Assembly: GCA_029262515.1 (NCBI GenBank)
Contig: JAJCZH010000009.1
Location: 1 to 34,961 of the forward strand
From: Deltaproteobacteria bacterium
Lineage (GTDB): Bacteria; Desulfobacterota; GWC2-55-46; JADFVP01
Direction of reading: 5' to 3'
Length of the DNA stretch: 34,961 bases
Shown here piece by piece: positions 1 to 34,961 of the stretch. Numbering within the stretch: the stretch's first letter is position 1; each line of letters begins with the position of its first letter. The notes beneath the pieces were generated by a model. It did not search any database. It was not told the origin of the DNA and saw nothing but the letters and a program-made list of their open reading frames with translations. The translations under genes were made by a program, and so were the position numbers.

Positions 1-340
1 CGGCCAGTATGGCCATTGCAACACCGTACTTCTTATGGCAAGTAGGCACTCCGCGCCTGAAGTCATCATTGTCGAGAGCAGGAAGATCATCATGAATCAA
101 AGAGTAAGTATGAATGCACTCGACTGCGCAGGCCGCATTTATTGCAACATTAGTTCCTGCGCCAACCACTTCGGCGGAAGCGAGCAGAAGAGCTGGCCTC
201 AATCTCTTGCCGCCGGCAAAGAGGCTGTAATGCTCTGCTTGATGCAACACAGGCGGGTAAGTATCCCTTGCACCTAACAATTTTTCCAGGGCCTTATTGA
301 CCAGAGTGGATTTTTCTTCCAAATATTTATCTAAATCCAA
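1..340 (-). CDS. ispA: Polyprenyl (farnesyl/geranylgeranyl) diphosphate synthase, 5' part
   Basis: This partial gene runs off the left edge; about 113 codons are visible. The family condenses isopentenyl diphosphate with allylic diphosphates to make C15/C20 isoprenoid precursors in the cytoplasm. The reverse-strand reading contains the substrate-binding motif FAGGKRLRP and the first aspartate-rich motif, DDLPALDNDD followed by FRRG, both diagnostic of short-chain trans-prenyltransferases. A TTG at 338-340 is my chosen start because the protein then begins MDLDKYLEEK, as IspA homologues do; no good ribosome binding site precedes it. The frame stays open upstream to about 474 with a hydrophobic stretch but no ATG, so a longer product is not excluded. 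FPP and GGPP synthases cannot be separated from this fragment. Confidence 0.85.
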   Translation of the reverse strand, partial: MDLDKYLEEKSTLVNKALEKLLGARDTYPPVLHQAEHYSLFAGGKRLRPALLLASAEVVGAGTNVAINAACAVECIHTYSLIHDDLPALDNDDFRRGVPTCHKKYGVAMAILA

Positions 341-741
341 GAGGCACCACTTATACAGACTACTCAAGGCACAGACTACGCCAAGGAGCAGAACAAAAGT
401 ATCGGAAATATAGACAATATCACTTAAACTAATGAAAATAATAACAGAATCTCTGCCCAATTACAAGCAGTAGACGCTCTCGGCGGAATATGGGGACGGG
501 CATAACTTCGGGCATGAATAGGCTTCAATGCACAAAAACATGGCATAAAATAGAAGAATGAAAAAGAAAAGAAGCGAATTTCAGGTAATAAAGAGGACGA
601 AAGGCGCAAAAAAAAGAGTCTTCCGCGTGTTAAAAAACACGCGGAAGACCCATATATACTAAAAAAGTAGACTCAAAAGACCCGGCCATTGAAGATGCTC
701 CGGCACAAATCTCATAATTACAACTCTCTAACTGTATTAAC
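341..741. other. Intergenic region ispA–csp, no convincing gene
   Basis: Apart from the terminator at 609-650 I see no gene here. A 61-codon minus-strand ORF at 424-609 lacks a ribosome binding site and has a low-complexity, unrecognisable product. No clear promoter for the prenyl synthase was found. Confidence 0.6.
609..650 (-). terminator. Rho-independent terminator of the cold-shock gene
   Basis: A perfect 14-bp stem (619-632 pairing with 637-650, loop AAAA) is followed on the minus strand by eight T residues (609-616). It lies about 90 nt after the csp stop codon and would insulate that gene from the downstream prenyl synthase. Confidence 0.93.
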
Positions 742-942
742 TTAAGCCTTAGTCACATTGGATGCCTGCGGCCCCTTGGGTCCGTCAGTTATTTCAAACT
801 CGACATCCTCTCCCTCTTTAAGCGTCTTGAAACCCTCTCCGCTGATTGCTGAGTAATGAACAAATACATCTTCACCGGACTCCTGCTGAATAAAACCGAA
901 ACCCTTTGTATCGTTGAACCACTTGACAGTACCCTTTGCCAT
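742..942 (-). CDS. cspA: Cold-shock domain protein (CspA family)
   Basis: The product is a 66-residue single-domain cold-shock protein, the usual size for the family. CSPs bind single-stranded RNA and DNA and melt secondary structure in mRNA. RNP1 (KGFGFI, residues 13-18) and RNP2 (VFVHY, residues 26-30) are intact, and the N-terminus [10 protein letters not shown] is canonical. The ATG at 940-942 is preceded by a strong AAGGAGG-type site; an upstream in-frame ATG at 984 would add 14 atypical residues and is not used. The gene is monocistronic, with its own promoter (1076-1104), a leader of about 127 nt holding an extended hairpin, and a strong terminator. The long structured leader suggests post-transcriptional temperature control, as in E. 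coli cspA; that is inference. Confidence 0.97.
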
Positions 943-986
943 CTGCTCCTCCTTGTTTTCTACCCCCTGTCGCTCACAAAGCAAAA

Positions 987-1023
987 GGCTGTGTATGATC
1001 GCTAATATCGATCACTCACAGCC
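987..1023 (-). promoter_or_regulatory. Long imperfect hairpin in the csp leader
   Basis: Outer arms GGCTGTG/CACAGCC (7 bp) and inner arms TGATCG/CGATCA (6 bp), separated by 2-nt internal steps, enclose a 7-nt loop. The element sits within the predicted 5' UTR, about 45 nt upstream of the start codon. It has no T-tract, so it is not a terminator. It could be a thermosensing or stabilising leader structure, or a DNA operator. Confidence 0.7.
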
Positions 1024-1075
1024 CCTATCTTAAAAGCGTAGCAACAAGCATGCTCTCCAGTTAAAATTCTATAAC

Positions 1076-1104
1076 ATAGTACCAAGCCACGCAAAAGGTG
1101 TCAA
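1076..1104 (-). promoter_or_regulatory. Sigma-70-type promoter of the csp gene
   Basis: On the minus strand, TTGACA (1099-1104) is followed after 17 bp by TACTAT (1076-1081). The predicted start is near 1069, giving a leader of about 127 nt. Confidence 0.75.
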
Positions 1105-1151
1105 GATTTTTTTAAAAGATTAACTCAAAATATTTGCACTGCACATACTCT

Positions 1152-2075
1152 CTACCTGACGGTCTCTACGACGTGACGGTCGGTATCTATCAGATCGGAA
1201 AGGCGCACGACCTCCACTCCGTTCTTTATCAACTGAGGCAGCATCTCTTCGAGCACGTCGAGTGTTTCGGTATAGGGGTGGCCTATGGCAATAGCGCTGC
1301 CGGTACGCCTGGCCATACGTACCAACTCGTCAACTTGTCCCCTTATATAGTCCCGATCTCTGGTATTGTCCAGAAAGATGTTTCTCACCCCGCCTCTGAT
1401 ACCCATGCTGGCTGCGAGGCTACCGGCAACAGACTTTGCGCTTGTGCGGCTATCGAGAAAGAAGAGCCCGCGCTCGTCCATGGCTTCAAGAACTACTCGC
1501 ATCAACCGCTCATCCGCAGTAGCCTTAGAACCCATATGATTATTCACGCCAGTTACATGCGGCACGTTATCGAGATCAAAAGAGAGGGTCTGCTGGAGTT
1601 CGGCGCTGTCCATCGACGTGTAGAGCGCGCCTTGTCCCGGGTTGTTCACGGCACTGTTCTCGGGCTCCATCGGCAGATGCAAAAGCACCTCCCACCCGCG
1701 TTGATGGGCCTCCTCGGCGCTCGCCTTCGAATACCTCAGGTGCGGCAATACGGCAACCGCTAATTCAGCATCCAGCTCAAAGAGCCTTCTCAGGCGTTTT
1801 ATATCGTACCCGAAGTCGTCTATTACTATCGCAATACGTAGCGGCGCCACCGAGACCTCAGACTTCTCGACCACTTCAGGAACTTGAGGCTTTGCAACCG
1901 TACCGACTTCGCCCGTCGGAACAACATCACGAAGCGCTGGCACGACATACAAGACAGAGAGTGCGGTTAAAATCGAGATCGCAAGAGCCGCGATCAAAAT
2001 TTTTCCGGTAACCGTGAGGAGGCCCTTCGCACCTGACTTTGGCCTGGAGCTCCTCTTTCGACGCTTCTTTGTCAT
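1152..2075 (-). CDS. Divergent polysaccharide deacetylase family protein (YibQ/DUF610)
   Basis: The product is 307 residues. A very basic N-terminus (MTKKRRKRSSRPK) precedes one membrane anchor (about residues 24-48), a linker, and then the catalytic-type domain from about residue 78. Family signatures are IAIVIDDFGYD, EVLLHLPMEP, GVNNHMGS, LFFLDSRTS and IAIGHPY. These are the hallmarks of divergent polysaccharide deacetylases, which share the fold of chitin/peptidoglycan deacetylases; the substrate is not established. The domain would face the periplasm. The gene starts 30 nt after ctpA and is the last of the ftsE–ftsX–envC–ctpA series, an arrangement common in deltaproteobacteria. The linkage suggests a role in peptidoglycan maturation. 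No terminator is obvious after the stop codon. Confidence 0.92.
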   Translation of the reverse strand: MTKKRRKRSSRPKSGAKGLLTVTGKILIAALAISILTALSVLYVVPALRDVVPTGEVGTVAKPQVPEVVEKSEVSVAPLRIAIVIDDFGYDIKRLRRLFELDAELAVAVLPHLRYSKASAEEAHQRGWEVLLHLPMEPENSAVNNPGQGALYTSMDSAELQQTLSFDLDNVPHVTGVNNHMGSKATADERLMRVVLEAMDERGLFFLDSRTSAKSVAGSLAASMGIRGGVRNIFLDNTRDRDYIRGQVDELVRMARRTGSAIAIGHPYTETLDVLEEMLPQLIKNGVEVVRLSDLIDTDRHVVETVR

Positions 2076-2105
2076 CTCTTCTGGAGGGCCATCTACCCTG
2101 CCGCT

Positions 2106-3437
2106 CTAACTGGCATCTTTGAGCATACCCTTGAAGATGTTCCAACTCTTTAGGTAATCTACCGCCCGTTTAAGCTGAATATCTTCCTTCTCCTCTTTAT
2201 CTGTCCCATTATCGGCCCCGTTACTTTTGGCCGACTCATTTATCTTAATCTTCTTGACACCATTATCCTTGTCGCTCCCGTCCTCTGCCGCGAGGTGCCC
2301 TTCAAGATCTTTCTCCTTGATATGCCTCTGCGGCGTGCCGGCCTCCACAACAATATCCGGCTCAATACCCTTGGCCTGAATCGATCTGCCAGAAGGCGTA
2401 TAGTACTTTGAAGTCGTAAGCCTTACGGCGGAACCGTCGCTAAGAGGAATGATGGTCTGAACCGAACCCTTGCCGAAACTCTGGGTACCGAGAACGACCG
2501 CCCTCTTATGGTCCTGTAACGCACCTGCAACGATTTCGGAAGCGCTCGCTGACCCGCCGTTGACGAGCACTATTACCGGGTAGTCGGGTTCGGTGCCTGC
2601 GGAGTCAGCGGTAAACTCCATCTTCGCAACTTCGTCCCTGCCCTTGGTATATACTATCATCCCCGAATCCAGGAAGATATCCGAGACACCCACCGCCTCG
2701 GTAAGCAGGCCGCCAGGGTTGTTTCTGAGGTCGAGCACAAGGCCCTTGAGCCCTCCCTCGGGTGTTATCTTCACCAGCGCCTTGCGTATCTCCTTTGAGC
2801 TGTTCTCCTGAAACTGCGTGAGCCTGACGTAACCGAAACCGTCATCAAGACTCTTGAACTTGACGCTCTTTATCTTTATACGCGCACGGGTAAGCGTAAA
2901 GGATTCCGGCTTATCGAACGACTCTCTCATTATATGGATCCGCAACTCCGTGCCTTTCTTGCCGCGCATCAGCCCTACCGCATCGGTCAGGGACATATCC
3001 TTTGTCGACTTACCCTCAATCTTCACTATCTTGTCTCCGGACAGTATGCCGGCCCTGTCAGCAGGGGTATCTTCAATAGGAGCCACGACGGTAAGCACGC
3101 CGTCTCTCATCGATATCTCTATGCCTATCCCGCCGAAGACGCCTTTGGTATCTATCTGCATCTCTTTATAATCATCAGGCGTCAGAAAACTGGAGTGCGG
3201 GTCGAGTTCCTTAATCATGCCCTTTAACGCGCTGTAGATCAACTCTTTCGAACCCTTCTCTTCTGTATAATCCTTTTCCACTATTCCGAGCACGTCGGCA
3301 AATATCTTGAGCGACTTGTAGGTCTCGTTCTGCACAGCAACTACCTGGCGCGAAAGTATCCATTGCGCCGCAGTCAGAGCGATAGCTAAAACCAGTACTC
3401 CGCTCAAAACCCTCGTATTGAGAAACCGCTTAATCAT
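2106..3437 (-). CDS. ctpA: Carboxy-terminal processing protease (S41), CtpA/Prc type
   Basis: The product is 443 residues: a signal anchor (about 11-29), an N-terminal helical part, a PDZ domain (about 95-175, with GGIGIEI and DRAGILSGDKI) and the S41 catalytic core. The likely nucleophile is S298 in NGGSASASEI and the general base is K323 in SFGKGS. S41 proteases degrade or trim periplasmic proteins, and some control murein hydrolases. From about residue 370 the tail is charged, low in complexity and rich in K, E and D. The gene lies 146 nt after envC and 30 nt before the deacetylase, so proteolytic control of cell-wall enzymes is plausible but inferred. The start ATG has an upstream AAGGAGG-like site. 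Confidence 0.95.
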   Translation of the reverse strand: MIKRFLNTRVLSGVLVLAIALTAAQWILSRQVVAVQNETYKSLKIFADVLGIVEKDYTEEKGSKELIYSALKGMIKELDPHSSFLTPDDYKEMQIDTKGVFGGIGIEISMRDGVLTVVAPIEDTPADRAGILSGDKIVKIEGKSTKDMSLTDAVGLMRGKKGTELRIHIMRESFDKPESFTLTRARIKIKSVKFKSLDDGFGYVRLTQFQENSSKEIRKALVKITPEGGLKGLVLDLRNNPGGLLTEAVGVSDIFLDSGMIVYTKGRDEVAKMEFTADSAGTEPDYPVIVLVNGGSASASEIVAGALQDHKRAVVLGTQSFGKGSVQTIIPLSDGSAVRLTTSKYYTPSGRSIQAKGIEPDIVVEAGTPQRHIKEKDLEGHLAAEDGSDKDNGVKKIKINESAKSNGADNGTDKEEKEDIQLKRAVDYLKSWNIFKGMLKDAS

Positions 3438-3583
3438 CTAGCCTCCTTAAAGCTAACTATATTGTTGATGCCCCCCTCTACAGGAAAGAGCCGAATCGAT
3501 TACCGATTATTATACATACGCAACAAGGCCATGTATGCGACCTTGCTCACAATAACAGACTGGCGTTAAATATACCACACTCT

Positions 3584-4738
3584 TTAACGCTTCGATAGCC
3601 ACCTGAGCGGGTCTTTGGGAACTCCGCGTTCCCTGAGTTCAAAGTAAAGCCCGGGAGACTCTCTCGGGCCGGTATCCCCGACAAGCCCTATCTCCATACC
3701 CTCTTGTACCACATCCCCGCGCTCCTTCAAAATTTTCTCAAGGTAGGCGTAGAGAGTGTAGAACCCGCCGCCGTTATCTACGATAATAAGCTGGCCGTAG
3801 CCCTTGAGCCAACCGGTAAAGACGACCTTGCCGTCATAAACGCTCCTTACTGCCTTGCCCGCCTGGGCATCAATCACTATACCGTTGTTAAAGGTAACAG
3901 TCCTGAAACGCGGGTGACGAACCTTGCCGAAACTCATTACTACGCGCCCCTCTACCGGTCGCGCCAGCAGTCCGCGTTTTCTGGAGAAACCGGAAGAGGC
4001 GTAACCGCCGCGTCCGGTTCTCAACTCTTCGAGCAGAACCTGGAGTTCTTTGGCGGCAGTCTCGAGCTCTTTTGCTACCTTCAGAGAACGGTCCTTCTGC
4101 CGCTTGACCCTGCGCAGAAGCGAAGCCTTCGACCTCTTTAACGACTCGGCCTCACTCTTGCTCGCCAACATGGTACGGCGAGCGCTCTCTTTGCTCTTTC
4201 GTAACTCTTTGAGCTTGACAGTCTCTCTTTGCAGATTCTTCAAACTTGCATCGTACTCTTGAAGAAGAACCCTGTCGGACTCCATTATGACAGAGAGGTA
4301 CTTGTGACGCCTGGCAAGCGCAACAGGTTCTGTCGTATCTACTGCAAAGAGTACGTTAAGCGCTCCGCCTCCGCGCATCTTGTAGATTGCGACCAGGCGT
4401 TTGGCAAGTTTTCTTTTCTGTACATCACGCTCGGCCTCAATCCTTCTAATCTTTAAATCGGCCTTGACGACTCTCTTCTTAAGAGACTTTATATCGACCG
4501 CCGCCTTTTTAAGCGCCCTCCGGCGCTTGTCGAGAGTGCGGTTGATCCTGTGAATCTCTCCGAGCACGGTGCTCTCTTTGCGCTCGTACTTCTTTACCTT
4601 CTCCTTCGCCTTGTCGAGCTTCTGCTCAACCTCTTCTAACCTCTTCTCCTGTTTGGTAAAAGAATCCGCAGCAACAGAGGCCGAATCAAAAGCGGCTATT
4701 GAGAGAACGAGAGCCAATAGTACGGTTATTATCTTCAT
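3584..4738 (-). CDS. envC: Murein hydrolase activator EnvC (coiled coil plus degenerate LytM domain)
   Basis: The product is 384 residues: a signal peptide (about 1-24), a long charged coiled coil (about 25-245) and a C-terminal LytM/M23 domain (about 268-384). The zinc ligands of active M23 peptidases are missing: the first His is replaced in NNGIVIDA, the HxH-type positions read LYAYL and GLYFELR. This matches E. coli EnvC, a non-enzymatic activator of amidases at the septum. The ATG overlaps the ftsX stop codon by 4 nt, so translation is probably coupled. FtsEX is known to act through EnvC, and the two sit side by side here. The match to EnvC is better than to active NlpD or MepM enzymes because of the lost ligands and the FtsX linkage. 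Confidence 0.93.
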   Translation of the reverse strand: MKIITVLLALVLSIAAFDSASVAADSFTKQEKRLEEVEQKLDKAKEKVKKYERKESTVLGEIHRINRTLDKRRRALKKAAVDIKSLKKRVVKADLKIRRIEAERDVQKRKLAKRLVAIYKMRGGGALNVLFAVDTTEPVALARRHKYLSVIMESDRVLLQEYDASLKNLQRETVKLKELRKSKESARRTMLASKSEAESLKRSKASLLRRVKRQKDRSLKVAKELETAAKELQVLLEELRTGRGGYASSGFSRKRGLLARPVEGRVVMSFGKVRHPRFRTVTFNNGIVIDAQAGKAVRSVYDGKVVFTGWLKGYGQLIIVDNGGGFYTLYAYLEKILKERGDVVQEGMEIGLVGDTGPRESPGLYFELRERGVPKDPLRWLSKR

Positions 4739-5625
4739 ACCTTCATAAACTTCGCCATAGAGATGAAGCTCCCGGCAACCCCTGCGGCCACCCCGACGAG
4801 CACCAGCATGACTAGTAGCGTTACGGTTGAGACAGGCATAACCAGCATAAAACCGAGATAGTCAGGTACATTAGCCGCCAGAACCCAGTGCCATAAGAGC
4901 AAAAGGCCAAGAGAAATAAGACCGCCGCAGAGGCCCTGCACGACACCTTCAATAAAAAACGGCGCCTTGATAAAGAAGTTCGAGGCGCCGACAAGGCGCA
5001 TAACCTCTATCTCATCCCGCCTTGCGTATACGGTAAGGCGTATCGTATTAATAATAATAAAGAGAGTCGCAATAGCTAGGAAGAGGCCGAAGACGAGAGC
5101 TGCAAGCTCAACGAACTTCAAGACAGAAGAGAGCCGTGTGGCCCACTCTGCGCTGTACTCAACGGAATCGACCCACTTCAGCCGCTTCAACGCAGTTACC
5201 ACATCCGCCAGACTATCCGGGTCCCGGTACTCCGGCTCAAGGGCAACCTCAAAAGAGGCCGGCAACATAGCGCTATCTATACCTTCAAATAGGTCTTGCC
5301 CGCCGAACTCATTTTTCAACTCACCGAGCGCAGAGGAGGCCGATATGTACTCTGCGGAACTTACTCCCTCGACCGCATTAACCAGCGTAGATAACCTCTT
5401 TAGCTCAGACGAAGAGGTCGGGCTTTTAAAGTAGAGAACGACATTGGTCTTATCGCCGAGATTGTCGAGCGCGAGGTTGAGGTTCATGAACAGGATTAAG
5501 AAGAGAGCGAAGAGAGCGAGCGCAAAACCGAGCGTTACGGAGGTAAAGAGCGCAGTAAGAGTATTGCTCCTTAGCGAGCTAAAGGCATCTTTTACAAAAT
5601 AAATCAAATTTGAGACCGGACCCAT
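4735..5625 (-). CDS. ftsX: Cell division ABC transporter-like permease FtsX
   Basis: The product is 296 residues with the FtsX layout: a cytoplasmic N-terminus, TM1 (about 22-47), an extracytoplasmic domain (about 50-165), then three further TM segments (about 170-197, 222-250 and 262-290). FtsX pairs with FtsE at the septum and transmits ATP-driven conformational change to periplasmic murein hydrolase regulators. The start codon overlaps the ftsE stop by 1 nt and the stop overlaps the envC start by 4 nt, so the three genes are tightly coupled. No unusual features were seen. Confidence 0.95.
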   Translation of the reverse strand: MGPVSNLIYFVKDAFSSLRSNTLTALFTSVTLGFALALFALFLILFMNLNLALDNLGDKTNVVLYFKSPTSSSELKRLSTLVNAVEGVSSAEYISASSALGELKNEFGGQDLFEGIDSAMLPASFEVALEPEYRDPDSLADVVTALKRLKWVDSVEYSAEWATRLSSVLKFVELAALVFGLFLAIATLFIIINTIRLTVYARRDEIEVMRLVGASNFFIKAPFFIEGVVQGLCGGLISLGLLLLWHWVLAANVPDYLGFMLVMPVSTVTLLVMLVLVGVAAGVAGSFISMAKFMKV

Positions 5626-6278
5626 CAGTACGTGAACCTCCCGGCTTCAAGGTGCGCAGTCCGTTTGGCGTACCGCTCTATAAGGCTCTTGTCATGGGTT
5701 GCGATTATAACGGTAGTCCCCTTGTTGTTGACCTCCTTGAAGAGCTCAATGGTATCTATGGAGAGTTCGGGGTCGAGGTTTCCGGTAGGCTCATCGGCGA
5801 GTATAATAGCCGGTTCCTTAACAAGCGCACGGGCTATTGCCACCCTCTGCTGCTCACCACCCGAAAGGCTCATGGGACTGAAGTTCGCCCGGTGCTGTAT
5901 CTTGAGGTAAGAGAGTATCCTTAGCACACGCCGCCTCACATCCCTCTGCCCTATACCCATTACGTTCAAGGCGAGTGCGACGTTCTCGTATACGCTCTTG
6001 TTGGCGAGCAGTTTAAAGTCCTGAAAAACAAAACCGATTCTACGCCTGAGGGGTGGAATCTCTTTTTGAGGAATACGGTAGTAATTCCTGCCGTCTATTA
6101 TAATCTGACCGCCGGTAGGGCTCTCCGAACCGAATATTATCTTCAAAAGGGTCGATTTACCGGCACCGCTCGGGCCGGTAATAAAGAGAAATTCCCCTTT
6201 GTCCACCTTTATAGTAATGTCGTCCAGGGCGTTTGTGCTTCCGTCGTAGCTCTTTGAGACATGAAACAGATCTATCAT
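5625..6278 (-). CDS. ftsE: Cell division ATP-binding protein FtsE
   Basis: The product is 217 residues, a typical single ABC domain. Walker A is GPSGAGKST, the Q-loop is FVFQDFKLL, the ABC signature is LSGGEQQR, Walker B is IILADEPTG and the switch His lies in IIATHD. FtsE powers FtsX in the divisome. I chose the ATG at 6276-6278 (MIDLFHVSKSYDG), which matches family N-termini; an in-frame GTG two codons upstream (6284) is the alternative. It is the first gene of the ftsE–ftsX–envC–ctpA–deacetylase series, with a predicted promoter at 6347-6375. Confidence 0.96.
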   Translation of the reverse strand: MIDLFHVSKSYDGSTNALDDITIKVDKGEFLFITGPSGAGKSTLLKIIFGSESPTGGQIIIDGRNYYRIPQKEIPPLRRRIGFVFQDFKLLANKSVYENVALALNVMGIGQRDVRRRVLRILSYLKIQHRANFSPMSLSGGEQQRVAIARALVKEPAIILADEPTGNLDPELSIDTIELFKEVNNKGTTVIIATHDKSLIERYAKRTAHLEAGRFTY

Positions 6279-6346
6279 GGGCACCGTACTCTACGCCCCC
6301 ATTCGGGCATAAGTTTAGTTGATTTTACAGCAACTTAGCTCAACAC

Positions 6347-6375
6347 ATTATCCCAGCAGCCTCTCAGTATGTCAA
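6347..6375 (-). promoter_or_regulatory. Promoter of the ftsEX operon
   Basis: On the minus strand, TTGACA (6370-6375) is followed after 17 bp by GATAAT (6347-6352). The predicted start near 6340 gives a leader of about 60 nt before ftsE. Confidence 0.7.
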
Positions 6376-6382
6376 GGTTTAA

Positions 6383-6418
6383 TAGAATATGGGCACAAGC
6401 ATCGCGGCGTATATTCTA
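6383..6418. repeat. Inverted repeat between ftsE and the cytochrome gene
   Basis: Arms TAGAATAT (6383-6390) and ATATTCTA (6411-6418) are perfect complements separated by 20 bp. The element lies between the two divergent promoters, just upstream of both -35 boxes. It could bind a shared regulator, but AT-rich 8-bp arms can also occur by chance. Confidence 0.35.
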
Positions 6419-6437
6419 ATTATTTCCATACACATAT

Positions 6438-6465
6438 TTGACAAAGCTGATCTTACGGATAGAAT
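6438..6465 (+). promoter_or_regulatory. Promoter of the cytochrome c gene
   Basis: TTGACA (6438-6443) is followed after 16 bp by TAGAAT (6460-6465), giving a leader of about 80 nt. The gene itself has a strong AAAGGAGG ribosome binding site. Confidence 0.7.
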
Positions 6466-6553
6466 ATATATTAGACTTTTAATTCCGAATATTTTTTTTA
6501 TAGACCAACAGCAATACTAACTCTTAATAACGGATGTCAAAGGAGGCAGTGGT

Positions 6554-6874
6554 ATGCGTAATGCTATTGTAGCAATCGGTACGGTAATGCTCTTTGCTCT
6601 TTCCAGTTCGGCAATGGCTGCAAGTGGTGCAACCTTATTTAAACAGAAATGCTCAGTCTGCCACGGCGCCCAGGGACAGGGTACTCCGGGTATGGCTCCT
6701 AAACTTGCCGGAACCGACTTTATAAAGGGACCGGCAGAACCTATACAGGAAACCATAGTTAACGGTAGGGCCGGAGCCGACAAAAGATATAAAAAACTTC
6801 CCCTTGCAATGCCAAAACTCGGTGTTAAGGCAAAGGACGCCGCAGAGATTGTAAAGTACTTAAAGACCCTCTAG
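6554..6874 (+). CDS. Small periplasmic class I cytochrome c
   Basis: The product is 106 residues: a signal peptide of about 22 residues ending SSSAMA, then a mature domain of about 84 residues. The heme attachment site is CSVCH (33-37), with the His as proximal ligand, and M86 in LAMPKLG is the likely distal ligand. It resembles single-heme electron carriers of the cytochrome c5/c551-c553 group, working in the periplasm. It is monocistronic, with its own promoter and a stem-loop right after the stop codon. The partner enzyme is not in the window. Confidence 0.95.
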   Translation: MRNAIVAIGTVMLFALSSSAMAASGATLFKQKCSVCHGAQGQGTPGMAPKLAGTDFIKGPAEPIQETIVNGRAGADKRYKKLPLAMPKLGVKAKDAAEIVKYLKTL

Positions 6875-6877
6875 AAC

Positions 6878-6916
6878 TTTCCCCTCCCCCGGATTCTGAT
6901 CCGGAGGAGGGGGAAA
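6878..6916 (+). terminator. GC-rich stem-loop after the cytochrome gene
   Basis: Arms of about 16 nt (6878-6893 and 6900-6916) pair with one mismatch or bulge around a 6-nt loop. The following bases are A-rich rather than a T-tract, so it may stabilise the mRNA 3' end or terminate inefficiently. Confidence 0.55.
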
Positions 6917-7052
6917 ATAAGAATAACAGAAAACCTGATCACGACTACTCCGACTTAACCATTACAAATCAACTCAATACCTACCTCAAACTAGCAAAAA
7001 AGTACAAGCAAAGAGGCTTTTTTTCTGATTCATACATTAAGATTTCATTAAT

Positions 7053-7082
7053 TACGGCGATATATTATAGTATATCGCCGTA
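7053..7082. repeat. Perfect 12-bp inverted repeat upstream of the HDOD-GGDEF gene
   Basis: TACGGCGATATA (7053-7064) and its exact complement (7071-7082) flank a 6-bp centre. The centre overlaps TATAGT (7066-7071), a possible -10 element with a weak -35 (TTCATT, 7044-7049). It lies about 60 bp upstream of the ATG. An operator over the promoter is a plausible reading; a leader hairpin is the alternative. Confidence 0.65.
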
Positions 7083-7143
7083 GAAACAGATAGGTGCGTA
7101 TTTCAACAATCCGAATACTGAACAAAAATTAGGCGTATCGAGC

Positions 7144-8661
7144 ATGGCAGTAACAGACAGTATACTGAACAGACTACTCGACGGTACATCCATTAAGATT
7201 CCCTCTCTCCCCGTAGTAGGACTGAGGATCGTAGAGGCCTGCCAGAAAGAGGACTTCTGTCTCAACGAGCTTGTGCAGATTATCTCAACTGACCCAAACC
7301 TCACTGTCAAAACCATACGCCTAGTCAACTCTCCACTCTACTCGCTGATTGCACCGATCAAGAGCATAGACAAGGCCGTCGGGCTCCTCGGAGTCCATGC
7401 TATCAAGAATATAGCCCTCTCGTTCATCATTATTGACGATATGAACACGGATACGTACGTTGGTTTCGATAACAAGTATTTCTGGAAGAGATCGGTCACC
7501 TCCGCTGTAGCGGCCGAAATAATCTCCCAGAAACTGAAACTCAACCTCAGCGGCGCATTTGTCACAGCGCTGCTCATGGACATCGGCGTAATGGCAATGC
7601 ATATTTGCAAACCCGAGAGCTTTAAAGAGGTACTCCAAAAAAAGAAGGACTCGGAAAAGACCCAGATAGAGCTGGAACAGGAGATCTTCGGCTACGACCA
7701 TCAGGAGGTGGGCATGGAACTGCTGAAGGAGTGGGGGCTTCCGGAAGAAATATATATGCCGATTGCCTTCCAGCACAACCTAAAGGACTGCCCGCCCAAG
7801 TATCCTGCCCTCGCCTCGGCACTAAAGGTCGCCGATCTGACAAGCGCTATACTCAATAGCGACCTTAGCGCCAAACGGCTCTGCGAGCTTACTGCTATTC
7901 TTGACAGGAAGCACCAATTGAATGAAGAGACCATAAACTCCTATATGGAAGAGGTGGCTGAAAAGACTATTTCAACGCTGGCCACGTTTGAACTATCTGC
8001 CGGAGAAATGAAACCGTATTCAGAGATACTTCAGGAAGCAAATGAGGAACTCGCAAAAGTTGGCTCATCTTACATACATATGGTGCAGAAGATGAAGCAG
8101 ACAAACGAAGAGGCTGAAAACCTTACGGCAGAGCTGATGGAGTCTAACACGGAGTACAAAAAACTGGCATACAGGGACTCTCTTACAGGACTCTACAATC
8201 ATCGCTTCTTCCACGAGATGATAGAAAAGGAAATGAGCCGCGCCGAAAGATACCTGGCCAAGTTTACGCTCATACTGCTCGACATAGACAACCTGAAAGA
8301 GATCAACGATACACGAGGCCATAAGTACGGTGATATGGTAATCTCTGAATTCGGTAAGTACATACAACAATCAATCAGACAGTCGGATATGGGCGCACGT
8401 ATCGGTGGAGACGAATTTGCAATACTACTGCCAAATATGCACAATAATAATGCCGGGACCTTTGCCGAAAAGTTAAGAACAGGAGTTCTATCCCTCGGCG
8501 TAGAACATAAAGACGGTTCGATAAAGTTCACCATCAGCGTCGGAGTCGGAATATATACGCCAGCAGACGGTATCAAGACCAAAGGTGAGTTTATCGACGA
8601 GATAGACAAAGCCCTCTACAATTCAAAAACGCACGGAAGAAACCGCGTCTCCAAGTCCTGA
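7144..8661 (+). CDS. HDOD domain – diguanylate cyclase (GGDEF) signalling protein
   Basis: The product is 505 residues. An HDOD domain (about 14-215; IPSLPVVGLRIVEAC, TIRLVNSPLYS, AVGLLGVHAIKNIALS) is followed by a helical linker with coiled-coil character (about 280-345) and a GGDEF domain (about 345-505). The catalytic signature GGDEF is intact at 421-425. The inhibitory c-di-GMP site RQSD lies five residues before it, so an active, product-inhibited diguanylate cyclase is expected. No membrane segment is visible, so it is cytosolic. HDOD domains are regulatory; the ligand or partner is unknown. The gene stands alone behind a strong inverted repeat. The ATG has only a weak ribosome binding site. 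Confidence 0.93.
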   Translation: MAVTDSILNRLLDGTSIKIPSLPVVGLRIVEACQKEDFCLNELVQIISTDPNLTVKTIRLVNSPLYSLIAPIKSIDKAVGLLGVHAIKNIALSFIIIDDMNTDTYVGFDNKYFWKRSVTSAVAAEIISQKLKLNLSGAFVTALLMDIGVMAMHICKPESFKEVLQKKKDSEKTQIELEQEIFGYDHQEVGMELLKEWGLPEEIYMPIAFQHNLKDCPPKYPALASALKVADLTSAILNSDLSAKRLCELTAILDRKHQLNEETINSYMEEVAEKTISTLATFELSAGEMKPYSEILQEANEELAKVGSSYIHMVQKMKQTNEEAENLTAELMESNTEYKKLAYRDSLTGLYNHRFFHEMIEKEMSRAERYLAKFTLILLDIDNLKEINDTRGHKYGDMVISEFGKYIQQSIRQSDMGARIGGDEFAILLPNMHNNNAGTFAEKLRTGVLSLGVEHKDGSIKFTISVGVGIYTPADGIKTKGEFIDEIDKALYNSKTHGRNRVSKS

Positions 8662-8869
8662 AGAGTCGGCAGTTACCCCCCCATGACGCACGCTACGCTC
8701 CAATACCCACCCGTTTCTATACTCTACCAACCACAAATAAAAAAGGGCTTATCTATAACCCGGCATCCATACGGTTCACGAACCGACAGAGCAGGAACAG
8801 TATTGCCCATAGTCCGGTCTGCACATTCAGCTTATAAGATCAGAAGATCAGAAAAAACCGGAAATAAAA
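8662..8869. other. Non-coding stretch after the HDOD-GGDEF gene
   Basis: No gene, terminator or repeat was recognised for the plus-strand gene that ends here. A 72-codon plus ORF (8683-8901) has an unremarkable composition and runs into the tRNA terminator hairpin, so it is not called. Confidence 0.5.
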
Positions 8870-8899
8870 ACGGGCAGCATCTTAAAAGATGCTGCCCGT
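8866..8899 (-). terminator. Terminator of the tRNA-Val–tRNA-Asp unit
   Basis: A perfect 14-bp stem (8870-8883 with 8886-8899) is followed on the minus strand by TTTTTATTT. It lies beyond the 23-bp repeat array, so the array would be transcribed as part of the tRNA 3' trailer. Confidence 0.85.
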
Positions 8900-8954
8900 A
8901 AAATATTATCCAAACTCTGTTGCCGATACGGTTGGAACCCGGGGATTTAATCCT

Positions 8955-9156
8955 CTGCAGCCCGAAAATTTGGCTCCCTGCAGCCCGAAAATTTGGCTCC
9001 CTGCAGCCCGAAAATTTGGCTCCCTGCGGGTTGAAAATTTGGCTCCCTGCGGGTTGAAAATTTGGCTCCCTGCGGGTTGAAAATTTGGCTCCCTGCGGAT
9101 TGAAAATTTGGCTCCCTGCGGATTGTAAACTCGGCCCCCTGCGGGTTGTAAAAAAA
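8955..9156. repeat. Tandem array of 23-bp repeats (about 8.5 units)
   Basis: Units start at 8955, 8978, 9001, 9024, 9047, 9070, 9093 and 9116, with a partial ninth at 9139. Each begins CTGC(A/G)G and most end TTTGGCTCC. Three variants are ordered in blocks: AGCCCG (units 1-3), GGGTTG (4-6, partial 9) and GGATTG (7-8). Unit 8 and the partial unit next to the tRNA are the most diverged. There are no spacers, so it is not a CRISPR array. The 23-bp period shifts the reading frame each unit, so it is not protein-coding. It abuts the 3' end of tRNA-Asp. Confidence 0.97.
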
Positions 9157-9233
9157 TGGCGGGGCCGACGGGACTCGAACCCGCGGCCTCTGGCTTGACA
9201 GGCCAGCGTTATAACCAACTTAACTACGGCCCC
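9157..9233 (-). tRNA. tRNA-Asp (GTC)
   Basis: This is a 77-nt cloverleaf including an encoded CCA. The acceptor stem is GGGGCCG/CGGCCCC, the anticodon arm is CTGGC/GCCAG with loop CTGTCAA (anticodon GTC), and the T-loop is GGTTCGAGTCC. It lies 25 nt after tRNA-Val and is probably co-transcribed with it. Confidence 0.97.
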
Positions 9234-9258
9234 GCAACAAGTTTTTACTCTTTAAAAA

Positions 9259-9334
9259 TGGTAGGCGGTACAGGGCTCGAACCTGTGACCTCAGCCTTGT
9301 AAGGGCCGCGCTCTCCCAACTGAGCTAACCGCCC
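9259..9334 (-). tRNA. tRNA-Val (TAC)
   Basis: This is a 76-nt cloverleaf with encoded CCA. The acceptor stem is GGGCGGT/ACCGCCT, the anticodon loop is CTTACAA (anticodon TAC) and the T-arm contains GGTTCGAGCC. It is the first of a two-tRNA unit downstream of lon. Confidence 0.97.
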
Positions 9335-9349
9335 GACATCAGGTATTAA

Positions 9350-9380
9350 ATGAAAAAGAAACCCCGCACCATGGCGGGGC
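9350..9380 (-). terminator. Terminator of lon
   Basis: Arms 9362-9367 and 9374-9379 (six G:C pairs, extended by flanking bases) are followed on the minus strand by TTTCTTTTTC. The element sits between the lon stop codon and tRNA-Val. Confidence 0.85.
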
Positions 9381-9390
9381 TTCCCTGTAT

Positions 9391-9419
9391 TTTGTAACAA
9401 CTTTGGGTAGACTTGTCAA
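9391..9419 (-). promoter_or_regulatory. Possible promoter for the tRNA-Val–Asp unit
   Basis: TTGACA (9414-9419) is followed after 17 bp by TACAAA (9391-9396) on the minus strand. The predicted start near 9384 lies only a few bases before the lon terminator hairpin, which makes the arrangement odd; the weak -10 lowers confidence. Confidence 0.4.
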
Positions 9420-9436
9420 GCCAAATGACCTGACAT

Positions 9437-11857
9437 CTAGTGTCTTATTGCCCCGTCAACGGTATCGTTCGGATTGCGCCTAACCTCTTTATCGTCTAAA
9501 GGGGCCGCAAATATCTCCGAACGGTCCTTCACATCGAGTGCGCGCACCAGCACGTCATCAACATACGCAACAAGCACCGGTGTCACCTTCTTGAGTATAA
9601 GAGCCGGTATCTCTTTAAGATCCTTCTCATTCTCCTTCGGCACCAGCACGGTGGGTATCCCGGCCCTGTGCGCGGCCAGAAGTTTCTCTTTGAGCCCGCC
9701 GATCGGGAAGACCTTGCCGCGAAGCGTAATCTCGCCCGTCATCGCAACGCTCTTCTTGACCGGAATCCTCAGGAGCGCCGAAGCTATAGCCGTTGCCATG
9801 GTTATGCCGGCAGAAGGGCCGTCCTTCGGTATCGCGCCCTCCGGCACGTGAATATGGATATCTAGCTTCTGGTAAAAGTCTTTTTCGAGGCCGAACTCAG
9901 CCGCCCGACTTCTTATGTAACTCATAGCGGCCTGAGCAGACTCTTGCATAACGTCACCAAGTTTACCGGTAATTATAAGCTTGCCTTTGCCCGGCACGAG
10001 AGCGACTTCTATGGCGAGCAGCTCTCCCCCGTACTCTGTCCACGCAAGGCCCGTTGCCACTCCTATCTCGTCATGCTCCTCTATAGTACCGTAGCTGTAC
10101 TGAGGAACGCCAAGAAATTTCGCAAGCGTTCTCTTGCCGATCTTTACCCTCGTATCCTTACCATTCTTGAGTATCTCCCTGGCGCTCTTGCGGCATATAG
10201 CGGCTATCTGCCTCTCAAGGCCTCTGACTCCGGCCTCCTTGGTATACCGCCTTATTATGGTCATCATGGAGCCCTTATTCAGGTCGAGATTCTTCTCCGT
10301 AAGCCCGTGCAGCTTGAGCTGCTTGGTAAGAAGGAATTTTTCCACTATACGGAGCTTCTCAAGCTCGGTGTAACCTGGGATACGTATTATCTCCATACGG
10401 TCGAGAAGCGGATACGGTATGCCCTGCACCGAGTTAGCGGTAGTTAAAAACATTATCTTCGAAAGATCGTAGTCGCAGTCGAGATAATGGTCGTTAAAGG
10501 TATGGTTCTGCTCTGGATCAAGCACCTCAAGCAGCGCGCTCGCCGGGTCGCCACGGAAGTCGTGCCCCATCTTATCCACTTCGTCGAGCAGAAAGACCGG
10601 GTTGTTGCTGCCGGCCTTTTTGAGCGACTGAATAACCTTACCCGGCATGCTTCCAATATAAGTCCTGCGGTGGCCGCGTATCTCAGCCTCATCCTTTACC
10701 CCTCCGAGAGAGAGACGAACAAACTTCCGGCCTGTCGCATGCGCAATGCTGCGAGCCAGAGAGGTCTTACCAACTCCTGGCGGGCCAACAAGACAGAGAA
10801 TCGGGCCCTTCATCTCATCCACGAGACTCCGTACCGCAAGGTACTCGAGTATCCGCTCTTTGACCGGTTTGAGGCCGTAATGGTCCTGATCGAGCACATC
10901 TTCTGCAGCGTCGAGATCCTTACTCTCTTCGGTCACATCGTTCCAGGGAAGACCTACGATCCAGTCTATAAAGTTTCTGGAGACGGTCGCCTCGGCAGAC
11001 ATCGGAGACATCATCTTGAGCTTCTTCAGCTCCTGCCGGGCCTTCTTTGTCGCCTCCTTGCTCATCTTCTTCGCCTTTATCTTCTCTTCAAACTCGGTAA
11101 CCTCGCCCTTGAAGTCGTCCTTCTCGCCAAGCTCTTTCTGTATAGCTTTCATCTGCTCGCTCAGGTAGTACTCCTTCTGGGTCTTCTCCATCTGTTTCTT
11201 GACCCTCGAGCGTATCTTCTGCTCCACCTCAAGAATCTCTATCTCGCTCTCCATGATGGAGTAGAGCCTCTCAAGCCTCTTAACGGGGTTCGATATAGCG
11301 AGAAGCGCCTGCTTCTCTTCGAGTTTTACCGTCAGGTGAGATGCTATGGTATCGGCAAGGCGTCCAGGCGTCTCGATAGAGGTAACGGAAACAATCATCT
11401 CCGGTGGAATCCGCTTGTTGAACTTGACGTAAGACTCGAAAGACCTGATGGTTGAACGCACGAGGGCCTCTGCCTCCACGGTCTCTCCGCCGGTCTCGTC
11501 AACCTCTTCGGCCTCGACCATGAAACACTCGTCATCGTCTATATACTCCTTGATCTCGGCCCTTTGCTTACCCTCGACCAAAACCTTGACGGTTCCGTCC
11601 GGAAGCCTGAGCAACTGAAGTATCGTACCGAGCGTACCGACGTTGTAGATATCGGATCTCGACGGGTCCTCAGTCTTCGCCTTCTTCTGTGCAGCAAGCA
11701 GTATCGCCTTGTCGTCGCCCATTGCACGCTCTAAAGCGGCTATGGACTTCTCTCTGCCGACAAAGAGCGGAACGACCATATACGGAAAGATTATTATATC
11801 TCTTAAGGGTATTAATGGGACTATGAGCTTATCCTTCTCCAACTCTCCCACCTCCAT
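9437..11857 (-). CDS. lon: ATP-dependent Lon protease
   Basis: The product is 806 residues, a full-length LonA: N-terminal substrate-binding domain (about 12-205, [18 protein letters not shown]), coiled-coil linker, AAA+ domain with Walker A GPPGVGKT (358-365) and Walker [10 protein letters not shown], and the protease domain. The catalytic dyad is S682 in PKDGPSAG and K725 in GGLKEK, spaced as in E. coli Lon. Lon degrades misfolded and regulatory proteins in the cytosol. It follows clpX, but the clpX terminator (11968-11996) separates them, so lon probably has its own promoter in 11858-11970; I could not place one with confidence. I recognised neither a CIRCE element nor a sigma-32 promoter. 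Confidence 0.98.
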
Positions 11858-12255
11858 CTTCTTTTATATATAAAAACATCTGTACAGTTATCATCGCATG
11901 TAGATACGGTCCACACCTATCATAACACTCGCCACTCGCGTGACCAGAACTACACAATAGGATTTATAGAAAAAGAGGGGCGTAAAAGCCCCCTCGCCTT
12001 CAAAGTATACCGTGGAAAATAGGTTTTGCAGCGAAAATCGTAACCGCCTAAAGTATAGTTAAGTACGGGACACCAGCTTAAGACTCCGGTCTTACAGGTC
12101 AACTCCCCAACTCCGATAAACTCAACAGCCCCTCAACTACCGGCCTCCAGTTACAGGCCCTCATACGATACAACTCCGGCTGGATAACAGAACCCCGGCA
12201 AAAAAAGATTCCCGGTTAATAAAAGAGCCCCGGCTGAGTACCGGTGAAGAGCGAA
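11858..12255. other. clpX–lon intergenic region with a terminator and degenerate CCGG-rich repeats
   Basis: No gene is visible. A terminator lies at 11968-11996. Between it and the clpX stop, the minus strand carries several short, degenerate units starting CCGG at about 18-nt spacing (around 12180-12245), then repeated GGAGTTG-type motifs. The function, if any, is unknown. Confidence 0.5.
11968..11996 (-). terminator. Terminator downstream of clpX
   Basis: Arms 11975-11981 and 11988-11995 pair with one bulge around a short loop and are followed on the minus strand by TTTTTCT. It lies about 260 nt after the clpX stop, leaving an unusually long 3' UTR. Confidence 0.82.
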
Positions 12256-13506
12256 TCAGGCAGTTTCAGCCCTATTGCCATAAACGATAATAGGCTTTGC
12301 CTTATCGGTAATAACATCTTCGTTAATTATACACTCTTTTATATTATTCTGCGACGGCAGTTCGTACATCGTGTCGAGCATAGCCGTTTCGAGTATAGCC
12401 CTCAGCCCCCTCGCCCCGGACTTCCTGCTCAGGGATTCCCTGGCAACTGCGGAGCGGGCGCCGTCTGTAAATTTCAGTTTAACGTTCTCCAGCTCAAAGA
12501 GCTTCTGGTACTGCTTGATTATAGCATGCTTCGGCTCGGTCAGAATCCTTACGAGGTCATGTTCAGAGAGCTCATTAAGAGTCGCAATAACAGGAAGACG
12601 TCCCATGAACTCGGGAATCAGGCCGTACCCGAGAAAGTCCTGCGGCTCTACCATATAGAGCAGCTTTGCAGAGTCCTTCTCTACGTTGACATGCTTCTTT
12701 ACCTCGGAATTAAAACCGACGGTCCTCTTTCCGACCCTCTGGGCTATAATATCGTCGAGCCCGGAGAAAGCACCTCCGCAGATAAAGAGTACATTCGAGG
12801 TATCTACCTGCAGGAACTCCTGCTGCGGGTGCTTGCGTCCGCCCTTAGGCGGCACGTTTGCAACCGTACCCTCTATAATCTTCAATAGAGCCTGCTGCAC
12901 GCCCTCACCGGAGACGTCTCTGGTGATCGACGGGCTATCGCTCTTGCGAGATATCTTATCTATTTCATCTATGTAGACAATACCGCGCTGTGCCCGCTCA
13001 ATATCATAATCGGCATTCTGAAGCAGGCTCAGTATTATGTTCTCTACATCCTCACCGACATAACCGGCCTCTGTAAGGGTTGTGGCGTCGGCAATGGTAA
13101 AGGGTACGTTGAGAACCCTTGCGAGCGTTTGAGCCAGAAGGGTCTTTCCTGAGCCTGTAGGGCCGACAAGGAGAATATTCGACTTCTGTATCTCTACATT
13201 GCCGATTGCCGTCTTCGCCTCTATCCGTTTATAGTGATTATGAACCGCAACAGAGAGGACCTTCTTGGCATGATCCTGGCCGATAACATACTCATCGAGC
13301 GTGGTCTTTATCTCCATCGGCTTGGGAATCTTCTGGTCGTGCTTCTTAAACTCCTCTTTTTCGTACTCTTCCGCTATAATATCGTTGCACAGCTCTATAC
13401 ACTCGTCGCAGATGTAGACCAGTGGCCCCGCTACAAGTTTACGAACCTCATCCTGGCCTTTGTTGCAGAATGAGCAGGTTAGGTAACTACTGCCTTTTTT
13501 ATTCAT
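12256..13506 (-). CDS. clpX: ATP-dependent Clp protease ATP-binding subunit ClpX
   Basis: The product is 416 residues. The N-terminal zinc-binding domain has C11, C14, C33 and C36. The AAA+ domain carries Walker A GPTGSGKT, pore loop GYVGED and Walker [10 protein letters not shown]. The ClpP-docking loop reads VGF (in [10 protein letters not shown]) where E. coli has IGF. ClpX unfolds tagged substrates and feeds them to ClpP in the cytosol. It lies 116 nt after clpP; the ATG has an AGAGGAAA ribosome binding site. All motifs are intact. Confidence 0.98.
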
Positions 13507-13622
13507 TTGAGCTACTTTCCTCTGGTATCAGAATTTAACAGCCTTGTGTCGCCACTTAACCGGTACTATTATGACTGATATTATATCGTCAAAAAAGAGT
13601 ATATTCTGAAGCAAATATCGTT

Positions 13623-14246
13623 CTAATCCTTCTTTTCGTCCTTGTTTTCGTCACTCGGAGAGACAAAAAGCCTCTTTTCGATGACTGAATCAATTATACC
13701 ATACTCTTTTGCCTCCTGCGAGGTCATAAAGAAATCCCTCTCAGTATCGACATAGAGCTTCTCTCTTTCCTGATTAGTATGCTTCATCAGTATCTTGGTA
13801 AGCTCTTCACGTATTCTCAGTATCTCCTTGGCCTGAATATCTATATCGGTCGCTTGTCCCTGCGCTCCGCCTAGCGGCTGGTGAATAAGAACGCGCGCAT
13901 TAGGCAGCGCAAACCTCTTGCCGGCCGCTCCGCCTGCCAGAAGAACCGCGCCCATCGAGGCGGCCTGACCTATACAGATTGTAGTGACATCGGGCTTGAT
14001 ATACTGCATGGTATCGTAGATTGCTAGCCCGGCGCTTACGACTCCGCCCGGTGAGTTCACATACAGATGTATGTCCTTATCCGGGTCCTCACTCTCAAGA
14101 AAGAGCAGCTGGGCAATAATCAGGTTTGCAACATTATCGTCCACACCGCTGCCGAGAAAAATGATCCTGTCTCTAAGGAGCCTCGAAAAGATATCATACG
14201 CCCTCTCTCCACGGCCTGTCTGCTCTACCACCATTGGAACCAGCAT
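13623..14246 (-). CDS. clpP: ATP-dependent Clp protease proteolytic subunit ClpP
   Basis: The product is 207 residues, the usual length. The catalytic triad is S97 (GQAASMGA), H122 (LIHQPLGG) and D171 (DTERDFFMT), all present. The N-terminus [20 protein letters not shown] is canonical, and the C-terminal tail is charged. It forms the tetradecameric chamber used by ClpX. It sits between tig and clpX, the classic order. A GGAGG site followed by eight T residues precedes the ATG at good spacing. Confidence 0.98.
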
Positions 14247-14363
14247 AAAAAAACCTCCGTTACTTGTAAAGCTGCCTTTGGATTGACTCTATACCCGTTG
14301 AACGGCCATGTGACAGCGAATGTATAAAAACTGAAGCACCTGTGCGCCTCGGATAAACCTGGG

Positions 14364-15701
14364 CTAAGCCTTCTTCTGCTCTGCTATTATAATGTCGAAT
14401 GCCGCCTCGTGCTTAAGACCGTCCTCGATAACTCCGAGAGACCCCTCCTGCTCTATGCGCTCCATTAGCGACTCGTAAGGAATCTGCCTCTGCTCTGCCA
14501 GATGTCTTACGGCCTTATCGACCTCCTCAGTCGAAACCTCAAGGTTTTCAGACGCCGAGATAGAGTCCAGTACGATATCCTCTCTAACACGCCTTTCAGC
14601 CTCGCTCCTGTACTTCTCCTTCAACTCATCGGGCCCGAGATTAGCATCTTCAGGGTCCATATTACCGGCTTTCATACTGTCTACAATATTATTTAGTATG
14701 ACCGAATGGTACCTGTCCACAAGGCTGGTCGGGAGTTCGAACTGATGTTTCTCTATCAGTTTATCGAGGATCTCCGTCTTTATCCGCTCCTTCTCACTCT
14801 CCGCCTTTACAGAGACCAGATCGTCGGCCACCTTCTTGCGAAGGGTCTCGAGGCTCTCCTCGTTAAGGTCCTTGGCAAACTCGTCGTCTATATCCGGCAG
14901 CCTCTTTTCCTTGACGGCTTTTACCGTAATCTTGAAGAGCGCGTCTTTATCGGCAAGCTCTTTATCCTTGTACGTCTCGGGAATCTTAAGGGTCACCTCT
15001 TTAACCGTATCCTTCTTTACTCCCTTTACCGCAGTATCAAAACCGGGAAGCGGGGTATTGCTGCCTATCATTACCGGAAAATCATCGGCCTTAATATCAT
15101 CTACGGGTTTGCCGTTCACAGAGGCCTCAAAGTCTACGGTAACAAGGTCGTTGTCCGCCCCCGCTCTGTCGACTTCAACGTACTCTACTCTCGACTCTGC
15201 AAGTCTGGAGAGCGCATCCTCTACATCTGCATCGCTAACCTCGGTCTCCTGCTTAGAAAGCTCCATACCCCTGTAGCCCTCTATCTTGACGTCCGGAGAG
15301 ACCTCACAGGTCGCAACATAGGTCAGGTCCGCATTGCTGTCGATTTTCAACGATTCAAAATCGATTTCGGGGTTACCGGCCGGCGACAAGTTGTTATCAC
15401 GTACCGCTTTTGTGTACGAAAGCTCCACCAGGCGCCCGGAGACGTCGGCCATAACACTCTCGCCGAACTTTGCCTGCAGCACGCCGCGCGGCACTGCGCC
15501 CTTTCTAAATCCTGCAATCGAGGCCGTGGACTTGAGATTGCGGTAAGCGGAATCTATCTCTGACTTTACGGTCTCCTTGGGTACCGTAATAGTCAGGCGC
15601 TTTTTGACCGTGCTGATCTCCTCTATAGCGACCTTTATTTCTATATCCGTATTTCCGTGATGCTTGTGATCATGTGCATGATCGTGCTTATGTTTTGCCA
15701 T
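14364..15701 (-). CDS. tig: Trigger factor with a histidine-rich N-terminus
   Basis: The product is 445 residues. The ribosome-binding domain holds the signature loop GFRKGAVP; an FKBP-type domain follows (about 165-250, with NDLVTVDFEA and PLPGFDTAVKG) and then the long helical C-terminal chaperone domain. Trigger factor binds nascent chains at the ribosome exit and has prolyl isomerase activity. I chose the ATG at 15699-15701 (GGGGAAG site upstream); the longer frame reads through tRNA-Leu and is artefactual. The chosen start gives an unusual N-terminal extension with about eight His in residues 4-15, ahead of the normal start of the domain near residue 20. It is first in tig–clpP–clpX. Confidence 0.96.
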   Translation of the reverse strand: MAKHKHDHAHDHKHHGNTDIEIKVAIEEISTVKKRLTITVPKETVKSEIDSAYRNLKSTASIAGFRKGAVPRGVLQAKFGESVMADVSGRLVELSYTKAVRDNNLSPAGNPEIDFESLKIDSNADLTYVATCEVSPDVKIEGYRGMELSKQETEVSDADVEDALSRLAESRVEYVEVDRAGADNDLVTVDFEASVNGKPVDDIKADDFPVMIGSNTPLPGFDTAVKGVKKDTVKEVTLKIPETYKDKELADKDALFKITVKAVKEKRLPDIDDEFAKDLNEESLETLRKKVADDLVSVKAESEKERIKTEILDKLIEKHQFELPTSLVDRYHSVILNNIVDSMKAGNMDPEDANLGPDELKEKYRSEAERRVREDIVLDSISASENLEVSTEEVDKAVRHLAEQRQIPYESLMERIEQEGSLGVIEDGLKHEAAFDIIIAEQKKA

Positions 15702-15750
15702 CAAAACTTCCCCTTTACGCTGTGCTATAAGAATATAAGTACTTAAAAGA

Positions 15751-15833
15751 TGGTGCGAGAGGGGGGACTTGAACCCCCACGGTTGCCCACCAGATCCTAA
15801 GTCTGGCGCGTCTGCCAATTCCGCCACTCTCGC
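15751..15833 (-). tRNA. tRNA-Leu (TAG)
   Basis: This 83-nt class II tRNA includes CCA. The acceptor stem is GCGAGAG/CTCTCGC, the anticodon loop is CTTAGGA (anticodon TAG), and there is a long variable arm (GGGCAACC). It lies 49 nt upstream of tig and is probably co-transcribed with it, as in many deltaproteobacteria. Confidence 0.97.
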
Positions 15834-15881
15834 AAAAAACGATCTCTCCCGTGCCCTGCTTAGAGTGGAGCACCGGTTATA

Positions 15882-15910
15882 AAGATAGTACCCGGCAGCA
15901 TCAAAGTCAA
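15882..15910 (-). promoter_or_regulatory. Promoter of tRNA-Leu–tig–clpP–clpX
   Basis: TTGACT (15905-15910) is followed after 17 bp by TATCTT (15882-15887) on the minus strand. The predicted start near 15875 is about 40 nt before the tRNA. Confidence 0.55.
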
Positions 15911-15970
15911 ATAATGAAACTTCACACCACTTCTCTGGTCTAACTTTCAGGCAATTTGCCCGTATCTATA

Positions 15971-15996
15971 AAAAAAACCCCGCCTTAATAGGGGGT
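15971..15996 (-). terminator. Weak terminator downstream of the chemoreceptor gene
   Basis: Short G:C arms (15977-15981 and 15992-15996) around a loop of about 10 nt are followed on the minus strand by seven T residues. Confidence 0.5.
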
Positions 15997-16134
15997 CACT
16001 ATACCAACCTAAACTACGCTATTTAAAAAAACAGAGCAGAAAACGAATTCATTATATTTAATTCAAAGCTACCATGCAATAAAAAAAGAGAAGGGCTGAA
16101 GCGGGCTTTACTACCCCGTGGAAAACCTGCGAGC

Positions 16135-18327
16135 CTAGCTGCCGAGTTTGAACCTCATAACACCATCCATAAGCCTGTTATTCAGTTTTGTCATCACTTC
16201 GACCGCCTTCATCGTCTCAAGAGCCTTCTCTATATTCTCATTCGATACGTCGTGCACGGAAGCAGCAGACCCGAGCAGGGCAACGATAATACGACTCTGC
16301 TCATTCACCACGGAACTGATCTGCGTCAGCAGCCCCTCCACCTCTTCCATTGCTGCAGTGACCTCCTTACCGGCCTTCAACTGCAACTTTGCCGAACTGC
16401 TGGCCTTATATACGGTCTCACTCATCCTCTCGGTCGAGCGGTTAATCAATTCGCTACCGCGCGCATGCTCCTGCGAGGCGACAACAATCCTTCTCGTCAC
16501 TTCGGCGATCTTCTCCGTTGCCTCTATTACCATGTGGCTACCCTTGGCCTGATCCGCTGAAGCCCTCGATATCTCTCGGACAATCGTTGTAGATCGTTGC
16601 GCACTCTTAACGATCTTCTTGAGCCCCTCTCCTGCTTCGTTAGAGAGTTTAACTCCCTCTTCCACACTCTGAACCCCGCGTTCCATGGCAGCGGCAGCCC
16701 TGTCACTCTCATGGTCAACAGCATGAATTATCTCTGTAACCTCCTTGGCGGAGGTCGTAGTCCGCTCTGCAAGATCCTTTATCTCATTGGCAACAACACT
16801 AAAACTCTTGCCCTCACCACCGGATTGAGCGGCTATTATAGCGGCATTGATGGCAAGCAGGTTGGTCTCTTCGGCAACATCCCTTATAACATCGAGAATC
16901 TTGCCTATCTCCTTAATCCTGCCGTGAAGGTTGCTCGTTATACGGCTCGACTCCGTCGTAGCCTCCTTAATCCTCAACATACCTTCTATAGTAGAGTCAA
17001 CGGCAGTCATGCCGCTGCTTGCGTCTTTTATCACCTCATCGGCAAACCTGTCACCTTCCGACGCATTCGCCTCCACCTCTTTTATTCTGGCATTTATATC
17101 CTCCATAGAGGAGCTGACCTGCACGATCGCCGAGGAGAGATTCTCGACGTTTTCACTCACCTCTTTTATGGATAACGTCATCTCTTTTGTGGAACGCGAA
17201 GTCTCATCAACACTGATAGAGAGGCTATCGGTATTGTCTATCACGTCTATGGTTGAAGCGCCAAATTCGAGCAACGCCGAGTTGCCCTTATCAATAGCCT
17301 CCGTAAATGAGTTAGCAAAAGAGCTGATCTCTTCCATCGAGGTATTGGCATCCTCCATGCTGGTAACCATACCCTCTAGCTGAGAGGCCTGGTGCCGTGA
17401 AGCATCTAACACCTTCTTCGTATTATTGTCGACTGTTCCGGAGGCACTCTGCATAGAGTCCGAGGCGCTTCTGATCTCTCCTATAATCGTCTGGAGGTTA
17501 CTCACAACCTCATTTGTCCGCACTGCAAGGTCGCCTATCTCATCGTCGGAGTTTACATCAGCGGCAGCCGTAAGGTCCCCGAGCGCGAGGCGCCGAGTCA
17601 CTTCTACGACTTTTGTTACTGGTGTAATTATTATGCGGCGAATAAAAGCGAGCCCGACGAAAGCCATGCTTACCACTATGACGAAACCGTAACCGATTGC
17701 GCGCCAAATATCGCCCATGGCGGAACTCATCTCCGACTCTATCGGTATAACGACCTCTAAAGCTCCAATGGCGTCGCCTATGCTGTAACTCTTGCCGGTT
17801 TTAGCGCTGAAACTGTTATGACAGCTGACACAAGTCTCAGAAGTAGCAATATCAGGCACCATGTACCTGACGGACTCTTTACCGTTAAACTTCTCAAAGA
17901 CGTAATGGCGCGTATCGGTTCCGGCAGCGAAGATTCTTAACGCTTCACGCTGAAATGAATCAACCGGTGTGCTCGATGGGTTAACAGGCGCGAGACTCTT
18001 CAACTGGATTGTAAAACCGGCGCCTTCCGTACCGAGCGACTCAGTCACCTCGCGCAGATATGTAGAAGGCAGAGGAATGGCATTATCAATATCGTGGTAG
18101 TTATCTTTAACAACCATACCGGCATCGAGCGCCCGCTTTACCACCGTGGACGTATAGAGACGCCGGTCTGCGGTTATCTGTCGCGCAAGAATATTCACTG
18201 TGGTCAGCGCCATCCTGCGGGTCTGCTCTATACGTTCGTAATAGATGTAGACGGAGTAGACACCGAAGATGAAGGCCCATACAATGGCTGCGAAGATCAG
18301 TATCTTAGCCCTGATGCCGAATCTCAT
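16135..18327 (-). CDS. Methyl-accepting chemotaxis protein with a heme-c DUF3365 (Tll0287-like) sensor domain
   Basis: The product is 730 residues: TM1 (about 8-29), a periplasmic sensor (about 35-205), TM2 (about 207-230), HAMP (about 230-285) and a cytoplasmic signalling domain (about 290-720). The sensor carries CVSCH at 166-170, a c-type heme attachment motif, in the DUF3365/Tll0287-like context (ATSETC then HNSFSAKTGKSY; GDAIGALEVVIP). Such sensors are thought to detect redox state or gases; the ligand is not known. The signalling hairpin is recognisable (ETNLLAINAAIIAAQSG, VVANEIKDLAERT). The gene stands alone, with no che genes nearby. A perfect 8-bp inverted repeat lies 41-74 nt upstream of the start. 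Confidence 0.94.
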   Translation of the reverse strand: MRFGIRAKILIFAAIVWAFIFGVYSVYIYYERIEQTRRMALTTVNILARQITADRRLYTSTVVKRALDAGMVVKDNYHDIDNAIPLPSTYLREVTESLGTEGAGFTIQLKSLAPVNPSSTPVDSFQREALRIFAAGTDTRHYVFEKFNGKESVRYMVPDIATSETCVSCHNSFSAKTGKSYSIGDAIGALEVVIPIESEMSSAMGDIWRAIGYGFVIVVSMAFVGLAFIRRIIITPVTKVVEVTRRLALGDLTAAADVNSDDEIGDLAVRTNEVVSNLQTIIGEIRSASDSMQSASGTVDNNTKKVLDASRHQASQLEGMVTSMEDANTSMEEISSFANSFTEAIDKGNSALLEFGASTIDVIDNTDSLSISVDETSRSTKEMTLSIKEVSENVENLSSAIVQVSSSMEDINARIKEVEANASEGDRFADEVIKDASSGMTAVDSTIEGMLRIKEATTESSRITSNLHGRIKEIGKILDVIRDVAEETNLLAINAAIIAAQSGGEGKSFSVVANEIKDLAERTTTSAKEVTEIIHAVDHESDRAAAAMERGVQSVEEGVKLSNEAGEGLKKIVKSAQRSTTIVREISRASADQAKGSHMVIEATEKIAEVTRRIVVASQEHARGSELINRSTERMSETVYKASSSAKLQLKAGKEVTAAMEEVEGLLTQISSVVNEQSRIIVALLGSAASVHDVSNENIEKALETMKAVEVMTKLNNRLMDGVMRFKLGS

Positions 18328-18367
18328 CCAATAAGTACCTTAATTAATATGGAAAACCGTATTCCCG

Positions 18368-18401
18368 GCGTACTGTGTTAATAACCTGCCAGGCAGTACG
18401 C
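18368..18401. repeat. 8-bp perfect inverted repeat upstream of the chemoreceptor gene
   Basis: GCGTACTG (18368-18375) and CAGTACGC (18394-18401) are separated by 18 bp. The spacing fits either an operator bound by a dimer or a leader hairpin. Confidence 0.45.
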
Positions 18402-18630
18402 AAGAAGAACCGAGAGCGTATTACCGATACCTGTTTATAACGGCATAATAGAGCAGAACTGAAGCCGTAATAAAGGGAGTAAAAACCGACAAGTCCATTA
18501 TATTACAGGGCTAACCATTTACAAGGTTTTTATTCCAAATGGCGTCGAGCCCTGCATGCGTAAAGTAGTCTCGCCCCTCTTGCCCCTCTTTATCAATTTG
18601 AGCAAAGAGCGGCTTATAATAACATGGGAC

Positions 18631-18668
18631 AAAAAAAAACGGGCTGACCGAAAAACCGGTCAGCCCGT
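18631..18668 (-). terminator. Strong terminator of the porin gene
   Basis: A perfect 12-bp stem (18639-18650 with 18657-18668) and a 6-nt loop are followed by nine T residues on the minus strand. It begins only 24 nt after the porin stop codon. Confidence 0.94.
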
Positions 18669-18691
18669 CTATTGCTAACTTATATTGCAGC

Positions 18692-20026
18692 TTAGAACTT
18701 TGCGAGAAGCTGGAGATATGCAAAGTCCTGATCTTCGGCATTAGCGGAACCTACCGAAGTGTCGATCACATCGTCAGTGAAGTAGCGGGCCCATCCAGCC
18801 TGCAGACCTACTGCCTTGTTGATCTTGTAGTTGGCTACGAGATCTAACTCGCTACCTACTTTGTCCTGAGTACCGGTTGCGTTAGCAGCTATGAGGCTTG
18901 CGCTGGTGTTCCAGTTGCCAGCGCCGTATACGGCATCAGTCTTCTCGTCAAGACCGAACAGCCAGTATGCAGCCTTAACCGTGAGCTGATCGTTAACGTT
19001 AGCCTGTGCCTTGAAGCCATGAGCGTTCATGTTTCTCCAGCCCTGCCTGTCGGCGATACCGAAGTGGCCGTGGTTGGTCGGGAAGAGGTTACTGAAGGTC
19101 TCAAGCTTGTTGTCAGTGCTGTTACCGTCACCGGAAGCAGAGGCGTACTCGTAGCCGAACTTGATCATGTTGGAGTTGTTCGGAAGAGCGTAACCGAGCT
19201 TGATGGCGTATGCGAGAGCATCGATGTCAAGAGTGGTGGCACCCTTCACTTCACCGGTCTGAAGCGCTACTTCACCAGTGTAGGTTACGCCTATGCCAGG
19301 TACGTTACCATTGAGCCTACCACCGTAGGTCCACATCGTCTGAACATCGTTGATACCGGTAACCGAGGTCTGGCCGTTGGTTACCATCTGAGTGGAACTG
19401 GAGTCTCTGAGAAGCATTGCGTAGAGATCGAGAGTGTTGTTAGGGATGGTCTTTACGGTTACCTGACCAACGTAGAAATCCTGGTCCCTGTCACCGTTGC
19501 CAACCTCATTGATCTTGGAAGAGATGAGCAGTATGTCGGCTGAGTCTCCAGCAGCGTAGTCGAGGCGAAGGGCGTCGAAGCTACGTCCATTCTGGTTCCA
19601 TCCGAATGCGCCCACGAGTCTCTGGTCGCCGAGGTTGATCTCCTGACGGCCAGCAGTAAGAGCTACGCCGGTGCCGAGAAGGTTCTTGAGGTTCAAGGAA
19701 GCCTCATGTACGTCGAGGTGGTAGGAACCGCTCTCGGTAAGAGCAGGTCCGCCGGCTCCAGCCTGAGCAGAACCCCAGTCCCTGGTGTCCTGTATTGTTA
19801 CCTTTACGGTAGTGTCGTCGGTTGCAGCAGCGTTGGCGGTAAGCCTTGTTCTCTGGTGCCATACAGGGTCGTTGTTGTCGCCCTTGGTGAAGGTGGCGTG
19901 AGCCCTGGACTCGCCCCTCAGCTTGTAGCTACCGCTGAAAGTTACATCAGAAGCAGTTGCCGCTACCGGAAGCACCATCGCAGCAGTAATAGCAGCCGCA
20001 AAAACTGACAAAAGTAATCTCTTCAT
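18692..20026 (-). CDS. Outer-membrane beta-barrel porin, alginate-export-like family
   Basis: The product is 444 residues: a signal peptide of about 25 residues (ending PVAATA), then a barrel beginning DVTFSGSYKLRGESR and ending in aromatic-terminated YLQLLAKF, as outer-membrane barrels do. The conserved block GRQEINLGDQRLVG followed by GRSFDALRLDY matches the alginate export (AlgE-like) porin family, which also contains general anion or substrate channels. Alginate transport is not implied, since no alginate genes are here. A TAAGGAGG site precedes the ATG. A strong terminator, a long leader and several upstream regulatory signals suggest a highly expressed, regulated major porin. Confidence 0.88.
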   Translation of the reverse strand: MKRLLLSVFAAAITAAMVLPVAATASDVTFSGSYKLRGESRAHATFTKGDNNDPVWHQRTRLTANAAATDDTTVKVTIQDTRDWGSAQAGAGGPALTESGSYHLDVHEASLNLKNLLGTGVALTAGRQEINLGDQRLVGAFGWNQNGRSFDALRLDYAAGDSADILLISSKINEVGNGDRDQDFYVGQVTVKTIPNNTLDLYAMLLRDSSSTQMVTNGQTSVTGINDVQTMWTYGGRLNGNVPGIGVTYTGEVALQTGEVKGATTLDIDALAYAIKLGYALPNNSNMIKFGYEYASASGDGNSTDNKLETFSNLFPTNHGHFGIADRQGWRNMNAHGFKAQANVNDQLTVKAAYWLFGLDEKTDAVYGAGNWNTSASLIAANATGTQDKVGSELDLVANYKINKAVGLQAGWARYFTDDVIDTSVGSANAEDQDFAYLQLLAKF

Positions 20027-20170
20027 ACTTACATCCTCCTTAGTGTTGTGATAATGGTAAAAAAATTAGCGTGTCTTAAGTCTTTCTACTGCTTATATAC
20101 TGCAAAGAGCCTGATGATGCCTACGTCTTATAAAACCTGTCTCGTCCCGGTGTCCGGGGTAGCATTGTAG

Positions 20171-20176
20171 AGGATA
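20171..20176 (-). promoter_or_regulatory. Possible activator-dependent -10 of the porin gene
   Basis: TATCCT on the minus strand would set a start near 20164. The CRP-type palindrome would then be centred exactly at -41.5, the class II activator position. No good -35 is present, as expected for such promoters. I looked for this element, so the call is inference. Confidence 0.4.
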
Positions 20177-20196
20177 CCCCTGTAGCGGCGTTCTAT

Positions 20197-20214
20197 CTGT
20201 GACGTTCGTCACAG
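20197..20214. promoter_or_regulatory. CRP/FNR-family operator, near-consensus palindrome
   Basis: The 18-bp perfect palindrome CTGTGACGTTCGTCACAG contains TGTGA-N6-TCACA, the consensus for CRP-type regulators. It lies about 170 bp upstream of the porin ATG. The regulator gene is not in the window. Confidence 0.75.
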
Positions 20215-20306
20215 TTCAAGTCAACCGTCTTTTACGTCTTGCTGCTCTTCTCTACAACTTGTGCTTGTCTACTGATGATAGACCCGTAGATTCATGTGTT
20301 CGGGAG

Positions 20307-20334
20307 ATTCTAACATCATGTCAGAGCATTGCAA
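20307..20334 (-). promoter_or_regulatory. Candidate distal porin promoter
   Basis: TTGCAA (20329-20334) is followed after 16 bp by TAGAAT (20307-20312) on the minus strand. A start near 20300 would give a leader of about 275 nt. The CRP-type site would lie about 90 bp downstream of this start. Confidence 0.45.
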
Positions 20335-20473
20335 GTATTATTTTTAATTTCGGGTAAAGTTTTTTTACAGCCATTTCTGCCTTCACGCCCATGCGAGCCC
20401 CCTACTCGTAAAACGTGACGGGAAGCTGCCGGAGCGATCAAACTCTCCGTGTCCCCTCAAGAAAGTTGCCTTA

Positions 20474-20502
20474 CTTATACACAACGGAGTGGTGGCTGTC
20501 AA
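20474..20502 (-). promoter_or_regulatory. Orphan consensus promoter upstream of the porin region
   Basis: TTGACA (20497-20502) is followed after 17 bp by TATAAG (20474-20479) on the minus strand, one of the best promoter matches in the window. The predicted start is near 20467, with no ORF directly behind it. It could drive a small RNA or a 440-nt porin leader. Confidence 0.6.
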
Positions 20503-20729
20503 GCGTTATTCCCGTTTTTTATTTTTTTTTTTACAGCACCCCCGGCATCCCATAACGAGGGCTAATCTCAACCCGGTGCTCACCATCAACCTCAGTCGAA
20601 TTTCCAGCTCTTTTTCCGGCCATTCCATATCAACCAAGAGCCAGCAGTACGGAATCGCCGACATGACAGCAATCAAAAGTTTATCGGTACATCATTGAAA
20701 AACTTTAGGGCAAAGAAGAAAAAAATTAC

Positions 20730-21698
20730 TCAAACGATACCGGCCCTCAAAAGATCGTGCAGGTGAACGACACCTACAACCTTTCTGCTACCATCCTCTT
20801 CAACAAAGAGCGCGGTTATAGAATACTCTTCCATCAACCGTATGGCCGACTCCGCGAGCGCCGTACCCTTTATGCTTTTTGGCCTCAACGTCATCACCTC
20901 TTCCACGCGCTGCGCCAGCACGTCTCCGCCGCGCTCTATCGCGCGGCGCAGGTCTCCGTCGGTAACAACACCCGTAAACCTCTCTCCCTTGAAGACACCT
21001 ACTAGGCCCAGCCGCTTCTCGGTCATCGGTATTATCGCGTCCCTCATCAGCGTACCTGCCTTAACCCTTGGCAACTCTTCGCCCGTATGCATAAGTTCCT
21101 CTACCTTTAAGAGCCTGCGTCCAAGGCTGCCTGCCGGATGGAGGCTCGCAAAATCCTCGGCGCCAAAACCTCTGCGCTCAAGTAACGCTACGGCGAGAGC
21201 GTCTCCCATAGCGAGCGTCGCAGTGGTGGAGGCAGTGGGTGAGAGGCCGAGAGGACACGCCTCCTCTTCTACGCTCACGTCTAGCGTAACATCCGAATAA
21301 CGCGCAAGCGTGGACTTTGCACCACCGGTCATAGCAACCATGCCGAGGCCCATCCTCTTTACGATCTGTATTATCGCGAGCAGCTCTTCGGTCTCTCCTG
21401 AGTTGGAGACGGCAAGAAGAACGTCACCGGCGCCGAGCACACCGAGGTCTCCGTGCACGCCCTCTGCCGGATGGAGGAAAAAAGCGGGCGTACCGGTTGA
21501 AGCGAGAGTTGAAGCGATCTTCTGGCAGATGATACCGCTCTTGCCCATGCCGGTAACAACCACCTTGCCCTCTGCCCCGAACATCATCTCTACTGCGCGG
21601 GAGAAGTCGCCGTCGATCCTCTTCGCCAGGTCCCTCACCGCGCGGGCCTCGATGGAGAAGACACGTTTTGCAGCAGTTATCTCTGGTGCTCTCTTCAT
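20730..21698 (-). CDS. kdsD: Arabinose-5-phosphate isomerase
   Basis: The product is 322 residues: an N-terminal SIS domain (about 10-175; KVVVTGMGKSG, AISNSGE-like AVSNSGETEELL, TGGAKSTLARYSD) and two C-terminal CBS domains (about 200-322). It converts ribulose-5-phosphate to arabinose-5-phosphate, the first step of Kdo synthesis. SPTASTTATLAMGDALAV and the end VHLHDLLRAGIV match KdsD/KpsF closely. I chose the ATG at 21698, which fits the family N-terminus; an in-frame ATG at 21794, 6 nt after the kdsA stop, would add 32 residues encoded partly by a 15-bp tandem repeat. It is last in kdsB–pyrG–kdsA–kdsD. Confidence 0.95.
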   Translation of the reverse strand: MKRAPEITAAKRVFSIEARAVRDLAKRIDGDFSRAVEMMFGAEGKVVVTGMGKSGIICQKIASTLASTGTPAFFLHPAEGVHGDLGVLGAGDVLLAVSNSGETEELLAIIQIVKRMGLGMVAMTGGAKSTLARYSDVTLDVSVEEEACPLGLSPTASTTATLAMGDALAVALLERRGFGAEDFASLHPAGSLGRRLLKVEELMHTGEELPRVKAGTLMRDAIIPMTEKRLGLVGVFKGERFTGVVTDGDLRRAIERGGDVLAQRVEEVMTLRPKSIKGTALAESAIRLMEEYSITALFVEEDGSRKVVGVVHLHDLLRAGIV

Positions 21699-21748
21699 TA
21701 CTCTATTTCCCGGCTCTATATTAACGTTGATTAAAAAGCTTTGTTGCA

Positions 21749-21803
21749 CAAGAGACTCTTTCTCATGAAACTCTTTCACATGAAACTCTTTCACATGAAA
21801 CTA
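21749..21803. repeat. 15-bp tandem repeat at the kdsA–kdsD junction
   Basis: Two identical 15-bp units (21764-21778 and 21779-21793, CATGAAACTCTTTCA) are flanked by a partial unit (21794-21803) and a diverged one (21749-21763). The repeat ends at the kdsA stop codon and puts ATG codons in the kdsD frame at two of the units. Confidence 0.85.
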
Positions 21804-22634
21804 AAGCGGATCTCTCTTCGGCGTTGCAGCCTCTATGGCAATCAGCTCTTCTAGTATAAGACGTACGTCGGAGAGCGCAACAGAGTTAGGCCCGTCGCAA
21901 AGAGCTCGCTCGGGGTCCGGGTGAACCTCCATAAAAAAGCCGTCCACACCAACCGCCGCCGCACCGCGGGCAAGGTAGCGGGCCATTTCCCTGTCGCCAC
22001 CGGAAGTAGCGCCAGCGCCCGAAGGCCTCTGTACGCTATGGGTGGCGTCAAAGATTACCGGCGTGCCTGTGCGCCTCATCAACGGAATTGACCTGAAGTC
22101 CACCACAAGGTTATTGTAACCGAAGCTCACGCCCCGCTCGGTCAGCAGCACTCCGGTATTACCCGTTGAACGAACCTTCTCTACAGAATGGGCCACATCC
22201 GCAGGAGCCATGAATTGCCCCTTCTTTATATTTACGACGCAACCAGATTTTCCGGCTGCAACCAGAAGATCGGTCTGGCGGGAGAGAAATGCCGGGATCT
22301 GGATCACGTCCGCAACGCCCGCAACCTCTTCAACATCGGCGGCACAGTGGACATCAGTCAACACGGGGACCCCAAACTCCGACTTCGCGCGCTCCAGTAT
22401 CCTGAGCCCCTCCTTAATACCGGGCCCCCTGAACGACTCTATAGATGTTCTGTTGGCTTTATCGTACGAGGCCTTGAAGAGAAACGAACTCGGCAGGCAG
22501 GAGGTTATCACTTTCAGCTCTTCGAGGATCTTAAGCGTGCTGCTCTCATCCTCTATTACACAAGGTCCAAGAATAAAGAGGAGCGGAGAGGTTGCACCGA
22601 CCGTAACGGTATCTGCTATATTTACGTCGGCCAT
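21801..22634 (-). CDS. kdsA: 3-deoxy-8-phosphooctulonate synthase
   Basis: The product is 277 residues, the standard length. It condenses phosphoenolpyruvate with arabinose-5-phosphate to Kdo-8-phosphate in the cytoplasm. Signatures are LGPCVIED, FKASYDKANRTS, VLTDVHCAADV, QIPAFLSRQTDL, NIKKGQFM, FDATHSVQRP and EVHPDPERALCDGPN. The ATG at 22632-22634 has an AGGAG site and follows the pyrG stop by 10 nt; the longer frame through the pyrG tail is not real. The Cys in the LGPCVIED motif hints at metal-dependent KdsA, but I did not verify the full ligand set. Confidence 0.97.
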   Translation of the reverse strand: MADVNIADTVTVGATSPLLFILGPCVIEDESSTLKILEELKVITSCLPSSFLFKASYDKANRTSIESFRGPGIKEGLRILERAKSEFGVPVLTDVHCAADVEEVAGVADVIQIPAFLSRQTDLLVAAGKSGCVVNIKKGQFMAPADVAHSVEKVRSTGNTGVLLTERGVSFGYNNLVVDFRSIPLMRRTGTPVIFDATHSVQRPSGAGATSGGDREMARYLARGAAAVGVDGFFMEVHPDPERALCDGPNSVALSDVRLILEELIAIEAATPKRDPL

Positions 22635-22644
22635 TTCAGGACTC

Positions 22645-24363
22645 CTACTTGGTGCGGCTCTTTGTGTTCTTCTTACTCTTTGGCAGAGGCGTACTCTTCT
22701 TCTTTGCAGCCTTCTTGGCAGTGGTCCTGGGCCCGCTTGCCGGCCCCTTCTTGCCAGAGAGAACTGCACGGACAAAACCCTTGAAAAGCGGGTGCGGCTT
22801 CATCGGACGGCTCTTGAACTCGGGATGGAACTGACAGGCAACAAACCACTTATGCGGTTTGTACTCCATTATCTCGACCAGGTTGCCGTCAGGGGAGAGA
22901 CCGGAGAACTCGACACCCACCTTGCCAAGCGCGTCGCGGTACGAGTTGTTGACCTCATAACGGTGCCTGTGCCGCTCGGAGATATCTATCGACTTGTAAA
23001 CAGAATACGCCTTGGTGCCCTGCTTAAGTTTGCACGGGTAGGCGCCGAGGCGCATGGTGCCGCCCTTATCCTCTACCGACTTCTGGTCGTCCATTATATC
23101 GACCACAGGGTGCGTGCTTTCGGGGGCGAACTCTGCGGAGTTGGCGTCAGAGAAGGAGCAGAGATCTCTTGCTATTTCGATTATAGCTACCTGCATTCCG
23201 AGACAGATGCCGAAAAACGGTATATTCTTCTCACGCACATACTTTATCGAGGCGATCTTGCCCTCTACGCCGCGCATGCCGAAACCGCCAGGAATGAGCA
23301 GGCCGTCTACGTTCTTCAGGAAATGGTGCGCCCCTCTCTTCTCAACCTCTTCGGAATCTATATACTCCAAAAGGACGCGGCAATTATTTGCGATACCGGC
23401 ATGTATAAGGGCCTCGTGAAGGCTCTTGTATGAGTCGTGCAGATCTACGTACTTACCGACTATGCCTATTGTCACCTCGGCCTTGAGCCGCTCGATCTTA
23501 TTTACCAGCTTCTCCCATGCATCTAGCTTCGGAGCGCGCGTCCAGATATTCAAGAGTTTTATAATCTTATCGTCCAGGGACTCGCGCCTGAAGACAAGCG
23601 GTAGCATGTAGATCGACTTAACGTCCTCAGCGGAGATGACCGCATCTTTATCGACGTTGCAAAAGAGCGCGAGTTTGTTCTTTATGTCGGTTCCTACAGG
23701 CCTGTCGGAACGGCATATCAGTATGTCGGGCTGGATACCTATCTCGCGGAGCTTCTGTACGCTGTGTTGGCTAGGTTTTGTCTTTATCTCTCCTGCCGTC
23801 GCAATGTACGGCAGAAGCGTAAGGTGAACGAAAACAACGTTCTCCCTACCGAGATCGAACCGCAACTGCCGTATCGCTTCGAGAAATGGGAGGCTCTCTA
23901 TATCCCCTACCGTACCGCCGATCTCTATTATAGCTATATCGACACCATCGGCTATTGCGAGAACCTTGCCCTTTATCTCGTCCGTAACATGAGGTACTAC
24001 CTGAACCGTACCGCCAAGGTAGTCACCGCGCCTCTCCTTCTTTATAATAGAGTCGTAGATCTGGCCGGTAGTAAAATTATTGCCCTTTGTAAGGCGCGCG
24101 GTAGTAAAGCGCTCGTAGTGGCCGAGGTCGAGGTCCGTCTCGGCGCCGTCGTCGGTCACAAAGACCTCTCCGTGCTGAAAAGGGCTCATCGTGCCTGGGT
24201 CTACGTTTATATACGGGTCGAGCTTCTGAATGGTTATCGTCAACCCGCGCGCCTCCAGGAGCGCACCGAGCGACGCGCTTGCAAGCCCCTTGCCGAGCGC
24301 CGAGACGACTCCGCCCGTTACAAATATAAACTTGGCCGTACTCTCTACGTTACTCTTTTTCAT
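22645..24363 (-). CDS. pyrG: CTP synthase with a lysine-rich C-terminal tail
   Basis: The product is 572 residues, about 30 longer than usual. The synthetase domain starts [16 protein letters not shown], and the class I glutaminase domain has C387 in FFGICLGMQ and the His-Glu pair in CQFHPEF. It makes CTP from UTP and glutamine; CTP is needed by KdsB to form CMP-Kdo, which explains the linkage. The last 36 or so residues after [13 protein letters not shown] form a basic, low-complexity tail rich in Lys, Ala, Pro and Ser (for example [11 protein letters not shown]). The frame is continuous to the stop, so the tail is genuine coding sequence as read. It lies 99 nt after kdsB. Confidence 0.97.
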
Positions 24364-24462
24364 AATAACCTGTTGGTCCTTCTAGTCTCCGGCTGATGTC
24401 CGTCATCTTTATAATAATGAGTGAATGTGCCGCGTAACCCTTTACCCGAACCGGCTAAAGAG

Positions 24463-25230
24463 CTACTGCTTGCCACCGTCTCCGGTACCGGCCCCTGAAC
24501 CAACCAGGGCGCGAACTCTTTCAAGATCTTCCGGGGTATCGACCGAGAGCGGATTGAACTCAGTCTCCACAACCTTAATACGTACCCCGTTTTCAAGCGC
24601 GCGAAGCTGTTCAAGTCTTTCGGCAAGCTCGTACCCAGCAGGGGCCATCCCGGCAAAGCGGAGCAGAAATTCTTTGCGATAGACGTAGAGCCCTATGTGC
24701 TTATAGACTGCGGCCTTCTTGTCGAGGCCCTTAAAACCTCCGACCGAGTACGGTATCGGGCTTCTCGAAAAGTAGAGGGCAAACCCGTCGGAGTCCGTCA
24801 CCACCTTAACGGCATGCGGGCTCCGGTACTCATCCTCTTCGGTAATACGGCTCTTTAACGTGCCTAGCTCTATGGAGCCGTCAGAGAGTAACGGCTCGAT
24901 CGCCGCATCTATCATATCAGGCTCTATCAGAGGCTCGTCGCCCTGAATATTAACGACTATACCGGCATCGACCGTACGGGCCGCCTCTGCAATACGGTCG
25001 GTGCCCGAGGTATGCGCTCCCGAGGTCATGACGACACTGCCGCCAAAGGCCGTAACCGCATCGAATATCCGTCTATCGTCCGTGGCTACCGTTACGGAGT
25101 CGACAAGAGACGCGGCACAGGCGCGCTCGTATACCCACTCGACCATCGGTCTGCCGCCGATGTCGGCTACGGGCTTGCCTTCGAGACGTGAAGAACCGTA
25201 TCTGGCGGGGATAAATGCTGCGACTTTCAT
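24463..25230 (-). CDS. kdsB: 3-deoxy-manno-octulosonate cytidylyltransferase (CMP-Kdo synthetase)
   Basis: The product is 255 residues, typical for KdsB. It activates Kdo with CTP for LPS assembly. Signatures are [57 protein letters not shown] and [13 protein letters not shown]. The ATG at 25228-25230 gives the canonical [10 protein letters not shown] start. No Shine-Dalgarno lies upstream; instead a near-consensus promoter ends 7 nt before the ATG, so the mRNA may be leaderless. Upstream in-frame codons (to 25284) would run through that promoter and are rejected. It is the first gene of the Kdo operon. Confidence 0.96.
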
Positions 25231-25237
25231 TGAGCAC

Positions 25238-25265
25238 AATATATCAAATACAAAGCCCATGTCAA
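25238..25265 (-). promoter_or_regulatory. Promoter of the kdsB operon, probably giving a leaderless mRNA
   Basis: TTGACA (25260-25265) is followed after 16 bp by TATATT (25238-25243) on the minus strand. The -10 ends 7 nt before the kdsB ATG, so transcription should begin at or one base before the start codon. Confidence 0.72.
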
Positions 25266-25333
25266 CAGATACCCTCTCTTGCAAGGGCTAAAATCCACCA
25301 CAACAACCCGGTAGCGGAAGAGGCGAGTCAATA

Positions 25334-25362
25334 TTGACAGGAACGGTGCGCTATGGTACTAA
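25334..25362 (+). promoter_or_regulatory. Promoter of tRNA-Leu (CAA)
   Basis: TTGACA (25334-25339) is followed after 17 bp by TACTAA (25357-25362), preceded by TGG as an extended -10. The start would lie a few bases before the tRNA. Confidence 0.5.
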
Positions 25363-25372
25363 AACAGATTGC

Positions 25373-25459
25373 GCCGGAGTGGTGGAACTGGTAGACGCGC
25401 GGGATTCAAAATCCCGTGAGAGCAATCTCGTGAGGGTTCGAGCCCCTCCTCCGGCACCA
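25373..25459 (+). tRNA. tRNA-Leu (CAA)
   Basis: This 87-nt class II tRNA includes CCA. The acceptor stem is GCCGGAG/CTCCGGC, the anticodon arm is GGGA/TCCC with loop TTCAAAA (anticodon CAA), the long variable arm is GAGAGCAATCTC, and the T-arm has GGTTCGAGCC. Confidence 0.97.
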
Positions 25460-25509
25460 CTGCTTATGTCTCATGTCAAACTCATAAGACAAACCCAGAC
25501 GGTAACAGA

Positions 25510-25764
25510 ATGGATCTCATAACCATAATTGGCCTTACGGCTGCAATTTGCACCACAGTCTCATTCATTCCGCAGGCAATTAAGATAATAAAGATTCGAG
25601 AGACACGCGACATCTCGCTACTGACCTACCTTTTTCTAGAGGTCGGAATCCTGTTGTGGCTCATATATGGAATCTCTCTCAGCAACCTTCCGTTGATATT
25701 CGCCAACACCATAACTCTGCTCTTCACGACCATCATACTCGGGTTAAAGATCAAGTTCGGCTGA
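25510..25764 (+). CDS. SemiSWEET-type sugar transporter (MtN3/PQ-loop)
   Basis: The product is 84 residues with three predicted TM helices (about 3-23, 36-57 and 61-81), the SemiSWEET layout. The PQ motif FIPQAIK (residues 19-25) and the helix-1 region TVSF precede the loop IRETRDISLLTY; both are family hallmarks. SemiSWEETs act as dimers that move sugars across the inner membrane; the substrate here is unknown. The gene starts 50 nt after tRNA-Leu and may be read from its promoter. The ribosome binding site is weak (GGTAAC). Confidence 0.9.
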   Translation: MDLITIIGLTAAICTTVSFIPQAIKIIKIRETRDISLLTYLFLEVGILLWLIYGISLSNLPLIFANTITLLFTTIILGLKIKFG

Positions 25765-25788
25765 ATTCAGATTTTTTTTACCGAACTT
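25753..25788 (+). terminator. Inverted repeat with a T-run at the SemiSWEET 3' end
   Basis: AAGTTCGG (25753-25760) and CCGAACTT (25781-25788) are exact complements. They enclose the stop codon, a CTGAATTCAG palindrome and eight T residues. The T-run lies inside the outer arms, so it is not a standard terminator; the inner stem plus T-run might act as a weak one. Confidence 0.4.
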
Positions 25789-26183
25789 ACATCTGCCAGA
25801 TTATTCGTCAATCCTACACCATATTGAATGCGTACCTCCTATTGGTGTTACTCCGCTTGACGTAGTTTGAAAGAAAGGTATACTCGTATTACTGTGAAAT
25901 AGTCTCCCCGCCAGAAAATAATAAAAAGAATCCATACCTCTCAACATTAAACGGTTACAAACAGATAGGGTTAGCGCCTTAAAAATTCTAAAACTCATTT
26001 GTACCTCTAAACAGTGGCCAAAAATCAGATTAATGAAAAAATTCACTTAACTCGATTCAGTTTTTTTTATAAAAAAAGTTTTAAGTACTTGTGAGAAAGA
26101 CCGACAATAATTATATACGACAAGTATTTGGCCAACGCCACCATGCAAAACAAGAGAAGTGAAAAATAAAGAAGGAGACAAAA
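25765..26183. other. AT-rich intergenic region before the H1-like gene
   Basis: No convincing gene. An 81-codon minus ORF (25801-26046) has no ribosome binding site and no recognisable domain. A candidate promoter for the H1-like gene lies at 26089-26117. Confidence 0.55.
26089..26117 (+). promoter_or_regulatory. Candidate promoter of the H1-like gene
   Basis: TTGTGA (26089-26094) is followed after 17 bp by TATATA (26112-26117). Both hexamers match consensus at four of six positions. Confidence 0.4.
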
Positions 26184-26567
26184 ATGGCTAAAACCGTAAC
26201 CGCACTAAAGGACATACTCAAGCGTGAAGAGGTAGTTCTTGCAAAGCTCGTCGCGACCACCAAGATTATGGTACACAAAGACAGCAAGGCTGCGGTAAGG
26301 GCAATTATCAAGGCCAAGAAGGCTGCGATATCGGCTTACAAGAAAATTATAAAGGCAAGCGAAAAGTGCCCGGCGGTAAAACCGACTCCTTCTAAAAAAT
26401 CTGCAGCAACCAAATCCGTAACCAAAAAGAAGGCAGCACCAAAGAAGGCAGCTGCAAAGAAAGCGACACCAAAAAAAGCGGCTGCTAAGAAGAAGGCCGC
26501 ACCTAAGAAGGCAACCGCAAAGAAAGCGGCACCAAAAAAGAAGGCGGCTGCAAAGAAGAAAAAGTAA
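26184..26567 (+). CDS. Histone H1-like, lysine/alanine-rich DNA-binding protein
   Basis: The product is 127 residues. An N-terminal part of about 65 residues is predicted helical (ALKDILKREEVVLAKLV, AIIKAKKAAISAYKKII). A C-terminal tail from about residue 70 is built of repeated KKAAPKKAAAKK-like units with almost only Lys, Ala, Pro and Thr. This is the composition of eukaryotic H1 tails and of bacterial H1-like proteins, which bind and compact DNA or RNA non-specifically. A strong GAAGGAG site and a strong terminator suggest good expression. The N-terminal domain does not match a family I can name with certainty. The repetitive tail may vary in length between strains. Confidence 0.85.
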   Translation: MAKTVTALKDILKREEVVLAKLVATTKIMVHKDSKAAVRAIIKAKKAAISAYKKIIKASEKCPAVKPTPSKKSAATKSVTKKKAAPKKAAAKKATPKKAAAKKKAAPKKATAKKAAPKKKAAAKKKK

Positions 26568-26607
26568 CCTAGAAGTACTCTTTGTAACCGATACCGATAC
26601 GAACAGG

Positions 26608-26655
26608 AACCCTGAATGTCTAGACCGAGTTGTTTCGACGTTCAGGGTTTTTTTT
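26608..26655 (+). terminator. Terminator of the H1-like gene
   Basis: A 13-bp stem (26608-26620 with 26637-26649, one G·T-type mismatch) with a 16-nt loop is followed by a run of T residues to 26655. Confidence 0.9.
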
Positions 26656-26846
26656 ACCTGCGATACCTCACACCACAGACAATCCGCTCAACTGTTTCCC
26701 TTGAAATGCCATTTCATGCAAAGATTCTCTTATATACTTATAGCCTGTATGTCTGCCCACTTCTCACTTATTTAAACTTCCGATCACCTGTAACCGGCTG
26801 TTTTTCTCCGAGCAGATATTCTATTTCCTGATTAATGAATATTTAC

Positions 26847-26875
26847 TTGACTGTTCAGTTTTCAGATACTATCCT
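26847..26875 (+). promoter_or_regulatory. Promoter and palindromic operator of the TetR–RND operon
   Basis: TTGACT (26847-26852) is followed after 17 bp by TATCCT (26870-26875), 6 nt before the ATG at 26882, which predicts a leaderless mRNA. The short palindrome ACTG-TT-CAGT (26850-26859) overlaps the -35 and spacer and resembles the core of TetR-family operators, suggesting autoregulation. Confidence 0.6.
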
Positions 26876-26881
26876 TTGGCC

Positions 26882-27511
26882 ATGAAAAAGAACAGAAAGA
26901 AAATTAAAGAAGAGATCCTGAACGCCGCCAACAGAAGGTTCGGCCACTACGGTTACTCAAAGACCACTATGGCCGAGATAGCGACGGACTGTTCAATGAG
27001 TGCGGCAAACCTCTACAGGTACTTCCGCGACAAATCGGCGATCGGTGCCGGCATTGCGAGCAGGTACTTCAAAGTGGAGATCGAGCTTTTAAACACGGTT
27101 GCCGACAACACCGAGTTAACGGCTGCACAAAGAGTTCAAGAGTACATACTGACTCCCGTCCGGTACAACTTTAAAGAGTTCAACGACAGCCCGGAGATAA
27201 TGGAGCTTGTCGAACATATCTGCACAGACGGTGCCGGACTTATAGAAAACCACCGAAATGAAAAAATAGGCATACTCTCAAAGATACTAACCTCCGGGGT
27301 ACAGAGCGGCGAATTTGTGATTGAAGACCTTGAAGAGACCGCGACCTCAATCCATATAGCCACACTCGTCTTTCACGCAACCCCGCTATTTCTTATGTTC
27401 AAAAATCATTGTTCAACAGAAGAGGAGATGGTAACTATGGCCGAGAAGGTCGCGTGCCTGATGCTTAAGGGTATAACCAGGGCGGATAAGCGAAGAAAAG
27501 ACAAGAGATGA
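26882..27511 (+). CDS. TetR/AcrR-family transcriptional regulator
   Basis: The product is 209 residues. A basic start (MKKNRKKIKEEILNAA) leads into the TetR helix-turn-helix (about 10-55: RRFGHYGYSKTTMAEIA, MSAANLYRYFRDKSA). The all-helical C-terminal part would bind a ligand and dimerise. It overlaps the following RND gene by 4 nt (ATGA), so it is the first gene of the export operon and its likely local repressor. No Shine-Dalgarno precedes the ATG; a TTG two codons upstream (26876) is possible, but the promoter spacing favours the ATG. The ligand is unknown. Confidence 0.93.
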   Translation: MKKNRKKIKEEILNAANRRFGHYGYSKTTMAEIATDCSMSAANLYRYFRDKSAIGAGIASRYFKVEIELLNTVADNTELTAAQRVQEYILTPVRYNFKEFNDSPEIMELVEHICTDGAGLIENHRNEKIGILSKILTSGVQSGEFVIEDLEETATSIHIATLVFHATPLFLMFKNHCSTEEEMVTMAEKVACLMLKGITRADKRRKDKR

Positions 27512-29790
27512 GATACGCAGAGACGATAATACGCCTCCGGTGGCTGGTCGTAATAGTAAGCCTCGCCTCGGTTATCGGTACAGGTTACGGCATGGGGCGC
27601 CTCGGTTTTGAAAGCGACGACCGCGTCTTCTTCTCCTCCGACAACCCGCAGCTCATGGCGTTAGAAGAGTTCGAAAATACCTACAACAAAGAGTCGAACG
27701 TAATAGTGGTGATCGAACCTAAAGAGGGTGACGTCTTTACGGCCTCGACTCTAAGCGCGATAGAAGAGCTTACGGAGAGCTCGTGGCAGTTGCCGTACTC
27801 CTCAAGAGTAGACTCAATTACCAACTACCAGCACACGATAGTTGAAGAGGACGACCTCATTGTAGGCGATCTTGCTGTCGGTGCCGAGGCATACGGGGCA
27901 GAAGAGCTCAAGTCCGTTAGGGACATCGCCCTGAATGAACCGATGCTGGTAAACAGGATAATCTCCCCCGACGGCACCATGACCGCGGTGTTCACGACCA
28001 TACTCAAACCGGAAGACAAGGACGTAATCGTCGAGGTAGACACCTTCGCCGACGAGATGATCGAAAAGTTCAAGGAGAAGCACCCGGACCTCAACATCTA
28101 TACCACAGGCGCAATCCCTTTCGACATGGCTTTCTCGGAGGTCAGCCAGCAAGATATGTCGAGCCTCATTCCTGCCATGTTCTGCGTGCTCGTAGTAGGT
28201 ATCTACCTCTTCATCCGCTCGATTTCCGGCACGCTAGCCACTGTGATCGTAATCGTCTTCGCCGCAGTCGCTGCAATGGGGCTTGCCGGCTGGTACGGCA
28301 TAAGCATAACAGCGCCTACCGGAATGGCGCCGATAATAATCCTCACCATCGCTGTTGCCGACTCGGTACATATACTGACGACCATGCTGCAGGAAATGCG
28401 GCGCGGACGCACCAAGCACGAAGCGATAGTAGAGTCGATGCGGATAAACCTGATGCCGGTCTTCCTTACCAGCGTTACCACGGCCATCGGTTTCCTCTCC
28501 ATGAACTTCTCCGACGCCCCGCCTTTTAGAGACCTCGGCAACATGGCTGCAACAGGGGTCGGCGCGGCCTTCCTCTTCTCCGTACTGCTGCTGCCGGCTG
28601 TAATGGCTATACTGCCGGTAAGGATCTCGGCACGCGCACGAACAAAAGCCGAAAACAATCACACCTTCACCGAACGGCTCGGAGAGTTCGTGGTCAGACA
28701 CAGAAGAGTGCTCTTTGCAGGCATGTCGGTCATAATCATCATAACAGGGACCGGGGTACTTAGGCTCGAACTCGACGACAAATTCCGCGAGTACTTTGAC
28801 GAAAGGTACGCTATCCGCACCGAGACAGACTACGTCTCTCAGAAGTTCATGGGCATGGACGCTATCGAGGTATCACTGCCAGCCGGCTCGGAAAACGGTA
28901 TCAACGAACCCGATTATCTCAATTCGGTTGAGAAGCTCGCCAACCATATGCGCGCAACGGAAGGCGTGGTGCATGTAAACGCGATAACCGACATAGTAAA
29001 GAAGCTCAACAAGACTATGCACGCGGACGACCCCGCCTACTACACCATTCCCGATGAACGGAACCTCATCGCTCAGTATCTGCTGCTCTACGAGATGTCG
29101 CTGCCCTTCGGGCTCGACCTCAACAGCACGCTGAACATAGATAAGTCGGCCTCGCGCATCACCATAACATTAGAAGATATGAGCGCCGTAAATATGCGCA
29201 GGATAGAGACCGAACTGGCAGAGTGGATGAAGGTGAACACTCCTGAAATCTACTCATACCCAACCGGTCTTTCACTCATGTTCGCACATATATCGGAGCG
29301 TAATATCAACGGCATGCTCACGGGCTCGGCAATAGCCCTTGTGCTGATCTCCGGCATACTGATACTCGCGCTCAGGTCTCTCAAAATAGGCCTTATCAGT
29401 CTCATACCTAACCTCTTTCCGGCCTTTATGGCCTTCGGACTCTGGGGTTATACTTTCGGACAGGTCGGCCTCGCAGTCTCGGTCGTCTCGGTAATCAGCC
29501 TCGGCATAGTCGTAGACGATACCGTGCACTTTCTGAGCAAGTACTTAAGGGCGAGAAGAGAGCACAACATGGAGACCGAAGATGCGGTCAGGTATACCTT
29601 CAAGACTGTTGGCACGGCGATAATCACAACTTCGGTGGTACTGACCGCCGGCTTTCTGGTACTCACCCTCTCCGGTTTCAGAGTCAACCTCTCGATGGGG
29701 CTGCTTACGGCCTTTGCAATCAGCTTCGCCCTCTTTTCCGACCTCTTCTTTCTACCTCCCATGCTCATGTGGTTCGAGAGAAGGCGTTAA
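27508..29790 (+). CDS. RND-superfamily (MMPL-type) exporter
   Basis: The product is 760 residues with the two-fold RND layout: TM1 (about 10-29), a periplasmic loop (about 30-215), TM2-6 (about 218-375), TM7 (about 396-418), a second periplasmic loop (about 420-605) and TM8-12 (about 608-755). Characteristic stretches are PIIILTIAVADSVHIL and SLGIVVDDTVHFLSKYLR, the second with the paired acidic residues of helix 10-type motifs. It belongs to the RND 'predicted exporter' group (COG1033-like, MMPL) that moves lipids or hydrophobic compounds rather than the AcrB drug-pump group. Its 5' end overlaps the TetR gene and a LolA-like gene follows 85 nt later. The substrate is unknown. Confidence 0.93.
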   Translation: MRYAETIIRLRWLVVIVSLASVIGTGYGMGRLGFESDDRVFFSSDNPQLMALEEFENTYNKESNVIVVIEPKEGDVFTASTLSAIEELTESSWQLPYSSRVDSITNYQHTIVEEDDLIVGDLAVGAEAYGAEELKSVRDIALNEPMLVNRIISPDGTMTAVFTTILKPEDKDVIVEVDTFADEMIEKFKEKHPDLNIYTTGAIPFDMAFSEVSQQDMSSLIPAMFCVLVVGIYLFIRSISGTLATVIVIVFAAVAAMGLAGWYGISITAPTGMAPIIILTIAVADSVHILTTMLQEMRRGRTKHEAIVESMRINLMPVFLTSVTTAIGFLSMNFSDAPPFRDLGNMAATGVGAAFLFSVLLLPAVMAILPVRISARARTKAENNHTFTERLGEFVVRHRRVLFAGMSVIIIITGTGVLRLELDDKFREYFDERYAIRTETDYVSQKFMGMDAIEVSLPAGSENGINEPDYLNSVEKLANHMRATEGVVHVNAITDIVKKLNKTMHADDPAYYTIPDERNLIAQYLLLYEMSLPFGLDLNSTLNIDKSASRITITLEDMSAVNMRRIETELAEWMKVNTPEIYSYPTGLSLMFAHISERNINGMLTGSAIALVLISGILILALRSLKIGLISLIPNLFPAFMAFGLWGYTFGQVGLAVSVVSVISLGIVVDDTVHFLSKYLRARREHNMETEDAVRYTFKTVGTAIITTSVVLTAGFLVLTLSGFRVNLSMGLLTAFAISFALFSDLFFLPPMLMWFERRR

Positions 29791-29875
29791 CTCGATTTTT
29801 GGAATTTTATTGTTCCGGACTTTCATGCAGACCTGACTTATTCAGGCCAGATTTATTCAGAATGGAGACCATCTA

Positions 29876-30682
29876 ATGAAAAAGATTACTCTTATCGCCC
29901 TGCTCTTCTTATTCGGCGCTGCACTCTTTAGTACAAACGAAACCGCCGAAGCAGAGCCCATAACCCCGGAAGATAAAGGACTAGCGATAGCTATTGAGGC
30001 GAACAGAAGGGGCAACGGCTTCGGGGACATGAGCGCAGAGATGCTTATGACGCTTAAGAACCGGCACAACAAAGAGAGCAAACGGAACCTCAGGATCAAG
30101 ACCTTAGAGGTACCCGACGACGGGGACAAGTCGATCTCGATCTTCGACAACCCCAAAGACGTAAAGGGCACGGCATTTCTTACGCTCTCCCATAAGACCG
30201 GCGACGACGACCAGTGGCTCTACCTGCCGGCGCTAAAAAGGGTTAAGCGGATCAGTTCTTCGAACAAATCGGGTTCCTTTATGGGCAGCGAATTCGCCTA
30301 CGAAGACCTCTCCAGCCAGGAGGTGGAGAAGTACACCTACAAGTACCTAAGGGACGAAGAGTACGCCGGACAAGACTGCTTCGTAAACGAACTCGACCCT
30401 GTCCACCCGAAATCCGGTTACTCGCGCCAGATAGTCTGGATGGACAAAAAAGAGTACAGAACGCTAAAGGTCGAGTACTACGACAAAAAGAATGCGCTCT
30501 TAAAGACTCTGACGATGAGCGGTTATACATTATACATCGACAAATACTGGCAGCCGGATGAGATGAATGTGATCAACCACACAAACGGCAAATCGACGCG
30601 CCTTGAGTGGAAAGATTATAAATTCAGAAGCGGGCTCAAGGACAAAGATTTTACCAAGAACGCATTAAAGAGAGTACGCTAA
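29876..30682 (+). CDS. LolA-like outer-membrane lipoprotein-sorting family protein (PF17131-type)
   Basis: The product is 268 residues. A signal peptide of about 26 residues (ending TAEAEP, no lipobox Cys) precedes a periplasmic beta-rich domain. Typical family stretches are RRGNGFGDMSAEM, WLYLPALKRVKRISSSNKSG, FMGSEFAYEDL and KYWQPDEMNVINH. Proteins of this type have a LolA/LolB-like fold with a hydrophobic cavity and nearly always neighbour RND exporters. It may shuttle a lipidic substrate from the RND protein across the periplasm; this is inference. A GGAGA site precedes the ATG. The outer-membrane protein gene follows after 58 nt with no terminator between them. Confidence 0.9.
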   Translation: MKKITLIALLFLFGAALFSTNETAEAEPITPEDKGLAIAIEANRRGNGFGDMSAEMLMTLKNRHNKESKRNLRIKTLEVPDDGDKSISIFDNPKDVKGTAFLTLSHKTGDDDQWLYLPALKRVKRISSSNKSGSFMGSEFAYEDLSSQEVEKYTYKYLRDEEYAGQDCFVNELDPVHPKSGYSRQIVWMDKKEYRTLKVEYYDKKNALLKTLTMSGYTLYIDKYWQPDEMNVINHTNGKSTRLEWKDYKFRSGLKDKDFTKNALKRVR

Positions 30683-30740
30683 ACTCTTTCATTTTTAATA
30701 CCGTTTGTCATATTGGATTAAAAGGATAAACAATAGCTAT

Positions 30741-31979
30741 ATGGCCAAATACCCATTCATACAGTTTCGGGCAGTACTTGTATCACTCTGCACGCTCTTG
30801 AGCCTCTGCACAGCACAGCAGGCGTACGGCGCCGGAGAGCTCTCTGGCTACGTCGCCTTCGAAGCCAACCTCTTTGCCCACGCTCCGCTTTACGAAGCGC
30901 AGAAGAACCATGCGGTCTCGCTTAGCTTTAAGCCGGAGTACTATCACGAGTGGCAGAGTGGCGACCGCTCTGTTACCTTCACACCGTTTATCAGACTAGA
31001 CAGCGCCGACCCTGAACGTACCCACTTCGACATACGTGAACTTTTCATGTTATCGGTCTACGAAAGATTCGAACTCGGCATCGGCCTCAGGAAAATCTTC
31101 TGGGGGGTAACCGAGTCGCAGCACCTGGTAGACATAATAAACCAGACCGACGCGGTAGAGGCCACCGACGGCGAAGAGAAGCTCGGCGCCCCTATGTTCA
31201 GCATGAGCGTACAGTTAGAATCCACCGCAAACGACAACCTCGGCACTCTCGACATCTATATACTGCCGTGGTTCAGGGAACGGACCTTTATCGGTAAAAG
31301 AGGCCGTCTGAGGGGGGCGCTCAGAGTCGACTCCGACCAGACGAGTTACGAGGCCGACGCCGAAGAGCGGCACATCGACCTGGCGATGCGCTGGAGCCGT
31401 TCAATAGGGGATTATGACATAGGGCTATCGTACTTTACAGGAACCGGGCGCACGCCTACGCTTACCGTCGGTACCGACTCAAACGGCGAGACCGTCTTTA
31501 TTCCGCGCTACATCCTGATAGATCAAGCTGGAATAGCGGTTCAGAAGGTACATGAAGACTGGCTTCTAAAACTCGAAGCAATAGCGAGAAGCGGCGAGGG
31601 TGATACGTACGGGGCATGGACCGGAGGGTTCGAGTACAGTATGAGCGCGGTAATGGGAACCCACGTAGATGTAGGCATTCTCGGCGAATGGTCGCACGAT
31701 ACGCGCGGCAACGGGGCCGCCACCCCGCTGGAGGACGACCTTATGTTCGGGCTACGCATAGCGGTAAACGACATAGGAGGCACCGAAGCGCTCTTCGGCA
31801 TTGTTCAGGATATCGACACGTCCGCACGTAGCATCTTTCTCGAATCATCCAAGAGATACGGCGACCACCTTAGGATAAGCCTTGAGGCTAATATCTTCTC
31901 GGAGATTCCGGCAAACGACCTGCTCTTTGGACTTCGTGACGACGACTTCGTTAAATTTGAAGCCGCCTACTGGTTCTAA
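30741..31979 (+). CDS. Outer-membrane beta-barrel protein of the RND export operon
   Basis: The product is 412 residues: a signal peptide (about 1-33, ending QQAYGA), then alternating amphipathic strands and a C-terminal AAYWF, with the terminal Phe typical of outer-membrane barrels. I do not recognise a precise family; it is like the DUF1302-type proteins linked to RND/LolA-like genes in other bacteria, but shorter. Motifs such as GIGLRKIFWGVTESQHLVD and GTLDIYILPWFRERTF are striking and conserved-looking. I chose the ATG at 30741 because it gives a clean signal peptide; a TTG at 30705 would add 12 residues. It is the last gene of the operon and the presumed outer-membrane end of the export path. 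Confidence 0.85.
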   Translation: MAKYPFIQFRAVLVSLCTLLSLCTAQQAYGAGELSGYVAFEANLFAHAPLYEAQKNHAVSLSFKPEYYHEWQSGDRSVTFTPFIRLDSADPERTHFDIRELFMLSVYERFELGIGLRKIFWGVTESQHLVDIINQTDAVEATDGEEKLGAPMFSMSVQLESTANDNLGTLDIYILPWFRERTFIGKRGRLRGALRVDSDQTSYEADAEERHIDLAMRWSRSIGDYDIGLSYFTGTGRTPTLTVGTDSNGETVFIPRYILIDQAGIAVQKVHEDWLLKLEAIARSGEGDTYGAWTGGFEYSMSAVMGTHVDVGILGEWSHDTRGNGAATPLEDDLMFGLRIAVNDIGGTEALFGIVQDIDTSARSIFLESSKRYGDHLRISLEANIFSEIPANDLLFGLRDDDFVKFEAAYWF

Positions 31980-31991
31980 CCCGGCAGCCGG

Positions 31992-32018
31992 TTGACAAAC
32001 AGGCCGCCGGGGTATAAG
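31992..32018 (+). promoter_or_regulatory. Promoter of the glutaredoxin gene
   Basis: TTGACA (31992-31997) is followed by TATAAG (32013-32018). Both hexamers are near consensus, but the 15-bp spacer is short. Confidence 0.5.
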
Positions 32019-32083
32019 TTTAAATCAACAGAGTTTAACGGAGTTTAACCGTAACAGCCGGAATAGATGGAGGGCAAGGAAAT

Positions 32084-32314
32084 ATGGCTTTAAAATTGTA
32101 CCAGTTCGAAAGCTGCCCGTACTGCAACAAGGTGCGTGGAGTACTCGGCGAAAAAGGTCTTGAGTATGAAAAGGTCGAGGTACCCCTGGACAGAGAAGAT
32201 AGAACCGAACTTGTGGAAGTTTCGGGACAGCTGATGGTACCGGTTCTTGTGGACGGCGAGACCGTTATTAACGACTCCGGGAAGATTATAGACTACCTCA
32301 ATGAAAAGTACTGA
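32084..32314 (+). CDS. Glutaredoxin-like thiol protein
   Basis: The product is 76 residues, a minimal thioredoxin fold. The redox motif is CPYC (residues 11-14), the classic dithiol glutaredoxin site, and the cis-Pro region is MVPVLVDG. DSGKIIDYLNEKY at the end resembles the N-terminal domain of glutathione S-transferases, so it is a Grx/GST_N-type protein. It would reduce disulfides with glutathione. The stop region overlaps the 3' end of the opposing glutathione synthetase gene by 22 nt, linking cofactor and user. A GGAGGGCAAGGAA region serves as ribosome binding site. Confidence 0.93.
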   Translation: MALKLYQFESCPYCNKVRGVLGEKGLEYEKVEVPLDREDRTELVEVSGQLMVPVLVDGETVINDSGKIIDYLNEKY

Positions 32315-33270
32315 GGCGCCCTCTCCTCTATAAAATCGATCACCTTCTCTTCAAGCCTCACACCGTCGAGCGAGTTAATCTCCTGGACTCCTGTGGGACT
32401 TGTTACGTTTATCTCGGAGACATAACCGCCTATTATATCGAGGCCCGCAAAGTATATCCCGTCCTGCGCGAACCGGTCTGCAAGCAGGCTCACTATTTTG
32501 TGGTCCCTTGCGGTCACTTCCGTCTTCACACACTCTGCCCCGACATGAATATTGGCCCTGTGCTCATCGGCTGAAGGTACCCTGAGCACCGCTCCTATAG
32601 CTTCGCCGTGCAGGACTATCAGCCTCTTGTCCCCATCCCTTATTTCAGGTATATACCTCTGGGCGAGAATCTGCTTGGTCCCATGCGCGGTTACCGTCTC
32701 GATCACCGCGTTCATGTTCCTGTCATCGTCGTGCACCACAAAGATACCGGACCCGCCGCAACAATCGAGAGGCTTTACCACCATTATGCCGCCAACCGAC
32801 TTCATGAAACCCTTGAGCCTGCCAGAATCGCTCGTTACCATATACTCCGGAATTACGTCCGGAAAATTGAGAGCATAAAGCTTCTCATTCGCCTCCCTGA
32901 TACCCCTCGGACTATTGACTACCAAGACCTCACGCTCAATGAAACCGGTCAGGTATGTAGAGTAAAGGTACTCCATATCGAACGGAGGGTCTTCGCGCAT
33001 AAAGAGCACATCCATGGTGGCGAGATCTACATCTTCGGGCTCTGCCATGCAGAACCACTTCTCCCCTTCCCTTTGGCATGCATCGCGAAAAGAGACCTTC
33101 GATATACGCCCCATAACACGCCCGGCATCGAGATAAAGGTCTCCGGGCAGCATATGGTAGATATTGTGCTGCCTCAGCGCGGCCTCGCGCATCATAACGT
33201 AGGTCGTATCTTTATGTATATCGATCCGCTCTAGCGGGTCCATGAGAAAAACTACTTCGAGTCGCTTCAT
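32293..33270 (-). CDS. gshB: Glutathione synthetase
   Basis: The product is 325 residues, the usual size of bacterial GshB. It joins gamma-glutamylcysteine and glycine with ATP in the cytosol. The N-terminal domain has VVFLMDPLERI and FMREDPPFDMEYLY. The ATP-grasp part has VVKPLDCCGGSGIF, AQRYIPEIRDGDKRLIVL, GAECVKTEVTARD and EINVTSPTGVQEIN. No gshA is visible in the window. It is monocistronic with a strong promoter, and its 3' end overlaps the convergent glutaredoxin gene. An AGAGGGG site precedes the ATG. Confidence 0.96.
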   Translation of the reverse strand: MKRLEVVFLMDPLERIDIHKDTTYVMMREAALRQHNIYHMLPGDLYLDAGRVMGRISKVSFRDACQREGEKWFCMAEPEDVDLATMDVLFMREDPPFDMEYLYSTYLTGFIEREVLVVNSPRGIREANEKLYALNFPDVIPEYMVTSDSGRLKGFMKSVGGIMVVKPLDCCGGSGIFVVHDDDRNMNAVIETVTAHGTKQILAQRYIPEIRDGDKRLIVLHGEAIGAVLRVPSADEHRANIHVGAECVKTEVTARDHKIVSLLADRFAQDGIYFAGLDIIGGYVSEINVTSPTGVQEINSLDGVRLEEKVIDFIEERAPQYFSLR

Positions 33271-33316
33271 AATCAGAATATCCCCTCTGGTTCATTTGGT
33301 AAAAACAGAAGTCACT

Positions 33317-33345
33317 ATTATAAATAATACTGCCGCCTTTGTAAA
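33317..33345 (-). promoter_or_regulatory. Promoter of gshB
   Basis: TTTACA (33340-33345) is followed after 17 bp by a perfect TATAAT (33317-33322) on the minus strand, giving a leader of about 40 nt. Confidence 0.75.
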
Positions 33346-33412
33346 CTCTTACGATTTGTTGCCGATAAAGATTAAAGAGTTATTTACAGACTTAAAGCAG
33401 CTGAAAATCTGC

Positions 33413-33418
33413 TATAGT
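33413..33418 (+). promoter_or_regulatory. Probable -10 element of gnd–zwf
   Basis: TATAGT lies about 30 nt before the gnd ATG. A GCAG/CTGC inverted repeat sits just upstream; no good -35 was found. The gnd ribosome binding site is AAAGGAGAG. Confidence 0.4.
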
Positions 33419-33448
33419 TTATAAAAGTTTATATAAAAAGGAGAGATT

Positions 33449-34345
33449 ATGAAACTAGGCTTCGTAGGGCTCGGTCGCATGGGGCTCAATATGGTTACAA
33501 GACTCTTGAATTCAGGCGAACACGAACTCGTGGTCTACAACAGAAGCACCCCTGCGATTGATGCGGCAGTAAAGCTCGGCGCAACCGGCAGCGAATCGAT
33601 AAAAGACCTGGTAGGCAAACTCGAAAGCCCGAGAATTGTCTGGCTGATGATACCGGCAGGCCCTCCCGTAGACGCCATGATAGAAGATCTCGTTCCCATG
33701 CTCTCAGATGGCGACATAATCGTAGACGGTGGAAATTCGAATTATAAAGATAGTATCCGGCGCGCCACGGCTCTGAAAGAGCAGAAGATCGGGTACCTCG
33801 ACGTCGGCACGAGCGGCGGAATATGGGGCCTTGCAAACGGCTACTGCATGATGATAGGAGGAGAACGTCAAGGGTTTGAGAGGCTTGAACCGGCCCTGAA
33901 GACGCTCGCCCCCGAGAACGGATACTCTCATATGGGCGCAAGCGGGGCCGGACACTACGTGAAGATGATACATAACGGTATAGAGTACGGCATGCTGCAG
34001 GCGTATGCCGAGGGCTTTGCGCTTATGGAGGCCTCGGAGTACGGGCTCGACCTCAAGAGCATCGCCACTCTCTGGAACCAGGGCAGCGTGGTGAGATCGT
34101 GGTTGCTCGAACTGTGCGAAGATATGTTTGAAAAGAACCCGAAGCTCGACGACATAAAGGACTTTGTTGCAGACTCCGGCGAGGGGCGCTGGACGATACT
34201 CGACTCCATGGACAAGGACATACCGTGCCCGGTAATAACGCTCTCGCTGCTCCAGCGGTTTGAATCCCGGCTCGACAGCTCCTTCTCAGCAAAGGTGATC
34301 GCCGGCCTGAGAGACGAATTCGGCGGCCACGGGGTGAAAAAATGA
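33449..34345 (+). CDS. gnd: 6-phosphogluconate dehydrogenase, decarboxylating, short form
   Basis: The product is 298 residues, the short type (GntZ/YqeC-like), not the 470-residue NADP enzyme. It oxidises 6-phosphogluconate to ribulose-5-phosphate and CO2. The dinucleotide-binding motif is GFVGLGRMG, the substrate motif is DGGNSNYKDS, GTSGGIWGL follows, and the catalytic region has K172 and N176 in HYVKMIHNGIEY. Short-form enzymes are often NAD-dependent; which cofactor is used here cannot be settled from the sequence alone. Its stop overlaps the zwf start by 4 nt. The product ribulose-5-phosphate is also the substrate of KdsD in this window. Confidence 0.95.
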   Translation: MKLGFVGLGRMGLNMVTRLLNSGEHELVVYNRSTPAIDAAVKLGATGSESIKDLVGKLESPRIVWLMIPAGPPVDAMIEDLVPMLSDGDIIVDGGNSNYKDSIRRATALKEQKIGYLDVGTSGGIWGLANGYCMMIGGERQGFERLEPALKTLAPENGYSHMGASGAGHYVKMIHNGIEYGMLQAYAEGFALMEASEYGLDLKSIATLWNQGSVVRSWLLELCEDMFEKNPKLDDIKDFVADSGEGRWTILDSMDKDIPCPVITLSLLQRFESRLDSSFSAKVIAGLRDEFGGHGVKK

Positions 34346-34961
34346 GCAACGAAAAGCCCCCGACCATTACAATGGTCATCTTCGGCGCTACCGGAGACCT
34401 TACGAAGAAAAAGCTGATCCCGGCGCTCTACAAGCTCAAGCTTCTCGACCTTCTGCCCAGCACCTTCAATATCGTAGGTATCGCGACACGGGCTTACTCC
34501 GATGCCGACTTTCGCAACCATGCCCAATCCGCCATAGAGGCGCTTAAAAAGCAAAACCCCGAACTCAACAGCGCCGAAGAGTCCATCGGCGTCGATACCC
34601 TATTCTCCGACGTGCGCTTCATCTCTACCCCGTTCGATGAGATCGACGGATACACAAAATTGACAGAGGTTCTTGAGTCTCTTGACTGCTCACTTAACTC
34701 GTCTTGCCTTCACCTCTTCTATCTGGCAACCCCGCCTAGCTACTTCCCTGTAATCATAGAGATGCTGCACCAGGCAGGACTTTCCGGTTATGCCGACGGC
34801 GGCAGGGCCGACGACGCCAAGAGCAACCACTCTCCTAAAATAATAATAGAAAAACCGTTCGGAGTCGATATGGAGAGCGCACGCTCTCTAAACTCCCTTG
34901 TGCTCAAACACTTTAGAGAGCAACAGGTTTTCAGGATAGACCACTACCTGGGAAAGGAGAC
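34342..34961 (+). CDS. zwf: Glucose-6-phosphate 1-dehydrogenase, 5' part
   Basis: This partial gene runs off the right edge; 206 codons are visible. It oxidises glucose-6-phosphate to 6-phosphogluconolactone, feeding gnd. The coenzyme motif FGATGDLTKKKLIPALYKL is near the N-terminus, EKPFG follows, and the active-site motif RIDHYLGKE lies at the very end of the window. A stretch enriched in Asp, Ser and Gly before KIIIEKPFG (around residues 150-170) looks like a small insertion. The start overlaps the gnd stop (ATGA), so the two are translationally coupled. Confidence 0.96.
   Translation, partial: MSNEKPPTITMVIFGATGDLTKKKLIPALYKLKLLDLLPSTFNIVGIATRAYSDADFRNHAQSAIEALKKQNPELNSAEESIGVDTLFSDVRFISTPFDEIDGYTKLTEVLESLDCSLNSSCLHLFYLATPPSYFPVIIEMLHQAGLSGYADGGRADDAKSNHSPKIIIEKPFGVDMESARSLNSLVLKHFREQQVFRIDHYLGKE

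Follow-up and report, generated by a model that had tools for sequence, protein, structure and literature searches.

The array and its setting

What is an array of 23-bp repeats that lies directly behind a tRNA-Asp gene, and how might it have come to be there? The window, i.e., the whole stretch of DNA that was analysed (34,961 nucleotides), is contig C9 of the 38-contig draft of a 2.5 Mb genome. Its features that bear upon this question are the following, with units numbered as U1 through U9 going away from the tRNA:

9259..9334, minus strand: tRNA-Val (TAC), upstream partner in the conserved Val-Asp pair
9157..9233, minus strand: tRNA-Asp (GTC), with CCA encoded
8955..9152, minus strand: 23-bp tandem array in the tRNA-Asp trailer, eight full units and a partial one of 14 nt
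9130..9152, minus strand: U1, TTTACAACCCGCAGGGGGCCGAG, the tRNA-proximal and most diverged unit
9084..9129, minus strand: U2-U3 block, AATCC type, with U2 TTTACAATCC... and U3 TTTTCAATCC...
9015..9083, minus strand: U4-U6 block, AACCC type, three identical units, TTTTCAACCCGCAGGGAGCCAAA
8969..9014, minus strand: U7-U8 block, GGGCT type, two identical units, TTTTCGGGCTGCAGGGAGCCAAA
8955..8968, minus strand: U9, TTTTCGGGCTGCAG, the partial distal unit, GGGCT type
8870..8899, minus strand: intrinsic terminator of the tRNA operon, a 13-pair hairpin with 14-nt perfect arms

As called by TRF over the window, the array has a 23-bp period with 8.2 copies, 92% matches, 0% indels, and a score of 273 (8964-9153). 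Read in the register of the minus strand, which is the transcribed strand, there are eight full units running from 9152 down to 8969, followed by the 14-nt partial unit (8968-8955), and four nucleotides, TTTT, separate U1 from the encoded CCA of tRNA-Asp. A preliminary description of this DNA had proposed an exact 23-bp period with eight full units and a partial one, along with greatest divergence in the unit nearest the tRNA; TRF and the register given here agree with the former, and U1 with the latter. An indel-free, eight-copy 23-mer is no chance event. The units stand head-to-tail and in register, and their size is above the approximately 10-20 bp minimum for minisatellites. Internal repeats (KKAAPKKA) are seen as well within a small, Lys-/Ala-rich, histone H1-like protein encoded elsewhere in the window (26184-26567).

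The hairpin at 8899-8870 is the sole strong terminator downstream of the array on the minus strand. As that terminator comes only after the array, the array should be present in the primary transcript along with tRNA-Val and tRNA-Asp, as implied by this layout. The array is found, that is, within the trailer, between tRNA-Asp and the terminator, just as the preliminary description had placed it.

Distribution

Within its own genome the array is a single locus and its unit is unique, with this uniqueness based on both pattern and DNA searches. Particularly, the unit core, at one mismatch or fewer, was found outside of the array solely as two single 13-mers, which is about what was seen with a reversed-pattern control. 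A pattern scan of genome contigs with two units also came up empty. Recurrence of the unit elsewhere in this genome, as the preliminary description had raised, is not seen beyond that chance level. When 62 other genomes from the class were searched at the DNA level, no second array turned up, the sole weak match (G011, E 0.008) falling inside the coding sequence of a cytochrome-like protein. A dispersed repeat family can be dismissed, there being no other copies in this genome or in the others searched, and searches of plasmids, phages, and viral contigs likewise gave no copy of the array.

Named relatives that were found via the Lon protein are mostly uncultured, Deltaproteobacteria-like bins. 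The order of tRNA-Val and then tRNA-Asp is kept throughout the class. Behind tRNA-Asp, in most relatives, a short spacer of some 5-30 nt precedes a hairpin which is intrinsic-terminator-like but whose sequence varies from genome to genome. As most relatives display this short spacer plus a hairpin of unrelated sequence, the tRNA-Asp trailer can be described as fast-changing. In many relatives ftsE directly follows the tRNA-Val/Asp pair, and in the window cytochrome c and HDOD-GGDEF genes intervene (5625-8661).

An array-free version of the locus is supplied by G002, a genome of the same genus, in which the HDOD-GGDEF gene (72% identical between the two), the terminator, tRNA-Asp, and tRNA-Val all are present and the array is absent. 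There the terminator is found approximately 16 nt behind tRNA-Asp, with nothing else between the tRNA and the HDOD-GGDEF gene. As the two contigs involved (C249 and C161) overlap exactly over 83 nt, the end of the one with the HDOD-GGDEF gene against the start of the one with tRNA-Asp, and as the terminator alone stands between gene and tRNA, this array-free state is seen directly. Copy number therefore differs between lineages, being zero in G002 at an intact locus, and variability, which the preliminary description had suggested among strains, is seen between species. Judged from the sequences compared, the array belongs to this one species or strain, and recent growth in this lineage would be the simplest reading. 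The direction of change, i.e., gain here rather than loss from G002, we infer from absence of the array in all of the relatives, among which there is no outgroup with a partial array.

Probable origin as a minisatellite

The array most likely is a lineage-specific, near-neutral minisatellite, one which grew by slippage or template switching within a fast-changing tRNA trailer. Some 23 nt immediately following tRNA-Asp would have been duplicated, the tandem copies being there to be seen and the mechanism being deduced from them, with whole units then added via replication slippage or instead unequal exchange. Growth by whole-unit duplication, as the preliminary description had supposed, is indicated by the standing of identical neighbours in blocks. 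Upon tRNA 3' processing, the array presumably would be excised along with the rest of the trailer.

The distal units may retain more detail of this history. In U7-U9, CAACCCG has become CGGGCTG, that is, four of five adjacent bases have been changed in a cluster, and the GGCT so made is an inverted match to the adjacent, downstream AGCC. One template switch at this near-palindrome may have made the GGGCT type, which could then have spread by duplication. A dimer of the GGGCT type folds with a z of -2.0. For the proximal end, suggestive only is that U1 was seeded from a terminator arm like that in G002, where, compared by eye, AGGGGG is found at equal offset behind the tRNA.

As a counterpoint, a new function that is limited to one species would look like a neutral array. 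Similarly, the fact that all units are 23 nt, without indel, might reflect constraint, but a young array would account for this equally well.

Repeats that are known behind tRNA genes include the tyrT distal repeats of E. coli (rtT), whose units of approximately 178 bp each duplicate the 3' end of the tRNA. The array resembles rtT in that its tandem units directly follow a tRNA gene and probably are part of that gene's transcript. It differs, however, in that its unit is 23 bp, lacks the tRNA 3' end, and has no significant match to tRNA-Asp (local alignment of array with tRNA-Asp, p 0.22). A closer comparison is with bacterial minisatellites and VNTR loci, as the array too is a non-coding, 23-bp tandem of high identity, with variants grouped by block, which one species has and its sister lacks. 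Minisatellites have been searched for as motifs of at least 20 bp in at least two copies with at least 90% identity between repeats (Genome Biol 2010 R45, PMC2884548). The array is close to a minisatellite by that definition, i.e., an ordinary class of bacterial variation, but differs from it in that some pairs of units, AACCC versus GGGCT type, are less than 90% identical, and differs from VNTR loci in that its copy-number difference, as seen so far, is one between species (G002). By itself, the array is a species-specific repeat and a possible typing marker.

Other readings of the array

The array looks to be without sign of function. Alone it folds no better than do shuffles (z +0.97), nor does a single unit (z +0.86), and the whole trailer does reach a z of -2.2, but with the terminator hairpin included. 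No Rfam family reaches its gathering score here, and relaxing the scores brings up nothing but weak matches outside of the array. A structured RNA, which the preliminary description had entertained as a trailer RNA element, can be discarded given this absence of both fold signal and Rfam family. An excised trailer might instead be imagined as a decoy, with eight near-identical CAAAUUUUC/GCAGGGAGCC modules titrating a small RNA or an RNA-binding protein. Its multiple identical sites and its location in a tRNA trailer with an intrinsic terminator end are in keeping with this, and there is a working precedent in the glyW-cysT-leuZ trailer, 3'ETS-LeuZ, which in E. coli titrates RyhB by pairing (PMC6191717). 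The array likewise sits in the trailer of a tRNA operon that ends at an intrinsic terminator. The known sponge, however, is functional and pairs with RyhB, whereas the genome search supplies the array with no partner site, i.e., nothing elsewhere that is complementary or similar over any length. We know of no tandem repeats in 3'ETS-LeuZ. Together with the lack of structure and the absence of the array from the sister species, this leaves the decoy as quite unlikely, and the analogy to a trailer sponge as possible but unsupported.

Integration classically takes place at tRNA 3' ends, and a protein-binding array of DNA, consisting of iteron-like or attachment-associated repeats, could have been left by an element that had integrated at this one. 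Fragments of the tRNA-Asp 3' end are found elsewhere in some relatives (G014), which is consistent with such events. Among the ORFs adjoining the array, however, there is no integrase or replication gene; the HDOD-GGDEF neighbour is equally placed in the array-free G002; the sequence that follows the array does not significantly match the tRNA end (p 0.14); and nothing in plasmids, phages, or viral contigs matches. The idea of a tRNA pseudogene or att duplicate was rejected as well, with homology of unit or post-array sequence to tRNA-Asp or tRNA-Val not significant. A period of 23 bp does not set successive sites on one helix face. The binding array that had been offered in the preliminary description consequently finds neither helical phasing nor genome sites matching the unit core (at one mismatch or fewer) beyond chance, and is very improbable.

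Coding is harder still to credit. A 128-aa ORF begins inside tRNA-Asp and continues across the array, and could be read as a repeat-coded peptide as the unit is free of stop triplets in all three minus-strand frames. It is this lack, however, that keeps the ORF open, as a stop-free 23-nt unit would be open in every frame anyway; in addition, the start is inside of a tRNA, there is no Pfam match, and the array is not conserved. The ORF is best viewed as incidental, and a peptide as scarcely believable. Nor is this a CRISPR array, as units abut without unique spacers between repeats, and the preliminary description had likewise seen no fit for either coding or CRISPR. As to the assembly, the source is a 38-contig draft, and short reads have difficulty with tandem repeats of about 200 bp, so that copy number might have been collapsed or inflated. 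Units nevertheless show graded variation, which argues against pure duplication in assembly; flanks on both sides are unique, and an array of approximately 200 bp is nearly spannable by read pairs. An artefact of this kind is quite improbable.

Tandem arrays behind other tRNA genes

Are tRNA trailers generally prone to such arrays? Tandem arrays were defined as TRF calls in non-coding DNA with scores of at least 60 and periods of at least 8, and trailers as the 250 nt behind a tRNA. The sample consisted of stretches from four genomes, the tRNA gene loci of five genomes, the tRNA-Val/Asp loci of numerous relatives, and lon loci from many genomes. Behind 248 tRNA genes, with the window excluded, there were nine arrays in 48 kb versus seven in 196 kb of non-coding DNA elsewhere, i.e., 0.19 versus 0.036 per kb or about fivefold (binomial p 0.0013, post hoc and with small numbers). 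At scores of at least 100 the counts were four in trailers versus two elsewhere (p 0.016), and upstream of tRNAs there were three arrays in 40 kb. This comparison was designed after some of the arrays had already been seen, genes were called by ORF length alone, and some of the counted arrays sit between a pair of tRNAs or include fragments of tRNA (L175); the enrichment is a lead, not a result. Should it hold on whole genomes, then tRNA 3' flanks would appear to be not only integration sites but also a hot spot for local duplication. That trailers are the preferred birthplace of arrays in this group, with the present array an extreme product that possibly is useful as a multi-site RNA decoy, is an unlikely extension.

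Unrelated arrays in relatives include those behind tRNA-Asp in G041 (61 bp x 2.1), tRNA-Val at L170 (71 bp x 2.2), and tRNA-Pro in G003 (76 bp x 2.7). A hairpin, CTTACTTTCTTTTT..AAAAAGAAAGTAAGCAAAGAAAAACC, is found directly behind that tRNA-Pro (L310:1578-1860) and also directly behind tRNA-Leu in G002 (L260:980-1024), i.e., in two genera, and has the look of a dispersed, terminator-like repeat; portions of it (AAAAAAAGAAAG..CAAAGAAAAACCAATA) are repeated within the 76-bp array of G003. Behind a tRNA-Leu of the K_Offshore MAG (L116:349-592) are 54-bp repeats in 3.1 copies, each with CTCGCAGTG, which is the 3' end of that tRNA, an arrangement that is nearer to that of E. coli tyrT than is the array of the window. 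Identical or nearly identical fragments of the tRNA-Asp 3' end, away from the gene, are present at G014:C24:6056-6105, G014:C88:2701-2748, and G045:C96:19426-19450, and resemble leftovers of elements integrating at tRNA-Asp. Lastly, at L175:5728-5998, between tRNA-Val and tRNA-Asp, the 5' portion of a tRNA-Asp-like gene is repeated in tandem, with the first two copies broken in their 3' half.
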